DNA of 64,000 nt from positions 129,641 through 193,640 of the forward strand of contig NZ_KQ130457.1 in assembly GCF_001046635.1 (NCBI RefSeq), written 5' to 3'. Position 1 is the stretch's first letter. Every line of letters starts with the position of its first letter. This DNA is from Novosphingobium barchaimii LL02. GTDB taxonomy: Bacteria; Pseudomonadota; Alphaproteobacteria; Sphingomonadales; Sphingomonadaceae. The position numbers were made by a program, and so were the translations under genes. This document shows positions 1-64,000 of the stretch, one piece after another. The notes under the pieces were generated by a model. The model was not told the DNA's origin. It did not search any database and saw nothing but the letters and a program-made list of their open reading frames with translations.

Positions 1-94
1 ACGCGATGTCGCCAGCGCTGAGTTCGGCATGGCTCAGATACGCAAGGATCTTGCGACGCGGGGTGGAGGCCAGAGCTTCGAACACTTTCTGCAT
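1..94 (-). CDS. ArsR-family HTH transcriptional regulator (5' end only)
   Basis: The minus strand reads MQKVFEALASTPRRKILAYL and continues for 31 codons before leaving the window. This is the typical opening of an ArsR/SmtB-type winged-helix regulator (ALASTPRRKILxxL). It is divergent from the desaturase at 178. ArsR regulators of this type are often paired with SRPBCC-domain proteins, and such a protein is the second gene of the divergent operon. Its likely targets are the two direct repeats lying between the genes. Effector unknown. Confidence 0.75.
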   Translation of the reverse strand, partial: MQKVFEALASTPRRKILAYLSHAELSAGDIA

Positions 95-103
95 GAGCCT
101 TAT

Positions 104-164
104 TTAAGGAATGAGCTAATCACTTGACAAGGGGTGTCGGATAATTAAGCAATGAGTTAATTAC
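104..164. promoter_or_regulatory. Pair of 20-bp direct repeats, candidate ArsR operators
   Basis: TTAAGGAATGAGCTAATCAC (104-123) and TTAAGCAATGAGTTAATTAC (145-164) match at 17 of 20 positions. They are 41 bp apart, about four helical turns, and fill the 83-bp gap between the divergent ArsR gene and the desaturase. A TTGACA hexamer lies between them at 124-129. The layout suits an autoregulated divergent promoter; binding is inferred. Confidence 0.5.
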
Positions 165-177
165 CTCGGAGGTTGCA

Positions 178-1155
178 ATGCCCGACGTGTTCCCCAGCCA
201 AGCCCCATCCGCGCCGCCCAAAACGACGGTAAACAGCCTTATCGACATTGCCGGTTGCAGCCCGGTCGAAGGGCAGGTTCGATGGGATCCCGTCCATTCG
301 ATATGGAACGGGAGCATGATGGTGATCTCGCTCGTCGTGGCGCCGTTCTTCGCGAGTTGGTCTGCCTTGGGCGTGTTCTTCGTGCTGACGGGGGCATCGC
401 TTCTGCTGGGACACAGCATCGGCTTCCATCGTCTTCTGATACATCGCAGCTTCGCGTGCCCGCTCTGGCTGGAGCGGGTGCTGGTTTGGATCGGCACGCT
501 GGTGGGCATGAGTGGGCCGTTCTGGATGATCCGCACGCATGACCTGAGGGACTGGGCGCAGCGGCAAAGCGACTGCCACGACTATCTCGCGCATCGGCGT
601 CCCCTGCTGATCGACGCCTGGTGGCAACTCCATTGTCGGCTCGAGCTTGTCGATCCGCCAGCGTTCGACCTCGGACAGGCCGGGAAGGACCGCTTCTACT
701 GCTTCCTGGAGCGGACCTGGATGGTGCAGCAGGTACTGGTGGGCATAGCCCTGTATTTCGCCGGAGGTTTGCCTTGGTCGATATGGGGCGTGTGCGTCCG
801 GGTGAGCGTGTGCGTGACCGGGCACTGGTTCGTCGGCCACCTCGCGCATCGGCGCGGGCCGCAGTCGTGGTTTGTGGACACCGCGGGCGTGCAGGCCCAC
901 GACGTTCCTTGGGCTGCGATCCCGACGATGGGCGAAGCGTGGCACAACAACCACCATGCCTTTCCGGGCTCGGCGCGGATTGGCATCTACCCAGGGCAAA
1001 GCGACTGGGGCTATCGGGTGATCGCGATGCTGGAGCATCTCGGCCTCGCCTGGGACGTGGTAACGCCTGAAACCATGGCGCCTCGCAAGGAACTGCGACC
1101 GGCGGTGGCCCAGGGCCAGCCCAACGGCAGGTTCTCCCAAGCGGCGAGGGCCTAA
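178..1155 (+). CDS. Fatty acid desaturase (acyl-CoA desaturase family)
   Basis: 325-aa membrane di-iron desaturase that would introduce a double bond into an acyl chain. Histidine boxes are visible: HRLLIH near residue 84, a CHDYLAH/HRR region near residue 133, and WHNNHHAF near residue 260, with hydrophobic spans between them. The HNNHH box is the diagnostic third box of the family. The ATG follows a strong GGAGG at 168-172. The next gene starts 3 nt after the stop, so the two are co-transcribed. Opposite ArsR control suggests regulated remodelling of membrane lipids. Substrate and regiospecificity cannot be read from sequence. Confidence 0.82.
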   Translation: MPDVFPSQAPSAPPKTTVNSLIDIAGCSPVEGQVRWDPVHSIWNGSMMVISLVVAPFFASWSALGVFFVLTGASLLLGHSIGFHRLLIHRSFACPLWLERVLVWIGTLVGMSGPFWMIRTHDLRDWAQRQSDCHDYLAHRRPLLIDAWWQLHCRLELVDPPAFDLGQAGKDRFYCFLERTWMVQQVLVGIALYFAGGLPWSIWGVCVRVSVCVTGHWFVGHLAHRRGPQSWFVDTAGVQAHDVPWAAIPTMGEAWHNNHHAFPGSARIGIYPGQSDWGYRVIAMLEHLGLAWDVVTPETMAPRKELRPAVAQGQPNGRFSQAARA

Positions 1156-1158
1156 GCC

Positions 1159-2979
1159 ATGCGCAAGCTGCTTTCCTTCGAAGGCCGGCTCTCGCCACTG
1201 CTTTATCTTCTTGCCGCGCCGATGTTGTTGCTTTCGCAAAACCTCATGGTAGCGCTCTGCTACAGCTGGCGGGGCGTTGCGCTCCATGCCGATGCCTGGT
1301 TCTGGCTCCTGCCGCTGCGCCGTCTGGCGCAGATGCCAGGTGTCACGGCCACACAGGCCGCGACGGTATTCGCGCTGGCGGTCTTGATCGCGTGGGGCTT
1401 GGCGGCGTTCTCGTTCCGCCGTGCGAACTGGTCCGGGCGTGGACACAGGCTAAGTTTGTTCGCGATCTTTCCCGTGTTCCAGATCATCGTCGTCGCACTG
1501 CTCTGCGCAATGCCGCGCCGGCAAGGCGAACCGGGTGAGCAACGAGACGACGAGGTGGATCCGGCCGAAGTCCTGCAAGGCGTGCTGGCAGGCGTGGCGA
1601 TCATCGTCATCGCGGTGCTGATCTCGGCATTGACGTTTGGGGCCTATGGCTGGGGTCTCTTCGTGGCGACGCCCTTCGTGGTCGGAATGACGACCGGGTA
1701 TATCGTGAACCGCCGCGCACCGTTGACCGGCACGCGTACCACGGCGCATGTCCTTGCGGCCGGTGCCCTGGGCGGACTCGCCTTGCTGATGTTTGCGCTG
1801 GAGGGCTTCATGTGCATCGTCCTGGTCGCGCCGCTCGGTCTGGCCGCCGCAGCGCTTGGAGGCGCCTTCGGCCGGGCCATCGCCCGGTTCGGACATGATG
1901 GCAGCAGGCCCTTGATGTCCGTCGCCGTGCTTCCGGTGCTGCTCGCGCTCGAAGCGAGCATGCCGCCCGCGACGCCCATAGACACGGTCGAAAGCATCGA
2001 CATCGCCGCTTCGCCGGACGCGGTGTGGCAAGCGATCACCAGCGAAGCTCCCATCGGCCTGTCGCCGGGGCTTCCCGGACTTGCGGGGTTGGCCTACCCA
2101 GTCCGCAGTAGCCTTCAGGGCGAAGGCGTCGGCGCCACGCGCCTCGGCGTATTCTCGACTGGGACTGCGGTGGAACGGGTGACCGAATGGCAACCCGGCC
2201 GCGTGCTGGCCTTCACCGTCCTGTCGCAGCCCCCGGCGATGGAAGAGATGAGCCCTTATCGCCACCTCCATACTCCTCACCTGACGGGGTATGTCGTCAC
2301 CGGCGACACGAAATACCTACTCGCGCCACTGAGCAACGGGGGCACCAGACTTACCCTGCAGGCGCAAACCGTGCTGCGCATCGATCCGATTGCCTATTGG
2401 CAGCCGATCGCACGCTTGGCGTTCCATTTGAACGTCCGGCGGGTACTCAACAGCGCCAAAATTGAGGCGGAGGGCAAGGCGTCAAATGAACGAACGGACG
2501 CGTTCAGCGAGGCAATTTTCAGCCGTGAACGTCGGGGATCAGATCGACACCACCGACAGGATGGGACCGGGCGCTTGTGGCAAGAAAGCTTCCGGCCTGC
2601 GCCTGCCAACGTCCGCTCCAGATTAAGCGGATATTTGACCATGGCGGATGAAACCACACTGGGGATGAAGGCGCGGACGCCCGGCCTGCTGGATGTGCGT
2701 ACCAGCTTCGATGCGGCGGGGCCCATCGTCTGGCAAGGCCAGGAATACTGGCGCCGCGACGCGATCCGTATCCACATGGACATGAACGTCCGCCGATTAG
2801 GCGGGGCAGGGCGATCCCTCAGCGCCAGAAGCGCTTTGCATCCACGAGGGCCTCATAGTCTTCCGCCGCCGCTTCCAGCAGCCTGGGGTCCGGGCCTTTC
2901 CCAACCAGCGCCGCCGCATCCGGCTCGCCGGCGAGACCGAGCCTCCCCAGCAGTTCCGGGGTACCGGCATGATCGTTGA
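1159..2979 (+). CDS. Membrane protein with C-terminal SRPBCC domain; ORF probably over-extended by a frameshift
   Basis: The N-terminal 250 residues hold about six hydrophobic segments, starting with a DUF805-like FEGRLSP motif. Residues about 270-440 look like an SRPBCC/polyketide-cyclase ligand-binding domain (IDIAASPDAVWQAITS, then VERVTEWQPGRVLAF). After residue 441 the sequence becomes low-complexity and Arg/Pro-rich, and its last 160 bases run antisense over the CYTH-CHAD gene, so this tail is unlikely to be native. At 2482-2489 the bases are tcaaatga: one extra A in the A run would give TCA AAA TGA and end the protein at residue 443. Likely co-transcribed with the desaturase. Function unknown; the SRPBCC domain suggests binding of a lipid or hydrophobic ligand. 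Confidence 0.6.
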   Translation: MRKLLSFEGRLSPLLYLLAAPMLLLSQNLMVALCYSWRGVALHADAWFWLLPLRRLAQMPGVTATQAATVFALAVLIAWGLAAFSFRRANWSGRGHRLSLFAIFPVFQIIVVALLCAMPRRQGEPGEQRDDEVDPAEVLQGVLAGVAIIVIAVLISALTFGAYGWGLFVATPFVVGMTTGYIVNRRAPLTGTRTTAHVLAAGALGGLALLMFALEGFMCIVLVAPLGLAAAALGGAFGRAIARFGHDGSRPLMSVAVLPVLLALEASMPPATPIDTVESIDIAASPDAVWQAITSEAPIGLSPGLPGLAGLAYPVRSSLQGEGVGATRLGVFSTGTAVERVTEWQPGRVLAFTVLSQPPAMEEMSPYRHLHTPHLTGYVVTGDTKYLLAPLSNGGTRLTLQAQTVLRIDPIAYWQPIARLAFHLNVRRVLNSAKIEAEGKASNERTDAFSEAIFSRERRGSDRHHRQDGTGRLWQESFRPAPANVRSRLSGYLTMADETTLGMKARTPGLLDVRTSFDAAGPIVWQGQEYWRRDAIRIHMDMNVRRLGGAGRSLSARSALHPRGPHSLPPPLPAAWGPGLSQPAPPHPARRRDRASPAVPGYRHDR

Positions 2980-4279
2980 GCACACCCAAACGGTCCTGAA
3001 GGGTCTCCAGCGCCGACACGAACCGCTTGTGACGCCTCTTCTCGCGTTTCTGATCGTAGAGACCCGCGAAGAACTCGGTGGCGTAGCGCAGCTTTTTCGC
3101 CGCCTTGCGCACTGAATGGCGCGCTTCGTCGTCCAGCTGTTCGAGATGGCGGCCGCTCTTCTTGACCTTGCGGCGGAAGCGCTGGAGTGCGCCCTCGGCA
3201 AAGTCCCGCGCGGGCATCTCGCGGATGTCCACGGTCTGCTTCAGCGACAACCATTGTCCAAAGGAAATCCATTCCACCACGTCCAGCAGCAGGATGCGAG
3301 CGCGATCCGACTGCAGCGCCGCGGCGGCGTTGTCGTAGGCTTCCTTGCGGGCGAACTGCAGCCGGGCCTGAATCGTGCCCTCGCCAGCGCGTTCGATCAG
3401 GACGTCGATGTCCCGCGCCATGCCGAGTTCGCCGGCCAGCCAGCGCAGATCGTCATTGAACGGCGCGGATCGGCCGTCAATCAGCATGTCCCGGTGGATG
3501 GCAAGGGCGGAGCGCAGCCGCCGCAGCGCCACGCGGGCCTGATGGAGCGCGCCGGCGTCACGGCTGTCCAGCACCAGGGGCACGTTGAGCCGAAAATGGC
3601 GCAGGCAGGCATTGGCGATCGCCTGGCAGGCCGCTGCGGCCGTCATCGCCCGGTCGAGAACAACGGGCTCGGCCTTGGCCCGCGACACGACAGGTCCCAG
3701 CAGCCGATAGCCGCGCTCCGCCTTGCTGAGCACACCCAGATGAACGGGCGCGGCGGCGTCGATCTGCCTCGCGAGGGCGAAGAGCCCGGCTGGATCGCCG
3801 CTCTTGCGCTCCAGCTCGACTTCTTGGAGCATCGACTCCCGATCTCCCGCGATTATGCGGCCTTGGTCCAGCGCCACTTCGATGCCTTCGACGTTCCAGA
3901 TGCGCCGCTCGTTCTCGACGGTGAACACCGGAGCGATCGCTCCAATTTTTTCGCCGAGCAATGCGGGGATCGGCGTCGAGTGGTCGATGATCGGCTGGTC
4001 GTCCGCGACCTCGCGCTCCCATTCCGGGCGGATGAACATGCCGGCGGCGGCGGCGCCGGCCTTGACTGTCTGCACGCGCCGCTCGCCATTGCGCCGGATG
4101 CGCAGGGAGAGCCCGGCGCGGGCGAGGTCGTGGTTCGGCGTATCGAAATATGTGGCGTATTGCCGGACCCTCTCCGCTGCTCCCCCGAACAGGCCAGACG
4201 CTTCCAGCACGTCGGCGCCTTCAGGAGACAGCTCCAGCTTCAGTTCGACTTCGATCTCGTTCGTCTCGTCTGACGTCAT
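2819..4279 (-). CDS. CYTH and CHAD domain protein (inorganic triphosphatase-like)
   Basis: 486 aa. The N-terminal CYTH domain (about residues 8-200) starts with the ExExK signature EVELKLEL and carries the alternating acidic/basic strands of the triphosphate tunnel fold (LSLRIRRNGERRVQTVK, LQEVELERKSG). Residues about 215-480 form a CHAD domain, helical and rich in Arg/His (ARVALRRLRSALAIHRDML, SVRKAAKKLRYATEFF), thought to bind polyphosphate. The architecture and length match YgiF-type tripolyphosphatases of alphaproteobacteria. No operon partner. The 3' end overlaps the doubtful tail of the opposite ORF. Confidence 0.88.
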   Translation of the reverse strand: MTSDETNEIEVELKLELSPEGADVLEASGLFGGAAERVRQYATYFDTPNHDLARAGLSLRIRRNGERRVQTVKAGAAAAGMFIRPEWEREVADDQPIIDHSTPIPALLGEKIGAIAPVFTVENERRIWNVEGIEVALDQGRIIAGDRESMLQEVELERKSGDPAGLFALARQIDAAAPVHLGVLSKAERGYRLLGPVVSRAKAEPVVLDRAMTAAAACQAIANACLRHFRLNVPLVLDSRDAGALHQARVALRRLRSALAIHRDMLIDGRSAPFNDDLRWLAGELGMARDIDVLIERAGEGTIQARLQFARKEAYDNAAAALQSDRARILLLDVVEWISFGQWLSLKQTVDIREMPARDFAEGALQRFRRKVKKSGRHLEQLDDEARHSVRKAAKKLRYATEFFAGLYDQKREKRRHKRFVSALETLQDRLGVLNDHAGTPELLGRLGLAGEPDAAALVGKGPDPRLLEAAAEDYEALVDAKRFWR

Positions 4280-4346
4280 GCGCTATCCTTGGATAATCCA
4301 TTAAAGATAACAACCCATGAGCGAGCGATTGGTCGCAACCGTTTTG

Positions 4347-4652
4347 CTATCTCGCGTTGCCACACATCCAGGTAGCAATCGCCAAAAGGTACTTGCTACC
4401 GCTTGCCGCAGCCTTTGTGAGCGTGCCAAAATAATCGGACATTTCAGGATTCCGATCACCCTCGGCGCGCCAATAGGCAAGGTCAGCGCAGGGGTAACAC
4501 CCGTCGTAACTTTTCCAGTCCTTGTCGATGAAATCGCCGAGATGGACAACGAAGGCGAGGCGCTGATGGTTGAAGTCGGGTCGCTTGCCCGGCGCGGCCG
4601 AGGCAACCACTGCGGTACCCGCCAGCATGGCCAGGAAAATGAGATGACGCAC
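4347..4652 (-). pseudogene. Truncated exported metallophosphoesterase relic
   Basis: 101-codon ORF with a clean signal peptide (MRHLIFLAMLAGTAVVASAA) followed by FVVHLGDFIDKDWKSYD. That is the GD-box of calcineurin-like phosphoesterases of the Mn-dependent ADP-ribose/CDP-alcohol diphosphatase type. After about 50 residues the similarity stops: the GNHD and later metal-ligand boxes are absent and the tail is unrelated. Intact enzymes are about 300 aa and do not normally begin with this leader directly before the GD-box. It looks like a deletion remnant fused to noise, though a small secreted product cannot be excluded. Confidence 0.5.
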
Positions 4653-4838
4653 GCTTTGCTCGCCTTTTCCCGGAGAGGACGGCGCGATCTAGTGCATCTA
4701 CCCGCCGATTGTCACGCATGCTTCACGCAAGGGCCCTAGCAGTCCGGCCGAAACTGCAACGAATCGTCGATCAGGGAAGAACCAGATGAGAGCGCCCGCC
4801 CGGTGGCAGGCTCGGTCGTTCCCGGGCGCGCCGATGCC

Positions 4839-5375
4839 ATGAACGACATGACCTCGCTGGTGAGCCGGCGGCAGGCCGCTGCCGATGACGCGGCGCTGCG
4901 CGATACGCTGCTGCGTTTCGTCACCGGACGCCTGCACGACCGAACCGAAGGCCAGGACATCGTCCAGGAAACCTACGTCCGCCTCTACGACTATCGGCGC
5001 AAGCGCTCGATCGCGGACGCGGCGGCGTTCTGCTTCGCGGTCGCCCGCAATCTCGTCCACGACCACTTCCGGCGGCTGCGCACGATGCCGCCGGCCGGCG
5101 AACTGTGCGAAGACATCCCTTGCCCGCAGCCGCGTGCGGATGAGGTTCTCGACTATCGTCAGCGCTTGGACATCCTGTCCTCGGCGCTGAAGGTGATGCC
5201 GCCGCTGCGCCGGGAAATCTTTATGCGCCGCAAGTTCGACGGGGTGCCCGGCGCGACCATCGCCGTTGACCTCGGCATGACCCAGGCCGCCATCGACAAG
5301 CACTGCACTCGCGCGCTGGCGGACCTGCGCCACGCGCTCGAGCGGCGCGGCCTTACCGTGTCGGAGCACCCATGA
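4839..5375 (+). CDS. fecI-like: ECF RNA polymerase sigma factor, FecI type
   Basis: 178 aa from the ATG at 4839 (MNDMTSLV); an upstream in-frame ATG at 4803 adds 12 uncharacteristic residues. Sigma-2 region: DIVQETYVRLYDY then AAAFCFAVARNLVHDHFRR. Sigma-4 region: LPPLRREIFMRRKFDGVPGATIAVDLGMTQAAIDKH in character. The stop overlaps the FecR start (ATGA), and a TBDT with an N-terminal signalling domain follows, giving the complete sigma/anti-sigma/receptor order of Fec-type cell-surface signalling. It should direct transcription of the receptor gene when the receptor is occupied. Confidence 0.9.
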   Translation: MNDMTSLVSRRQAAADDAALRDTLLRFVTGRLHDRTEGQDIVQETYVRLYDYRRKRSIADAAAFCFAVARNLVHDHFRRLRTMPPAGELCEDIPCPQPRADEVLDYRQRLDILSSALKVMPPLRREIFMRRKFDGVPGATIAVDLGMTQAAIDKHCTRALADLRHALERRGLTVSEHP

Positions 5376-6325
5376 GCCGCCGTGCCGTCCTGATGGACGC
5401 CGCCCGCTGGGCGATGCGCGAGGACGATGCGGCGCTGGACGAAGCGCCGCCCGCGGCCGCCGCCGAGGTCCAGGCCGTGCTCGACGATCCCGCACTGGGC
5501 GAAGCTCTGGCCGAACTCGATGGCATCGGCCGGTTGTCCGATGCTCAGGTCCTGGCGATGCGGCAGGGGCGGCGCCGCGCGCTCGGCGCCGGGCTCGCCT
5601 CGGTGCTGGTCGCGTTGGTCGGCATCGGCGGCTGGAACCACGACTGGGCCGGTGTGGCGTCGGTGCCGCGCGAACACTTCGAGACCCGGCGCGGCGAACA
5701 GATGACCATCGAACTGGCCGATGGCTCGACCTTGCAACTGGACGGGGCGACTGCGCTCGACGTCGAGATCGGCGGCGGCCACCGCATCGTCGAACTCCAG
5801 CGGGGCGAGGCCTACTTCGACGTCGCCCACGATGCCGCGCACCCCTTCGAGGTGCGCGCGGGGGATTCCAGCACGCGGGTCCTGGGCACTGCCTTCACGC
5901 TGAACCGGGACAGCCGCGACGTGAAGCTGGCGGTGTACCGAGGCGCGGTGCGGTTCGGCGGCTACCGGACTGGGCGCGAAGGCGTCGTCGTCCCGGCGGG
6001 GTGGCGTTCGCGCTTCAGCGGCGGGGTGGCGCAGTCGCCTACGCGCTTCGACGCGGCCCAGCAGGACTGGCGCCAGTCGTGGATCGACACCGACGACATG
6101 CGGCTCGGCGAACTCGTGGACGCGCTGAACCGTCGTCAAGGTCCCGAGATCATCGCGCCATCCGCCGAGTTGGCGGCGATCCCGCTCGCAGGCCGCTTCA
6201 AACTCGACGACGCGCGAGGGCTGCTCACCGTAATGGGCGACGTCTACGGCTTCCGCGTGGAAACAACGCAGGGGCGCCTGCGGCTCGTGGCCGCCGCAAG
6301 TGACGCAAAAGCGCCATTAAACTGA
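5372..6325 (+). CDS. fecR-like: FecR-family anti-sigma regulator
   Basis: 317 aa. The cytoplasmic N-terminal part (1-69) contains the AARWAMRED-type DUF4880 motif. There is one membrane span at about 70-88 (LGAGLASVLVALVGIGGW), then a periplasmic FecR domain at about 100-200 (RRGEQMTIELADGSTLQLDGAT, GEAYFDVAHD, RVLGTAFTLN). A C-terminal STN-like segment (LVDALNRR, IPLAGRFKLDD) ends the protein and should contact the receptor signalling domain. Overlaps fecI by 4 nt, so translation is coupled. Confidence 0.92.
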   Translation: MSRRAVLMDAARWAMREDDAALDEAPPAAAAEVQAVLDDPALGEALAELDGIGRLSDAQVLAMRQGRRRALGAGLASVLVALVGIGGWNHDWAGVASVPREHFETRRGEQMTIELADGSTLQLDGATALDVEIGGGHRIVELQRGEAYFDVAHDAAHPFEVRAGDSSTRVLGTAFTLNRDSRDVKLAVYRGAVRFGGYRTGREGVVVPAGWRSRFSGGVAQSPTRFDAAQQDWRQSWIDTDDMRLGELVDALNRRQGPEIIAPSAELAAIPLAGRFKLDDARGLLTVMGDVYGFRVETTQGRLRLVAAASDAKAPLN

Positions 6326-6415
6326 CGCTGCAACGCAACAAAATTCTTTTGTCCTGATCTTCGTCGTACCCCGTCTTCCCCTCGGAGGCGCGTCGCGCTC
6401 GAACGGAGGAAATCG

Positions 6416-9400
6416 ATGTTGATACGGGGAATCTCTCTTAGCTCCTTGGCCATTGCGCTGGCATTCGCCGCGCCCGGCGTCGCTCAGGCGGGCACGGCCA
6501 GCACCGCGCTGAACCGCCAGATGCAGTTCGCCATCGCGCCGTCGGACCTCAGGACCGGGATCTCGCAGTTCTCGCAGGCGACCGGGCTTCAGGTCGTGGT
6601 GAAGCCGGCGGCCGTTTCCGGATTGCGGACCGGCGGCGTGCGCGGTGCCCACACGGTGCGCGAGGCGCTCGACCAGCTGTTGCGCGGCACCAACCTCTCG
6701 GCGCAGATGCAGGGCGGGATCGCCGTGCTGAAGCCAGCCGCGAGCCCGGCGCCGGTTCGCCGCATGACGCAGGTGCAGTATTCCGCCGTCTCCGCAGCCG
6801 AAGCCCCGGCAGCGACAGGGACCGACTTCGAGCCGGCATCGGAGGAGATCGTCGTCTCGGGCTACCGCCAGAGCATCGCCCAGGCGCAGGAACTCAAGCG
6901 CCGCGCGGTCGGCGCCGAGGATGACATCGTCGCCACCGATATCGCGGCCTTTCCCGACCTGAACCTGGCGGAATCGCTCCAGCGCATTCCGGGCATCACC
7001 ATCACCCGTGACAGCGGCGAAGGACGCCAGATCGCCCTGCGCGGCCTCGGTGCCGACTTCACCCGCACCCAGCTCAACGGCATGGAAGTGCTTGGCAACA
7101 CCGCCTCGGGCATGGACAACCGCGGCGGCGTAAGCCGTTCGCGCTCGTTCGACTACAGCCTGTTCGCCTCCGAACTGTTCAACCGCGTCGCGGTGCAGAA
7201 ATCGTACTCCGCCGAACAGGACGAGGGCGGCATCGCCGGCACCGTGCAACTCTACAGTGCCAAGCCGTTCGACTACGACGGCACGAAGTTCGTCGTTTCC
7301 GCCAAGGGCCAGACCAATACCAACACCGACGGCGTGACGCCGCGCGTGGTCGGCCTCGCCTCGGGCCGCTGGGGTGACTTCGGCGCGCTGGTCTCTGTCG
7401 CCTACAGCCAGATCCGCAACAACGAATACGGCTATCGTAACTGGGGCTGGGGCCTCACCAAGTACAACGCGGCGAACATCGGCCCGAACATCGACGCCGC
7501 GACCCGCCAGCAATTGCTGAACGGCGTTTGGCAATCGACCGCGCAGTCGCCGTCCAGCTGGTACACCGACCGCAAGCGCCTCGGCATCACCTCGGCGCTG
7601 CAGTACCACCCGGGCGACAACTTCAAGCTCGATGTCGACCTGCTCTACGGCCGCCTGTCCGATAATCGCGATGACTATGCCCTCGCCACCGCCGGAGCCA
7701 ACCCGCTGACCGGCACCGCGATCGGCGGAACGCAGGTCATCCAGAGCGCAACGATCGACGATTCCAACACGCTGCGCGCCGCGAGCTACACCGGCATCGA
7801 CCTGCGTTCCGAGCATCACATCGTCAAGAACCACACCGACTTCTACCAGGGCGTCGCCAACCTCAGCTGGGACGTGAGCGAACGTCTGAGCATCCACGCG
7901 CTCGGCGGCGTCGAGGAATCGAAGTTCTCGCAGCCGGTGTTCGACAAGGTGTTCATGGAGCTGAAGAACACCGCCTTCAGCTTCGACATGCAGCCGACCA
8001 TCCCGGTCAACACTTACGGCAAGGACCTGACCGATCCGAACAACTGGGCGCTGCAGCGCCTCGACGTCCAGGAAAACAAGGTCACCAGCCGGTACACGAA
8101 CGGCAAGCTGGACGGCGCCTACAAGCTGGACGATGCGCTGACCCTGAAGGCCGGCGGCGAGTACAAGCACTTCGTCAACAGCGGCTACACCTGGGCCAAC
8201 AAGGTGTTCCACAACGTGCCCACGGTTACGCAGGTCCCCAATAGCGTCAAGCAGACGGTGCCGGTGGACACGTTGCTGCAGTATATCGTCGGCAACGTCG
8301 ACGGCGTCTATTCGCTCATCGGCGACAACCGGAGCCTGACCGCCGCCTATCTGCAAGCCGGCAGCGACTACCGCGTGGACGAGGAGACCTGGGCCGGCTT
8401 TGCCCAGCTCGACCTTGATACCGAGGTGGGTGGCATGCGGCTGCGCGCAAACGCGGGCGTGCGCTATTACTCGACCGACCTGACCTCGTCGGGCCACCTG
8501 GCGACGAGCGCTGGTTTCGCGCCCGTGTCGATCAGCACCAACAGCAACGGTTGGCTTCCGGCAGCCAACGTGGCGCTCGACGTGACGCGCGACGTGGTGG
8601 TGCGCCTCAGCGCCAGCCGCAACGTCAACCGGCCCGGCCTCAGCGACCTCGCCGCGGCGGGTTCGATAACGACCCGTCCGAACGGGGGGTCACTGAGCCT
8701 CGGCAACCCTTTCCTCAAGCCCTACAAGGCGACTTCGGTCGAAGGGTCGGTCGAATGGTACATGGACAGCCACGGCTTCGCCTCGCTCGGGTTCTTCTAC
8801 AAGAGCATGGACAGCTTCATCACCTCGTCCTCGAAGCAGATGCCCTATGGGGAGACTGGCCTGCCGCTGTCGCTGCTGATCCAGGGGCAGGACGCGAACA
8901 CGCCTTATGACGTCAGCCAGCCGATCAACGGCCCGGGCGCCGACATCAAGGGCATCGAAGCAGCGTTCCAGCACGACTTCACGTTCCTCCCCGGCGCGCT
9001 GAAGAACCTGGGCGTCTCGGCCAACGGCACCTGGTTCGACGGCCACCGCACTGCCTTCTACACCACCGGCGGCGTCACCACCTCGCGCGAGCTGCCGCTC
9101 GACAACCTCTCGAAATGGGCGTTCAACGCGACGATCTACTACGAGAATTCGCTGTGGGGCGTGCGTGTCTCCGACGCCTATCGCAGCCGCTACCTGACCG
9201 GCGCCGGCAACGCGCTCGCCAACTCGGGCGGGGGCATCAAGGCGACGAACAACGTCGACTTCCAGGCGCACTACAACATTCTGCCGGGCGTGCGCCTGAT
9301 CGCCGAGGGCATCAACCTGACGAACGAGCCGATCCAGCAGTTCGCCAACGTCGATGCCATGCGACCGGAGGTTTACACCACGAGCGGCCGAACCTTCAGC

Positions 9401-9424
9401 TTCGGCGTCAGCGCCGAGTTCTGA
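6416..9424 (+). CDS. TonB-dependent transducer receptor with N-terminal STN domain
   Basis: 1002 aa. Signal peptide to about residue 25 (GVAQAG), then a secretin/TonB N-terminal signalling (STN) domain at about 33-100 (FAIAPSDLRTGISQFSQATG, VREALDQLLRGTNLSAQ). A TonB-box-like segment EEIVVSGYRQS follows, then a plug with FPDLNLAESLQRIPGITITRD and RGLGADFTRTQLNGMEVL. The plug wording matches the Caulobacter/Xanthomonas TIGR01782-type receptors, many of which import carbohydrates or other non-iron substrates. The barrel ends FGVSAEF with a terminal aromatic. A strong GGAGG lies 8 nt before the ATG, 91 bp after fecR. The STN domain makes this the signal input of the FecIR pair. Substrate unknown. 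Confidence 0.92.
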   Translation: MLIRGISLSSLAIALAFAAPGVAQAGTASTALNRQMQFAIAPSDLRTGISQFSQATGLQVVVKPAAVSGLRTGGVRGAHTVREALDQLLRGTNLSAQMQGGIAVLKPAASPAPVRRMTQVQYSAVSAAEAPAATGTDFEPASEEIVVSGYRQSIAQAQELKRRAVGAEDDIVATDIAAFPDLNLAESLQRIPGITITRDSGEGRQIALRGLGADFTRTQLNGMEVLGNTASGMDNRGGVSRSRSFDYSLFASELFNRVAVQKSYSAEQDEGGIAGTVQLYSAKPFDYDGTKFVVSAKGQTNTNTDGVTPRVVGLASGRWGDFGALVSVAYSQIRNNEYGYRNWGWGLTKYNAANIGPNIDAATRQQLLNGVWQSTAQSPSSWYTDRKRLGITSALQYHPGDNFKLDVDLLYGRLSDNRDDYALATAGANPLTGTAIGGTQVIQSATIDDSNTLRAASYTGIDLRSEHHIVKNHTDFYQGVANLSWDVSERLSIHALGGVEESKFSQPVFDKVFMELKNTAFSFDMQPTIPVNTYGKDLTDPNNWALQRLDVQENKVTSRYTNGKLDGAYKLDDALTLKAGGEYKHFVNSGYTWANKVFHNVPTVTQVPNSVKQTVPVDTLLQYIVGNVDGVYSLIGDNRSLTAAYLQAGSDYRVDEETWAGFAQLDLDTEVGGMRLRANAGVRYYSTDLTSSGHLATSAGFAPVSISTNSNGWLPAANVALDVTRDVVVRLSASRNVNRPGLSDLAAAGSITTRPNGGSLSLGNPFLKPYKATSVEGSVEWYMDSHGFASLGFFYKSMDSFITSSSKQMPYGETGLPLSLLIQGQDANTPYDVSQPINGPGADIKGIEAAFQHDFTFLPGALKNLGVSANGTWFDGHRTAFYTTGGVTTSRELPLDNLSKWAFNATIYYENSLWGVRVSDAYRSRYLTGAGNALANSGGGIKATNNVDFQAHYNILPGVRLIAEGINLTNEPIQQFANVDAMRPEVYTTSGRTFSFGVSAEF

Positions 9425-9429
9425 TGCGT

Positions 9430-9463
9430 GTGCCCGCCCGGTTTGCCAGGCGGGCACCGTTCT
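9430..9463 (+). terminator. Hairpin terminator after the TBDT gene
   Basis: GTGCCCGCC (9430-9438) pairs perfectly with GGCGGGCAC (9449-9457) around a 10-nt loop, 6 bp after the receptor stop. The following CGTTCTTT is only moderately T-rich, so termination may be imperfect. Confidence 0.6.
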
Positions 9464-9554
9464 TTGTGCCGGCCGGACTTGCCGGGATAATAATTGCGCC
9501 GTGAAACACATTCGCATCGAACAGGGCATCCGAGACGAAGTCCTGATCGCGGAC

Positions 9555-9665
9555 ATGGATATCGCCGATTTTCAGACGGTGCTCGGTGTCTACGTGCGGG
9601 CGCCGGTGCTATTCGTTCAGGCAGTAATTCCCCATCTTTCGGAAGGGGCGCAGAATGGGCAAAGC
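9555..9665 (+). pseudogene. Fragment of a short-chain dehydrogenase/reductase
   Basis: The plus frame reads MDIADFQTVLGVYVRAPVLF then VQAVIPHLSEGA. This closely resembles the conserved middle of SDR enzymes (xxFDxVLxVNVRAPFLLxQAVLPHL), with the usual Asn of VNVRAP replaced by Tyr. Neither the Gly-rich NAD motif nor the YxxxK site is nearby, and the fragment runs into a block of hairpins. Taken as a decayed gene piece between the FecIR receptor and the metallopeptidase. Confidence 0.45.
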
Positions 9666-9733
9666 CCATTCTCAAACGGTCTCTTGAGGCATCAGCCTCC
9701 GCTCGGCCATGCGAGTTGTTCAAATGGCCGAGC
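9653..9733. repeat. Three consecutive perfect hairpins
   Basis: GAATGGGC aaa GCCCATTC (9653-9671), GAGGC atca GCCTC (9686-9699) and GCTCGGCCAT ... ATGGCCGAGC (9701-9733) follow one another in 81 bp just outside the 3' end of the minus-strand metallopeptidase gene (9750). They could form a bidirectional transcription barrier or be the ends of a small mobile repeat. No T tract follows. Confidence 0.5.
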
Positions 9734-9749
9734 GGACATTGCGCGATCG

Positions 9750-11351
9750 TCAAAGGGGATCGTAGCTGAACAGCCACAGGGCGGACGCTTGCCGATCGTT
9801 GTCGCCAGCGCGCTGCAAGCGGCCAACGGCTGTATATGTGGTTCCCTGCCTCAATGCTCCGCCAGGCATCAAGCCGGCGAGGCGAGGTGACACGTAGAGG
9901 ATCACGTCATAGCCGTCTTGGGTCTTCATGCTCACGGCCGTGTAGCCCAAAGTGCCGCCGATCAGCCGACTGTTGACTTGGCCCATCCCCGTGGGCGGCG
10001 AAAGGTCGGTGATCTTGCCACTGATCCTGATAAGATTGCCGAGCGGTTGGTCGGTGGCGGGATTGAACGTGCGCCTGGTCGCTAACCTTTCCGCGTTGAT
10101 CTTTTCATAGTGGCTCAGGAGGTTTCCCAGCGAGGGATACTGGATCGTCCATTTGGTGTTGGCGGCATTCGAAAGCGTCAAATTGAAGATGTTGAAGAGG
10201 TTGTCCGTCCATCCGCCACAACCGTCCGCATCGTCACAGTACTTCCAGGCAGCATCCACCCACTGAAGGAGTTGAGCCTGCGGATCGGAGAACTCCGCCT
10301 CCTTCGCCAGCCCCGGGCCAAAGGCGACAGCGGCTTGGCGCTGGCGGGGAGCGACGACGACAACGGCGCCGTTGCCGACGTCGAGCTTGCCTACCCGTAA
10401 TTGCCGCATCATAGCCCAGGCATAATCCTGCGCACTTAGACCCTTAAGGTCGTCCACAACGAGAAACGAGACTTCGACACCAACGTCCTTGGCCAGCGAG
10501 AACAGTCGTGCTTCCATGGCTTTTACCCGGGCCGGATCGAGCTTGCCGGTCTCGTCATTAACAAAGTGACCGTATTTGAAGGGAACCGAGCCCGGCGCCG
10601 GAAGCGTGGGAGCGCGAGCAACCGTCTGCGCCCTCGCTATTGTACCGGGCTTAGCAGGCGGTCCCGCAGCAGCTTGACCCGTATCGCATTTTGCGCCGCC
10701 GTTCTGCCGGCAGGATTCTTCCCACCCTTGTCGTATGGCTTCGGCCCGGCTTTGCTTGTCGGGATGGGTCGGAGAGCCGTGGGCAGAACCCACCGTCAGT
10801 ATCATTCGTGTCGCATCGTTCAGCGGTGCGCCCATCTTCTGCAACACAAAGCCGCTGAACTTGTCGGCTTCCAGCTCGATTTCCGGCCGGCTGCCGCCGG
10901 GTACGATCGTGTGTCCTGAAAGATGGTGGGCGATTTCGTGGGCCATCACGCTGATAGGACCCCACTTGCTGCCGCCGACCGCCTTGGTGGCTTCGCTCAT
11001 GAACTGCGGGTTAAATGCGATGACACGGCGCGGGACCCGCTTGTCATCCAGCAAGATCACGGCTGCCGCATTGTCTACCGGGCCTGAGACAACCACGAAG
11101 TTCGCCGGCAGCCCGGTGAACTCCATGATCCGCCGCACTGCCAGCGCACAGTCGTTAGGCGCCCGGCCGTCCAGAGACGACGCGGAAGCCTTCACCGGCG
11201 CGCCGTCGTAGGAGCAGGCCTGAAGCGTGGAAGCGATCGCTTCAACCTTGTCCGAACTGGACAGGCTGGTAGCCGACTGTTCTGCCTGAGGTCCGCACCC
11301 GCCGACCAGCGTTACTAACGGAGTCAACGTCAGACAAGCAAATCGCCGCAT
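9750..11351 (-). CDS. Lipoprotein: zinc metallopeptidase domain fused to a TPM-phosphatase-like domain
   Basis: 533 aa. The lipobox LVGGC places lipidated Cys at residue 19. Residues about 60-215 form a gluzincin-like peptidase with the zinc motif HEIAHH (138-143) and a downstream acidic ligand candidate in EIELEADKFSG. After a Pro/Ala linker, residues about 262-390 resemble a TPM domain (DPARVKAMEARLFSLAKD, GVEVSFLVVDDL, GNGAVVVVAPRQRQAAVAFGPG). The last 110 residues are unassigned. Each domain is known alone; this order on one lipoprotein is unusual. Transcribed 13 bp after the DUF3667 gene. Probably acts at the envelope in protein turnover; substrate unknown. Confidence 0.7.
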   Translation of the reverse strand: MRRFACLTLTPLVTLVGGCGPQAEQSATSLSSSDKVEAIASTLQACSYDGAPVKASASSLDGRAPNDCALAVRRIMEFTGLPANFVVVSGPVDNAAAVILLDDKRVPRRVIAFNPQFMSEATKAVGGSKWGPISVMAHEIAHHLSGHTIVPGGSRPEIELEADKFSGFVLQKMGAPLNDATRMILTVGSAHGSPTHPDKQSRAEAIRQGWEESCRQNGGAKCDTGQAAAGPPAKPGTIARAQTVARAPTLPAPGSVPFKYGHFVNDETGKLDPARVKAMEARLFSLAKDVGVEVSFLVVDDLKGLSAQDYAWAMMRQLRVGKLDVGNGAVVVVAPRQRQAAVAFGPGLAKEAEFSDPQAQLLQWVDAAWKYCDDADGCGGWTDNLFNIFNLTLSNAANTKWTIQYPSLGNLLSHYEKINAERLATRRTFNPATDQPLGNLIRISGKITDLSPPTGMGQVNSRLIGGTLGYTAVSMKTQDGYDVILYVSPRLAGLMPGGALRQGTTYTAVGRLQRAGDNDRQASALWLFSYDPL

Positions 11352-11364
11352 CTCTCTCTCCTCG

Positions 11365-12222
11365 TTATGGTATAGTTGTGTCCGTCACGAGCCACAGGAT
11401 CAGTAACGCGTAGAGCCTCAGAAGCAGCCAATTCACGCCGGCGAAGATCACGCAGGCGAGCAGCAGGCGCGGCCAGTCTGTCCTGATTTTCAAGAGGAAG
11501 AACTGCTTGTACGCAGCCGCTACCACGAGCAGTTTCACGGCAGGAACGTAATACTGCGATGCCGACTTGTGCCACAGGACGAACGCGGGATCGCGCCAGA
11601 TCAGGGTGGGAAGCATGTTCAGAACGATAATGCCGAGAATTACGCTCTGAGCGTAGATGCTCAGCACTGCATGCTCGATCGCATTATAGCCGGGTCTGCG
11701 GCGCAGGACCGACCATGATCCGACGTAGATCGCGATAATACCGAGCGAGAAGCTCCAGTTGGCGTAAGTCATCACGCGCGCCGCCATCAGGTCGACGTCG
11801 GCATTGCGGCCGCGGAAGGCGTAATGCCCGAAATAGCCGTTTGCCGCGAGCGTCAGGGCCAGGATCGCCACCAATGCGACCAGCAACTTGAGCGGGTGCA
11901 TATTGGCGCTCCGGCGGCCCATGACGTATTCCTGCGCCACGCGGCCGGGCGTCAGAAGCAACCGGGCCAGCGTGCCCAACATCTGGCCTTCGAAGATGCG
12001 CAGGCGCTCCCAACTCTCCCGCACGGTATCATGCCAGGCGAGCCGTGCCGCCGCCTTCTGCCCGCATTGACCGCAGTAGGGCGTGGCCAGAGTTGCACCG
12101 CAATTGCGGCATGTGCTTGCGTCGAGCCAAGCCTGGTCAACGCCGTTGGTGAGCGGCAGCGAGAAATCGATCGCAGGCTCTTTCAGAACGGCATCGATTG
12201 CTCGGCGCAGCATCGGCATCAC
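11365..12222 (-). CDS. DUF3667 membrane protein with N-terminal zinc ribbon
   Basis: 285 aa. A CxxC...CxxC zinc ribbon is formed by Cys38, 41, 50 and 53 (CRNCGATLATPYCGQCGQK), followed by the RESWERLRIFEGQMLGTLARLL motif typical of DUF3667. About five membrane spans follow. The gene precedes the metallopeptidase lipoprotein by 13 bp in the same direction, so they likely form an operon. Biochemical role of the family is not established. Confidence 0.8.
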   Translation of the reverse strand: MMPMLRRAIDAVLKEPAIDFSLPLTNGVDQAWLDASTCRNCGATLATPYCGQCGQKAAARLAWHDTVRESWERLRIFEGQMLGTLARLLLTPGRVAQEYVMGRRSANMHPLKLLVALVAILALTLAANGYFGHYAFRGRNADVDLMAARVMTYANWSFSLGIIAIYVGSWSVLRRRPGYNAIEHAVLSIYAQSVILGIIVLNMLPTLIWRDPAFVLWHKSASQYYVPAVKLLVVAAAYKQFFLLKIRTDWPRLLLACVIFAGVNWLLLRLYALLILWLVTDTTIP

Positions 12223-12498
12223 CTCTGGCGGAATGCGAACAGTGGCATATCAACGCGTCAGCCGACAGCACGTTGCGTGCGAGGCCTTTCCGCCCGTTCG
12301 TGTTCGAAATGGGGCGACGGTTGAAATTCGTGCCTAAACCGATCGCTGCTTCTGGTGCCGGTTGTTGAAACACCGTTACATCCAAGCAGTTAGACCCGAT
12401 CTGAAACCTTTGGATCAGGCGAAACTGGATGAGATGGTGGCTTCCAATTAGAGGAGAGCCTCAGGTGTACCGCGACGGTGACGTCGGGCAACCTGTGG

Positions 12499-13674
12499 TC
12501 ACTTCGCCAAGCGTTGCCCAAATGCAGCGGCGAAGGCATCGTAGCGGCACGGGGCCATGACGCAGCCGGGTATGCGCAGCGGCGTGAGCGAGACCTGCGC
12601 GCCCAGCCCGCGCAGCGTATCGGGCGGTTGGGTGCGATAGGATGCGCGCACGTAGCGTAGGCCCGAACGCACATCGCGCAGGCGCTCGATCAGGATCGCA
12701 CCGCCCGGGGGGACGTCGTTCGTCGCATAACCCTCAGCGGGCAGATCGACCCCCAGCGCGGCCGCTAGAGCGGTGACGTTGGTGTCGTGGCCCATCAGCA
12801 CTTCGAAAGCGGGGCCGTGGTCGAGAGTGTCGAGGATGCGCCGTCCCAGTGCGCTTGCCTGGTGCGCGGCCATATAGGGCGGACGGGTGTAGACGGCGAA
12901 CAGGTCCGCGTGCAGGCGGCCGAGCCGCTGCAGCCCCGCCGCATCGATGCGTCCCCAGCCGACCTGGTCGGTGGGCATGCCTTCCAGATACTGCAACAGC
13001 AGCACTTGCGCGATGCCGGACGCGCTGCGGATCGGGCCAGAAAGCGCGATATCGTGGCCCCGCGCGGCGATGGCGGGGGCAGCCGGGGGCAGGCAATCGC
13101 CCTCGCCGCAACCCAGCACCCGGTTGAGCAGGGCGAGTTCCGCACGATCGTGCTCGGCGAGCCGGGCCATGCCGCCGGTCGAACGGTTGATATCGGCCAC
13201 GGCGGCTTGGGCATCGAACGCGGTCGCTTTCGCGCGCAAGGGCTCGAAGATCGGATCGGCCTGCGGTTCATCGAGATGCGAGACCGCCAGATCGCACTGC
13301 GGCGCAAAGCCCCTGACATAGGCTACCGCGCTGGCGATCGCGCGAGGCGACGTGTTAGCGATGAACGACACCGACCCCGATTTCGGGCATCCTCCGGCGT
13401 CCATCAACCCGCGCGAGGCGAGCAGGCGGCGGTCGGTTTCGGCGACGATCTCCAGCGCCCGTTCGCCATGCGGGGTTACGACGCTTTGCGCCACGCCCCA
13501 GACGGGCCATGGCCGGTCCGTACGCGTGCCTTCGGGCACTTCGCCGTCGAGCGGTGCGCGGATGCCGTGCCGCATGACCAGCACGGCGCGCTCCGTCACC
13601 AGGTCCCCCGGCGCGGCGTGAGCGACCGCCGGGATCAGCAGCGCCAGAGCCGCAAGCAGGCCGCGCGCGATCAC
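12499..13674 (-). CDS. Histidine acid phosphatase, phytase-like
   Basis: 391 aa. Signal peptide to about residue 20 (AVAHA-AP). It carries both catalytic signatures of two-step histidine phosphatases: RHGIRAP (R35-P41, nucleophile His36) and HDTN (296-299, proton donor Asp). Length fits periplasmic AppA-type phytase/glucose-1-phosphatase. It is the last gene of an operon TBDT - PI-PLC-like - phosphatase, starting 13 bp after the PLC stop. The context points to release of phosphate from inositol phosphates or other phosphomonoesters in the periplasm. Phytate as actual substrate is inference. Confidence 0.87.
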   Translation of the reverse strand: MIARGLLAALALLIPAVAHAAPGDLVTERAVLVMRHGIRAPLDGEVPEGTRTDRPWPVWGVAQSVVTPHGERALEIVAETDRRLLASRGLMDAGGCPKSGSVSFIANTSPRAIASAVAYVRGFAPQCDLAVSHLDEPQADPIFEPLRAKATAFDAQAAVADINRSTGGMARLAEHDRAELALLNRVLGCGEGDCLPPAAPAIAARGHDIALSGPIRSASGIAQVLLLQYLEGMPTDQVGWGRIDAAGLQRLGRLHADLFAVYTRPPYMAAHQASALGRRILDTLDHGPAFEVLMGHDTNVTALAAALGVDLPAEGYATNDVPPGGAILIERLRDVRSGLRYVRASYRTQPPDTLRGLGAQVSLTPLRIPGCVMAPCRYDAFAAAFGQRLAK

Positions 13675-13687
13675 TTCAGGGCTTCCT

Positions 13688-14818
13688 TCAAGGATTCAGC
13701 GTGCAGCCGGCGGCCACGCGTACCGGGCTGCAGCCCGCCATCGCGCCGTTCGGCAATGTGACGGTGAAGTGCAGGCCCAGCGGGTCGGGCGCGCCGGGGT
13801 AGTAGTCGGTGCTCACCGCCTGCGCGCCGCTGTCTATCGCCGCGTGCATCTTGGCGAAATCGTGGGCGCGCGCCTCTACGGTGTTGGCGTCGGTGCGGGT
13901 GCGCACGATCACGCCCGACTTGACCCATTCGCGGATCTTCGCGCCATCGAGGAGCGGGTCCTGCACGATCTGGATCGCGCTTTCCGGCTCGCCATCGGGA
14001 TACCATCCGAACATCGCCCGTCCCCGCAGTGAGGGGTGACCGGCGCGGTACACGTCCGAGACGGCCTTGCGCACGTCGAACAGGACATAGATGCGCCCAA
14101 GCGCCGCCTTCAGCGTCGGCCAGCCCTTCGTCTTGACCGCCCCCGCGAGTGTGGCGGCATCGCCGCGCACTTCGTCGGGGGTGATAAGCCGCTTGCCCGG
14201 CAGTGCCTTGCGGATTTCCGCGTCGAGCGCATCGAGCAGCCCCGCATCGTCGAGCGGCAGCGGCTGCGTGATCTCATGCGTGTTCGGGGTATCGGCGGCG
14301 TTGAGGGTCAGCATGATCGGCAGGTGACCAGGGTGCGCGCGCGACCACGCGTTCACTTCGGTCAGGCAGGCGACCAAGGTAGGGCACACGACGTGATAGT
14401 CGACGTCGGGAATGTGCAGCACTTTGTAGCCGGGCTTGCGCATCGCGGCCTCGTCAAAGCCGTCCTGCCTTGCGCGGGCGCGCTCGGCCGGCGAAAGCAG
14501 TGCCTGGCCCTTGGGCGCGGCATAGCGGCCGCCCTTGGGGTCTGCGAAGATGTCGATCTCCAGCTGGCGCACACCGGCGTCGAGCTGGGCGGACAGCGGC
14601 AGGTGGTAGTAATCCAGCGCCTCGGCCATTTTGGGATCGCTGCGGCGTATCTCGTCCATCACGGCCGAGGGAATGCGCGCCTTGAAGCTGTTGTGCGAAC
14701 CGACGACCTGGATGTCGTTCATGCGCAGATGCGAAGCACCTGTGGCTTCCTTCGCCGAGACCGGGGAGGCCACCGCCCCCCCGAGCATCAGCGCAGCGAG
14801 AACCGCAGCGCGCAACAT
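13688..14818 (-). CDS. Ca2+-dependent phosphatidylinositol-specific phospholipase C-like protein
   Basis: 376 aa, exported (signal peptide ending near SPVSA). The N-terminal part has GSHNSFK with catalytic His42, then QLDAGVRQLEIDIFADPKGG and YKVLHIPDVDYH with the second His. This is the pattern of the PI-PLC-C1-like family of the TIM-barrel phosphodiesterases. The ATG overlaps the TBDT stop by one nucleotide (TGATG), so translation is coupled. With the phytase-like enzyme downstream, it could cleave phosphoinositides or related phosphodiesters to soluble inositol phosphates. Confidence 0.85.
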   Translation of the reverse strand: MLRAAVLAALMLGGAVASPVSAKEATGASHLRMNDIQVVGSHNSFKARIPSAVMDEIRRSDPKMAEALDYYHLPLSAQLDAGVRQLEIDIFADPKGGRYAAPKGQALLSPAERARARQDGFDEAAMRKPGYKVLHIPDVDYHVVCPTLVACLTEVNAWSRAHPGHLPIMLTLNAADTPNTHEITQPLPLDDAGLLDALDAEIRKALPGKRLITPDEVRGDAATLAGAVKTKGWPTLKAALGRIYVLFDVRKAVSDVYRAGHPSLRGRAMFGWYPDGEPESAIQIVQDPLLDGAKIREWVKSGVIVRTRTDANTVEARAHDFAKMHAAIDSGAQAVSTDYYPGAPDPLGLHFTVTLPNGAMAGCSPVRVAAGCTLNP

Positions 14819-17454
14819 CAGAATTCCGCCCGCGCGCCGAACAGGATCGTGCGGCCATAGTCGTTGATATCGCCGTAGCGGATTGGCAGGTCGTTGTAGG
14901 TATACTGGCGTGCCTTGGCGATGTTGATCGCCTCGAGGCTGAGGGTGATGTTGCTGGTCAGGCGATAGGCAATCGATCCGTCGAGCGAGCCGAACGAGGC
15001 GGTATAGGTCGGCGCCTGCGTGGTGCTGCCGGTACCCGACAGGTAACGGTCGCGCCAGACATAGGACAGGCGGGTCGAGATCGGGCCTTTTTCAAAGAAG
15101 CCGACCACGTTGAAGCTGTTTTTCGACAGGCCGATCATCTCATCCTTGATGACGCGCGAACCGGCTGTGTAGTTCGCCTTTACCGAGGTGCGGGTGTAGG
15201 ATGCCTGGAAGCCCAGGCCGTCGAACGGCTGCGGCAGGAAGGTGAACACTTGGCTGTAGGCGGCCTCGAAGCCGTAGACCTTGGCGTCGCCGCCATTGAC
15301 CTGCGTGCTCAGCTGCACCGTCCCGCGACCCGGAATGTCGATCGGCACGTTCTGCTGGGTGATGTAGTCGTCCATCGACTTGTAGAACACCGCGCCGGTG
15401 AGTGAGCCGGACTTGTTGAAGTACCACTCCAGTGATCCGTCGAACTGCGTGGCAAGGAACGGCACGAGGTCCGGGTTGCCGCCGCTGGCGGTCGGCGCGT
15501 CGGTCGAGATGGTGATGCGCGGGGCGCTGTCGGTCACGTTCGGACGGGTCAACACGCGGCTGGCGCTGAGACGGCCGACCAGGGCGGGCGTCAGTTCGGC
15601 ACGCAGGTTGAAGCTGGGCAGGACGTTGTCGAACGTCTTGGGATAGCTGACAGGGGTGATGGCATTGCCGGTGCGCAGGTTGCCGCTGGCGACCTGTTTG
15701 GTGTGAACGTAGCGCACGCCGATATTGCCAGTGACGGCCACCGAACCCAGCGAGAAGTCGTAGTCCGCGCGGGCATAGGCGCTCAGGATCTTCTCGGTGG
15801 TGCGGAACGAGGCGGCCAGATCCGCGGGGGTCAGCGCCGAGTTCTCGACATCCGGGGTGAAGAATGCGTCGAGATAGGCGCTCGTCACCGGGACCAGGAA
15901 GTTGCGCGGGATATTGCCGCCAAGGCCCTGCAGGTAGTCGTCGAAGGGAAGCTGTTCGTAAGCACCCGAACCCAGGCTTGACAGCGGGGTGCCCGCAACC
16001 GGATTCACGATGAAATCGCGGCGGGAATAGTCGCGTTTGCGAAACTGGTACTCGCCGCCGACCGCCAGCTTGGAGATGAATCCCTCGAAATCATGAGCGA
16101 CATCGGCGCGGGTGTAGAAGTTCCAGTCCTTGCTGTTCTTGGGTGCGATGTTGAACTGGTAAAGCTGGTAATTGGCCGCGTTGGTGGGATCGACCGTGGT
16201 GTTGAAGTCCGGCACTTCCTTGTAGCCGCGCGTCGCGTCATACGTCAGCGGCGCGAAGAACATCGCGCGGCTGCGCACGGTGCCGACATCATAGCTGGGA
16301 TGATAGCTGTGCGCGTAGGACCAGTTCACCGTCCCGGCGACATGCCAGGCGTCATGGTCCCAGGTCTGGCGCAGGCCGACGTTGAACAGGTCGTGGCGGT
16401 TGAGGCTGTACTCGCGCGAGGCCATGAAGCGCACGTCGTTGATCGTTGCCTTCACCACGGTATCGCCATCGAGCACGGTGCTGCCGGGAACGATGGTGGG
16501 CCGGTGGCCGGCGACGCTGCTGTCGTCGGGATAGATGTCGAGGCCGTATTCGTCGTAGGCCACGTCGAGGCGGGTTGCCAGGACGTTGAGCGTCGTCGTC
16601 ATTTCCGGGTTCGGACGCCACTGCATGGACAACATGCCCGAGATACGCTCGCGCTTTTCGGTTTCGACCGTCGCGCGGGTACGTGTGGGCAGATAGAGAC
16701 CAGTCTGGCCCAGCTGCGAGGCGAAGCGGTCCTTGTACCAGCCAGCGTTGTACCAGCGGTCGTTGCGCACGTCCTTGGCCCAGTACTGGCCGCCCACAAG
16801 GATGCCGAACGTATCGTCCTTGTTGACCCAGCTGGTGATCAGGGTTGCATTCGGTTTAACCTTGCCGGTCTGCTCGGTGTAGGTGCCGCGCACGTTGAGC
16901 GTGGTCTTGGTGCCGACGTCGAACGGCTCGAAGGTCTTGACGTTGATGTTGCCGCCCAGCGCGCCCTCGGTCATGTCCGAGGTCGGGGTTTTGACGACAT
17001 CGATGCTGGAAGTGAACTCGGCCGGTAGCATCTCGAAGCGGAACTGGCGACCGGCAGCGCCGCCGTTTTCGATCACTTCGTTCACCGCGACAGGGCTGCC
17101 GTTGAGCAGGGTGTTCTGGAACTGGGGGCCAAGGCCGCGCACGCTGACGTTCAGGCCCTCGCCGCGCGGGCGGGTGATGGCGACGCCGGTGACGAGCTGC
17201 AGAGCCTCGGCGACGTTCTGGGTGGGGAATTTGCCAATGTCGGTCGAGTTGATCGAATCGACCTGGTACGAAGCGGTGCGCTTTGCCTCGGTCGCTGCGC
17301 GCAGGCTGCGGGCGTAGCTGCCGGTGACGACGATGTCCTCGCCATTGACGCCGGCTTCGGCATCAGGCGCAGTTTGGGCGGATGCCGGAAGCGCGATGGC
17401 CGCGAGCAGGATGGCCGACGTCGACGACGCCAAGGCCCGCTTGGTGATACGCAT
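14818..17454 (-). CDS. TonB-dependent receptor of the PI-PLC/phytase operon
   Basis: 878 aa. Signal peptide to about residue 26 (LPASAQ), TonB-box region GEDIVVTGSYARS, a plug with FPTQNVAEALQLVTGVAITR, RGLGPQFQNTLLNG and EFTSSIDVVKTPTSDMTEGALGG, and a barrel ending TILFGARAEF. No STN domain, so no FecIR-type signalling. It is the first gene of a three-gene unit with the phosphodiesterase and phosphatase, which suggests a phosphorylated organic substrate (inositol phosphate) rather than a siderophore. A Pho-box-like element lies upstream. Confidence 0.9.
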   Translation of the reverse strand: MRITKRALASSTSAILLAAIALPASAQTAPDAEAGVNGEDIVVTGSYARSLRAATEAKRTASYQVDSINSTDIGKFPTQNVAEALQLVTGVAITRPRGEGLNVSVRGLGPQFQNTLLNGSPVAVNEVIENGGAAGRQFRFEMLPAEFTSSIDVVKTPTSDMTEGALGGNINVKTFEPFDVGTKTTLNVRGTYTEQTGKVKPNATLITSWVNKDDTFGILVGGQYWAKDVRNDRWYNAGWYKDRFASQLGQTGLYLPTRTRATVETEKRERISGMLSMQWRPNPEMTTTLNVLATRLDVAYDEYGLDIYPDDSSVAGHRPTIVPGSTVLDGDTVVKATINDVRFMASREYSLNRHDLFNVGLRQTWDHDAWHVAGTVNWSYAHSYHPSYDVGTVRSRAMFFAPLTYDATRGYKEVPDFNTTVDPTNAANYQLYQFNIAPKNSKDWNFYTRADVAHDFEGFISKLAVGGEYQFRKRDYSRRDFIVNPVAGTPLSSLGSGAYEQLPFDDYLQGLGGNIPRNFLVPVTSAYLDAFFTPDVENSALTPADLAASFRTTEKILSAYARADYDFSLGSVAVTGNIGVRYVHTKQVASGNLRTGNAITPVSYPKTFDNVLPSFNLRAELTPALVGRLSASRVLTRPNVTDSAPRITISTDAPTASGGNPDLVPFLATQFDGSLEWYFNKSGSLTGAVFYKSMDDYITQQNVPIDIPGRGTVQLSTQVNGGDAKVYGFEAAYSQVFTFLPQPFDGLGFQASYTRTSVKANYTAGSRVIKDEMIGLSKNSFNVVGFFEKGPISTRLSYVWRDRYLSGTGSTTQAPTYTASFGSLDGSIAYRLTSNITLSLEAINIAKARQYTYNDLPIRYGDINDYGRTILFGARAEF

Positions 17455-17508
17455 GTAAGATGTGCCCCGAAGAGATTTTTATGTTGGGGGGCCACTAGGA
17501 ACCACTGG

Positions 17509-17547
17509 TGACGCTTCGCGGTCAAAGCCGTGACGGTTTGATGACCT
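17509..17547 (-). promoter_or_regulatory. Candidate Pho box upstream of the TBDT/PI-PLC/phytase operon
   Basis: On the minus strand, AGGTCATCAAACCGTCAC (17547-17530) matches the enterobacterial Pho box CTGTCATAAAACTGTCAC at 14 of 18 positions, with GTCA cores exactly 11 bp apart. A third GTCA core at 17512-17509 lies a further 22 bp on, the same 11-bp register. The element is about 55-95 bp upstream of the receptor ATG. PhoB control is inferred from this spacing and the phosphatase content of the operon. Confidence 0.45.
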
Positions 17548-17559
17548 CTGCAATTTTAT

Positions 17560-17962
17560 GAAAATATATTTCAATGCGTGGCGCCCCGGGGGCTAACCTT
17601 TGGGTCGACCCGGGCGAATGCGGAATGAAAAGGACAGGGAGCGGGAATGGCCGAACCGGACGTTCACCGTCCAGAAACGAAAAAGCCGAGGCTGAACGCT
17701 CAATCGGTCAGAGATTGCCGAGCAGGGCAGGGGGCTTCCTCAGCGCTATATCCCGGGCCATTCTCTTCGCGGGCACTTATCGAACGACCGGCAACGCGAT
17801 GGACGCGCAGTTCGCGCTTATCTGGCGTCTGGCAGCCGGTAAAATCGTCGGTTTTCCAGCACTATATCGATACGCTCCAGCTTTGGCGGGCGACGCAATC
17901 GGACTGACGGGCGCCGTATTTGCCCGGCGCGACGGACCACACATTGACCTTGCGCTCGCCAG
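17560..17962. other. Intergenic stretch without a recognisable gene
   Basis: About 400 bases between the TBDT promoter and the DUF1348 operator. The small open frames here have no recognisable motif or ribosome site. I see no repeat or RNA structure of note apart from the flanking regulatory elements. Confidence 0.4.
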
Positions 17963-17982
17963 GTTGTACTCAACGGTACAAC
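17963..17982. promoter_or_regulatory. Inverted repeat operator before the DUF1348-TetR pair
   Basis: GTTGTAC-6 nt-GTACAAC is a perfect 7-bp inverted repeat 22 bp upstream of the DUF1348 ATG. Size and symmetry fit a TetR dimer site, and a TetR gene is the second gene of the unit. Confidence 0.55.
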
Positions 17983-18003
17983 TTCATTCGTCGAAAGTCC
18001 GTC

Positions 18004-18468
18004 ATGTCCCGACCGCCGCTGCCACCATTCACCGCCGAAACCGCAGCGCAAAAGGCGCGCATGGCTGAGGACGCCTGGAACAGCCGCGATCCCGAGAAAG
18101 TGTCGCTGGCCTACACCCCGGACAGCGTCTGGCGGAATCGCGGCGAGTTCCTCAGCGGCCGCGATGCGATCGTCGCGTTCCTCACCGGCAAATGGGAGAA
18201 GGAACTGGAGTATCGGTTGATCAAGGAAGTGTGGGCGCATCACGCCAACCGGATCGCGGTGCGGTTCGCTTATGAATGGCGAGATGCCAGCGGTGCCTGG
18301 TTTCGCTCCTACGGTAACGAGAATTGGGAGTTCGACGAGGCCGGGCTGATGGCTCGGCGGATCGCCTCGATCAACGATCGCCGGATCACCGAGAACGAAC
18401 GTCTGTTCCACTGGCCGCTCGGCCGTCGGCCGGACGATCACCCGTCGCTCAGCGACCTCGCGCTCTGA
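18004..18468 (+). CDS. DUF1348 / NTF2-like small protein
   Basis: 154 aa from the ATG at 18004 (MSRPPLPPF). Contains [26 protein letters not shown]-type NTF2 fold sequence and [18 protein letters not shown], characteristic of DUF1348 (SnoaL/NTF2-like superfamily). An upstream in-frame ATG at 17920 would run through the inverted repeat and is rejected. Catalytic role not established for the family. Adjacent to a TetR regulator whose reading frame overlaps its stop codon. Confidence 0.83.
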
Positions 18469-19067
18469 GCGCGAAGCGCGCGCTGACCGAGCGCACCGCC
18501 GCGCTTCCGGCGCTGGCGGAAGCCTTTCGCGCGCATGGCTTCGAGGGCGCGAGCCTGTCGATCATCTCTAAGGCGACGGGCCTGGGGAAGGGAAGCCTCT
18601 ACAATTTCTTCCCCGGCGGGAAGGAGGAGATGCTGGCAGCCGTCCTTGCTGACATCGATCAGTGGTTCGACCGGATCATCTTCACGCCGCTCGAGCGGGC
18701 CGCCGATCCGGCGACGGCGATCTCCGCCATGATGCGTGACGTCGAAGCCTATTTTCACTCAGGAGGCAGGGTCTGCCTCGTCGGCTGGATCGGGCTGGGC
18801 GCCGCCCGCGATCCTTTCGCACTTCAGGTAAAGGGATATTTTGCCCGCTGGATCTCGGCGCTGACCCATTGCCTGGAAACTGCGCGCGTCCCCGCATCGG
18901 CCGCCGGGCAACTGGCCGAAGAGGCCGTCGCCGGCATTCAGGGAGCGATCATCCTTTCGCGGGCATTGGACGATGGCGGTGCATTCACACGGCTCGTCCG
19001 TCATCATCAGTCTTGCCTGCTCGATGCGACGGCAGCTTTCGGCTCAGCGACAGTCATAGAGCTATAG
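18465..19067 (+). CDS. TetR-family regulator with no standard start codon at the expected position
   Basis: About 200 aa. N-terminal [43 protein letters not shown] in character, with the C-terminal domain typical of TetR proteins next to DUF1348 genes. Homologues of this kind usually begin MSAKRALT with an ATGA overlap; here the overlap reads CTGAGCGCG, so the expected ATG is CTG (18465). The open frame reaches back to an ATG at 18324, but that 47-codon extension is only the shadow of the DUF1348 gene. Either CTG initiates by coupling or the regulator is inactive or poorly made. Confidence 0.72.
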
Positions 19068-19444
19068 CTACCCGGAACAAGCCGCCCGGCCAGTTGCCCG
19101 TTTCGCTCGTTAACGGCACTACGCCGCCGATGTCTCGAGCGTCGGCTTACGTCGGCAGCTGCCGGTAGGCCTCTGCTGGAGGAATGACGGCAAATTCCCT
19201 CGATCAGGCGTTCGGTTCCGGCGGCAGTCGACCAACTTACGTTGGTCCAACTCTGCTACGTGAACGACAAGTTATGTCGACAGCTGACGTAGTGGATTCA
19301 CCTGCTTGCAGCCGCGATCCTGATTGCCGTCACCCGTCGCTTTCTCGATAGCCAATGTGAACCGGGAATGCGTAAGCCTCCCATGATCCTTCTTCGTCGC
19401 ATGCTGGCGGTGATGGCCGCGCTAAAAACGAGGTGATCAGCGGA
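19068..19444. other. Intergenic stretch with imperfect repeats, no clear gene
   Basis: Contains a degenerate 18-bp direct repeat, TTACGTCGGCAGCTGCCG (19147-19164) and TTATGTCGACAGCTGACG (19272-19289), 15 of 18 identical. A perfect inverted repeat GACCAAC ttac GTTGGTC lies at 19230-19247. A 55-codon open frame from 19184 has poor codon choice and no family match. May be decayed DNA. Confidence 0.35.
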
Positions 19445-19549
19445 TTAAGCGTTGCAGCACATTCCTCGGGAACCCAGTGACGAAGCCTCTAGTGGCGCTC
19501 CCACCATCGCAAGCGCGGCAAGAGCAAGGGGAATAACGGATAACCTCAT
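19445..19549 (-). CDS. Small exported peptide or truncated gene (34 aa)
   Basis: From the ATG at 19549 the product is MRLSVIPLALAALAMVGAPL followed by 14 residues and a stop. It is little more than a signal peptide. A GAGGTG lies 6 nt upstream. It is 35 bp downstream of the MFS stop on the same strand. Could be a gene start whose remainder is lost. No function can be given. Confidence 0.25.
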   Translation of the reverse strand: MRLSVIPLALAALAMVGAPLEASSLGSRGMCCNA

Positions 19550-19584
19550 GTCGACACCTCGTATTGAAAATGGCTTGGGGCGGG

Positions 19585-20799
19585 TCAGCAGCCTGACGGT
19601 GCTCGATAACCGGGCGGGAAGGCGAAACGTCGTGCGGCCATCGCAATAAGGAAAGCGATCACGGCCAACGCGGCGACAGCGGGCGGAAGCAGCGTCGTCC
19701 CTCCGGTCGTGAGGAGCGCCCCGCCGAGCGCACCACCGGCGGCAATTGCCAAGTTCCACGCCGTGGTCACCATAGCCTGCGCCAGATCCATGCCATCTCC
19801 GGCTGCGTCCGCCGACGCGGTCTGCATCATCGCCCCGGCACCACCGAAGCCAAGGCCCCAGATAATGGCTGCCGCATAGATGGCAACGCCGTCTTCTCCG
19901 ACGATCGCCAGGAGAACCGCGATTGCCGCAAACGATCCTATCGCGAGCAATACCAACGCGCGCAGCATCCGGTCCACAAGTCGGCCGACGATCCAGATGC
20001 CGGCGAGCGAACTGAGGCCGAACACCAGCAGAACAAGATCGACCCGCACGGACGCAGCCGTAACGAACGGCGCGATATAGGTGTAGAGAATGTTGTGGGC
20101 CGTCATCCAGGTAAGGATGACGAGCAGGATCGGCACGATACCCGGCGTAGCGATGACGCGGCGTAGTGACGGACGATCGTCGCTTGAGCGACCGGGGGCA
20201 TCAGGCACCTTTGCGATGATCCAACCGATCAGCACGATACTAAGTGCCGAGAGAATCAGGAAAGAGCCGCGCCACCCAAACAGGTTTCCCAGGAAGGTCC
20301 CCAGAGGAACACCCACCGAAAGCGCCAGCGGCACGCCGACCATCGCGAGCGCCATCGCCGGCCCGGTCTGGTCAGGGCGCACAATGCTGCGTGCATAACC
20401 CGCAAGAATTCCCCAAGCGAGCCCTGCCGCGCATCCAGCGACGAACCGCGCGGCCAGCACCACGCAGATCGATCCGGCCCATGCCGTCAGCGTGTTACCG
20501 ACAACAAAGCAGATGATCGTAGCAAGCAGTAGCGGTCGTCTGCGAAATCCTTGGGTTAGGCTTGTGAGCGGGATCGCTGCCAGCAAGGACCCCAGCGCAT
20601 AGACTGCGACGAGTTGTCCCGCGATCGCCTCGGAGATACGCAGGCCAGAAGCGATCTGCGGTAGCAAGCCAGCAGGAAGCGTTTCGGTGACGATGCATAA
20701 AAAACCACTGGCGGCGAGGCCGGCCAGTGCCGCGGTCGGGAGAGCGTTGTGCGCCGCCGACCCCGCCTTGATGCGGTCTTGGTGGAGAGAAGGCGGCAT
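19585..20799 (-). CDS. MFS transporter, DHA1/AraJ-like efflux type
   Basis: 404 aa with about 12 membrane spans. Family motifs include the motif-A-like loop LTQGFRRRPLLL after span 2 and GVPLGTFLGNLFGWRGSF (motif C region). Opening wording (SGFLCIVTETLPAGLLPQIA) is typical of drug/metabolite:H+ antiporters of the AraJ/YdhP group. Divergent from a TetR gene, so probably a regulated efflux pump. Substrate unknown. Confidence 0.87.
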   Translation of the reverse strand: MPPSLHQDRIKAGSAAHNALPTAALAGLAASGFLCIVTETLPAGLLPQIASGLRISEAIAGQLVAVYALGSLLAAIPLTSLTQGFRRRPLLLATIICFVVGNTLTAWAGSICVVLAARFVAGCAAGLAWGILAGYARSIVRPDQTGPAMALAMVGVPLALSVGVPLGTFLGNLFGWRGSFLILSALSIVLIGWIIAKVPDAPGRSSDDRPSLRRVIATPGIVPILLVILTWMTAHNILYTYIAPFVTAASVRVDLVLLVFGLSSLAGIWIVGRLVDRMLRALVLLAIGSFAAIAVLLAIVGEDGVAIYAAAIIWGLGFGGAGAMMQTASADAAGDGMDLAQAMVTTAWNLAIAAGGALGGALLTTGGTTLLPPAVAALAVIAFLIAMAARRFAFPPGYRAPSGC

Positions 20800-20864
20800 A
20801 ATCGTCCTTGTTCATCGGTTTGATGCCCGCTTCCGCATCACGTGGATTCGAGGCGTGGCCATTT

Positions 20865-20874
20865 CCATTAATGG
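20865..20874. promoter_or_regulatory. Palindrome in the divergent MFS-TetR promoter
   Basis: CCATTAATGG is a perfect 10-bp palindrome in the 117-bp gap between the divergent genes. A further half-copy CCATTAA lies at 20921-20927, overlapping the TetR start. Candidate operator for the adjacent TetR. Confidence 0.4.
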
Positions 20875-20916
20875 GCGCTATATAAATGCGAACCACAAAG
20901 GCAAGAATATTCTGTA

Positions 20917-21507
20917 ATGACCATTAAAGGAAGTGCGCGGCTAAGGGGACGACCTCGGGGATTCGCGCTGGAAGCAGCGATCGAGGCCGGGCAGCACCTG
21001 TTTCACGAGCATGGCTATGACAACGTCAGCGTCGCCGCGCTGACAGAGGCGATTGGGATCACCCCGCCAAGCTTCTATGCGGCGTTCGGTAGCAAGTCCG
21101 CGTTCTTCAAGGATACGTTGCGGCTTTACTCAGCTTCAGTGGTGCCGCTGGACCGATTCCTGACGCCAAGTGCATCGCCTCTAACTGCGCTCGGCGACAT
21201 GCTGCGGGCTGCGGCACATGCCTACACCGCCCATCCGCAGCGGCGTGGTTGCCTGATTCTGGAACACGCAAAGGCCGGGGCAACGGATTGGGGTATCGCA
21301 GCCGCACAAATTGCGGGCGAGAACCGGGTTAAAGTGCAGGCGTTTCTTGAAGCGGCCGATATCGAGACTTCCGGGCGCATTGCAGATTACGTCGCCACGA
21401 CAATGCTTGGTCTGTCGGCCGCTGCACGGGAAGGATGGGACACAGCGAGACTGCTCGCCGTCGCGGACACGGCTGCGGGGGCGCTACTTTGTCGCTCAGT
21501 TCCATGA
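20917..21507 (+). CDS. TetR-family transcriptional regulator
   Basis: 196 aa. N-terminal HTH at about 18-62: AIEAGQHLFHEHGYDNVSVAALTEAIGITPPSFYAAFGSK in character, the standard TetR arrangement. The C-terminal domain is of the TetR_C_33-like type with PQRRGCLILEHA. Divergent from the MFS efflux gene and likely its repressor. The ribosome site is weak (AAGG about 15 nt upstream). Confidence 0.87.
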   Translation: MTIKGSARLRGRPRGFALEAAIEAGQHLFHEHGYDNVSVAALTEAIGITPPSFYAAFGSKSAFFKDTLRLYSASVVPLDRFLTPSASPLTALGDMLRAAAHAYTAHPQRRGCLILEHAKAGATDWGIAAAQIAGENRVKVQAFLEAADIETSGRIADYVATTMLGLSAAAREGWDTARLLAVADTAAGALLCRSVP

Positions 21508-22024
21508 GGAGCATTCAAGCCTTCGCTGAAACGGCTTGCCCGATTGGGAACCTATAGAGAAATTGTTGCCGCGACGAACATGCCAACGGTCGTTGAAAGC
21601 AAGCGATTTCCCCAAATTTGCCCGTCCGTTCAAGTAGCCCGACATGCAAGCGTCGAATAGTGGCTGTCGTCGAATTCAGTCCTTCGGCAAGTCCATGGAG
21701 AACGGCGAATCTGTTGTCTAATTGATTTCTGCATTGAAGCGCCAAGGCAACTTCGTACGATGCACGAGGGTGGCTAAATCAAGCACGCGGTGCCCCGTTT
21801 TAAGGCGGTGAACGAAGGGCCGGAATCGCGCACCTCATTTTGGCTCGCGAACGCCCACAAGGAGGGCGGTCGAACGCGAGTCATCGCCGAGCAATCCCTC
21901 GCTCGAGCTCGCTCCCAACAAGCCCATCGGTAGGGCAGCTTGGAGTTACTGTTTTGCGGCGACGTGGCCATCCGGCGATCCCAGTAGGGATTCAAGCGAG
22001 GGCTCCCTTTCCGTTTTGAGGGTT
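21508..22024. other. Intergenic stretch without a recognisable gene
   Basis: About 500 bases between TetR and the siderophore receptor. CAAGCC/GGCTTG (21516-21538) could be a weak terminator for TetR. The open frames on both strands lack recognisable motifs and use rare codons. Possibly a decayed gene; nothing assignable. Confidence 0.35.
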
Positions 22025-22043
22025 GCGAATGCGACTGACTCGC
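22025..22043 (+). promoter_or_regulatory. Candidate Fur box before the siderophore receptor
   Basis: GCGAATGCGACTGACTCGC is a 19-bp imperfect dyad, with outer TGCGA/TCGCA arms at 22024-22028 and 22040-22044. It resembles the GC-rich form of the Fur 19-mer and sits 41 bp before the receptor ATG. The operon content (siderophore receptor, esterase, PepSY) supports iron control. The match is moderate. Confidence 0.35.
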
Positions 22044-22083
22044 AGTAGCGAAGCGGCGCGACGTACAAGCATGAGGGGTTAAG

Positions 22084-24309
22084 ATGCGCATCACTTCCAC
22101 GGCTCTGGCTGTTATCTTGGCATGCCAAGCAGGCAGCGCGTTGGCGCAGGCCGCTGCGGGTGCAGCGCCTGCCGACCGTGAGATTGTTGTCACTGCCACG
22201 GGCCAATCCTCGGCAACCTCCAGCACGAAGACGAGCTCACCGATCATCGAATCGCCTCAGTCTATTTCGATCGTGAGCCGTGAAGAAATGGACCTCAGGG
22301 CCTCGCCGACCATCGCAGATGCGCTGGCCTATACAGCAGGCGTTCAAGCCGAGGCCTTCGGCATAGACAGCCGCGTTGATGAGGTTTCGGTGCGCGGGTT
22401 CGGTGCCGGCGGGTTCTCATCCAACAACAATTTCGTCGATGGCCTCCGCTTGCCCTCGGGCGGCCAGTGGACCCGCCCAGGCTTCGATCCGTTCGCGCTC
22501 CAGCAGGTTGAAGTACTGAAGGGGCCGTCGGGGGCTCTCTATGGCCAGACCGCTCCGGGCGGCGTGGTCAATATCGTGAGCAAGCGCCCGACCGACACTT
22601 TCCAGGCGCAGTTTATGCTGCAGGCCATCGGCACGACCGAGCTGGCGAACTGGAACTACCAGGCCGCCGCGGACGTGTCGGGGCCCATCACCGACACGCT
22701 GTCGGCACGCGTTGTGGGGCTTGCCCGTTATGGCGATACGCAAGTCGAGGATGTGACGATCGGGCGTCAGTACATCTCTCCCAGCCTCACCTGGAGGCCG
22801 GACGAGGACACCACCTGGACGCTGCTGGGCCAGTACCAGCGCGACGAAGGCGGATCGACGTTCCAGTTCCTTCCCGCGCTAGGCTCACTGACGGCCAGCA
22901 ACGGCCAGTACATCGCCAACGATGCAAACATCGGCGAACCAGACTGGAACACTTTTGACCGAAACCAGTATCTCGCCGCTAGCTTCTTGGAGCACAAGTT
23001 CGGGGACAGCGGCCTGACGGTGCGAAACAACACCCGCTACACGCATCTGGATACGCTTTATCAAGTCGTCGTCCTCTCGGGGAACACACTCACGGCGTGT
23101 CCGGCCACCATAGCAGGCTGCGTTCCCGGCCAGACCGTGGCGCGGCGCGCGGTCCAGGGCGTCGGAGAAAGCGACGGCATCGCCACCGACACCCAGCTCC
23201 AGTTCGAATTTGAAACGGGACCGGTCAAGCACACGGTGCTCGGTGGTTTCGACTACTTCCATACCGAATGGCAGCATTATCGCGACTCCGTGGCATCGGC
23301 CCTTGTGCTGCCGGTGCTCGACATCTTCGACCCCGTATCTCGAGGCTCTGCGGGCTATGCGGCCAACCTGTCGCCGCAGATCTATACCGAGACGGTTAGC
23401 CGTCAATCTGGCGCCTATCTGCAGGATCAGATTTCTCTGGGACGCCTGCGGGTCACCGTGGGCGGGCGTCAGGACTGGGCGCGCGACAAGACCACGAACC
23501 CGATCACGGGGCGTAGCTATGTCAACAAGTCCGACGCCTTCACATGGCGCGCGGGCGCGGTCTACCTCTTCGACAACGGCCTTGCGCCCTACGCAAGCTA
23601 CGCCGAAAGCTTCCTGCCGCAAGTCGCGGATCCCTCCACTACCCTTGACGGAGCCGGCTTCGTACCCACCACCGGACAGCAGTACGAGGCAGGACTCCGG
23701 TATCAAAGCGGACAGAATATCTACCTGAGCCTGGGCGCCTACCAAATCACCCAGCAGAACATCGTCACGCCGGCTACGTTGGCGGACATGCCCGCAGGCA
23801 GCACTCAGGCGCTGTTCGAAGCCCAGGCATGCTATCCCAATTGCCAGGTCCAGACCGGCGAGGGCCGCATCCGCGGCATCGAGTTCGAAGGCAAGGCCTC
23901 CCTTCCCTGGGGCATGGCGGTGATCGCGACGACCACCAAGAGCTGGAGCAAGATCACCGAAACCAATACGACCGCGCAATTGGGCAACAAGCTGCCCCAG
24001 GTGCCGGATTGGATGGCCTCCCTGTTCCTTGACCAACGCATAACCGCCGGTCCGCTAAGCGGGCTCGGCCTTGGCGGCGGCGTACGCTATACCGGCAAGA
24101 GCGTCGGCGAAAGCGCCAATACGCTCGACATTCCCGACTATGCGCTGTTCGACCTGTTCGTGCGCTATGATTTCGGCAACGGCATGGTCGCCTCGGTCAA
24201 TGCCCGCAACATTGCCGACAAACGCTATGTCGCGACCTGCACGGCGGTCTCGGCTTGCTACTACGGACAGGGCCGCAGTGTCACCGCACGTCTGGATATG
24301 CGTTGGTGA
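22084..24309 (+). CDS. TonB-dependent siderophore receptor
   Basis: 741 aa. Signal peptide to about residue 22 (GSALAQ), then REIVVTATGQ (TonB-box region) and a plug with SPIIESPQSISIVSREEM, LAYTAGVQAEAFGIDSR, RGFGAGGFSSNNNFVDGLRL and QQVEVLKGPSGALYGQTAPGGVVNIVSKRP. These match the FhuA/FpvA-like TIGR01783 family. The barrel ends SVTARLDMRW. The next four genes each overlap or nearly touch, forming a siderophore uptake operon. Confidence 0.93.
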   Translation: MRITSTALAVILACQAGSALAQAAAGAAPADREIVVTATGQSSATSSTKTSSPIIESPQSISIVSREEMDLRASPTIADALAYTAGVQAEAFGIDSRVDEVSVRGFGAGGFSSNNNFVDGLRLPSGGQWTRPGFDPFALQQVEVLKGPSGALYGQTAPGGVVNIVSKRPTDTFQAQFMLQAIGTTELANWNYQAAADVSGPITDTLSARVVGLARYGDTQVEDVTIGRQYISPSLTWRPDEDTTWTLLGQYQRDEGGSTFQFLPALGSLTASNGQYIANDANIGEPDWNTFDRNQYLAASFLEHKFGDSGLTVRNNTRYTHLDTLYQVVVLSGNTLTACPATIAGCVPGQTVARRAVQGVGESDGIATDTQLQFEFETGPVKHTVLGGFDYFHTEWQHYRDSVASALVLPVLDIFDPVSRGSAGYAANLSPQIYTETVSRQSGAYLQDQISLGRLRVTVGGRQDWARDKTTNPITGRSYVNKSDAFTWRAGAVYLFDNGLAPYASYAESFLPQVADPSTTLDGAGFVPTTGQQYEAGLRYQSGQNIYLSLGAYQITQQNIVTPATLADMPAGSTQALFEAQACYPNCQVQTGEGRIRGIEFEGKASLPWGMAVIATTTKSWSKITETNTTAQLGNKLPQVPDWMASLFLDQRITAGPLSGLGLGGGVRYTGKSVGESANTLDIPDYALFDLFVRYDFGNGMVASVNARNIADKRYVATCTAVSACYYGQGRSVTARLDMRW

Positions 24310-25136
24310 TTAAGCTGCGGCAGCTTCTGGCGGCCTTCGTGTTGATGGGGGCGGCGCCACTTGCGGCCGATCCGTGGCAACTGGAGCGTTCCGACGTAGA
24401 AACCGTCGCCGCGCCTGACGGCCATGATTACCGCGTGATGATCGCATGGCCGCAGGGAGAACCACCGGCGAAAGGCTGGCCGGTGCTCTGGTTGCTCGAT
24501 GGCGAGGACAACTTTGCCATCGCAGCGATGACGGCGCGCAGGCTCGAGCGCGCCGGTGCCCGATCAGGCATCGAACCTGGCGTGATCGTGGCGATCGAGA
24601 GCGGCGGCCTTGCGCGCCGCGTGCTGGACTATACGCCACACGTGCCTGGCTATGCGATACCCAAAGGCATGCCAGCGCATGGACTCGCGGTCGGCGGGGG
24701 CGATGCCTTCCTCGACTTCATCGACCAGCACCTGCGCCCGCAGATGGCGGAGCGATTTCGGATTGATCCACGTCGCCAGACGCTGATGGGGCACAGCTTC
24801 GGCGGCCTGCTGGCGCTCGATGCCATGTACGAAGGGCGGGCCTACTCACGCATCGTCGCGGTCAGTCCCTCACTTTGGTACGGGGATGGGGTGCTGGCGA
24901 AGGCGGAAGCGAAGGCCGCACCCCTCGCTGGTGCTGCACTGCTGCTGGCGAGTGCCCCTAACGAGCGGACGGCAGCGGGCCTGTCGGGTGCCGATGGCGA
25001 GGCACTCGTCGGCCGCTGGGGCGCCCGCGGGTTTGCCGCCCGTTACCTGCCGCTGTCAGGTCAGAACCACGGATCGACGATGATGGCGGCGATGCCGGCG
25101 GGGATCGCAGCAGCATTCGGGAAGGATGAGAGATGA
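24306..25136 (+). CDS. Exported alpha/beta-hydrolase, siderophore esterase-like (Fes/IroE type)
   Basis: 276 aa from GTG at 24306, which overlaps the receptor stop (GTGA); an upstream ATG at 24255 lies inside the receptor gene. Signal peptide MKLRQLLAAFVLMGAAPLAA-like. The nucleophile elbow GHSFGG (Ser164) and a C-terminal NHGS His near residue 255 give the catalytic residues. WPVLWLLDGEDNF and VSPSLWYG resemble IroE/Fes-like enzymes. Probably hydrolyses the imported ferric siderophore or a related ester in the periplasm. Confidence 0.8.
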   Translation: MIKLRQLLAAFVLMGAAPLAADPWQLERSDVETVAAPDGHDYRVMIAWPQGEPPAKGWPVLWLLDGEDNFAIAAMTARRLERAGARSGIEPGVIVAIESGGLARRVLDYTPHVPGYAIPKGMPAHGLAVGGGDAFLDFIDQHLRPQMAERFRIDPRRQTLMGHSFGGLLALDAMYEGRAYSRIVAVSPSLWYGDGVLAKAEAKAAPLAGAALLLASAPNERTAAGLSGADGEALVGRWGARGFAARYLPLSGQNHGSTMMAAMPAGIAAAFGKDER

Positions 25137-25408
25137 CGATGTTCTGGATCGGGGCGGTGCTGGTCATGGCGGGGGCCTTCCTGCTGTACCTAGCGTCACC
25201 GAACCAGTCGGTCACCGGCACCCCGCTTCCGCGCGGAGCCTGCGGCTGGGGCGGAGCTGGGGGCCTGTTGGCGGGGCAGGCGGCGCTGCTGAGCTGGGCA
25301 GGGTTGGCAACGGCGGTCTTCATTGCGCTGACCTTCGCCTGCCTGGTCTGGAGCATCGTGCCGTTGGTCTTCATGTGGCTGCGCGCGCGGAAAGAAGCCG
25401 GACGATGA
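25133..25408 (+). CDS. Small membrane protein of siderophore operons (DUF3325-like)
   Basis: 91 aa with three hydrophobic segments (residues about 3-20, 38-58 and 60-80). Position between esterase and DUF3649-like gene, ATGA overlap with both neighbours, and size match the DUF3325 proteins of PepSY/siderophore loci. The family call rests mainly on context. Confidence 0.6.
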   Translation: MTMFWIGAVLVMAGAFLLYLASPNQSVTGTPLPRGACGWGGAGGLLAGQAALLSWAGLATAVFIALTFACLVWSIVPLVFMWLRARKEAGR

Positions 25409-25707
25409 ATACGCAACTGACGAGCCGTCACTGGCTGGGTAAGGCCAGTGCGGGGCTGATCCTGGGCTTCACGCTGGCGCTCGGCTTCAGCGGGTTGCTC
25501 GCCTGGGCGATCGGAGTGAGCGACACCTTCTTCTCGACCAAGGGGCAGGTGACGATGTGGTCGATATCGCCGGTCTGGTGCATCGTCCTTAGCCTGTGCT
25601 TCTTATTCCGCTCGGGCCTGCGTGCATGGATCGTACTGGGCCTTGCCAACGCCGTAGTCTGGGCCGCGCTTTTCGCCACCGGTTTGCTGGGAGGAATGCC
25701 CGCATGA
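25405..25707 (+). CDS. DUF3649-like small membrane protein
   Basis: 100 aa from the ATG at 25405, overlapping the previous stop; longer open frames upstream are shadows. Three membrane spans. VTMWSISPVWCIVLSLCFLF followed by RSGLRAWIVLGLANAVVW resembles the core of DUF3649 proteins found with TonB siderophore receptors and PepSY proteins. Likely a partner of the inner-membrane iron-release machinery. Confidence 0.68.
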   Translation: MNTQLTSRHWLGKASAGLILGFTLALGFSGLLAWAIGVSDTFFSTKGQVTMWSISPVWCIVLSLCFLFRSGLRAWIVLGLANAVVWAALFATGLLGGMPA

Positions 25708-27269
25708 AGGTGCGCACCGATATCGTGCGGATGTATAAGGACATCCACGGCTGGGTCGGCATCGTTTCCGGCCTGGCGTTTTTCATCGCATTTTACGCCG
25801 GCGCCATAACCATGTTCGAAGAACCCCTCCAGCGCTGGGCTTCGCCGCCGAGCACGCTGGCAGCGCCGGTGTCGATCGAACGAACTCCCGAACTGGTGGA
25901 GGCCGTGTTGGCGGCGTACCCGGAGGCCGCCAAAGGCTATCAAGTGAATCTCGGGACCGGGCGTGAGCAGCCCGCGCGCGTCAGCTGGCAGGTCGCAGAT
26001 CGAGGCGCCGACGAGCATGGCGAGCGAAAGACGTTCTACGCCGCGCTCGATGCCGATGGAAAGCTACAGGTCGAGGAGCGTGGACCCTCTCCGGTGGCGC
26101 AGTTCATCGATGTCCTGCACCAGCAGGTCGGGCTTATGCTCGATCACGAGATCGCCATGCCTGTCATGGGGGCGATCTCGCTGCTCTATGCAATCGCACT
26201 GGTTTCCGGGGTGATCGTGCTTTTGCCCAGTCTCGTGAAGGATCTCTTCGCGCTGCGCAGCGGGAAGAACGTCAAGCGTATGTGGCTGGACGTGCATAAC
26301 CTGCTGGGAGTGCTCAGTCTGCCGTTCCATATCATCATGGCGCTGACCGCGGTCGTCTTCGCGTTCCACGATCAGTTTTACGACGCGCAAAGCGCGACCT
26401 TCGCGCATGCTGAGGAACGGCCAATAGTAGCAGCACCAAGGCAACCGGTGCAAACTGAACCGCTCCCGCCCGCCGTGCTCGTCCGAACGCTTGCGCGTGA
26501 AGCGCCGGGTTTCACTCCGATAGCGCTTGCTTATGGTAAGGGGCGGGACGGATCATTGGCGCTGCGTGCGATGGGGCAGGATCCGCGCTACGGCCTGCGC
26601 GCACCGACCTATACGCTGGCGATCCTGGACCCGCTGACTGGCAATGTCACGGGCGCCGACTATCTGGGCGGTAAGCAGGATGGTTGGGGTGCAACGATCA
26701 CCAGCTTTTTTGCGCTGCACTTCGGCAGCTTCGGCGGGACGGGGGTACGCTGGGCTTATTTCCTGCTGGGACTGGCCGGCGCGTTCCTGTTCTACACGGG
26801 CAACCTGTTATGGGTGGAAAGCCGCCGCCGGCGTGAGCGCAAGTCTGGGGCGGTGACCCAGACCCGTTCTACGCGCATACTCGGTGCCCTTACGGTTGGC
26901 GTGCCGCTGGGGTGCATTGCGGGCATCTCGGTAACTTTGGCTGCGGCCAAACTTCTCGGCGCAGGGGCAACCGAGGGTGCACATAGCCTGATCTATCATG
27001 TGGTATTTTTGAGCTTCGTTCTTTGGGCGATAGTGCGGGGAAGTGCGCGCGGTGCAACGGAGCTGTTGCCAGCCACTGCATTGGCGATGACCTGTGTCCC
27101 GGCGATAACGATCCTGCTCTCGGCTAACCATCCTGCTGACGTTCTCCTTGTGGATTTCGTAGCCGCCGCCGCTGCCGCCATCTTGTTGGCGGCATGGTCG
27201 TCGACGCGCCGTCGCGCCGTTCTCGGGCCGACAGACAGTGTTTGGAGCGCGCGAAAGCAGGCGATGTAA
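25704..27269 (+). CDS. PepSY-associated membrane protein (siderophore reductase-like)
   Basis: 521 aa from the ATG at 25704, overlapping the DUF3649 stop (ATGA). Starts MKVRTDIVRMYKDIHGWVGI with the conserved DIHxWxG and continues ISGLAFF-like into a first span. His in MWLDVHNLLGVLSLPFHIIM and an LHFGSFGG motif in a late loop are typical of PepSY_TM proteins (FoxB/PiuB-like). Four or more spans plus extra C-terminal spans (residues about 395-500). Such proteins are linked to reduction of ferric siderophores in the periplasm. Last gene of the iron operon. Confidence 0.85.
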   Translation: MKVRTDIVRMYKDIHGWVGIVSGLAFFIAFYAGAITMFEEPLQRWASPPSTLAAPVSIERTPELVEAVLAAYPEAAKGYQVNLGTGREQPARVSWQVADRGADEHGERKTFYAALDADGKLQVEERGPSPVAQFIDVLHQQVGLMLDHEIAMPVMGAISLLYAIALVSGVIVLLPSLVKDLFALRSGKNVKRMWLDVHNLLGVLSLPFHIIMALTAVVFAFHDQFYDAQSATFAHAEERPIVAAPRQPVQTEPLPPAVLVRTLAREAPGFTPIALAYGKGRDGSLALRAMGQDPRYGLRAPTYTLAILDPLTGNVTGADYLGGKQDGWGATITSFFALHFGSFGGTGVRWAYFLLGLAGAFLFYTGNLLWVESRRRRERKSGAVTQTRSTRILGALTVGVPLGCIAGISVTLAAAKLLGAGATEGAHSLIYHVVFLSFVLWAIVRGSARGATELLPATALAMTCVPAITILLSANHPADVLLVDFVAAAAAAILLAAWSSTRRRAVLGPTDSVWSARKQAM

Positions 27270-27292
27270 TCCCGCCCTCGTCAGGGACCACC

Positions 27293-27661
27293 ATGACATA
27301 TTCGAACCGGGCCTTGTATCGCCGGCCGCGCACCGAGCAGGCTGTCTTAGCCATGCTCCGTGGTGAACGAAACTCGCTGCGCGGCGCCGATCAAAACTGC
27401 GCATTCGGTCGGTTGCGTTATCTGGCTCGGCAGAGTGGGCTCGTAATATACGATGCTGATACCGGCTATCTGGGCGATGACGAGCTTACTGTGTTGTCGT
27501 GGTTGGCAATATCTCAGCGTCCAAGGACCAAGGCACTTCAGCCCGCTGATCCGGCGCTTGCTTCCGCCATCAATGACTGTGCTAGTCGGTTGATCGAAGC
27601 AGGAATGCGCCTCTATCCGATCACCATCTATCAATATCATCTGTTTAGCCGCCTGACGTGA
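27293..27661 (+). CDS. Conserved hypothetical protein
   Basis: 122 aa starting MTYSNRALYRRPRTEQAVLA. It contains RLRYLARQSGLVIYDADTGYLGDDELTVLSWLA-type sequence, a pattern I associate with short soluble proteins of unknown role in sphingomonads. No signal peptide or membrane span. An upstream in-frame start at 27194 lies within the PepSY gene and is less likely. Function unknown. Confidence 0.5.
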   Translation: MTYSNRALYRRPRTEQAVLAMLRGERNSLRGADQNCAFGRLRYLARQSGLVIYDADTGYLGDDELTVLSWLAISQRPRTKALQPADPALASAINDCASRLIEAGMRLYPITIYQYHLFSRLT

Positions 27662-27814
27662 ACGAATGCACAGCTCGGGCTGGGAACGTCCAGGATCAGG
27701 GCGCTTCGCAGGTGGCAAGTCGTTTGCGTGAGACTGTGGCCAACACAAATTGCCCGGTCGGGAATTAATCAGCTTGTTCGTCGCCGCGGTTTTTCCACAC
27801 CGGCGGGCTATGGC

Positions 27815-29143
27815 CTAGTATGCGCGCTCGGCTAGCCGGCGCCGGATTTCGTTGAGGTCGATGCCGTGACGGCCGACCTTGTAGTAGAACGTCTTGCGGG
27901 CAAGACCGAGGCTGAGCATCGCCTTGCTGATGTTGCCGCCGGCCGCACGGATCGCCGCCACCATCACGCTGCGTTCGAAGGCGTCCACCTGTTCATTCAG
28001 CGGCAAGGGGGCGCCGGCGACGGAGACTTCGTCCTCCAGCCCCAGGATCACCCGTTCGGCGAAGTGGGCCAGTTCGCGCACGTTGCCCGGCCAGTCGTGA
28101 TCGACCAGGTGTCGCCAAGTCTGCTTGCCGAGCGTCGGCACGTCGCGCCGTAGCCGGGCGGCCGCCGCATCGACGAGGTGGGCGAAGATGAGCGGCACGT
28201 CCTCGCGGCGTTCGCGCAGCGGCGGTATGCGCAAGCGGATCGCGGCGAGGCGATAGAGCAGGGCGGGCTGAACCTGCGTTTCGGCGGCGTTCTCGCGGAT
28301 GCAGGCGATCACCCTGAGATCGACGGGTTGCGGTTCGCGCGCGCCTTCGGGCAGCACGACCCGGTCTTCCATGAACTGCACGAGGTTGGCCTGGAGCGCG
28401 TCGCCCGCCTGGTCCACGTCGTCGAGAAACAGCGTGCCGTCATGCGCCTGCAGCAGCTTGCCGTCCACGGGGCCGTGTCCCGATCGCCCTCCGTGCAGCA
28501 TGGACCCGGCAAGGGCATCGGGCACCGCGCCGCACGGGATGGTGACGAACCGCTGGCGCGATCGCAGGCTGCGCTTGTGGATCATGCGGGCGACGAGTTC
28601 CTTGCCGGTGCCGGTCTCTCCTTCGATCAGGACGTCGATGTCCGTCGCTGCCAGGCTTTCGATCGTGGCGCGCAACCGGACGATGGCGGGAAAGTTGCCG
28701 ATCAGCGGCGAGGTCGGTTCGCTGACCATGCGGCGCAGCACCCGGTTTTCAAGGACCAGTGCGCGTTTTTCGCTGGCCCGGCCGATGGAGGCGACGAGGC
28801 CGTCGGGGTCGAACGGCTTGGTCAGGAAATCCCACGCGCCCGCCTTCAGTGCGTCGATCGCCATAGGCACGTCGCCATGGCCGGTGACCAGGATAACCGG
28901 AAGCTCCGCGTCGAGTGCGGTGATGGCGCGGAACAGTTCGATGCCCGACATGTGCGGCATCCGCACGTCGCTGACCACGATGCCGCGAAAGTCCGCGTCG
29001 ATGGCCTTGAGCGCGTCGCGCGGGTCGTGAAACGCCATGACCTCATAGCCGGCGAGCATGAGCGTCTGGCGCATGGCGTCGCGCACGTCCGCGTCGTCGT
29101 CGATCAGGGCGATGCAGCGGATTTCGGGCAGCGGATCGATCAT
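27815..29143 (-). CDS. dctD-like: DctD-like sigma54-type response regulator lacking GAFTGA
   Basis: 442 aa. Receiver domain 1-125 with acidic pocket D15-D17, phosphoacceptor Asp59 and Lys109. AAA+ domain about 145-375 with Walker A GETGTGKE (175-182) and Walker B GTLFLDDVD (236-244). A Fis-type HTH lies at the C-terminus (GGNISKAMLSLGLARKTFYYKV). The sigma54-contacting GAFTGA loop, expected around 216-227, is replaced by GGRSGHGPVDG. It may therefore act without sigma54 or as a repressor/activator of another type. Four-nt overlap with the kinase gene upstream. Confidence 0.85.
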   Translation of the reverse strand: MIDPLPEIRCIALIDDDADVRDAMRQTLMLAGYEVMAFHDPRDALKAIDADFRGIVVSDVRMPHMSGIELFRAITALDAELPVILVTGHGDVPMAIDALKAGAWDFLTKPFDPDGLVASIGRASEKRALVLENRVLRRMVSEPTSPLIGNFPAIVRLRATIESLAATDIDVLIEGETGTGKELVARMIHKRSLRSRQRFVTIPCGAVPDALAGSMLHGGRSGHGPVDGKLLQAHDGTLFLDDVDQAGDALQANLVQFMEDRVVLPEGAREPQPVDLRVIACIRENAAETQVQPALLYRLAAIRLRIPPLRERREDVPLIFAHLVDAAAARLRRDVPTLGKQTWRHLVDHDWPGNVRELAHFAERVILGLEDEVSVAGAPLPLNEQVDAFERSVMVAAIRAAGGNISKAMLSLGLARKTFYYKVGRHGIDLNEIRRRLAERAY

Positions 29144-30891
29144 GGTCTGCGCAACTCCACTTCGAACAAGGCGCCGTTTTTGCTGGGAACCAGGCGCAGG
29201 GCGCCGCCCAGATCGGCCATGATGTCGCTGGCGATGACCAGGCCAAGGCCCAGCCCGGCGGGCCTGCTGGTGGCGAACGGGGTGAACAGCCGCTCGCGCA
29301 TTTCGGGCGCGATGCCCGGGCCATTGTCTTGCACCTGCAGCACCACTCTGTCGTCCCGGACGTGCGCATCCAGCGCGATCGACGGGGCGGGCGTGCCTGC
29401 CAGCGCGTCAAGCGCGTTCTGGAGCAGGTTGACCAGCACTTGTTCCAGACGCACGGCATCGGCCATGACGCGCAGATCTTCGGGCATATCGGCGATGGTC
29501 AGCCTGACCCCGTCCATGCGCGAGCGCAGGATCAGCAGGCTGCCCTCCACCGGTTCGCGCAGCGCGATCGCCGATACGGCGCCGGTGGCCTTGCGCGAAA
29601 AGCCGCGCAATTCGGATGTCACCCGGCCGATCCGTTCGGTCAGCCGCTCGATCGTGGACAGGTTCTGCACGACGGAATCGACATCCCCGCGCGCGATCAA
29701 CTGGCGGCTGTTGGCGGCATACGTGCGGATCGCGGCGACCGGCTGGGCGGTTTCGTGCGCGATGCCCGCGGTGATCTGCCCGAGCGAAGCCAGGCGGTTG
29801 GCCTGCCGCAGCCCTTCGCGCAAGGTATCGGCGCGCGCTTCCCCGGCAGCGCGTTCCTCCATTTCCCGGCGCAATTCGCCCGTGCGTTCGGCCACGAGGG
29901 CTTCGAGTTCGCTGGTCCGGGCCGCGGCCAGCGCGGTGCGTTCCGCGCGGCGCTGCGCCCGGTCCCGCGCGATCCAGGCAAGCGCCGCCAGAACCATAAG
30001 CGCCAGCCCCGTGGAGATGCGCGCGGTGCGCACGGCGCGGTCCACGCTGTCCGTCGAAGTCAGCAGGTTGAGCCGCCATCCCCAGCCTTCGATCGGCTCC
30101 GACGTCCACAGCAGGCGCGCGCGCGGGTTGCCGTCCACACGCACGATGCCGGTGTCCGCCCCCACGATCGGGATCGGGCGCAACGAGCCTTCGCCGGATT
30201 GAAGTTCGGCGCGGAACCGCCGTTTCGCGGCCGGCGAAAGCGGCCGCGTGGTGGTGAAACGCCACTGCGGCCTGCTGGTGATCAGGACGATGCCTTCGCG
30301 CCCGGTGACGAACGTGATCTCGCCCAGTCGCGCCCACTCGCGCTCGATCCGTTCGAACTCCAGCTTGACCACCACATACCCGTCCCCGCGCGTGCGGTGG
30401 GCAAGGTAAAGACCCGCCCGTTCGCTGACGGTGCCCAGCGCGAACTGCGTTCCGACCCCATGCACCGCAGCCGTGCGGAAGTAATTGCGAAAGGCGTAGT
30501 TCTGCCCCACGAAGCTGCGCGGAGCGGCCGCATTGCTGGAGGCGAGCGTCGTTCCGCCGGCATCCAGCAGGTAGATCTGCGCGGCTCGCGTCGTCCTGGC
30601 CAGCGTCGCCAGCTTGCGGGCCACCTGTTGCAGCGCCGGCTGCGATCCGGCCAGGCCGGCGACGATGTCGCTGTCGTCCGCCAGCGTCACCGGCAGCAGG
30701 CGGAAGCGCTCGATCTCGCTTTCGAGGTATGCTTCGCGAAGCGCGGCGGCGTTGAGCGCGTTCTGCTCCAAACGGCTGCGCTCGCTGCGCGCGGCGATCA
30801 CGCCGCTGCCCCAGACGATCGCCCCCCCCAGTGCCAGCAGGGCAGCGACGCACAGCGCGCGAATCCAGGGACGAGGCAGGGCCATTACCAC
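29140..30891 (-). CDS. dctB-like: DctB-like sensor histidine kinase
   Basis: 583 aa. Two membrane spans (about 11-32 and 293-308) enclose a periplasmic double-PAS/Cache sensor with the GQNYAFRNYFRTA motif of C4-dicarboxylate sensors. Then a coiled coil, HisKA with H-box GIAHETAQPVAAIRTYA (His379) and HATPase with NLLQNALDA, DNGPGIAPEMRERLFTPFATS and GLGLGL. Divergent from mqo across a 507-bp gap, which fits regulation of malate or other C4-dicarboxylate metabolism. No dicarboxylate transporter lies in this window. Confidence 0.88.
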   Translation of the reverse strand: MVMALPRPWIRALCVAALLALGGAIVWGSGVIAARSERSRLEQNALNAAALREAYLESEIERFRLLPVTLADDSDIVAGLAGSQPALQQVARKLATLARTTRAAQIYLLDAGGTTLASSNAAAPRSFVGQNYAFRNYFRTAAVHGVGTQFALGTVSERAGLYLAHRTRGDGYVVVKLEFERIEREWARLGEITFVTGREGIVLITSRPQWRFTTTRPLSPAAKRRFRAELQSGEGSLRPIPIVGADTGIVRVDGNPRARLLWTSEPIEGWGWRLNLLTSTDSVDRAVRTARISTGLALMVLAALAWIARDRAQRRAERTALAAARTSELEALVAERTGELRREMEERAAGEARADTLREGLRQANRLASLGQITAGIAHETAQPVAAIRTYAANSRQLIARGDVDSVVQNLSTIERLTERIGRVTSELRGFSRKATGAVSAIALREPVEGSLLILRSRMDGVRLTIADMPEDLRVMADAVRLEQVLVNLLQNALDALAGTPAPSIALDAHVRDDRVVLQVQDNGPGIAPEMRERLFTPFATSRPAGLGLGLVIASDIMADLGGALRLVPSKNGALFEVELRRP

Positions 30892-31398
30892 CCGTTAGCG
30901 GGTCCGACGAGGTGTGCCAATAGTTGCCCCATGGTATACCGATCATGTGTTGAAATTGGCACGAATGGTTTCGTCTGAAGTGGCCTCGATCCTTTCTAGT
31001 TATTGATATATAATGATTTCATACATGCAATGGGACAAATTGCATCAGCATCGCGGCTGTAGATAATGCCGCGCAAACCCACGTTTGCCGGTCGCGTGCG
31101 TCAGTGCGGCGGCTTCGGCCGGCCCGAAAGAACCGATGTCATGCCCGCCGTCCCATCCTGCGCCTGTCCGGTGACGGCAACATGAACCACCGCGATCGCG
31201 ATGACATGGGCTGCGAGCCGGCGCCTGCGCACGCGCTTTGGTTCCGCCAATTGCGCCATCTTCGCCACCTGGCCGAACCTGCGTTTGTGACGGACGGCCC
31301 GCAGATGCGCACCGGCGATTTCCAGCCCCCCTGATCCGGCGCATCGCGGAATGCCCTGTCCGCCAAAGCCCAGTCCTTCGCAAATCGGAAAAAAACAC
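30892..31398. promoter_or_regulatory. Divergent dctB-mqo intergenic region
   Basis: 507 bases. Holds TATAAT at 31009-31014 without a good -35, and a perfect inverted repeat ATGCAAT-7 nt-ATTGCAT at 31025-31045, a plausible regulator site. Small open frames on both strands at 31100-31350 show no recognisable motif. I found no convincing sigma54 promoter: TGGCAC occurs at 30956 but lacks the -12 GC. Confidence 0.4.
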
Positions 31399-33114
31399 AT
31401 GAACGATGTATCCAAGCCGGAGCCGCGATCGCGCTCCCGGCGTGGCCTCAAGATCGCCGGGGCCGTGGTCCTGGCGCTGCTGCTCGCCTTCGTCGCATTC
31501 CTTTATCGCCCGCTCTATTTCGGACCGGCGCCCGTGGCCGATAACGAAAAGCCGGTGGACGTCGTGGTCATCGGCGGCGGCATCATGAGCGTTACCCTGG
31601 CCACCTATCTCCAGGAAATGGAGCCGGGCTGGCAGGTGCGCCTGTTCGAACGCATGGACGAGGTCGCGGGCGAAAGCTCGAACGGCTGGAACAATGCCGG
31701 TACCGGCCATTCCGGCTTTGCCGAACTCAACTACACGCCCGAGGAAAAGGACGGCTCGATCTCGACCGGCAAGGCCGTCGACATCGCCGAGCAATTCGAG
31801 GTTTCGCGCCAGTTCTGGGCTCACGAAGTCGCGCAGGGCCGCCTGCCGCAACCCTCCGCCTTCATCAACGCAACGCCGCACATGAGCTTCGTGTGGGGTG
31901 ACGAGAACATCGCCTACCTGCACAAGCGCCAACTGGCGCTGGCGAGCAACCCGCTGTTCTACGGTATGCAGTATTCGCAGGACCACGACCGGATCGGGCA
32001 GTGGGCCCCGCTGGTGATGGAAGGCCGCAATGCCTCGCAGAAAGTTGCGGCGACCTACATGCCGCTGGGCACCGACGTGAACTTCGGCGTCATCACCCGC
32101 CAGTTGACCAGCGCGCTCCAGCGCAATCCCAACTTCCGCATGCAGTTGTCGCATGAAGTGCGTGGCCTGCGCCAGAACGCCGACAAGACGTGGAACGTCA
32201 CCGTCCACGATCTCAGGACCAAGCAGGACACCACGGTCAAGTCGCGCTTCGTGTTCATCGGTGCGGGCGGCGCCTCGCTCAAGCTGTTGCAGCTTTCCGG
32301 GATCCCGGAAGCGAAGAACTATGCCGGTTTCCCAGTCGGCGGGCAGTTCCTGGCGTTCCAGTCCCCCGCGGTCGCCGGGCGTCACGACGTGAAGGTCTAC
32401 GGCAAGGCGGAAGCCGGCTCGCCGCCAATGTCGGTGCCGCACCTCGACGCACGCAGGCTCGACGGGCATGACGTGACGCTGTTCGGTCCGTTTGCGCTGC
32501 AAAGCACCAAGTTCCTCAAGAACGGGTCGTGGACTGACCTGTTCGGCTCGGTCAACCATGACAACCTCGGCGGCATGGCGAAAGTCGGCGCGGAAAACCT
32601 CGACCTCGTGCGCTATCTCATGCAGCAGGCCATGCTGTCCGACGCGGATCGCCAGGCCGAACTGGTGAAGTATTATCCCAAGGCCCGGCGCGAGGACTGG
32701 AAGCTGGTCACCGCAGGGCAGCGCGTGCAGATCATCAAGCGCGATCCCAAGAAGGGCACCGTCCTGCAGTTCGGAACCGAGATCGTCACCGACAAGGACG
32801 GCACCATCGCCGCGCTGCTCGGTGCGTCGCCGGGCGCATCGACGTCGCCGGGGATCATGATCGCGGTCCTGGAAAAAGCCTTCCCGGACCAGATGAAGGG
32901 CGCATGGGGAGCGCGCATTCGCCAGATTGTCCCGTCCTACGGAATGAAACTGAACGAAAGCGCGGAACTGACCAACCGTATCCGCCGGATGACCAGCAAG
33001 GCCCTGAACCTTCCGTACATCGAAGTTCCGGCCGGGCTCTCGAAGGCGGCACCGTCCGCACCGACGCCTAGGCAGGAAGATCGAAACCTCAATCGCGAGC
33101 AGCAGGCTCTGTGA
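31399..33114 (+). CDS. mqo: Malate:quinone oxidoreductase with N-terminal membrane anchor
   Basis: 571 aa from the ATG at 31399. A membrane span at about 16-36 precedes the FAD-binding motif [19 protein letters not shown]. Mqo family hallmarks follow: [20 protein letters not shown]-like sequence, [36 protein letters not shown] and [15 protein letters not shown]. It oxidises L-malate to oxaloacetate and passes electrons to quinone at the inner membrane. The N-terminal anchor is an extension relative to the usual peripheral enzyme. Divergent from dctBD-like genes. Confidence 0.93.
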
Positions 33115-33178
33115 ATGGATGGATCGCCGGGCGGCAAGCCACTCGGCGATTTGTTCGGGTACCAGCAACTGGTCATGG

Positions 33179-33443
33179 CTACATTCCTTCCCGTTGGGAA
33201 AGCTGTGCGCGCAACTGGGTAATCTCGTCCAGCAGTGGCCGGGTGATCTGTGTAATTTGCTGTTCGTTGAAGAGAGCCGGGATGTGCTGGGGGCAGTTCC
33301 AGTCGAACCCGATGATGTCGATCACGAAGGCCCGATCCAGCTCGGCATCGTAACCCGGAGCCACCAGCGCTGCGATATCGTCCGGGTCGTCGCTAGTGTG
33401 CGCGTGGCCGATCATCTTGAGCCGGCGCGGAGGAAAAAGGCTG
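33179..33443 (-). pseudogene. C-terminal remnant of a PNPOx-like flavin oxidase family gene
   Basis: The minus frame reads PPRRLKMIGHAHTSDDPDDI, later RAFVIDIIGFDWNCPQHIP. This matches the C-terminal third of pyridoxamine-5'-phosphate-oxidase-family proteins (YPNRRRLKILGRAR ... RAFLIDVxAFDWNCPQHI). The N-terminal two thirds with the FMN site are missing or scrambled by frameshifts upstream; the open frame from 33415 starts inside the domain. Intact relatives are about 200 aa. Confidence 0.6.
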
Positions 33444-33799
33444 TGATCGCAACAAGTAGCGTTGGCCGGTAAGCTCGCCGACGGGTTGGGTTCACGGATA
33501 GCGGCAACACATGGAGTATCACGCTACGTTGATCGTGGCGCTGGGCAAGTGATCACCAGGGCCGTGCTCAACAAACGATGGCAGGGACGCTTGGCCGGAT
33601 ACAACTGCAGTTCTCGATCCCAATCGAGGCGGATGCGGGCCGGTAAACGATATCGTTCTGGCCACCACCCGGCAGAGACGCCAACCGGTGGCCGATCCTG
33701 AGGACGCGATAGCGAGGTTGCCAAAGGACTGAGCAATGGCTTGGCCAGTGAGAGCCCGGTTGCGCTCAGCCGCCGATCGCGTCACGGTCGGGGCGAAGG
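33444..33799. other. Intergenic stretch, no assignable gene
   Basis: Lies upstream of the PNPOx-like remnant and downstream of the enoyl-CoA hydratase stop. May contain the scrambled N-terminal part of the remnant (a GQRYLL stretch on the minus strand recalls GNRQYIS of that family). No other feature seen. Confidence 0.3.
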
Positions 33800-34561
33800 T
33801 CAGTCCCGGGCGGCGAAGACTGGCGGGCGCTTCTCGAAGAACGCGGCGAACGCTTCCTGGGCTTCTGGCGATTGCATCGCGTCGCGGAACAGGGCGGCCT
33901 CTTCTTCAATGCGAGCGGCGATTGCCGTTGGATCGCCTTTCATCAGGCGGCGGGTTGCCAGTAATGCCTCCGGGGGCTTGGCGGTTAAAGCTCGTGCTTT
34001 GCTACGTGCGTGGTCGAGCAGACCATCTTTCGCTACGATGCCGGTGATCAGGCCGGCCTGATCTGCGCCGTGGGCATCCAGCGCCTCGCCGAGCAGCAGC
34101 ATTGCTGCCGCCTTGGCATAGCCGATGGTTGCCGGTGCCAGCAGGCTCGACGCTGCTTCGGGAACGATCCCAAGGTTGACGAAAGGCATGATGAACTGTG
34201 CGTCCGGCGCTGCATAGATGAGGTCGCAGTGGAACAGCAAGGTCGTGCCTACGCCCACCGCGAGACCTTGCACGGCCGCAACGATAGGCTTTGGGAAGGC
34301 GGCGATGGCCCGGATGAACTCGAACGCGGCTATACCCCCGTCCGGACCGGAGATGAAATCGGCCAGGTCGTTGCCGGCACAGAAGGCGCCGCCCGCCCCA
34401 TGAACGAGAACCGCCCCGATTTCGCGGCGCTGCGAGGCATCACCGAGGGCGTTCGTCATGGAGCGGTACATCTCGCCGGTCAGCGCATTCTTCTTTTCAG
34501 GCCGAGCGATCTCGATCTCCAAGACATGGTTGTCTTCGGTTATCCTGATGGACTCGATCAT
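33800..34561 (-). CDS. Enoyl-CoA hydratase/isomerase family protein
   Basis: 253 aa crotonase-fold enzyme. The oxyanion-hole segments are GAGGAFCAGNDLADF (about residues 54-68) and the GLAVGVGTTLLFHCDLIYAA block. The acidic residue occurs in NLGIVPEAASS; the first Glu of bifunctional hydratases is replaced by Ala/Phe context, so hydratase versus isomerase is uncertain. Next to a TBDT/Baeyer-Villiger cluster, where beta-oxidation of the ring-opened product would need such an enzyme. Confidence 0.85.
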   Translation of the reverse strand: MIESIRITEDNHVLEIEIARPEKKNALTGEMYRSMTNALGDASQRREIGAVLVHGAGGAFCAGNDLADFISGPDGGIAAFEFIRAIAAFPKPIVAAVQGLAVGVGTTLLFHCDLIYAAPDAQFIMPFVNLGIVPEAASSLLAPATIGYAKAAAMLLLGEALDAHGADQAGLITGIVAKDGLLDHARSKARALTAKPPEALLATRRLMKGDPTAIAARIEEEAALFRDAMQSPEAQEAFAAFFEKRPPVFAARD

Positions 34562-34704
34562 GCGCGGTTCTCTTCCTTACAACTTCTCGTGGTTCTCGCC
34601 CCATACAGATATCGTGCGCGTATCGCACCTCCTACCGTCGGCCTGTGCTGACGGCATGCGCAAGTCAGTCGGTCTTGGATTTGACGAGAACCGGCGCAGC
34701 GCTG

Positions 34705-37215
34705 TTATCTCGAACCGAAGGCATAACGAAGTGTCACGCCGATCTCCCGCGGGAGTGTCGTACGCACGACGTCGTATCCGGCTGGCGCTGCGAAGTTGGT
34801 GTATATGCTGTTGATCGTCGCGACCCGCGACAGCTCGTTCTTTTTATCGAAAACATTCTTGGCGTAAACGCCCAGGTCCCAGACCCCGGCATTGCCGGTC
34901 AGGCCTGCAAACAGGTCGACGATGGCGAAAGACGGTGTCGACCTGAATTCGGTCCCCGACTTGAAATTGCCGAAATTGGGGTTCTTACCCTTGAAGTTTA
35001 CATTGAACCGGAAATACCCCGCCAGCGCGTCGGTGAACGGCATTTCGTAGCCGCCATTGACCGTGGCCTGGAATGGTGGCTGGGTGTTGAGCACCTGGCC
35101 TTTCGTCGAAGGGCACAGGTTGATCGGGTTTTCCGGGCCGACCGGCCCCGCTCCTTCGCAGCCGCCGGGATTGGCGGGGATCAGGCCGCCTTTCGACTTG
35201 ATCTTGGAATAGCTGGCATTCACGCCCAGCGTCAGATTGTCGATCGGGCGGGCCGAGATTTCCACTTCGAAGCCGCGCACCCGGGCGTCCACGTTGCGAT
35301 AGAAGGCATAGCTGGTCTGGCTCGTCTGCAAGGTGGAGGTGTTGTAGTAGCTCACACCCTCGAACGTGGTGAGCTGGTTTCCGTAGTCGATCTGGAAAAC
35401 GTCGGCATTCACGGTCAGGTGCCTGCCGAAACTGGACTTGACGCCGATCTCGTAGGATTTCGCCTTTTCCGGCGCAGGGGTCACAAGGTCTTCGGGAAGG
35501 CCGGGGTTGTTGATCGCCGGCAGGCCGGTCCTGAACGAACTGCCCGTCGTGGCGTAGACCAGGAGGTCATCCGTGATCTTGTGGGAGAACGAGAAATTGT
35601 ACAGCGCTGCGGTATACCGGTCGTTGTTGTTCTGAACCGCATTGCCGATCCCTGCCGGCAAGCCGACCTCGCACACCACGCCGGCGGTATAGACCGGGCT
35701 GGCGATCGCACCTGGCACCGCGAACGGGCAGAATGCCGTTGAAGGCAGCGCCGGGTTCGAGAAGGCGTTGAAGGCTGCGTCGGTCTGGATATCGAGGTCC
35801 GTCTGCACCCGATCGCGGACGATGGCGAGGCCGCCGCTCAGTTCGGTGCGATCACCGATGTGAAGCCGCACGTTGCCATAGAAACTATCGAAGACCTGCT
35901 CGAGGTGGATGGTCGTAAGGCTGTTGAGGACATAACGCGGATTGGGCGTGACCAAATCGCCGGGTGCGGCGGTCGCAGGGCTTCCGAAGGCTCCGGAAAG
36001 ATAGGTCGGCGCATCGAAGTACTGGATTCCGTTGCTGTGCTTGGAGAACCAGCCGATGTCATAGTCGAACGGACGATCGGGATCGGCCAGCGAAGACAGG
36101 CGAATTTCGCGCGTCTCGAACTTGGGAATACCCACGTTCCCGAAAGTGGCGGGCTTTTCGAAACCCGGCACGATGTTGAGGTAGTCGTAAGTGTTGAACT
36201 GCTGGCCGCTCCGGTTGAACTGACGTCCGTAGTTCACGCTGATGTTGTGACCGAAGACTTCCCAATTGGCGTTGACGGTCAGAAGATCGATATGCTGCGG
36301 CGATAGGTCGGGAAGGTCCTGTACCGCCCGCCGATCGCCGGGTGTCAGTTCCGGCCCGTTGTAGTTCGCCGGGATGGCAGGCAGTGCCCCCGGAAATCCC
36401 GCGAACCCTGGGCTGCCGGGGCCGGCGACCTGGGTGAAGGTGCGCGTATAGGATTTACGGCGCTGGTACATTGCCTGGATCGACAGGGTATCGGTCGGCT
36501 TGAACAGCAACGACGCGCGATAGGTGCGGTCCTTGAACTTCGGTTTGATCGCACTGTTCACGCTGGTGATGCGGTTGGCGCGGCTGTCTTCGATGTTGGC
36601 GGCCAGCCGCACGGCCAGCACTCCGTCGATGATGGGTACGTTGACGGCACCCTGCACGTCGGAATGCCTGCCCGAACCGTAGAGCCCCTGGACGTAGCCG
36701 CCGAACTGATCGACGTCGGGCTTGCGCGTCGCGATGGTCACCGCGCCGGAAATCGAAGGCGCACCGCGCGTCGTGCCTTGCGGCCCGCGCAGGACTTCGA
36801 TCTGGCCCACATCGAACAGCGACACGATTGTATTGCCCGGATCGAACGGGACTTCATTGAAGTAGATCGGAGTCGCCGGCGTTCCCGATGCCGGCTGCCA
36901 AGTCACACCGCGCAGCGTGACCGACGTCGTGGTTCCGCCGTTCACCAAGGTAAGCCCGGGTGCCAGCTTTGACACTTCCTCGACAGAAGTGATCGCCAGT
37001 TTCTGTAACCGGTCGCCGGTCACGACCTGGACGCTGACTGGAATGTCCTGGAGCACTTCGGATTCGCGACGCGCGGTGACCACGATATCGTCGATGCTCG
37101 ACGATGCTGCTTGAGGGGTGGCCGGCGGTGCGGTTTGCGCCGTTGCGAGCGCAGGCAGGGCGCTGGTCAAGGCCGATGTCAGAAACAGCGAATACAGTGT
37201 CTTCTTATGATCCAA
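34705..37215 (-). CDS. TonB-dependent receptor of the Baeyer-Villiger cluster
   Basis: About 836 aa. The plug shows IDDIVVTARRESEVLQDIPVSVQVVTG, VEEVSKLAPGLTLVNGG, DVGQIEVLRGPQGTTRGAPSISGAVTIATRKP. This is the wording of sphingomonad receptors often found beside catabolic genes for hydrophobic or aromatic compounds. The frame is open to an ATG at 37239, but TTG at 37215 has a good GGGAG ribosome site and gives a cleaner signal peptide (MDHKKTLYSLFLTSALTSAL then PALATAQ), so I favour it. The end RYAFGSR carries three residues past the terminal aromatic. An operator shared with the monooxygenase promoter lies 40 bp upstream. Confidence 0.9.
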   Translation of the reverse strand: MDHKKTLYSLFLTSALTSALPALATAQTAPPATPQAASSSIDDIVVTARRESEVLQDIPVSVQVVTGDRLQKLAITSVEEVSKLAPGLTLVNGGTTTSVTLRGVTWQPASGTPATPIYFNEVPFDPGNTIVSLFDVGQIEVLRGPQGTTRGAPSISGAVTIATRKPDVDQFGGYVQGLYGSGRHSDVQGAVNVPIIDGVLAVRLAANIEDSRANRITSVNSAIKPKFKDRTYRASLLFKPTDTLSIQAMYQRRKSYTRTFTQVAGPGSPGFAGFPGALPAIPANYNGPELTPGDRRAVQDLPDLSPQHIDLLTVNANWEVFGHNISVNYGRQFNRSGQQFNTYDYLNIVPGFEKPATFGNVGIPKFETREIRLSSLADPDRPFDYDIGWFSKHSNGIQYFDAPTYLSGAFGSPATAAPGDLVTPNPRYVLNSLTTIHLEQVFDSFYGNVRLHIGDRTELSGGLAIVRDRVQTDLDIQTDAAFNAFSNPALPSTAFCPFAVPGAIASPVYTAGVVCEVGLPAGIGNAVQNNNDRYTAALYNFSFSHKITDDLLVYATTGSSFRTGLPAINNPGLPEDLVTPAPEKAKSYEIGVKSSFGRHLTVNADVFQIDYGNQLTTFEGVSYYNTSTLQTSQTSYAFYRNVDARVRGFEVEISARPIDNLTLGVNASYSKIKSKGGLIPANPGGCEGAGPVGPENPINLCPSTKGQVLNTQPPFQATVNGGYEMPFTDALAGYFRFNVNFKGKNPNFGNFKSGTEFRSTPSFAIVDLFAGLTGNAGVWDLGVYAKNVFDKKNELSRVATINSIYTNFAAPAGYDVVRTTLPREIGVTLRYAFGSR

Positions 37216-37254
37216 GGCCCGTCTCCCAACAGTCGCCATCTGCGTGGCATTCGT

Positions 37255-37274
37255 ATGTCCTCAGTTGTAGACAT
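37255..37274. promoter_or_regulatory. Operator copy 1 (TBDT promoter) of the 38-kb TetR
   Basis: The 20 bp fit ATGTnnTCAnnTGTnnACAT. They share TGTAGACAT and the symmetric ATGT...ACAT frame with the site at 38076-38095. Lies 40 bp upstream of the preferred receptor start. Confidence 0.6.
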
Positions 37275-37460
37275 AGGGCGAGGCAAGTCAACAATGGAAT
37301 GGACCATATTCATTTCACTAATGGAGCGGGTATGTACTGGGCAGTCGCGCTGTAGCCGTAGATATGGCGGCCGGCGCCGCGGGACGCTTTCGCCAGCGAT
37401 GCCAAAGTTGGAATGGGGGCGGGCCGTGCAATGCGGTGACTAGATCGGCGCATTGCCGAG

Positions 37461-38036
37461 TCATGGCCGATCGACGATGGCCTGTATCGTTTCAGCAAGC
37501 CAATCCCGGGTGGCGTCCAGCGCGTCGCCCTCAAGGCCGGTGAGCGGCAAGACCTGGCGCGCACCCATGTAGCCAAACCACAGCATGTTGATCTGCGATG
37601 CGCGAGCCATCGCGCCGGCCCCCCCGCCCAGCCATTGCGCGAGAGGCACGGTTATATGGCGGTGCATCAGTTCGCTGCAAAGTTCTCTTGCGCCGGTATC
37701 TGCTGTGGCGAGCATCATCATCGCGAGCGCGCTGGTGACGCCTTCGCCATATATCAGCAGTTTCACGGCCCGCTTGCCGAAGTCTTCCCGGTTACCTTCG
37801 ATGAACACATCGACCCGAAGGAATTCCTCTACCGCTGCGCGGAACAACCCTTCCTTCGATACGAAGTAGCGCCGGATCAAGGTCGAGTTGACGCCTGCCG
37901 CTGCGGCAACTTCACGCACGCCGGTCGTGGTATAGCCTTTTTCCGCAAAGAGCCGTTGGGCGGCGAGGAGGATGTTGCTGCGCGTGCGTGTCGCATCGCG
38001 CAGGCTGAGGGTCGGGCTTGTATCAGGCAACGTCAT
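37461..38036 (-). CDS. TetR-family regulator of the Baeyer-Villiger/TBDT cluster
   Basis: 191 aa from the ATG at 38036 (MTLPDTSPTLSLRDATRTRS); a longer in-frame extension to 38399 runs antisense over the monooxygenase and is rejected. HTH at about 15-65 with AAQRLFAEKGYTTTGVREVAAAAGVNSTLIRRYF in character. Lies between the divergent monooxygenase gene and the receptor gene. The same near-palindromic motif occurs upstream of both, so it probably represses both until a substrate or its CoA ester is present. Confidence 0.88.
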   Translation of the reverse strand: MTLPDTSPTLSLRDATRTRSNILLAAQRLFAEKGYTTTGVREVAAAAGVNSTLIRRYFVSKEGLFRAAVEEFLRVDVFIEGNREDFGKRAVKLLIYGEGVTSALAMMMLATADTGARELCSELMHRHITVPLAQWLGGGAGAMARASQINMLWFGYMGARQVLPLTGLEGDALDATRDWLAETIQAIVDRP

Positions 38037-38075
38037 AAGCCGTTTACCTAAGGGCGCGGCGATGCTAAGTCCACC

Positions 38076-38095
38076 ATGTACACATCTGTAGACAT
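38076..38095. promoter_or_regulatory. Operator copy 2 (TetR-monooxygenase divergent promoter)
   Basis: ATGTACACATCTGTAGACAT is close to symmetric (ATGTnnACAnnTGTnnACAT). It lies 17 bp upstream of the monooxygenase ATG and 39 bp from the TetR ATG, in a 76-bp gap. Matches operator copy 1 at 13 of 14 consensus positions. Confidence 0.65.
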
Positions 38096-38112
38096 GTGGC
38101 GGAGAGGATCGA

Positions 38113-39906
38113 ATGACACAGGCCCACGACGATTCGGCAATCGAGAAGCTCGAAGCCGTGCGAGCGAAATACCAGGCGGAAAGGGAGAAGCGGTTGCGTG
38201 CGGATGGCACGGACCAGTATCGCCCCCTGTCCGGGATGTTCGACGACTTCGACCGCGATCCCAATGCCGATCCCGGCTTCATGCGGGCGCCGGTGGACGA
38301 AGAGGTCGATGTCGCGATCATCGGTGCCGGGATCGGCGGGCTGATGGCGGCGGCCAAGCTGGTCGAGCAAGGTGTGACCAGCCTGCGCATCATCGACAAG
38401 GCCGCGGATTTCGGCGGAACCTGGTACTGGAACCGCTATCCCGGTGCGGCGTGTGACATCGAATCCTACATCTACATGCCCATGCTCGAGGAAACCGGGT
38501 ACATTCCGACAGAGAAGTACGCCAAGGCGCCGGAGATATTCGCGCATTGCCAGCGCATCGCAAAGCAGTACGATCTATACTCCAAGGCGCATTTCCAGAC
38601 GCTGGTGGAAGACGTGCGGTGGCAAGACGATGCTTCGCACTGGCAAGTATTCACCAACCGCCAGGACATCGTCCGCGCGCGCTTCGTGATCATCGCGGGC
38701 GGAATCCTGCACAAGGCCAAGCTGCCGGGGATACCGGGCGTCGAAACCTTCAAGGGCAGGAGCTTCCATACCAGCCGCTGGGACTACGGTTACACCGGTG
38801 GCAGCCCGACCACGCCGATGGACAAGCTTGCCGACAAGCGCGTGGCGCTGATCGGGACGGGGGCGACGTCGGTCCAGGTGATCCCCAGACTGGCGGAAAC
38901 GGCGGGCCAACTCCTCGTTGTCCAGCGCACTCCGTCGACCGTGGGCGAACGCGGAAATCGTGCCACTGATGCCGAATGGGCGAAATCGCTGCAGGCGGGG
39001 TGGCAGACCGAGCGGATGGAGAACTTCACCCGTATCGTGGCCGGCCAGTCGGCGGAGGCGGATTTGATCGAGGATGGCTTCACGAAGATCTTTGGCAATA
39101 ATCCCAATGCGTTGGCCATTTCGACCGTGGACGAGGAACTCATAGACCTGGCGGCCATGGAGGCTGTTCGTGGCCGGATCGAAAGTGTAGTGGCGGACCC
39201 CGCCACCGCCGAAGCCTTGAAGCCGTGGTACAACCAGATGTGCAAGCGGCCCTGCTTTCACGACGAATACCTGCCTGCCTTCAATCGGCCCAACGTCACT
39301 CTGGTGGATACCGGCGGCAAAGGTGTCGAGCGGATTACCGAAGACGCCATCATCGTGGACGGGGTCGTGCATCCGGTGGATTGCATCATCTACGGTTCCG
39401 GGTTCGAAGTGGGCTCGGGCTACCGCAGCAGGCTCGGCTTCGAAATCCATGGTCGCGGCGGGGTCGGCATGACCGAAGCCTGGTCGGGCGGGCCGGGAAC
39501 GCTGCACGGGATGCTGGCCAGGGGCTTTCCCAACCTGATGATCTTCGACCAGCTGCAGGGTGGTATCGCGATCAACTTCGCGCATTTGCTGACCGAGCTG
39601 GCGAACCATGCCAGCTGGCTGATCCGGCACTGCATCGACGCGGGCATTGCCGAGATCGAGCCCACTGCCGAAGCGCAGGAAGAATGGTTCCAGACACTAC
39701 TCGGCAAGTTGGGGCCGCAAGCGATGTTCTTCGCGCAGTGCACGCCGGGCTATTTCAACTCGGAGGGGCGCATGGATCCGTCCGCGATCAGGTCGATCCC
39801 CTATTTCGGGCCGCTTCTCGATTTCATCCAGGTCCTGCGCGACTGGCGAAGCGCAGATAGTCTGGCAGGTCTCGAACTGCGTAGCGGGACGGTCGATGCA
39901 GGCTGA
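38113..39906 (+). CDS. Flavin-containing Baeyer-Villiger monooxygenase
   Basis: 597 aa type I BVMO. FAD Rossmann motif GAGIGG (71-76) followed by [16 protein letters not shown], the BVMO fingerprint [13 protein letters not shown] (213-225), and the NADPH Rossmann motif GTGATS (248-253). Size and wording match the cyclohexanone/steroid/phenylacetone monooxygenase type with an N-terminal extension of about 60 residues. It inserts oxygen next to a ketone to give an ester or lactone. First of a run of plus-strand catabolic genes; directly downstream of the TetR operator. Confidence 0.92.
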
Positions 39907-39947
39907 ACGTCAGGCCGGTCAACCAGGTGCATAAGGGACAGAAAAAG

Positions 39948-40706
39948 ATGAGTTCACGCGAATTCGATGGCAAGGTCGTCATCGTCACGGGCGCCGCTTC
40001 CGGGTTGGGACGGGCCACCGCGGTCGCTTTTGCCCAGGCGGGCGCGCGGCTCGCGCTTGCGGATGTCGATGCGCAAGGATTGCAGGAGACGGCGTCGTCG
40101 ATCGGGGATCTGGGCGGTGAGGCTGTGGCGCTGCCGACCGACATCAGCGATGTCGCGGCGTGCGCCGCCTTGGTCGAGGCGGCTCATGCACGGCTGGGAC
40201 AGATCGACGTGCTTTGCAACGTCGCAGGGGCGTTCGGTTTTGCCAAGGCGACGGAGATCAGCCCTGAGGCCTGGAACCGCATTTTCGCGGTCAACGTGCG
40301 GGGTCCCTTCTTCCTGATCCAGGCCGCTTTGCCGCATCTGATCCGGGCGGAGGGGGCTGTGGTGAACGTCGCGTCTGCTTCCGCGTTCCTCGGTCACGCC
40401 TACCTGTCACACTATGCGGCGAGCAAGGCGGCGCTGGTCAATCTTACCAAGTCGCTGGCGATGGAGTTCATCGACCAGCCGGTGCGCATCAATGCCATCG
40501 CCCCCGGGGGGATCAATACCGCCATGACGGCGACGCCGTCGGTTCCCGAAGGTATCGATTTCCGCTTGCTTGGGCGTTACACGCCGCTGCGCGGTTCGTC
40601 GGAACCGGAGGATCTCACGGATCTAATACTGGTCCTCGCCGGCCCCCGGGGCAAGGCGATACACGGGGCGTGCCTGAATGCCGATCGTGGCATCACCGCA
40701 GGCTGA
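39948..40706 (+). CDS. Short-chain dehydrogenase/reductase
   Basis: 252 aa from the ATG at 39948 (MSSREFDGK). Classical SDR: TGAASGLGRA nucleotide motif (about 15-24), NVAGAF, and the Ser...YAASK site (SASAFLGHAYLSHYAASKAAL). Starts 41 bp after the monooxygenase stop. Likely oxidises an alcohol to the ketone used by the monooxygenase or acts on its product. Substrate unknown. Confidence 0.88.
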   Translation: MSSREFDGKVVIVTGAASGLGRATAVAFAQAGARLALADVDAQGLQETASSIGDLGGEAVALPTDISDVAACAALVEAAHARLGQIDVLCNVAGAFGFAKATEISPEAWNRIFAVNVRGPFFLIQAALPHLIRAEGAVVNVASASAFLGHAYLSHYAASKAALVNLTKSLAMEFIDQPVRINAIAPGGINTAMTATPSVPEGIDFRLLGRYTPLRGSSEPEDLTDLILVLAGPRGKAIHGACLNADRGITAG

Positions 40707-40740
40707 AACCTAAGAAAAATCAACGAAGAGGAGACGAAGG

Positions 40741-41157
40741 ATGCCACACAGCAAATTGGACGATCTTCCCAATGGCGGCGACCGTTGGCCAGCGATCGGC
40801 AGGGAGGGCTTTCGGACGGTGAAATGGGGCGACATGGAGGTTGGACTCACTACCGTCCATGCTCCTCTCGACTGCACAGAGTCCTACAAGTTCGGCGGGT
40901 TGCCCGGCGGTGTGTGCCCATGCCCGCACTACGGCTACATCTTCGAAGGTCGCATGCGCGCGCAGTATCCCGGAACGGACTGGCCGGAAGAGGTCATAGA
41001 GGCGGGGGAGGCCTATTTCATCCCCGCCGGCCACGTCCTGATCTACGACGAGGCGAGCAGAGTGCTTGAGATTAATCCGGCCCATGCGCTGCAGACCTGC
41101 ATGGACGCGATGCAGCGCGCCCTGGAAAAGGCCGGCGCTTCGGCAGCGCAGGAGTAA
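40741..41157 (+). CDS. Cupin-domain protein
   Basis: 138 aa. Contains CPCPHYGYIFEGRMRAQYPG and EEVIEAGEAYFIPAGHVLIYDE, the two conserved motifs of a small single-domain cupin with possible metal ligands in HYGYIFEG and GHVL. GAGGAGACGAAGG precedes the ATG. Co-directional with the monooxygenase and SDR genes. Enzymatic role unknown; could be an isomerase/lactonase helper or a binding protein. Confidence 0.65.
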   Translation: MPHSKLDDLPNGGDRWPAIGREGFRTVKWGDMEVGLTTVHAPLDCTESYKFGGLPGGVCPCPHYGYIFEGRMRAQYPGTDWPEEVIEAGEAYFIPAGHVLIYDEASRVLEINPAHALQTCMDAMQRALEKAGASAAQE

Positions 41158-41267
41158 GGGCGACGGGCTGGCGGACGAAAACGGCCAGCCCGCTTACCTG
41201 CGGACCCGAGGCCATCCGGGCGTCTCTTGCCTCTTCGATTTTCCTCGCGTCATAAGGGTAATGGTCG

Positions 41268-42098
41268 ATGAAGGATCGAGCGGCCAGTGTAGCCGTGGTA
41301 ACCGGCGCAGCCGGCGGAATGGGGGTTGCGATCGCGCAGAGCCTGGCTGAGCTTGGCCATTCGCTGATACTTTGCGACCTGCAGCCTGCACCGCTGGCGG
41401 CAATTGCCAAATCCTTGGAGGGCAGATCGCAAATCACTACCGTATCGGGCGACATAAGCGATCGGGATTATCCCCAACAAGTGATCGCGGCACTGGCGGG
41501 CCGCAAGGTTGCGGTGCTGGCGCACGCCGCCGGTGTTTCACCATCGATGGCCAATGGCGACCAGGTCTTCGAAATCAACTTCATGGCCACGAAGCGCCTG
41601 GTCGAAGCCTTGCTTTCGAAGATGGCGGTGGGCGGGGTCGCAGTCCTTATCGCATCCAATTCAGGTCAGATCATAGCGCGCCCCCTTTTCGACAAAGCGA
41701 TCAGAAAGTTCCTGCGGGGCGGAAAATCGCTCGTCCTTCGCCTTATGCTGCGCAATCCGCGGACCGCGTACCCGATATCGAAACGTGCCGTACAGCTCTA
41801 TGCCCAGGCGGCGTCGCCAGCGTTCGGCAGGATTGGCGCGCGGATCGTGTCGCTATCTCCCGGCATCATCGATACGGCTATGGGCCGCCTTGAGCAACGG
41901 GCAGGTCCCGAGATCGACACGATGATAGCGGTCACCCCGATGGGGCGAATGGGGGCGCCTCAGGAGATCGCCTCCGTCGTCGCATTCCTGTCTTCTTCAG
42001 CCGCGAGCTACATCACCGGGACCGATATCCTGGTTGACGGTGGGACGGTGGCAGGCATTCAGGAAATGGGCGGCGTGCTGAAACTTGGCCGTGGCTAG
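41268..42098 (+). CDS. Short-chain dehydrogenase/reductase
   Basis: 276 aa. TGAAGGMGVA cofactor motif near residue 12, AHAAGVS, a Ser in IASNSGQII and the YPISK site, with an unusually long 36-residue insert between the Ser and Tyr elements (LFDKAIRKFLRGGKSLVLRL region). This spacing resembles 3alpha-hydroxysteroid dehydrogenase-type SDRs. C-terminal TGTDILVDGGT is standard. 110 bp after the cupin gene, convergent with the next operon. Confidence 0.85.
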   Translation: MKDRAASVAVVTGAAGGMGVAIAQSLAELGHSLILCDLQPAPLAAIAKSLEGRSQITTVSGDISDRDYPQQVIAALAGRKVAVLAHAAGVSPSMANGDQVFEINFMATKRLVEALLSKMAVGGVAVLIASNSGQIIARPLFDKAIRKFLRGGKSLVLRLMLRNPRTAYPISKRAVQLYAQAASPAFGRIGARIVSLSPGIIDTAMGRLEQRAGPEIDTMIAVTPMGRMGAPQEIASVVAFLSSSAASYITGTDILVDGGTVAGIQEMGGVLKLGRG

Positions 42099-42122
42099 GT
42101 CGGCTCCCGATCGACAGCCGCA

Positions 42123-43523
42123 TCATTCCTGGATGCGTGCCGCCGTGATGCGCGAGCCCTTGCCGAGCTTTCCGCCATGGCGGGAGAACGAGGCCCAGAC
42201 TTCGTCGGACGGAGAGATGCCGAGATAGGCTTCCGCTTCCGATGGCGACTCGCCTTCGCGCAGCGACGGGTCGCCATCGCGGTCCAGCGCCACGGAGCGG
42301 AACAGCGGCGCGGCGTCGTCGGCGTTGAACGACTCCGCGAGGTAGGCTCCCCATTCGCCGTGCCCGTTGGTGATCCAGACGCGCGGGTTGGTAGGACTGC
42401 GCGTGTTCTGCGAACTGATGACGACGTGGCCTTTCTCGCCGGCGATGATGTTGGCCTGGTTGTTGTTGAAGGTGGCGCCCACTGGCATCACCTGGACCCG
42501 GCGCGACCAGGTCCGGGCCTTGTCGTGCGAGACGACCATGTAGAGCTTCGCATCGCGGTCGTCGCTCCACAGGGCGTAGACGGTGCCGGCCTTGTCCACC
42601 GCCACCCGCTGCTGGCCGTTGAGCAGATTGCAGGCACGCGAATCCGGAAGCGGCTGCTGGCGCCAGGTTTCGCCGAAATCCTCGCTGACGGCGATCATCT
42701 CGCGGCAGGTGTTGGCCGGTACGAACGGGTAATCCGAGCGCAGCATCCGCGCCGGCCAGAAACCGATGTATTCGGGGTAGTCGAAATAGATCGTGCCATC
42801 CGGCGCCGTCACCCCGGCGCCGCCTTCGGTGGTGACCGAGGCTAGCTGCCTGAGCTTTTTCCAGGTCTCGCCGCCATCGCGCGATCGGTAGACCGGGCGC
42901 AGGCCGCCCACCAGCCGCGGTGCTACGCCGAAGTAATAGAGCGAGCGGCCATGAAGTGCGCGCGGATCGTGCCCGGTGACAAGGCGCCCCCAGTCGTACG
43001 TGCCGCAACCGACCGCCTTACCGTGCCACGTCTTGCCGAGATCGTCGCTCCACGAAACCACCGCCCCGTCCTTCAAGGGCCCGCAAGAGGCCGCCGTCAT
43101 GCTGGTGAGGTAATAGAGCCGGTCGGTTACCGCATCGATGTGGACGTAGCCATGTGCGCCCTTGGCTGGATCATCGCCGTTGGCGAGCGCGGGCACGTCG
43201 ATCCTTGCCCAGCTGAGTCCCCGGTCGTGCGACACCAGCACGCCCCCCGAACCACGGGCGATGACGAGCGTGCCATTGCGGCTGATCTGGATCGAGGGGG
43301 ACTGGTCGTCGAACCCGGTGTCGTAGCTGCAGCCGATCCCTTCGCGCGCCTGCGCGCGATCTCCGTGCGGCGTAACGGTTCTAGCGCAATAGGGCTCGCG
43401 GCGGGCTTCGACCGGACGCTCCGCCTCGGGCCATGACTGGAAGCCGAGCGTGCCCAGGGCGAGGACGGCCATAGCCCCGAACGCCCATGCACGTTGGCGA
43501 GAGGTCTGCTCCGCGCGGTTCAT
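42123..43523 (-). CDS. Exported BNR-repeat/sialidase-fold protein
   Basis: 466 aa from the ATG at 43523 (MNRAEQTSRQRAW), overlapping the upstream gene by 4 nt; the open frame further upstream is shadow. N-terminal hydrophobic segment AWAFGAMAVLALGTLGFQSW acts as signal or anchor. Asp-box (BNR) motifs S-x-D-x-G-x-T-W recur: SHDRGLSWARI, SWSDDLGKTWH, SRDGGETWKK, SEDFGETWRQ, SHDKARTWSR. These indicate a six-bladed beta-propeller as in sialidases, but the sialidase FRIP Arg motif is not visible, so glycosidase activity is unproven. Last gene of a TBDT operon with a paralogue. Confidence 0.78.
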   Translation of the reverse strand: MNRAEQTSRQRAWAFGAMAVLALGTLGFQSWPEAERPVEARREPYCARTVTPHGDRAQAREGIGCSYDTGFDDQSPSIQISRNGTLVIARGSGGVLVSHDRGLSWARIDVPALANGDDPAKGAHGYVHIDAVTDRLYYLTSMTAASCGPLKDGAVVSWSDDLGKTWHGKAVGCGTYDWGRLVTGHDPRALHGRSLYYFGVAPRLVGGLRPVYRSRDGGETWKKLRQLASVTTEGGAGVTAPDGTIYFDYPEYIGFWPARMLRSDYPFVPANTCREMIAVSEDFGETWRQQPLPDSRACNLLNGQQRVAVDKAGTVYALWSDDRDAKLYMVVSHDKARTWSRRVQVMPVGATFNNNQANIIAGEKGHVVISSQNTRSPTNPRVWITNGHGEWGAYLAESFNADDAAPLFRSVALDRDGDPSLREGESPSEAEAYLGISPSDEVWASFSRHGGKLGKGSRITAARIQE

Positions 43524-45058
43524 GGCCTGTCCGCCTTGATGGGCGAGGCAGCGCCGCCGGGGTGTTCTTCGGCCCTGACGAGGTGTCCCATTATAGCGCG
43601 TGCATCGCCCGTGGGGGTGGTCGCGACGAACGCTGCCCACAGCGATCCATCGGGGGCCCACCGCGCGGCGGTGTATTCCTGCGGGCCGCTTGCCCAGCAA
43701 CAGGGCTCCGGCATGAGCGGCGCGTCGGGCAGGGTGATCGCGGCGGTCTCGAACACCGGCGCGGGCCCCGACACGGCATCGCCGATCGCCATGTAGCCGG
43801 TCCAGACCCTCCGGTCGGTGGTGCCGTAATAGGAAACGCCGATCCGCCCGTTCGCGGCTACGGCGAGCGAGGGCAGCACGGCCTGAGCAAGCCCGGACGG
43901 TCCGATCCGCGCGGCCCGCGTCCAGGTCCGCGCCTGATCGTTCGACCAGGCGATCACCGGCTGGAACGCCGCGTCGAGCCACACCATGTAAAGCCTGCCG
44001 GCAGCGTCGATCCCGATCGCGTCGCTGGCCTGGTTGGCGGCCATTTCCACCGGCACGATGTTCTTGCGGCCATACAGCAGTTGTTCGCGCCAGGCTGGCG
44101 AGGCGAGTGCGGCGATGAGCGCGGTGCCGCCGCTGCCCTTCTGCTTCTGAACGCGGCGACGTTCCCATGTCGCGCCTTCGTCGCGCGAGACCGCGACTTC
44201 CAGCACTCCGCAGAAATTGACCGGCAAGTAGATCGTGCCGTCGCGCGGATCGACGAGGCCGCGCGCAGCGCCCGAGCCCTGCGGCTGGGTGTAGTCGGTG
44301 CAGTCGCCCCGTTTGTAAGGGTCGGAACCCGATGTCCGGAAAGTCCGGCCGCCGTCGCGCGAGGCGAAGCAGCGGGTGCCGGTGAGAAATCCGCCAGGCT
44401 GGGTCATGTTGCAATAATAGATGTTGGTGGGATAGCCGGCGCGGCGGGGATGCACCGGCCTGCCCGAGAAGACCTTGTTCCAGTCGTAGCGTTCGTCGGA
44501 ATCGAAGCTCCCCGATTGCCAGGTCCGCCCCTTGTCATCGCTGCGATAGACCGGCGACGCGCCCAGACCGCTGTAGAAATAGCGATCGGTCACCGGGTCG
44601 ATGTAGCCGTCGGGAATGCCCTCTCGCGCTTCGCGTGGCAGGTTCCTCCGCGTCCAGGTTTGGCCCTCGTCCGCCGAAACGGCGATCCCGGCAGGATGCA
44701 GCAAGACAGACCGCAGCAACGTACCGTCGCGGGCGATCGCAAGGCCGGGCTCTCCCGAGGACACGCCCAGGTCGACGAGGCAGGGCCGGTAGCGCCCCCC
44801 CACCAGCGTCTGGCCGCCGGCATGGCGCACGGAGCGGATCGCGGGCAGGCAGCCTGTGGTGTGAGGCTTGAATACCGGCCAGCGCGCCTTCGGAAAGAGC
44901 AGCGGCGGCGCGACGAACAGCGCGGCAAGCGCGGCGATACCGGCCAGTCCCAAGGCCAGCGGCATGCGGTTTGCCGTTATGCCATGCGCGGGAGAACCGA
45001 CGCGATCGCCCCGTTCACGCATCCTGTCGACGGCGACTTTGGTGAAGATGTCGGACAT
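43520..45058 (-). CDS. Membrane-anchored BNR-repeat/sialidase-fold protein
   Basis: 512 aa. A short cytoplasmic N-terminus (about 30 residues) precedes one span (LALGLAGIAALAALFVAPPLL), so the propeller is periplasmic and tethered. Asp boxes include SADEGQTWTRR, SDDKGRTWQSG, SRDGGRTFRT, SRDEGATWERR and SNDQARTWTRA. Paralogous to the downstream gene and overlapping it by ATGA. Conserved Cys pairs suggest disulfides. Substrate unknown; coupling to a TBDT suggests processing of an imported polymer or conjugate. Confidence 0.75.
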   Translation of the reverse strand: MSDIFTKVAVDRMRERGDRVGSPAHGITANRMPLALGLAGIAALAALFVAPPLLFPKARWPVFKPHTTGCLPAIRSVRHAGGQTLVGGRYRPCLVDLGVSSGEPGLAIARDGTLLRSVLLHPAGIAVSADEGQTWTRRNLPREAREGIPDGYIDPVTDRYFYSGLGASPVYRSDDKGRTWQSGSFDSDERYDWNKVFSGRPVHPRRAGYPTNIYYCNMTQPGGFLTGTRCFASRDGGRTFRTSGSDPYKRGDCTDYTQPQGSGAARGLVDPRDGTIYLPVNFCGVLEVAVSRDEGATWERRRVQKQKGSGGTALIAALASPAWREQLLYGRKNIVPVEMAANQASDAIGIDAAGRLYMVWLDAAFQPVIAWSNDQARTWTRAARIGPSGLAQAVLPSLAVAANGRIGVSYYGTTDRRVWTGYMAIGDAVSGPAPVFETAAITLPDAPLMPEPCCWASGPQEYTAARWAPDGSLWAAFVATTPTGDARAIMGHLVRAEEHPGGAASPIKADRP

Positions 45059-45068
45059 GGGGGCCCGT

Positions 45069-45521
45069 TCAGACGGGGGAGACTGCGGGCGTACGGGTAC
45101 GCGCCGCCGGGGCGTTATGGCCGAGCATCAACCACATGCTTGCGGCCGTGATGTAGGCAAACGAAATGATCGCCAGATGGGTCGTCAAGGCGACGGCGAG
45201 CAGCGAGGCGATGCCGCAGGCGATGGCAGCCCCGATCGCAGGCGCGATCACGAAACTGCGCAGGCCCGTGAACCCCCGCCAGCGGCAAAAGGCGGCGATC
45301 GGAAACGCCAGCACGAACGTGATCAGGCTTGAAATCAGCAAAGTGAACAGCAAGGTGATGATGAGCGATCCCACCGCGCCGCCGAAACTGGCGCCGTCGC
45401 CGCCCCGGACGGCGAACTGGACGATCAGGATGGCCAGATAGCCGAGTGTATAGACCAGAGCGTTCACGATGCCGGCAGCGAATACCGCGGTCGCGACTGC
45501 CATCATGCGAGGATTATTCAT
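45069..45521 (-). CDS. Small integral membrane protein
   Basis: 150 aa from the ATG at 45521 (MNNPRMMAV), preceded by GGGAA 8 nt upstream. Four hydrophobic segments with a Gly-rich loop (VRGGDGASFGG). It sits between the TBDT and the anchored BNR protein, 10 bp before the latter and 96 bp after the former. No family recognised. Could be a partner of the propeller proteins or a transporter accessory. Confidence 0.65.
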   Translation of the reverse strand: MNNPRMMAVATAVFAAGIVNALVYTLGYLAILIVQFAVRGGDGASFGGAVGSLIITLLFTLLISSLITFVLAFPIAAFCRWRGFTGLRSFVIAPAIGAAIACGIASLLAVALTTHLAIISFAYITAASMWLMLGHNAPAARTRTPAVSPV

Positions 45522-45617
45522 GCCGGTTCCCATTTGCTGAAGCCTTGTACGGTCGCCTGCCTGTGTTCCGGGCGCATTCGTGGAGCGCCCGGAACACAAA
45601 GCCCGGCTCCGGTAGTG

Positions 45618-47738
45618 CTAGAAATGCGCGCTCAGGCGCACGCCGTATTCCGCACCGCGATTGAGCAGTCCCAGCGCGCTGGTGCGCAGCGCCGTCGATG
45701 TGCGCGGGATGAAGCTGGTGTAGTATTTTTCGTCGAAGATGTTCTTTCCGAAGATGGTGAGCGTCGCGTTGGCATAGTTGATGTCGAATGAGGCATCGAC
45801 CAGCGTATGGGCATCGCGCCATTCGACCTCGGTGCCGATCGGGGTACGGCCGATGTAGTTCGCGCTGGCGTGGGCGGCGATCGACCAGTCTTCGGCGATG
45901 TCCTGCACAAAGTCCGCCTGGACGTTGAAGGTGTGCGGCGAGAAGCTGCTGACCCTGCGCCTGATCTGGCCTAGCGGGATCTCCTTGTTGCGGATATCCA
46001 GGTAGGTGTAGCCGCCGGTCAAGGTGAAGCCCTTGGTTACCCGCCAGGCGCCATCCAGTTCCACGCCGTAGCTGCGGGCCTTGCCGCCGTTGCGCGAGAC
46101 GACCGTCTGGCCGCCGGTCGGATTCAGGAATATATCGCTCTGCAGGATGTCGCTGTAGTCGGTGTAGAAGCCCGCGACGTTGAGGCGCACCCGTCGATCG
46201 AAGAACTCGCTTTTCAGCCCCGCCTCGTAGTTGGTGGTCTTTTCCGGCTGGTAGGAGCGAAACGCGGCCGGCGCGGTGAGCGCGTTGAAGCCGCCGGCGC
46301 GGAACCCGCGCGCGACCAGGCCATAGACCATGACTTCCGGGGCGAAGTGGTACGATGCCGAAACCTTCGGCTGCCACGCCTTCGAGACGACGCGCTCGTC
46401 GAACCGGGTCACCCCGGCCAGCCCGATCTCGCTACTGACGTTGGTCCTGGTCTCGCGGTCGTACCGCAGGCCGCCGACCAGTTCAAGGTCGCCAAGACTC
46501 AGTGTTGCCTGGCCGAACCCGGCGTAGTTGTTGCCGTCCTCGGCCTTGGCGCCGACCGAAAGGGGGCGGAAACCGACCACCGGGAAGCGGGCTTCGGACA
46601 GGCTGTCGGACCGGATCTTGTCGTCGGAATAGTAGCCGCCGACCAGCCAACGCAGCGCCGAACCGCTGGCGGGCGAACTGGCGAGGCGCAGTTCCTGCGC
46701 ATAAGTGTCGCGCTTTAGCAGGCCGGACACGCGCAGGGCCGAAACCCCGGTGAAATCGGCATCTCCAAGCGTATCGACGTTGGCATGGTCGTAGGAACTG
46801 AGCGAGGTGATCGTCGCTGTGTCCCCCAGTTCGAGGCTGTTGGTGAAATTCACGCTCGTGTATTTTGACACGATCTTGCCGTTGATGTCCTTGGTGACGT
46901 TGTCGATCGGGTCGTTGAGGCCCAGGTTCGTCGTCGAATAGGCGAACGGCGCGGATTGAAGATCGGCGTGGAACAGCGACAGCATGCTGCGCAGGCCGCC
47001 CAATCGGGCGACGAACTTGGAGCGGACCGCGAAATCCCGGCGCTCATTCGCGTTTTCGCCCGTCGTCCGGTTCTTTTGCAAGCCTTCCGAATAGCGGTAG
47101 AATACCGAGGTACGGTTGCCGAATTCCTCTCCGGCGATCGGAAGGTTGACTGCGGCATTGGCGACGATCTGCGGTCCGCTCGACCCTTCGACCATGAAAT
47201 CGCCGCCCAGGGTGTCGGTCGGATCGCGCGACACGATGCTGATCGCCCCGCCCATTGTGTTCTTGCCGTAAAGCGTGCCTTGCGGTCCCTTGAGCACTTC
47301 GATCCGCTGGGCATCGAAGAAGGGCACCGTGTAGAATGCCGAGGAAGGCTGGTAGACCCCGTCGATGAACATGCCCACGCCGGGCGCCGCGTTGACGTCC
47401 GACGATTGCCCGACGCCGCGAATGGAAACCCCGGCGCGCACGTCGGCATCGCTGTCGAACTTCATCGATGAAGCCAGCTTCGTGATCTCCGAGAGGTCAC
47501 GGATACCGCGCTTCTCGAGCGTTTCGCCAGTAACCGTCGTCACCGACACCGGGGCATCCTGCAGGCGTTCCTCGAACTTGCGAGCGGTGACGATGATGTC
47601 TTCGAGGCTGACGCCGTCGCCGGTGCGCGTGGACCGGGTTTCGCTTTCCTGCGCCATCGCGACCGGTGCTGCCCCTGTCATCAGGCCGGTCAGGAACATG
47701 GTGCGCGCAGTGATGCCCATCATTTTCAGGTTGTTCAT
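45618..47738 (-). CDS. TonB-dependent receptor heading the BNR operon
   Basis: 706 aa from the ATG at 47738, which has a strong GGGGAGAGC ribosome site; a start at 47762 lacks one. Signal peptide to about residue 27 (PVAMAQ). SLEDIIVTARKFEERLQDAPVSVTTVTG, LAGITKLASSMKFD-like and GVGQSSDVNAAPGVGMFIDGVYQPSSAFY mark the plug of the IroN/catabolic receptor group; barrel ends GVRLSAHF. First gene of a four-gene unit (receptor, membrane protein, two BNR proteins). Palindromic operator about 100 bp upstream. Confidence 0.9.
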   Translation of the reverse strand: MNNLKMMGITARTMFLTGLMTGAAPVAMAQESETRSTRTGDGVSLEDIIVTARKFEERLQDAPVSVTTVTGETLEKRGIRDLSEITKLASSMKFDSDADVRAGVSIRGVGQSSDVNAAPGVGMFIDGVYQPSSAFYTVPFFDAQRIEVLKGPQGTLYGKNTMGGAISIVSRDPTDTLGGDFMVEGSSGPQIVANAAVNLPIAGEEFGNRTSVFYRYSEGLQKNRTTGENANERRDFAVRSKFVARLGGLRSMLSLFHADLQSAPFAYSTTNLGLNDPIDNVTKDINGKIVSKYTSVNFTNSLELGDTATITSLSSYDHANVDTLGDADFTGVSALRVSGLLKRDTYAQELRLASSPASGSALRWLVGGYYSDDKIRSDSLSEARFPVVGFRPLSVGAKAEDGNNYAGFGQATLSLGDLELVGGLRYDRETRTNVSSEIGLAGVTRFDERVVSKAWQPKVSASYHFAPEVMVYGLVARGFRAGGFNALTAPAAFRSYQPEKTTNYEAGLKSEFFDRRVRLNVAGFYTDYSDILQSDIFLNPTGGQTVVSRNGGKARSYGVELDGAWRVTKGFTLTGGYTYLDIRNKEIPLGQIRRRVSSFSPHTFNVQADFVQDIAEDWSIAAHASANYIGRTPIGTEVEWRDAHTLVDASFDINYANATLTIFGKNIFDEKYYTSFIPRTSTALRTSALGLLNRGAEYGVRLSAHF

Positions 47739-47840
47739 GCTCTCTCCCCCCAAAAGCCCCAACGGCCCTTGTTCTTGTCTGGACTGTGCCTGACCTCGTT
47801 CCGGGCGGCGTCAGTCCTTTATTGTCTTTATCCGACGAAG

Positions 47841-47859
47841 TTATTCCAAATGGAAAATA
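47841..47859. promoter_or_regulatory. Operator copy 1 in the TBDT-TetR divergent promoter
   Basis: TTATTCCAAATGGAAAATA is a near-palindrome, 15 of 18 aligned bases identical to the perfect palindrome at 48816-48839. It lies between the divergent receptor (47738) and TetR (47987) genes. Confidence 0.65.
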
Positions 47860-47986
47860 TCTGTCAATTGAAATTCGCATGCGGCATTGCGGCGTCGTTT
47901 CTTCGGCCACGGCGTCGCGGGGTGGCGACGGGTGGAGCGGGCCGGGGCAAGAGGGCTTCACCTGATTGGCGAAAGCCCATATTGGG

Positions 47987-48679
47987 ATGATCTCAATGGA
48001 AGCTCGAATCAGGAATATTGCGGTGTATGCGCGGGGAGAGGAGACGCGCTCGCGTATCCTGGGCGCCGCAATGCGCCTCTTCGCCACAGTGGGCTTCGAC
48101 CGGGTCACCACCAGGGCGATAGCCGCCGAAGCAGATGTTCCGGCGCCGTCCCTGCGCTATTACTTCACTAACAAGGAAGGCCTGTACATCGCCTGCCTGG
48201 AGCATATCCGGGGGCAGCTGCACGAGGCGATGGAACCGGCGCTGGACGCCGCCGAGCGCCTGCTGGCGCGGGCTGACGCCGAGCGGATGCTGCTGATCGA
48301 TTCGTTCTGCGCGCTGCAGGAGGAGTATTTCGATCACATGATTTCGCGGCCTGATTCGGCGACGTTTTCGCTGTTCATGGCGCGCCATGACCTTGCCGCC
48401 TCTGCGGGGGGCAAGCGCCTGCCCACGGGCGATGGCGCGCCCGCCTACCGCATGGTGAAATGCTTCACGCAGACCATAATGCGCATCAGTAACGGCTCGC
48501 TGGACTGGCAGGGCGCCCTGCTCGTGGCGGGCATGGTCAACGGACAGATGGAACCGCTTGTCGCCAAGCGTAGAGGCCTTGCCGACGTCGGCATAGAAAT
48601 TGCCGGAGAAAGGATGCGCTGGATCAAGCGTACCCTCCGCCAGCAGACGATCGCAGCCCTCCTCCTCCACTGCGACTGA
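47987..48679 (+). CDS. TetR-family regulator of the BNR/TBDT locus
   Basis: 230 aa from the ATG at 47987 (or 227 aa from 47996; both have only weak ribosome sites). HTH: ILGAAMRLFATVGFDRVTTRAIAAEADVPAPSLRYYFTNKEGLY in character. The C-terminal half resembles CerR-type (DUF1956) TetR proteins. Divergent from the receptor operon and upstream of the exported-protein/GST pair. The palindromes before both units make it the likely common regulator. Confidence 0.87.
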   Translation: MISMEARIRNIAVYARGEETRSRILGAAMRLFATVGFDRVTTRAIAAEADVPAPSLRYYFTNKEGLYIACLEHIRGQLHEAMEPALDAAERLLARADAERMLLIDSFCALQEEYFDHMISRPDSATFSLFMARHDLAASAGGKRLPTGDGAPAYRMVKCFTQTIMRISNGSLDWQGALLVAGMVNGQMEPLVAKRRGLADVGIEIAGERMRWIKRTLRQQTIAALLLHCD

Positions 48680-48815
48680 CCCCGCAAACTCCAGCTCGTC
48701 CCCTCCAAACCGACGGAGAGCACCGTCTCACGGCGATCCGTTTACCACTAACCGGCCTTGGACTTTGGCTGCGTTGGGTGGATGAGTCCGCAAGTCATGG
48801 ACCTTGCGGTCCGTA

Positions 48816-48839
48816 AATTTATTCCATATGGAATAAATT
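48816..48839. promoter_or_regulatory. Perfect 24-bp palindrome, operator copy 2
   Basis: Half-site AATTTATTCCAT is followed immediately by its exact reverse complement. Located 53 bp upstream of the exported-protein gene and 137 bp after the TetR stop. Shares TTATTCCAnATGGAA with copy 1. Confidence 0.75.
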
Positions 48840-48891
48840 GTGGGCCTGGCGTGATCCGGTATCACGCTCTGGACCTTCGTGAGAGGACGTC

Positions 48892-49188
48892 ATGCGCAAA
48901 CTATCGATCATCACCGCAATTTGCTTGAGCACGCTTTCGGTCCCCGCGCTGGCAGGGACAGAGCATTATTCGACCGCTAAAACGCCGATCAGGGAACTGC
49001 TCGCAGATCCGGCGGCAAAGGCTGTTCTCGCCAGGCACTTCCCCGAGTTCGTCAACAATCCTTCGGTTGCCCAAGGTAAGGCCGACCGCTTCACGATCCG
49101 CTTCATCAGGAAGTTCAAGCCAAGGATCTTCACTGACGCGCGCGTAAACGCCGCCGATGCCGACCTGGCTAAGCTGCCCGCGCGCTGA
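48892..49188 (+). CDS. Small exported helical protein
   Basis: 98 aa. Signal peptide MRKLSIITAICLSTLSVPALA. The mature part STAKTPIRELLADPAAKAVLARHFPEF and DARVNAADADLAKLPAR resembles a short domain seen at the ends of exported sphingomonad proteins (TPIGxLLDDPAAKAILEKHxPG...DADLAKL). Preceded by GAGAGG. Its neighbour 64 bp downstream is a Tat-exported GST-like protein, and both lie behind the palindrome. Function unknown. Confidence 0.6.
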   Translation: MRKLSIITAICLSTLSVPALAGTEHYSTAKTPIRELLADPAAKAVLARHFPEFVNNPSVAQGKADRFTIRFIRKFKPRIFTDARVNAADADLAKLPAR

Positions 49189-49252
49189 ACCTTCGAACCG
49201 CTTGCATCCATCGACACGGGCCCGTTCGAGGCCATCTCCAGAGGAAATGATC

Positions 49253-50032
49253 ATGAGCCATAAAACCTCGAGTGCGTTTTCACGGCGTGAAGCCATTGTC
49301 GCTGCAGGGGCAGGCGCCGCTCTTCTGGCTACCGGTGCGGCCGAAGGTAAATCGTCTGTTCCGCAAGACAAGGTTACCATCTACCACATCGAAGGACGCC
49401 GCTCTCAGCGGATTATCTGGCTCTGTGAAGAACTGGCGATTCCTTACGAGGTCAAATTCAAGCGCGGCGATACAATGGCATCGCTCAACATGCTCAAGGC
49501 TGTCAATCCGAAGATGGCCATGGCGCCGACCGTGGTTTTTCGCGGAAAGACAATGGTCGAATCGGGCGGCATCATCGAATATCTCATGTCGCAATTTCCG
49601 GGAGGCGAACGGCTTGCTCCCAAAACAAGCTCGCCTGACTATGCCGACTATAAGATGTGGATGCATTACGCCGAGGGCACCGCAGCCTGCCGCATCAACG
49701 CCGAAGCCATGCGTGAGTTGGCGGACCGTGACCGCACGATCAAACCTGCCACGATAGGCGGCGTTTTCAGGATAGTAGGCGCGCAAGATGTGGTCGATTT
49801 CCTCGAAGCCTACATCGCAACCCACCCCTACTTCGGCGGCAACACATTTTCCGCAGCGGACATCATGATGGATTTCGTGGCGACTTACATCAAAACTTTG
49901 CCATTCGACCCCGCGACATATCGTAATCTCGATCTATGGCAGGCGAAAGTTCAGGCACGACCGGCATGCCAGCGGGCTTTGTCCATTGGCCTTCCCGATG
50001 GCCCGGAAAAACTTCGTTCGCAGCGCAAGTGA
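49253..50032 (+). CDS. Glutathione S-transferase-like protein with a Tat signal
   Basis: 259 aa from the ATG at 49253, 7 nt after AGAGGAA. N-terminus FSRREAIVAAGAGAALLATGA is a twin-arginine signal peptide. The thioredoxin-like GST domain follows at about residue 42 (VTIYHIEGRRSQRIIWLCEELAIPYEV, PTVVFRGKTMVESGGIIEYL) and a helical C-terminal domain to the end. Cytosolic GSTs lack such leaders; export to the periplasm is unusual because glutathione is mainly cytosolic. Could be a structural or etherase-like protein acting on the compound handled by the adjacent receptor. Confidence 0.78.
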   Translation: MSHKTSSAFSRREAIVAAGAGAALLATGAAEGKSSVPQDKVTIYHIEGRRSQRIIWLCEELAIPYEVKFKRGDTMASLNMLKAVNPKMAMAPTVVFRGKTMVESGGIIEYLMSQFPGGERLAPKTSSPDYADYKMWMHYAEGTAACRINAEAMRELADRDRTIKPATIGGVFRIVGAQDVVDFLEAYIATHPYFGGNTFSAADIMMDFVATYIKTLPFDPATYRNLDLWQAKVQARPACQRALSIGLPDGPEKLRSQRK

Positions 50033-50261
50033 CTTATCGGGGCTTTATGTCGGACGAATACTGCCTGTCCTCCCCAATCAGTCACCAATCAACATCATGA
50101 TGTCGGGCGTGTTTGGGGGGCGTTGAAGCTCAGGGCCATTGATTAGTAGCTTAGATCGGATTCAGGCTCCGCGAGGAGACCGAGAATGAGCGCCTTGTAT
50201 TGGCTGACGAATTATGGCTCCGGCCGGCGCAAGCCTCGCCCAGCCGGGGCTGTATTCGTCA

Positions 50262-51560
50262 TCAGCGAGCGGGCGTGATGCGCCAAACCGTGTTCGAAAG
50301 GTCGTCGGCGACCAGCAGCGCGCGGCGGACCGGATCGTAAGTCACGCCGACCGGACGGCCTCGCGCCTTGCCGTCGGGGCCGATGAAGCCGGTTACGAAA
50401 TCGCGTGGCTTTCCGGAGGGGCGACCGTTGGTGAAAGGAATCCACACGACCTTGTATCCCGCCAGTTGGCGACGGTTCCAGCTGCCGTGCTCGCCCACGA
50501 AGGCGCCGTCGGCGTAGTTGCCCCCGAAGCCGCCCCCGGTCAGGAACGTCAGGCCGAGCGCGGCGACGTGTGAGCCGAGGGCATAGTCGGGGGCAATGGC
50601 CTTGCGCACCATCTCGGGCTTCTGCGGGTGGACGCGCGGATCCACGTGATTACCGTAGTAACTGTAGGGCCAGCCATAGAACGCGCCCGGCTTCACCGAC
50701 GTCATGTAGTCCGGCACGAGATCCGCGCCGAGTTCATCGCGCTCGTTGACGACCGCCCAGAGCGCCTGCGTTGCCGGATTGATCGCAAGCGCAGTCGGGT
50801 TGCGGATCCCCGAGGCATAAGTGCGATGCGCGCCGCTCTCGCCGTCGATCTCCCAGACGACGGCGCGCTCTTCTTCCAGCGCCATGCCGCGTTCGCCGAT
50901 GTTGCTGTTCGAGCCGATGCCAACATAGAGGCGGGTGCCGTCGGCGCTGGCGGTGAGCGACTTGGTCCAATGGTGGTTGGGATTGGCGGGAAGTTTCGTC
51001 ACCACCTCGCCGGGGCCATCAATGCGCGTCGCGCCGTCGCGATAGGAAAAGCGCAACAGGGCGTCCTGATTGGCGACATAAAGATCGCCGTTGATGAGGG
51101 CGAGGCCGTAAGGCGCATTGAGGCCGCCGATAAACTCGGTCTGCAATTCGTATTTGCCGTCGCCATCGCGGTCGCGCAGCAGCGTCACCCGGTCGCCGCC
51201 CTTGGTGCCGCTCTTGCCGAGGCTCTTGATGTACCCCGCGATCACGTCCTTCGGGCGCAGCTTGGGCGCGCTGCCGCCGAGCCCTTCGGAAACGAGTACG
51301 TCGCCGTTCGGCAGGACCAGCATCTGGCGCGGAACTTTCAGGCCGGTCGCGATCGGCGTGATCGTGAAGCCCTGAGGGACACTCGGCGCGGCGCCGTTCC
51401 AGCCTGCGGGCCGCGCGATCTTCATTGGCGGCAGCAGCGTTTCCTTCTGCTCGGGTAGCTGCGGGCGGGCACCGGTCTGGTCAAGGTCGGGCGCCTTGCC
51501 GCAAGCGGTGAGGGCGAGCGGTGCGGCCAGTGCCAGCATGGTATGTCGCAGCATGGTCAT
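50262..51560 (-). CDS. Sorbosone/PQQ-type soluble sugar dehydrogenase-like lipoprotein
   Basis: 432 aa. Lipobox LALTAC (Cys about 20). Beta-propeller sequence with PRQMLVLPNGDVLVSEG, LNAPYGLALINGDLYVANQD, HHWTKSLTASADGTRLYVGIGSNSN, YASGIRNPTALAINP and FVGEHGSWNRR. These are the conserved blocks of the L-sorbosone/aldose sugar dehydrogenase family (GDH-B fold). Oxidises a sugar or alcohol in the periplasm if it binds PQQ; cofactor use is inferred. Overlaps the DUF2231 gene by ATGA. Confidence 0.83.
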   Translation of the reverse strand: MTMLRHTMLALAAPLALTACGKAPDLDQTGARPQLPEQKETLLPPMKIARPAGWNGAAPSVPQGFTITPIATGLKVPRQMLVLPNGDVLVSEGLGGSAPKLRPKDVIAGYIKSLGKSGTKGGDRVTLLRDRDGDGKYELQTEFIGGLNAPYGLALINGDLYVANQDALLRFSYRDGATRIDGPGEVVTKLPANPNHHWTKSLTASADGTRLYVGIGSNSNIGERGMALEEERAVVWEIDGESGAHRTYASGIRNPTALAINPATQALWAVVNERDELGADLVPDYMTSVKPGAFYGWPYSYYGNHVDPRVHPQKPEMVRKAIAPDYALGSHVAALGLTFLTGGGFGGNYADGAFVGEHGSWNRRQLAGYKVVWIPFTNGRPSGKPRDFVTGFIGPDGKARGRPVGVTYDPVRRALLVADDLSNTVWRITPAR

Positions 51561-51976
51561 GGGCGCACCTTCCCTGGCATGGTGTAGGCGATCCAGCCCG
51601 CAGCCAGCGCGAGCACGGTGGAGATCAGGGAAAGTGCTAGACCGGTAGTGCCAACCGAACTCCAGCCGTCATGGCTGTGCTGGAAGGCATTGACCAGGCC
51701 GAACACGAACAAACCCGCCAGCATCGCCGCAAGCCAGCGACCGCCGGCACGGCGCATGGCTATCCGCACGAGCGTCCATGCCAGCGAGAGGCCGGTGAAG
51801 ACCAGCGCGCCCGCAATCAGCCATGCGGCGAAGTTCGACCACTGTATCTCCGAACTGTTGAGATAGGTCACGTCCGCCGCCAGCGCGCCGGGAAACAACG
51901 CCACCGGAAATGCGATCAGGATGCTGTGGATAGGATGCAGCGCCGTGGTAGCGCCGCGCGGAAAGGCTGCTGGCAA
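51557..51976 (-). CDS. DUF2231 membrane protein
   Basis: 139 aa with four membrane spans. Opens with ALHPIHSILIAFPVALFPGALAADVTYL, the HPxH motif of DUF2231 proteins, which may bind haem or a metal. Upstream partner of the sorbosone dehydrogenase-like gene (4-nt overlap), where it could serve as an electron acceptor. This pairing recurs in related bacteria as far as I recall. Confidence 0.82.
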   Translation of the reverse strand: MPAAFPRGATTALHPIHSILIAFPVALFPGALAADVTYLNSSEIQWSNFAAWLIAGALVFTGLSLAWTLVRIAMRRAGGRWLAAMLAGLFVFGLVNAFQHSHDGWSSVGTTGLALSLISTVLALAAGWIAYTMPGKVRP

Positions 51977-52369
51977 GTCGGGTTCCTTCGGTGCCTCGGA
52001 TCAGGACATGGTCTGCAAATGCGCTGGATCGCGATGGGTTGCCGACTATGCCTTACGGCCCGGCCCACATGGTTCGAAATGGCGGCCGTTGGCGGACAAC
52101 TCGTGGCTGCTGCTGGCGGCGACCAGCGTTGTCCACGCGCTCGTTCCAGTCGGGGAGGGGTGGAACGCAGATGGCCGAACGGTTGCTTGGGTAGCATAAT
52201 GCAATGGTCGAGAACTCCCAATTCATTCGCCGGTCGATTAACCGTCAGCGGGCGAGGAGTTCGCGCCGTGTTTTGTGCCAAGGTGAGCGAACGTCGGGTC
52301 GGGGCGTGCAACAAGCGGGAAGCGTGGAGCATTGCGTTTGGCGATGTCTTTCACGGGAGCTTGCATACA
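51977..52369. other. Intergenic stretch without a recognisable gene
   Basis: 393 bases between the divergent DUF2231 and GST genes. In-frame open codons upstream of the GST extend through it, but without family motifs or a ribosome site. No repeat or strong promoter noticed. Confidence 0.35.
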
Positions 52370-53071
52370 ATGGCCGACTTCGACCTGTATTACTGGCCTG
52401 CTCCGTTCCGCGGGCAGTTCATCCGCGGTATCCTCGCTTACGCCGGAAAGGAATGGACGGAACACGACAGCGACGAAATCGGGGAGCTCACGGCCCGCTC
52501 GCCCGCCGACCAGCCGGTGCCCTTCATGGGGCCGCCGGTCCTCATCGATAACGCGGGCAAGTTCGCGATCGCCGAAATGCCTGCCATCGCGGTATACCTC
52601 GGCGAGACGCTGAATCTCCTGCCGCCATCACCCGAAGGCCGGGCACGGTCGATCAAGGTCGTCAACGATGCCAACGATGTGCTGGACGAACTGACGCTTG
52701 ACGGTGGGCGCGAGATGTGGACTCCCGGCAAATGGCAGGACTTCGTGCCGCGGCTGGGCCGATGGATGGAAATCTGGGAGGTCACCGGATCGGCGCACGG
52801 GCTCCGGGCGGAAAACGGCACTCTGCTCGGGAGCGAAGAACCCGGAGTGGCGGATATCGTCACCGCCGTTCTATGGTCGACGATGGCCGACCGCTTCGGC
52901 GTCATCGCGGGACTTCTTGCGGACACGGCACCTCGGGTAGCGGCTCTCACGCGGCGGATGCAGGCGACGCCGCGACTCGCCCGGCTGGCCGAAGACAGCC
53001 GAGAGAAATATGGCGACGCCTATTGCGGCGGCGAGATCGAGAAATCTTTGCGCGCCGTCGCGACCGAATGA
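52370..53071 (+). CDS. Glutathione S-transferase family protein
   Basis: 233 aa from the ATG at 52370 (MADFDLYYWPAPFRGQFIRG), with GGGAG 11 nt upstream; the longer open frame from 51671 is rejected. Thioredoxin-like half to about residue 85 (PVPFMGPPVLIDNAGKFAIAEMPAIAVYLGETL) and a helical C-terminal half. No export signal, unlike the GST-like protein at 49253. It precedes the pao operon by 130 bp and may share its detoxification role. Confidence 0.82.
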   Translation: MADFDLYYWPAPFRGQFIRGILAYAGKEWTEHDSDEIGELTARSPADQPVPFMGPPVLIDNAGKFAIAEMPAIAVYLGETLNLLPPSPEGRARSIKVVNDANDVLDELTLDGGREMWTPGKWQDFVPRLGRWMEIWEVTGSAHGLRAENGTLLGSEEPGVADIVTAVLWSTMADRFGVIAGLLADTAPRVAALTRRMQATPRLARLAEDSREKYGDAYCGGEIEKSLRAVATE

Positions 53072-53200
53072 GCTGCCGTTTAACGCACTGTCGCACGCAT
53101 CGGTCCGATGAGCGGAGGCCGGGCACCAAATGTGCTCCGGCGGGTTGTGCGAATGCGAGGTAAGGCCACGCATGGCATGCCTGATGCGAAAGGTTCATGC

Positions 53201-53722
53201 ATGACCATGATCGTCAACGGTGAGGCCGCCGAAATCCCGCGCGACCCGCGCGTCTCGCTGCTCGATTTCCTGCGCGACGATCTGAACTTGTCCGGTACGA
53301 AAAAAGGCTGCGACCAAGGCGCTTGCGGGGCCTGCACAGTACTCGTCGATGGAGAGCGCGTGCTGTCCTGCCTGTCGCTTGCCGTCCAGATGGAGGGCCG
53401 TTCGGTGACGACCATCGAGGGACTGGGGACGCCGGGGCATCTGCATCCCTTGCAGCAGGCCTTTATCGAGCATGACGGCTTTCAGTGCGGCTATTGCACG
53501 CCGGGGCAGATCTGCTCGGCCATCGGCATGGCGGCTGAGATCGCGCGCGGGGTGCCTAGCCACGTTACCACCAATCTCGGCGACGACGCCATCCGACTGA
53601 GCCACGACGAACTGCGCGAGAGAATGAGCGGCAACCTGTGCCGCTGCGGGGCTTACAACGGCATCGTCGCGGCGATCGCCGAAACCTTTGCCGAAGCCCC
53701 CCTTGCGGAGGCGGCCGAATGA
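53201..53722 (+). CDS. paoA: Aldehyde oxidoreductase [2Fe-2S] subunit
   Basis: 173 aa from the ATG at 53201, 8 nt after AAAGG. Plant-type [2Fe-2S] cysteines C37, C42, C45, C57 (GCDQGACGACTV...LSC) and the helical-domain cluster QCGYCTPGQ ... CRCGAY. It transfers electrons from the Mo-cofactor subunit. E. coli PaoA has a Tat leader; none is visible here even with upstream starts, so this enzyme may be cytoplasmic. Overlaps paoB by ATGA. Confidence 0.9.
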   Translation: MTMIVNGEAAEIPRDPRVSLLDFLRDDLNLSGTKKGCDQGACGACTVLVDGERVLSCLSLAVQMEGRSVTTIEGLGTPGHLHPLQQAFIEHDGFQCGYCTPGQICSAIGMAAEIARGVPSHVTTNLGDDAIRLSHDELRERMSGNLCRCGAYNGIVAAIAETFAEAPLAEAAE

Positions 53723-54705
53723 ACCGGTTCACTTACGCGCGCGCCGCCGATACTTTCGATGCCGTCCGGCAAGGCAGTGATGCCGGGGTGAAGTATCTTG
53801 GCGGCGGCACCAATCTCGTCGATCTGATGCGCGAGACGATCGAAAAGCCGGCGAGCCTGGTCGATGTCACCGGCCTTTCGCGCGAGATCGAGGAACTGCC
53901 CGGCGGCGGCCTGCTGATCGGGGCGGGGGTGCGCAATACCGCTCTGGCCGAGCATCGTCTGGTGCGCCAACGCTACTCCCTGCTCACCCGTGCGGTGGTT
54001 TCGGGCGCCAGCGCGCAGATCCGCAATATGGCGACCGTGGGCGGGAACGTCCTCCAGCGCACCCGCTGCGCCTACTTCTACGATGACGCGGGATCGCGCT
54101 GCAACAAGCGCAGTCCCGGCTCTGGTTGCGACGCTATCGACGGCTTCAATCGCAATCACGCAATCCTCGGCGCATCGACGTCGTGCGTGGCGGTCCACCC
54201 GTCCGACATGTGCGTGGCGCTCGCAGCGCTGGATGCGATGGTCCATCTGCGCGGGGATGGCGGCGAACGCCGCATCGCGCTCGCAGACCTGCATTGTCTG
54301 CCCGGCGACCGGCCGGACATCGAAACAATGCTGGAACCCGGCGAACTCATCACCGGCATCGAACTGCCCCCGGCGTCTGCCATTTCGCGTTCGACTTATC
54401 GCAAAGTGCGTGACCGTTCGAGCTACGCCTTCGCGCTGGTTTCGGTAGCGGCGGTGCTGGAGGTCGAGGAAGGACATGTTCGCAATGTGCGCATCGCGCT
54501 TGGCGGAGTGGCGCACAAGCCATGGCGCGCGATGCGTGCCGAAGCTGTGCTGCGCGGCGGTCCGGCCGCATCGCTGGCCTTCGCCACGGCGGCCGATGCG
54601 GAACTTGCCGAGGCCAGGCCTCTGTCGGGCAATGCCTTCAAGATCAAGCTGGCGCGTCGCACAATGGTCGCCGTGCTTGAGGAACTCGCTGGAGAAATCG
54701 CATGA
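53719..54705 (+). CDS. paoB: Aldehyde oxidoreductase FAD-binding subunit
   Basis: 328 aa. FAD motif KYLGGGTNLVDLMRE and the second signature IRNMATVGGNVLQRTRC. The segment RCAYFYDDAGSRCNKR followed by PGSGCDA holds cysteines of the extra [4Fe-4S] cluster typical of the PaoB/YagS branch. Overlaps both neighbours by 4 nt. Confidence 0.9.
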   Translation: MNRFTYARAADTFDAVRQGSDAGVKYLGGGTNLVDLMRETIEKPASLVDVTGLSREIEELPGGGLLIGAGVRNTALAEHRLVRQRYSLLTRAVVSGASAQIRNMATVGGNVLQRTRCAYFYDDAGSRCNKRSPGSGCDAIDGFNRNHAILGASTSCVAVHPSDMCVALAALDAMVHLRGDGGERRIALADLHCLPGDRPDIETMLEPGELITGIELPPASAISRSTYRKVRDRSSYAFALVSVAAVLEVEEGHVRNVRIALGGVAHKPWRAMRAEAVLRGGPAASLAFATAADAELAEARPLSGNAFKIKLARRTMVAVLEELAGEIA

Positions 54706-57035
54706 GCATCGTCAGCGACGCCAAGCAGGCGATACAGGGTGCGGTGCAAGGCGCGATGGCGAAGGCCGTCGCACTGGCGCCGGACAACTGGATTCCGGGA
54801 GGCGAGCCCGATCCCCTGATCCGAGAGCGCTACGGTCACGTCGGCAAGCCGCTGTCGCGCATCGACGGCCCGCTCAAGGTGTCAGGACAGGCACGCTTCG
54901 CGGCGGAATTCCCGATGGATGGCATGGTCTATGCCGCGCTGGTTTTCAGCACCATCGCGAAGGGTCGCATCGCGACGATCGATACGGCGCTGGCCGAAGC
55001 CTCGCCGGGCGTCGTCGCGGTGATGGACCATCGCAATGCCCCGCGCCTCGCGCCGCCGCCGGTGTTCATGTCCGCTCCCAAAGCGGCGGGCGGGGATAAC
55101 CTGCCTATCATGCAAGGCAACGACGTCCGCTGGAATGGCGAGCCTGTGGCGGTCGTGCTCGGCGAAACACAGGAGCAGGCTAATCATGCGGCCTCGCTCA
55201 TCCGCGTGATTTATGAAGAAGCGCCCGCGCTGACCTCCTTCGCCGAGGCCCGCGGGCAGGGTACTCGGCCCGCAGTGTTCATGGGCCAGTCCCTGCATGA
55301 CGAGCGCGGCGATGCCGAGGCAGCCTTGGCCAAGGCCGAAGTGCAAGTCGATGCCACGTATCTGACGCCTCGCCACAACCACAATGCGATCGAACTTCAC
55401 GGTGTCACCGCCGCATGGCAGGGCGATGTCCTGCGCATCCATGATGCCTCGCAGCTGGTTGCCCATACCGCCTGGTCGATCGGGCAGATGTTCGGAATGG
55501 CCGAAGACAAGGTGGTCGTTACCTCGCCCTTCGTAGGCGGAGGTTTCGGCGGCAAGTGCCTGTGGCAGCATCAGGTTCTTGCGGCCATGGCTGCGAAAGT
55601 CACGGACCGTCCGGTACGACTCGTCCTTTCGCGAGAGGGGGTATATCGCGTGGTCGGCGGTCGCTCGCCCACTGAGCAACGTGTCGCGCTCGGCGCCGAC
55701 CGCGAGGGACGGCTCAAGGCGTTGATCCACACGGGCGTCACCATCAAGACCGCCACAAACGCGATGCCCGAACCTTTCATCCTGCCGACGCGCAGCGCCT
55801 ACGCCTCTGACACGCTCAAGCTCGATGTGCAGGTGGTCGAACTGGACATGCTCGCCAACACTTTCATGCGCGCGCCGGGAGAATCGGTCGGCACGTTCGC
55901 GCTGGAAAGCGCGATCGACGAACTGGCTGAGGCGCTGGATATTGACCCGATCGAACTACGCATCCGCAACGAGCCTGAGAAAGACCCGAGCACCGGACTG
56001 CCGTTCTCGTCCCGCCATATCGTGGAGGCATGGCGCGACGGCGCGCAGCGCTTCGGTTGGGCGCGGCGCGATCCGAGGCCCGGTTTGCGCCGAGAAGGCG
56101 AATGGCTCATCGGCATGGGCTGCGCCACCGGGACGTATCCCTATTACCGGATGCCTGGAGGCGCTGCGCGGATCACCCTTACCCGAGACGGCCGCGCCAT
56201 CGTTGACATCGCGGCGCACGAAATGGGCATGGGCACCGCGACGGCGCAAACACAGGTCACGGCCGAGCGCCTTGGGCTGCCGCTCGACAAGGTGAGCTTC
56301 AACTATGGCGACTCCACGCTGCCCGGTGTCGTCCTCGCGGGTGGATCGCAGCAGACCGCCTCGATCGGAGCGGCGGTGGGCGCTGCGCATCGCGATCTGG
56401 TGAAGGCGTTGCTCAAGCTCGCAGGCAACGAGTCCCCCGTCGCCGGGCTCGGGCCAGGCGATGTGGTCAGTCGCGAGGAAGGGCTGTGCAAGGCCGACGA
56501 ACCGTCCAGGCACGAAACTTACACCTCCATCCTTGCCCGTGCGGGACGGGAGACGATCAGTGTCGAGGCCGAGGGGCCGCCGCCCCTTGAGACAATGCAC
56601 TGGTCGATGCACAGCCATGCTGCGATGTTCTGCGAAGTGCGCGTGAACGCGGTGACCGGCGAACCGCGCGTCAGCCGCTTCCTGGGTTCGTTCGACTGCG
56701 GGCGCATCCTCAACCCCAAGACGGCTATGAGCCAGTTCCGCGGCGGCATCATCATGGGGCTCGGCCTCGCGCTGATGGAGGAGACGCAGTTCGACGAGCG
56801 AAAGGGCCGTGTGATGAACCCCAGTCTGGCGGAGTATCATGTGCCGGTGCATATGGACGTGCCCGAGATTGATGCGATCTGGACCGACATTCCGGATCCC
56901 CATGCCCCGATGGGCGCGCGCGGCATTGGCGAGATCGGCATCACAGGCACCGCCGCCGCGGTTGCCAACGCCATCTATAACGCCACCTGCAAGCGCGTCC
57001 GCGACTTACCGATCACCCTCGACAAGCTTCTCTGA
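54702..57035 (+). CDS. paoC: Aldehyde oxidoreductase molybdenum cofactor-binding subunit
   Basis: 777 aa of the xanthine-dehydrogenase large-subunit family. GGGFGGKCLWQHQ, MRAPGESVGTFALESAIDELA and AGGSQQTASIGAAV are Moco-contact blocks. GARGIGEIGITGTAAAV near residue 745 contains the catalytic Glu. The size fits PaoC/YagR rather than the longer xanthine dehydrogenase. Oxidises aldehydes to carboxylic acids. No xdhC/paoD-like chaperone follows directly. Confidence 0.9.
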   Translation: MSIVSDAKQAIQGAVQGAMAKAVALAPDNWIPGGEPDPLIRERYGHVGKPLSRIDGPLKVSGQARFAAEFPMDGMVYAALVFSTIAKGRIATIDTALAEASPGVVAVMDHRNAPRLAPPPVFMSAPKAAGGDNLPIMQGNDVRWNGEPVAVVLGETQEQANHAASLIRVIYEEAPALTSFAEARGQGTRPAVFMGQSLHDERGDAEAALAKAEVQVDATYLTPRHNHNAIELHGVTAAWQGDVLRIHDASQLVAHTAWSIGQMFGMAEDKVVVTSPFVGGGFGGKCLWQHQVLAAMAAKVTDRPVRLVLSREGVYRVVGGRSPTEQRVALGADREGRLKALIHTGVTIKTATNAMPEPFILPTRSAYASDTLKLDVQVVELDMLANTFMRAPGESVGTFALESAIDELAEALDIDPIELRIRNEPEKDPSTGLPFSSRHIVEAWRDGAQRFGWARRDPRPGLRREGEWLIGMGCATGTYPYYRMPGGAARITLTRDGRAIVDIAAHEMGMGTATAQTQVTAERLGLPLDKVSFNYGDSTLPGVVLAGGSQQTASIGAAVGAAHRDLVKALLKLAGNESPVAGLGPGDVVSREEGLCKADEPSRHETYTSILARAGRETISVEAEGPPPLETMHWSMHSHAAMFCEVRVNAVTGEPRVSRFLGSFDCGRILNPKTAMSQFRGGIIMGLGLALMEETQFDERKGRVMNPSLAEYHVPVHMDVPEIDAIWTDIPDPHAPMGARGIGEIGITGTAAAVANAIYNATCKRVRDLPITLDKLL

Positions 57036-57045
57036 GGGGATGGTC

Positions 57046-57117
57046 ATGGCGCATCTTTCCTTTCCCAGCGAAAGCGCAGCCTGGCGGGAGGCACGAACAG
57101 GTGCGAACCCATACTAG
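57046..57117 (+). pseudogene. N-terminal stub of a DUF899-like protein
   Basis: GAGGGG then ATG at 57046 gives MAHLSFPSESAAWREARTGA plus NPY and a stop. The opening resembles HLxFPGESxEYRAAR of DUF899 (thioredoxin-like) proteins of about 230 aa, cut after 20 codons. Directly behind paoC, so the intact gene may once have been its partner. Confidence 0.4.
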
Positions 57118-57308
57118 TTAGGACGGGAAGGAGCACGCGAAGCAATGTGCTCCGTTTCATGCGAGGGAGGAATGAAGCTCACCTGCGCTTTGCGCAGTGA
57201 TCGTTTGCTTTGTTCAGGCCAGTAAAGGCGGGGAGGGCATGGTTATGAGGGGCGGTGTCAAAATACCCCGTGCGCCTGAACATGGCCAATAGCCTCTGGC
57301 GATCGAAA

Positions 57309-58472
57309 TCATCGCATCAGTCCGGCCGCCCGCAGCGCATCCTCGATGACCTTGCGCACACCGCCGGACCGCTGCGCATCATGGGCATGGCTGGCGGGGC
57401 GGTGTCTGAGCATCGGCGCCATGGCTTCGCCGATCGAGTTCGCAACCGGCTCCTTCTCAGGCGGGGCGGGTGTGGGCTCGGCGGCTACCTTGGCGGGGGA
57501 CTTGGCGATACTGCGCGCCAATCCCCAGAAGCGGCAGATCAGCTGCGTCGAGGAGATGTTCGCCTCAAGCATGTAGGCGCCGCTGGCACCGCAGCCATCA
57601 TGGCTCAGGGTGTCGAGCGGAGTGCCGTGGCCCATGCCGCTGATGGCATATTCCTCGATCACTTCGCGCCCGGATGCGTCAGTCCACGCGCGGCGGGCAT
57701 GGCCGCCAACGGTGTCGACATGATCCGGCGCGGCACCCGCGCCGTGCAGGGGACGCCACTGATCGATGATCGCCTGCGCGTTGCCGTGGCTCACAGTCGC
57801 ATCGGCGGTGCCATGCCAGATCGAGACGGTGGGCCACGGGCCGTCATAACCCGAAGCAGCGCGAACCAGCGCGGTAAGTTCCGAAGCGCGCGGGATGCCG
57901 TGCCCGCGCATCCGGTCAAACGCCTGCGGGACCGTGCTGGCGCATCCGTATGGCAGGCCAGCGATTATCGCTCCGCCCGCGAACACCTCGGGATAGGCAG
58001 CGAGCATGACCGAAGTCATCGCTCCGCCTGCGGACAGGCCGGTCATGAACACGCGCGCCGGATCCAGCCCGTGCTGCGCGGTGACGGCGGCTACCATTTG
58101 GCGGATCGAGAGCGCCTCGCCCGCATCGCGGCGGTTATCGCCCGGTGAGAACCAGTTGAAGCACAGGTTGGGATTATTCTGACGCTGCTGCTCGGGGAAA
58201 AGCAGAGCGAATCCGAACCTGTCCGCCATGTCCGACCAGCCCGCGCCTATGTCGTAGACGCCGGCGTTCTGGGTACAGCCATGCAGGACGACGACGAGCG
58301 CCGCGTTTTTTTCCAGCGCCTGCGGGACGTAGACATGGCCGTTCAGCGCGCCTGGATTCGAGCCAAAATCGGACAGCCTCGTCAGCCGGCTGCCAGCTGC
58401 AGGAAAAGCGCTCATGGCTCCGGCGGCGCGCAGGGCTGCGAGCCGATTGATCGTGTCGGAAATCGTCCGCAT
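57309..58472 (-). CDS. PHB depolymerase-family esterase
   Basis: 387 aa. Esterase_phb domain at about 40-275: LVVVLHGCTQNAGVYD (oxyanion region), nucleophile GLSAGGAM (Ser about 148), SIWHGTADATV (Asp) and GMGHGTPLD (His). The C-terminal 110 residues are an Ala/Pro linker and a short basic helix. No clear signal peptide. It may hydrolyse polyhydroxybutyrate oligomers or other esters. A PhaR-like TTGCAATGCA element lies 47 bp upstream. Confidence 0.87.
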   Translation of the reverse strand: MRTISDTINRLAALRAAGAMSAFPAAGSRLTRLSDFGSNPGALNGHVYVPQALEKNAALVVVLHGCTQNAGVYDIGAGWSDMADRFGFALLFPEQQRQNNPNLCFNWFSPGDNRRDAGEALSIRQMVAAVTAQHGLDPARVFMTGLSAGGAMTSVMLAAYPEVFAGGAIIAGLPYGCASTVPQAFDRMRGHGIPRASELTALVRAASGYDGPWPTVSIWHGTADATVSHGNAQAIIDQWRPLHGAGAAPDHVDTVGGHARRAWTDASGREVIEEYAISGMGHGTPLDTLSHDGCGASGAYMLEANISSTQLICRFWGLARSIAKSPAKVAAEPTPAPPEKEPVANSIGEAMAPMLRHRPASHAHDAQRSGGVRKVIEDALRAAGLMR

Positions 58473-58518
58473 GCCAATTCCTTTGGGTCAGGGCCGCTGT
58501 TACGGCGCCGCGGAGCTT

Positions 58519-58535
58519 ATTTATGTTGCAATGCA
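58519..58535. promoter_or_regulatory. Shared 17-bp element, copy 1 (esterase-nasT divergent region)
   Basis: ATTTATGTTGCAATGCA differs by one base from the copy at 63343-63359 before nirB. The TTGCAnTGCA core resembles PhaR sites of alphaproteobacterial polyhydroxyalkanoate genes. Here it lies between the PHB-type esterase and nasT. Confidence 0.5.
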
Positions 58536-58712
58536 CAATAGGTGGGGCGCCGCCGTTAGGCTGCAAGGCCGAAACCCGAAAAAGTTGCCCCCGTGCATGG
58601 TTCAGCTCTCCTTTCGAATTTGTCCTCAGGCCTCTGGCCGACGTCATGTACTGAAGTCCGGCGTTGACGAGCGATGCCTACCTGCTGCAAGTGCGAGGTG
58701 AAGGGGTTCGCG

Positions 58713-59291
58713 ATGCGCATTGTCATTATCGACGACAGCGGCTTGCGTGCGACCGTGCTCGAGGAGGGCCTGCGCGACGCGGGCTACGAAGACATTCACA
58801 TCGTGCCTCCACGCGGTGCGTTCGTGGCGCGGCTGGAGCGTATGGCCCCCGATGTGGTGCTTATGGACCTTGGCAGCCCCAGCCGCGACACCCTCGAGGA
58901 GATGCTTATCGTCAGCCGGGCGCTGGCACGCCCCATCGCGATGTTCGTGGACCAGTCCGACGAGGCGATGATCGGCGCGGCGATCGATGCGGGCGTCTCC
59001 GCTTATGTCGTCGACGGGCTGCGCAAGGAGCGGGTCAAGCCTGTACTGGAACTGGCGGTACGCCGCTTCAACGCCTTCTCGCGCATGCAGACCGAGCTGG
59101 AGGAGGCGCGCACCGCGCTTGCGGATCGCAAGGTGATCGACCGCGCCAAGTCCATTCTGATGAACCAGCGGGCTCTGTCCGAGCAGGACGCCTATGCGCT
59201 TCTGCGCTCGACCGCGATGAACCAGGGCAAAAGGATCGTGGAGGTGGCGCAGGCGCTGATTACCGCCAGCGACCTGCTGGGAGGGATATAA
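58713..59291 (+). CDS. nasT: ANTAR-domain antiterminator of nitrate assimilation
   Basis: 192 aa from the ATG at 58713, 6 nt after AAGGGG. N-terminal receiver-like domain (MRIVIIDDSG, VVLMDLGSPSRD with Asp52) and C-terminal ANTAR domain (ELEEARTALADRKVIDRAKSILMNQRALSEQDAYALLR in character). NasT binds paired hexaloop hairpins in leader RNA and prevents termination unless held by NasS. Matching leaders precede the nitrate transporter and nirB in this window. Stop and nasS start overlap (TAATG). Confidence 0.93.
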   Translation: MRIVIIDDSGLRATVLEEGLRDAGYEDIHIVPPRGAFVARLERMAPDVVLMDLGSPSRDTLEEMLIVSRALARPIAMFVDQSDEAMIGAAIDAGVSAYVVDGLRKERVKPVLELAVRRFNAFSRMQTELEEARTALADRKVIDRAKSILMNQRALSEQDAYALLRSTAMNQGKRIVEVAQALITASDLLGGI

Positions 59292-60505
59292 TGACGACCA
59301 ATCTTCGTATCGCCTTCTTGCCGTTGAATGATGTCGCGGTGCTTGCCGCCGCGCGAGAGCGTGGTTTTGCGGAGGACGAGGGCCTTTCGCTCGACCTTGT
59401 GCGCACCACAAGCTGGGCGACGCTGCGCGACCGCCTGGTCTACGGCCAGGTGCAGGCCGCGCACATGCTGGCGCCGCTGGCGGTGGCGGTGACGCTGGGC
59501 CTCAGCCAGCAGCCGGCCGCGCTGGCGGCGCCGTTCAAGTTGGGCGTCAATGGCAACATGCTGGTCATGGCAAAGGACTTCGCCGCCGCGCTCGCGCCAG
59601 ACCCCGTGGCCCGCCTCGCCGACCCGCTGGGCACCGCGCACGATTTCGCCGCCGCCATCGGGCTGTGGCGCAGAAAGCCGATCATCGGCGTCGTCCATCG
59701 CTTCTCCAGCCACGCGCTGATGCTGCGTTACTGGCTTGCCAGCGCGGGGGTCGATCCCGACCGCGACGTGGTGCTGCGCGTGCTGCCGCCCTCGCTGACG
59801 GTGGAGGCGATCCATGCCGGTGAGATCGACGGGTTCATCGCGGGTGAGCCCTGGGGCAGCGCCGCGATCGATTCCGGTATGGCAGAGGCGGTGGCGATCG
59901 GTGAGCGCATCTGGCAGCGCGGTGTAGAGAAAGTGCTGGCGTTCCGGGAAGAATGGCTGGAGGAAAACACGGAAACGACCGACCGTCTGCTGCGCGCTCT
60001 GGCCCGCGCCGCCGTCTGGTGCGATGCGCCGGAAAACCGCGAGGCGCTGGCCGACATCCTCGCTGAATCACGCTATGTCGGCCAGCCTTCGGACCTCATT
60101 CTGCAGGCGCTGCGCGGTACGATCGTCCCGCGCGCGGGCGATGCGTCGGTTTCCAGTCCCGACTTTATCCTGTTCTCGCGCGAAGCGACCCCGTTCCCGT
60201 GGCGCAGCCAGGCGCTCTGGATCTATTCGCAACTGGTACGCTGGAAGATGGTGGAGGCATCTGCGGAAACGCAGGCCAGGGCGGCGGCTGTATTCCGCCC
60301 GGATGTCTACCGCCGGGCGCTGGCGGGCAGCGATCTGCCTATGCCGGGCGCGAGCATGAAGCTGGAAGGCGCGGTGGGCGCACCGCTGGGCGTAGGTTCG
60401 CGCAAAGGCGACCTTATGCTCGGCCCGGACCGGTTCTTCGATGGACGAATCTTCGACCCGGAGCGGATCGAGGACTATCTCGCCGGTTTTGCATCGCAGC
60501 ATTGA
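59291..60505 (+). CDS. nasS: Nitrate sensor NasS (NrtA/CmpA-like without signal peptide)
   Basis: 404 aa from the ATG at 59291; the longer frame from 58664 runs over nasT. Similar in layout to ABC nitrate-binding proteins: RIAFLPLNDVAVLAAARERGFAEDEGLSLDLVR, HMLAPLAVAVTLGL, GEIDGFIAGEPWG, PFPWRSQALWIYSQLVRW. It lacks a signal peptide, as expected for the cytoplasmic sensor that sequesters NasT when nitrate is absent. Translation coupled to nasT. Confidence 0.9.
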   Translation: MTTNLRIAFLPLNDVAVLAAARERGFAEDEGLSLDLVRTTSWATLRDRLVYGQVQAAHMLAPLAVAVTLGLSQQPAALAAPFKLGVNGNMLVMAKDFAAALAPDPVARLADPLGTAHDFAAAIGLWRRKPIIGVVHRFSSHALMLRYWLASAGVDPDRDVVLRVLPPSLTVEAIHAGEIDGFIAGEPWGSAAIDSGMAEAVAIGERIWQRGVEKVLAFREEWLEENTETTDRLLRALARAAVWCDAPENREALADILAESRYVGQPSDLILQALRGTIVPRAGDASVSSPDFILFSREATPFPWRSQALWIYSQLVRWKMVEASAETQARAAAVFRPDVYRRALAGSDLPMPGASMKLEGAVGAPLGVGSRKGDLMLGPDRFFDGRIFDPERIEDYLAGFASQH

Positions 60506-60575
60506 AAATGCCATTCCGTTGAAATCGAGGCAAATTTTGTACCTTGCCAGCATCGCCGAAACGCGGGACTATGGG

Positions 60576-60630
60576 GATGTCGCGCGATGAAGCGCAACCA
60601 CATCGGATAGGCCGTCCCAAAGGCGGGACG
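60576..60630 (+). ncRNA. NasT-responsive leader RNA of the nitrate transporter (two hairpins)
   Basis: Hairpin 2: CGTCCC-AAAGGC-GGGACG (60613-60630), 6-bp stem with a hexaloop having A1 and G4, the ANTAR recognition pattern. Hairpin 1: outer GATGT/ACATC (60576-60580/60600-60604) and inner GCGC/GCGC around GATGAA; its loop keeps G4 but has G instead of A at position 1. A terminator follows at 60654. Confidence 0.7.
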
Positions 60631-60653
60631 CCATCCTCACCGACATTCGCAGC

Positions 60654-60706
60654 AAAGCCGCTGACCGGATTCACCACCATGGTGACATCCGGCCTGCGGC
60701 TTTTTT
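60654..60706 (+). terminator. Attenuator terminator before the nitrate transporter
   Basis: AAAGCCGC (60654-60661) pairs with GCGGCTTT (60696-60703). Inside, CCGGATTCACC pairs with GGTGA-c-ATCCGG (60665-60692). A TTTTTT run at 60701-60706 ends it. It lies 35 bp before the transporter ATG and downstream of the ANTAR hairpins, so it is a regulated attenuator. Confidence 0.85.
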
Positions 60707-60740
60707 CGTGTTCGCTTCCTGTTTAAATGGGGGACCTACC

Positions 60741-62003
60741 ATGGCAACCGCATTCTGGCGCCCTGACCAAGACAACGATAGCCTTGCAGCAGAAGGCACG
60801 GGCACGCCCGCCGTCGGCTTCTGGAAGGCTGGCCATACGCCGACGCTGATCGCAGCTTTTCTCTATTTCGACCTGGCCTTCATGGTTTGGGTCCTGCTGG
60901 GCCCGCTCGCCCCCGAGATTTCCAAGACGCTGGGGCTGACGCCGGCGCAAAAGGGCCTGATGGTGGCGCTTCCCACGCTGGCTGGGGCGCTGCTGCGCGT
61001 AGTCAATGGCCTGCTTGTCGACCGCATCGGGCCCAAGCGTTCGGGCGCGATCAATCAGGTCATCGTCATCATTGGGCTGTTCTGCGCCTGGTCGATGGGC
61101 GTCACCAGTTTCGGCGGCACGCTGGCGCTGGGCGTCATCCTCGGCTTTGCGGGAGCCAGCTTCGCGATCGCGCTGCCGCTGGCCAGTCGCTGGTATCCGC
61201 CTGAGCATCAGGGCAAGGCCATGGGCTTTGCAGGCATGGGCAATTCTGGAACCGTCTTCGCAGCGCTGTTCGCGCCGACGCTGGCCAGGATGTTCGGCTG
61301 GAACGCGGTGCTGGGCCTAGCCTGTATTCCGCTGACCCTGGTTCTGGCGGTGTACCTGATGCTCGCCAAGGACGCCCCGAACCCGCCCGCCCCGCGCAAG
61401 CTGGTGGACTACGCCGCGCTTCTCAAGCAGGCAGACGCATGGTGGCTAATGGCCTTCTATGCCGTGACATTCGGCGGTTTCGTGGGCCTTGCGGCGTCAC
61501 TGCCGATCTACTTCACCGACCAGTTCGGCCTCAGCAGCGTGGTCGCCGGATATTGCACCGCGGGCTGCGTTTTCGCCGGCTCGCTGGTACGGCCCATGGG
61601 CGGGGCGCTGGCTGATAAAATCGGCGGCGTGAAGGCGCTGATGATGGTCTATGCGGTGGCTGCCATCGCGCTTGTCGGCGTATCCCAGGCGCCAAGCCTG
61701 ATCGCGGCGCTCTGCCTGTTCGTGGTCGCCATGCTGGCACTGGGCACAGGGAACGGATCGGTTTTCCAGCTGGTCCCGCAGCGCTTCCAGGCAGAGATCG
61801 GCGTGATGACTGGCCTTGTCGGCATGGCGGGCGGTATTGGCGGGTTCTATCTCGCCAGCTCGCTCGGCCTTGCCAAGCAGTTCACCGGCAGCTTTGCGCC
61901 CGGTTTTCTCATCTTTGCCGGCCTCGCGGTCGTGGCCCTTGCCTCGGTGGCGAGGGTCAGGGCCCGCTGGCGCGCGACCTGGAAAACCGGCGCGCGCATC
62001 TGA
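60741..62003 (+). CDS. nasA: Nitrate/nitrite MFS transporter (NarK/NasA family)
   Basis: 420 aa with 12 predicted spans. FYFDLAFMVWVLLGPLAPEI-type opening, RVVNGLLVDRIGPKRSG, the nitrate signature GFAGASFAIALPLASRWYPPEHQGKAMGFAGMGNSGT, and GTGNGSVFQLVPQRF in the second half. These are typical of the nitrate/nitrite porter family. Starts after a NasT-type attenuator. Imports nitrate for assimilation by NirB and a nitrate reductase outside the window. Confidence 0.93.
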   Translation: MATAFWRPDQDNDSLAAEGTGTPAVGFWKAGHTPTLIAAFLYFDLAFMVWVLLGPLAPEISKTLGLTPAQKGLMVALPTLAGALLRVVNGLLVDRIGPKRSGAINQVIVIIGLFCAWSMGVTSFGGTLALGVILGFAGASFAIALPLASRWYPPEHQGKAMGFAGMGNSGTVFAALFAPTLARMFGWNAVLGLACIPLTLVLAVYLMLAKDAPNPPAPRKLVDYAALLKQADAWWLMAFYAVTFGGFVGLAASLPIYFTDQFGLSSVVAGYCTAGCVFAGSLVRPMGGALADKIGGVKALMMVYAVAAIALVGVSQAPSLIAALCLFVVAMLALGTGNGSVFQLVPQRFQAEIGVMTGLVGMAGGIGGFYLASSLGLAKQFTGSFAPGFLIFAGLAVVALASVARVRARWRATWKTGARI

Positions 62004-62080
62004 GCCGGTGACAGGGGCGGCGGCACCCAGGCGCCGCTGCCCCATTTTCTTGCTTTCGTCCTGAGGGGGGCGCTTTCACA

Positions 62081-63301
62081 ATGAAGAAGATAACAGAAGC
62101 GGCGGCCGCGTTCGCCGTCGGCGGGATAGCTTGCGCCGCGTCCGCGCAAGGCCAGGAGATCACCGTCAAGCCGCTCGCGGAAGCACGGGTGCGCTACGAG
62201 CACGTCGATCAGGACGGCATCGCCGCCAAGGGCGACGCGCTCACCGTGCGGGTGCGCGGTGGGGCGCAGGCCAGCAGCGGGGCCTTGAGCGTCGCCGTGG
62301 TCGCGCAAGGCAACCTGGCGGTTGTCGATGACTACTACGACGGGCTGAACGGCGCTGCTACGCGGCCGCTGGTTGCCGATCCGCAGAACGTGGCGCTTTA
62401 CATCGCGCAGTTGCAGTACAGGGCGAAGGGCGTGACGCTGACCGCCGGGCGCCAGAAGATTGCGCTGGATGACGAGCGCTTCGTCGGCAATGTCGGCTTT
62501 CGTGACAATGCGCAGACTTTTGATGCGGTGCGTGCCGAGCTTGCCCCGGCCAAGGGGCTGAAGCTCGACGTTTCCTATGTTTGGAGCGTTCGCACGATCT
62601 GGGGCATCGACGGCAATGCCGCGCGCCAGCAGGCAGTCAGCGGGGACAATGTGCTCGCCAACCTGTCATGGGAGACGCCGCTGGGCACGCTGACGGGGTT
62701 CGCCTATCTTGTCGACCAGGACGAAGCGGCGGTGCAGGCTTTCCGTCTTTCGAGCCAGACTTATGGCGCGCGGCTGGCGGGCTCGCGGGCTTTCGGCAAG
62801 GCGGTGAAGTTGATCTGGCAGGCAAGCTACGCGCGCCAGTCAGACTGGCGCCGCAACCCGAACGACTACAGCGCCACCTACTGGCTGGCCGATGTGACGC
62901 TTGACCTGAAGGGCTGGAAGATAGGCGGCGGCTACGAAGTTCTCGGCGCTGACAAGGGCGCGGCTCTGACGAGCTTCCAGACGCCGCTGGGCACCAATTT
63001 CAAGTTCCAGGGATGGGCGGACAAGTTCCTCACGACGCCTGCGAACGGCGTGCGCGATCGTTACATCGGCGGCGGGTATGGCGCAAAGCAGATGGGAGGG
63101 CTCTCCGCTGTCATTTTGCAGGCAACCTGGCACCGCTTCGACAGCGACCGGTCGGACCAGCACTACGGCAATGAAATCAATCTCCTCGCCTCGGCAAAAC
63201 TGCGCAAGACGACGGTCGCCTTGCGCTATGCCCACTACGACGCCAAGGCGCTGAGCGCCGATGCCGACAAGGTCTGGGTCCAGCTCGACTGGGCGATCTG
63301 A
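62081..63301 (+). CDS. Outer-membrane porin (alginate-export-like beta-barrel)
   Basis: 406 aa. Signal peptide to about residue 24 (CAASAQ). Repeated amphipathic strands, with AEARVRYEHVDQDG, QLQYRAKGVTLTAGRQKIALDDERFVGNVGFRDNAQTFDAVRAE. The last wording is typical of the AlgE/alginate_exp barrel family. Ends WVQLDWAI. In the same transcript as the nitrate transporter (77 bp gap), so likely supplies nitrate or nitrite passage through the outer membrane. Confidence 0.82.
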   Translation: MKKITEAAAAFAVGGIACAASAQGQEITVKPLAEARVRYEHVDQDGIAAKGDALTVRVRGGAQASSGALSVAVVAQGNLAVVDDYYDGLNGAATRPLVADPQNVALYIAQLQYRAKGVTLTAGRQKIALDDERFVGNVGFRDNAQTFDAVRAELAPAKGLKLDVSYVWSVRTIWGIDGNAARQQAVSGDNVLANLSWETPLGTLTGFAYLVDQDEAAVQAFRLSSQTYGARLAGSRAFGKAVKLIWQASYARQSDWRRNPNDYSATYWLADVTLDLKGWKIGGGYEVLGADKGAALTSFQTPLGTNFKFQGWADKFLTTPANGVRDRYIGGGYGAKQMGGLSAVILQATWHRFDSDRSDQHYGNEINLLASAKLRKTTVALRYAHYDAKALSADADKVWVQLDWAI

Positions 63302-63342
63302 CGAATTGCGTGACGGAATCGCTTGAGCATTCGGGCGATTCC

Positions 63343-63359
63343 ATTTATGTTGCACTGCA
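63343..63359 (+). promoter_or_regulatory. Shared 17-bp element, copy 2 (nirB promoter region)
   Basis: ATTTATGTTGCACTGCA, 16 of 17 identical to the copy at 58519. It directly abuts the first NasT-type hairpin of the nirB leader, so it lies at or very near the transcription start. Confidence 0.5.
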
Positions 63360-63410
63360 AGGGACAGCGTTGTCCTTCAAAACCGCCGAAATGTCCCACT
63401 GACGGGGCGT
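63360..63410 (+). ncRNA. NasT-responsive leader RNA of nirB (dual hexaloop)
   Basis: Hairpin 1: GGAC-AGCGTT-GTCC (63362-63375), extended by wobble and A-U pairs to a 6-bp stem. Hairpin 2: ATGTCCC-ACTGAC-GGGGCGT (63391-63410), a 7-bp stem with two GU pairs. Both six-base loops have A at position 1 and G at position 4, the defining ANTAR-RNA pattern. They are separated by a 13-nt linker and followed by a strong terminator. Confidence 0.85.
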
Positions 63411-63429
63411 GTAGGCACCAAATGATGGC

Positions 63430-63484
63430 AAGGCCGCCATCCTGACCCCCGGTTTCGCGCCGGGGGTCAGGATGGCGGCCTTTT
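63430..63484 (+). terminator. Attenuator terminator in the nirB leader
   Basis: A perfect 23-bp stem: left arm 63430-63452 beginning AAGGCCGCCATCC, right arm 63460-63482, 7-nt loop TTTCGCG, then TTTT. It ends 46 bp before the nirB ATG. Placement after the two ANTAR hairpins marks it as the NasT-controlled terminator. Confidence 0.92.
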
Positions 63485-63529
63485 CTCGTTTTCAACTCCT
63501 TTTCCCATGACACTGCCGGAGTTTCGTAC

Positions 63530-64000
63530 ATGGACTTTCAGGACGGGATCGAACCCACCGCCGAATACGAGGATACGCTGATCGTCCCGAGCGACGATGT
63601 GCGCGAACATCTCGTGGTCGTCGGCAACGGTATGGCAGGCTGCCGCGCGGTCGAGGAATTGCTGGCGCGCGACGCGGACCGCTACCGCGTGACCATCTTC
63701 GGCGCCGAACCGTATGTGAACTACAACCGCATCATGCTGTCGCCTGTGCTGGCAGGGGAGAAGACTTTCGATCAGATCGTCATCAACACCCGCGAATGGT
63801 ACGACGATAACGGCATCGACCTCATCACCGCCGACCCCGTCGCAGCGATCGACCGGGGCGCGAAAACCGTTACGTCGCGCTCGGGCCGGACGGTCCATTA
63901 CGACCGCCTGCTGATCGCGACGGGCTCCGATCCCTTCATTATCCCGGTCCCCGGCAAGGACCTGCCCGGCGTCATTTCGTTCCGCGACATGAACGACGTG
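63530..64000 (+). CDS. nirB: Assimilatory nitrite reductase large subunit (5' part)
   Basis: 157 codons to the window end, no stop. Starts MDFQDGIEPTAEYEDTLIVP, with CGGAG 8 nt upstream. The FAD motif HLVVVGNGMAGCRAVEELLA is followed by VTIFGAEPYVNYNRIMLSPVLAGEK and YDRLLIATGSDPFIIPVPGKDLPGV. These are diagnostic of the NAD(P)H:FAD domain of NirB. It reduces nitrite to ammonium; controlled by the leader at 63360-63484. Confidence 0.93.
   Translation, partial: MDFQDGIEPTAEYEDTLIVPSDDVREHLVVVGNGMAGCRAVEELLARDADRYRVTIFGAEPYVNYNRIMLSPVLAGEKTFDQIVINTREWYDDNGIDLITADPVAAIDRGAKTVTSRSGRTVHYDRLLIATGSDPFIIPVPGKDLPGVISFRDMNDV

Follow-up and report, generated by a model that had tools for sequence, protein, structure and literature searches.

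The histidine acid phosphatase, the phosphodiesterase and the TonB-dependent receptor encoded side by side in Novosphingobium barchaimii LL02 raise a simple question: what does this receptor bring in through the outer membrane, and do the two hydrolases release phosphate from it? The initial annotation had read the three genes as one machine for the capture of organophosphates. We examined this idea by comparing the window (the whole stretch of DNA analysed, 64,000 nucleotides) with related loci, with respect to gene order, protein families and promoter sequences.

Organization of the Operon

The existence of a single minus-strand operon in the order TBDT-PLC-HAP (Table 1), proposed in the initial annotation, was borne out by the ORFs, by the Pfam families and by the gene junctions: TBDT and PLC share a single base (TGATG), while PLC and HAP are separated by a 13-bp gap, where a purine-rich AAGGAAG precedes the GTG start of HAP. 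Reading by eye, the N-termini of both PLC and HAP are signal-peptide-like.

Table 1. Position of the features of the window and of related loci, with the genes lying directly downstream of PLC-less receptors.
Feature	Locus	Position	Strand	Remarks
TonB-dependent receptor (TBDT)	window	14818-17454	minus	878 aa ORF; TIGR01782 subfamily, Plug + barrel, no STN
PI-PLC-C1 phosphodiesterase (PLC), putative	window	13688-14818	minus	376 aa ORF; PF16670; signal-peptide-like N-terminus
Histidine acid phosphatase (HAP), AppA/Agp type	window	12499-13674	minus	391 aa, GTG start; RHGIRAP + HDTN
Pho-box-like array	window	17508..17547	minus	four repeats phased at 11 bp, -93 to -54 from receptor start
FecR	window	5372-6325	plus	
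STN-bearing TIGR01782 TBDT	window	6416-9424	plus	
TPM domain + M48-like metallopeptidase stretch	window	9750-11351	minus	single ORF; M48-like stretch below cut-off
ECF-type sigma factor, FecR, STN-bearing TBDT, distant HAP	L169	2082-7816		
HAP, PC-type phospholipase C, PI-PLC	L172	4836-10093		consecutive genes next to a divergent TBDT
Divergent TBDT + PI-PLC	L060	3282-7098		Zymomonas mobilis, 32.8-kb plasmid
TbpB-barrel surface lipoprotein-like	L152	6613-8475		right after PLC-less receptor; Slam-dependent type
TbpB-barrel surface lipoprotein-like	L155	5905-7995		right after PLC-less receptor
Another TBDT	L154, L157, L158, L160, L161			downstream of PLC-less receptor
PHB depolymerase C-terminus	L159			downstream of PLC-less receptor
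GST	L163			downstream of PLC-less receptor
LprI	L164			downstream of PLC-less receptor
LuxR/GerE regulator	L166			downstream of PLC-less receptor
DUF4279	L153			downstream of PLC-less receptor
No family	L156, L165			downstream of PLC-less receptor

The receptor scored 654 bits against NCBIfam TIGR01782 (cut-off 310), and Pfam recognized a Plug and a TonB_dep_Rec barrel and no STN domain, as the initial annotation had it. A SusD-like lipoprotein was found neither in the operon nor among the flanking proteins scanned. Close to the operon, on the other strand, a FecR gene followed by an STN-bearing receptor is predicted to be a FecR-type regulated TBDT system, and a further ORF of the window combines a TPM domain with a stretch resembling M48 metallopeptidases.

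The second protein matches PF16670 with 358 bits (cut-off 29.9) over the whole domain (profile positions 1-329 of 329), and its residues H42, N43, E87, D89 and H135, a set that presumably suits the active site of a Ca2+-dependent PI-PLC, are invariant in all the 20 proteins aligned. The match with the closest solved relatives, 5fyo and 3h4w, is weak and partial, with a good alignment over 117 and 109 profile positions only. The family, the similarity and the conserved residues point to a probable phosphodiesterase activity. A PLC 90% identical to it is encoded in Novosphingobium lindaniclasticum and on plasmid pSA1 of N. resinovorum, the nearest relatives seen being those of Novosphingobium.

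As for HAP, Pfam assigned it to His_Phos_2 (48 bits), and the RHGxRxP and HD motifs of AppA-type phytases were both found in the ORF translation, in the form already annotated. Its scores against the NCBIfam AppA equivalog model (154.7 bits, cut-off 585) and the Agp model (131.4 bits) are both under the respective cut-off. Its nearest solved relatives are chains bearing the names histidine acid phosphatase, AppA and phytase. RHGVRAPTK in the five chains compared corresponds to RHGIRAPLD in HAP, the T-K pair being replaced by L-D. In AppA, phytate is contacted by this T-K pair, and Agp has L at that position; because of this replacement, HAP seems more likely to act as a monoesterase on phosphates of inositol or sugars than as a phytase. 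The lack of the T-K pair of the phytase-type chains compared also makes phytate less likely as the ligand, and the role of phytate importer that had been suggested for the receptor becomes doubtful.

Conservation of the Receptor-Phosphodiesterase Linkage

Scanning the collection with the window PLC yielded 56 loci, which share ancestry and are not independent; in 50 of them PLC is immediately preceded, in the same orientation, by a TBDT related to the window receptor. Six loci depart from this: L035; L052, L053, L054 and L056, which have distant PLCs; and L055, where the contig begins within PLC. HAP follows PLC in 15 of these 50 loci, and L001 has a fragmentary HAP copy. The genus to which Sphingomonas albertensis belongs (genome G003, locus L004) was sampled with 250 genomes: the receptor was found at no less than 67% identity in 76 genomes and PLC at no less than 59% identity 61 times, in a search that scores few candidates per genome, so that weaker matches may be hidden. 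According to a script check, all the 61 close PLCs adjoin a receptor orthologue of the same orientation, with -7 to 135 bp between the aligned stretches, and HAP lies directly downstream of PLC in 15 cases. From the family of G001, 199 genomes were sampled; they gave four receptor orthologues, all beside PLC, and the next-best TBDTs fall to 36% identity. The search for conservation of the whole triplet, suggested in the initial annotation, thus returned a conserved TBDT-PLC pair followed by HAP after only 15 of the 61 PLCs, and the triplet as a conserved unit was rejected, HAP being optional.

Fifteen of the 76 receptor orthologues have no close PLC alongside, and one of them forms a TBDT-HAP pair with a one-base overlap (L162). 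A replacement hydrolase beside these receptors was considered and rejected: on inspection of all 15 loci, HAP was found in L162 only, and in the other 14 the next gene encodes no phosphorus enzyme recognized by Pfam or by sequence cluster (Table 1). The contexts of the receptor clade are therefore PLC, PLC and HAP, HAP alone (L162), or neither. In L152 and L155, the receptor gene is adjoined by that of a TbpB-barrel lipoprotein, a domain familiar from iron-uptake partners, and it is possible that this lipoprotein is a surface co-receptor.

A Pho-Box-Like Array Upstream of the Receptor

The four repeats lying upstream of the window receptor (GGTCAT, CGTCAC, TTGACC and CGTCAC, at 11-bp spacing) resemble TGTCAT, the repeat form of PhoB sites. 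On a four-repeat score devised after inspection of this very promoter, the window reaches 16 of 24 vs. a mean of 11.35 in 165 control regions, which lie upstream of other genes in these loci. The best phased score of the 50 receptor promoters averages 14.24, vs. 11.13 in Markov-generated sequences and 11.35 in the controls, and a phased score of at least 12 at the fixed position of -88 to -100 occurs in 37/50 receptor promoters vs. 5/165 controls. Eleven pstS-like genes from 11 of the same genomes, all below the curated cut-off of the model, were compared, and seven of them have an array of this kind between -73 and -102.

A matrix was also derived from eight of the 11 pstS upstream regions; in L148, one of the eight, the site lies at -32 relative to the start codon chosen, and L144, L145 and L146 were dropped because their ORF start was unresolved. 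With this matrix, 30 of the 50 receptor promoters exceed the 95th percentile of the controls and 20 fall below it (25/41 exceed it once near-identical promoters are removed). The window promoter is barely above this level, with 8.3 vs. a 95th percentile of 7.9, its best position being -109 and not the phased array. The threshold is exceeded by 13 of the 15 PLC-less receptors, L162 (TBDT-HAP) scoring 4.9, and by 7 of 12 TBDTs of a second group divergent from HAP, in their own direction, with scores that are not fully comparable because 330 bases were scanned vs. 200 for the controls. An earlier scan with a two-repeat consensus had given 23/50 promoters with at least 10 of 14 matches vs. about 7 expected from single-base shuffles, at scattered positions, and a free motif search on the promoters mixed two sequence groups. 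Of the new findings, these promoter data speak most strongly for phosphorus control; they are sequence evidence, from loci that share ancestry.

PF16670 and HAP Genes beside Other Receptors

PF16670 occurs in 12 of 397 phylum-sample genomes and in 24 of 199 family-sample genomes. Of these 36 loci (G001 being left out, and G555, two rows with a broken gene at the contig start, lying outside the set), 27 have a TBDT ORF within 600 bp of the PF16670 gene (21/24 in the family and 6/12 in the phylum sample), and nine have none, six of them among the 12 phylum-sample loci. By chance, a TBDT neighbor would be expected for about 3% of genes, on the basis of 1535 Plug matches in 25 genomes (about 98.7 Mb, 950 genes per Mb being assumed), where TBDTs number 28-119 per genome, about 61 on average. 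The TBDT neighbors were recognized with HMMs derived from five seed groups of receptors, which may overlook unusual TBDTs; Pfam, run on one neighbor each of L119, L122, L129, L137, L184, L191 and L195, which had no TBDT hit, revealed no TBDT, L107, L116, L123, L128 and L130 being outside this check.

In three of the 27 TBDT-adjoining loci (L103, L106 and L108), the receptor belongs to the clade of the window receptor. The receptors adjoining PF16670 match different seed groups best, and may be upstream, downstream or divergent. Annotated plasmids of Hymenobacter and Pseudoalteromonas carry the orders SusC-SusD-PLC and PLC-TBDT, respectively, and a Zymomonas plasmid carries a divergent TBDT-PLC pair (L060); 14 Zymomonas plasmid records match PLC, some of them partly. 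In a Granulicella plasmid, a large carboxypeptidase-regulatory-like protein precedes PLC. PF16670 is also present in Caulobacter vibrioides, which served as a search control.

HAP homologues are linked to receptors outside this operon as well. Among 20 loci picked by hand there, at 53-57% identity and away from a PLC, 12 have HAP adjoined by a TBDT of a different group. PLC, the second-group TBDT and HAP lie side by side in L170, L173 and L174, and L172 has the order TBDT, HAP, PC-type phospholipase C (PF04185 + PLipase_C_C), PI-PLC; since these four loci were chosen for PLC-HAP closeness, they show recurrence, not frequency. The row of hydrolases in L172 may be a larger phosphorus-scavenging cluster. 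In L169, where the sigma factor and FecR genes were confirmed, the STN-bearing TBDT is 38% identical to the window receptor; this arrangement, shared by L167, is possibly a signalling version of the same receptor-HAP theme.

Discussion

The operon appears to be a well-supported variant of a type already known, related organophosphate uptake systems having been proposed earlier. In the passages of PMC8115612 considered here, PUSI of Flavobacterium johnsoniae is induced at low Pi and comprises PusCD1 and the phosphodiesterases Fjoh_4172/4173, one of which is a PF16670 protein; as in our locus, a TBDT-class transporter adjoins a PI-PLC-C1, and import of phosphodiesters followed by periplasmic hydrolysis was proposed. 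On the same passages, the two systems differ in that PUSI has a SusC-SusD pair, whereas the window encodes a single SusD-less TIGR01782 receptor; in the optional histidine acid phosphatase, a feature of this operon; and in the control by low Pi, which was demonstrated by induction for PUSI and is indicated here by promoter sequence alone (PMC8115612). In Citromicrobium bathyomarinum, also an alphaproteobacterium, a TBDT lies beside a phytase, and phytic acid was predicted as its ligand, the substrate being deduced from the neighborhood of an inositol-phosphate phosphatase as in the present case; the portion of that source considered mentions no PI-PLC, which is present here (PMC3400609). The PhoB regulon of Caulobacter similarly includes TBDTs, a phytase, a phospholipase C and phosphodiesterases, not stated, in the part of the text cited, to form one operon (PMC11208175). 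The window operon would work like PUS, i.e., a TBDT-class transporter co-encoded with a phosphodiesterase/phosphatase, without being a PusCD system.

The idea of one machine for organophosphate capture is favored by the tight receptor-PLC linkage, by the HAP-TBDT linkage and by the Pho-box-like array, with the reservation that HAP is an optional part of it. We hold with considerable confidence the wider view of a Pho-controlled uptake of organophosphates by a TBDT and periplasmic hydrolases. A more specific scheme, to which we give an even chance, is that of a phosphate-starvation operon through which a small organic phosphate compound, an inositol phosphodiester being the likeliest, is imported and cleaved to Pi in the periplasm. 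At low phosphate, PhoB would activate the receptor promoter, as the array suggests; the TBDT would import the small organophosphate across the outer membrane, glycerophosphoinositol or another water-soluble phosphatidylinositol fragment being candidates; the PI-PLC-C1, judging from its family and conserved residues, would cut the phosphodiester to inositol phosphate in the periplasm; and HAP, where present, would remove the monoester, leaving free Pi for the Pst system. Since a PI-PLC and an inositol-phosphate-type phosphatase stand behind one receptor under what appears to be shared phosphate control, an inositol phosphodiester is the simplest common ligand, an identification that we regard as tentative and a little short of even. 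Somewhat less assured is the combined proposal that the receptor clade is a dedicated inositol-phosphodiester importer and that, across several phyla, PI-PLC-C1 enzymes have repeatedly become partners of different TBDT groups.

Other ligands have to be considered. That the receptor serves a siderophore or another phosphorus-free nutrient, the hydrolases being chance neighbors, would fit the abundance of TBDTs in these genomes, the generic nature of the barrel and plug families and the iron-uptake partner domain encoded next to the PLC-less orthologues of L152 and L155; yet the TBDT linkage of PLC and HAP is far above background, the promoter is Pho-box-like and, among the neighbors annotated (a part of all), no siderophore gene appeared, which makes this explanation very improbable. 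The initial annotation had named siderophore genes beside the receptor as what would contradict it; the neighbors annotated gave no such case, but two PLC-less orthologues adjoin TbpB-barrel genes. A general scavenging of phospholipid phosphorus, where a range of head groups or short lipid fragments is taken up, PLC is one of several hydrolases and inositol is not special, is unlikely but deserves more weight: several TBDT groups pair with PF16670, L172 clusters a TBDT and HAP with both a PC-type phospholipase C and a PI-PLC, and the cited passages on PUSI present it as a likely scavenger of phosphodiesters of ubiquitous occurrence, lipid head groups and nucleic acids (PMC8115612). Against it, the partner of this operon's receptor is specifically a PI-PLC, all 61 close PLCs adjoining it, and the single locus in which the PC-type enzyme was recognized does not belong to the clade of this receptor.

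The import of phytate (InsP6 or a lower InsP), with HAP as the phytase and PLC as a secondary partner, appears quite improbable. A PI-PLC is not known to act on phytate; HAP directly follows only 15 of 61 PLCs, carries L-D in place of T-K, and stays below both the AppA and the Agp cut-off. On the other hand, its closest solved chains include AppA and phytase, and a related TBDT clade (37-38% identity) adjoins HAP in three of the four loci examined (L167, L169 and L180). Moreover, phytate is listed as a TBDT substrate and the Citromicrobium receptor adjoins a phytase, in the part of PMC3400609 considered. The claim of a little-described substrate class has accordingly to be narrowed, since phytate has earlier been listed, or predicted, among the substrates of TBDTs (PMC3400609) and PUSI, with its PLC and SusCD, has been published (PMC8115612); a full-text literature search found no demonstrated TBDT receptor for inositol phosphodiesters and, with most subscription journals outside it, no paper was recognized on the sphingomonad TBDT-PLC operon.

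Returning to uptake of an inositol phosphodiester, the operon offers a concrete and widespread candidate (76 of the 250 genus-sample genomes) for the uptake of organic phosphorus through the outer membrane of sphingomonads, in which the assignment of a TBDT ligand becomes testable, and PF16670 is suggested as a useful marker for phosphorus-related TBDTs. If the proposal is true, inositol phosphodiesters, i.e., phosphatidylinositol head groups such as glycerophosphoinositol, would be a TBDT ligand class, and the same kind of phosphorus-scavenging machine would have been built repeatedly from PI-PLC-C1 and different TBDT groups.
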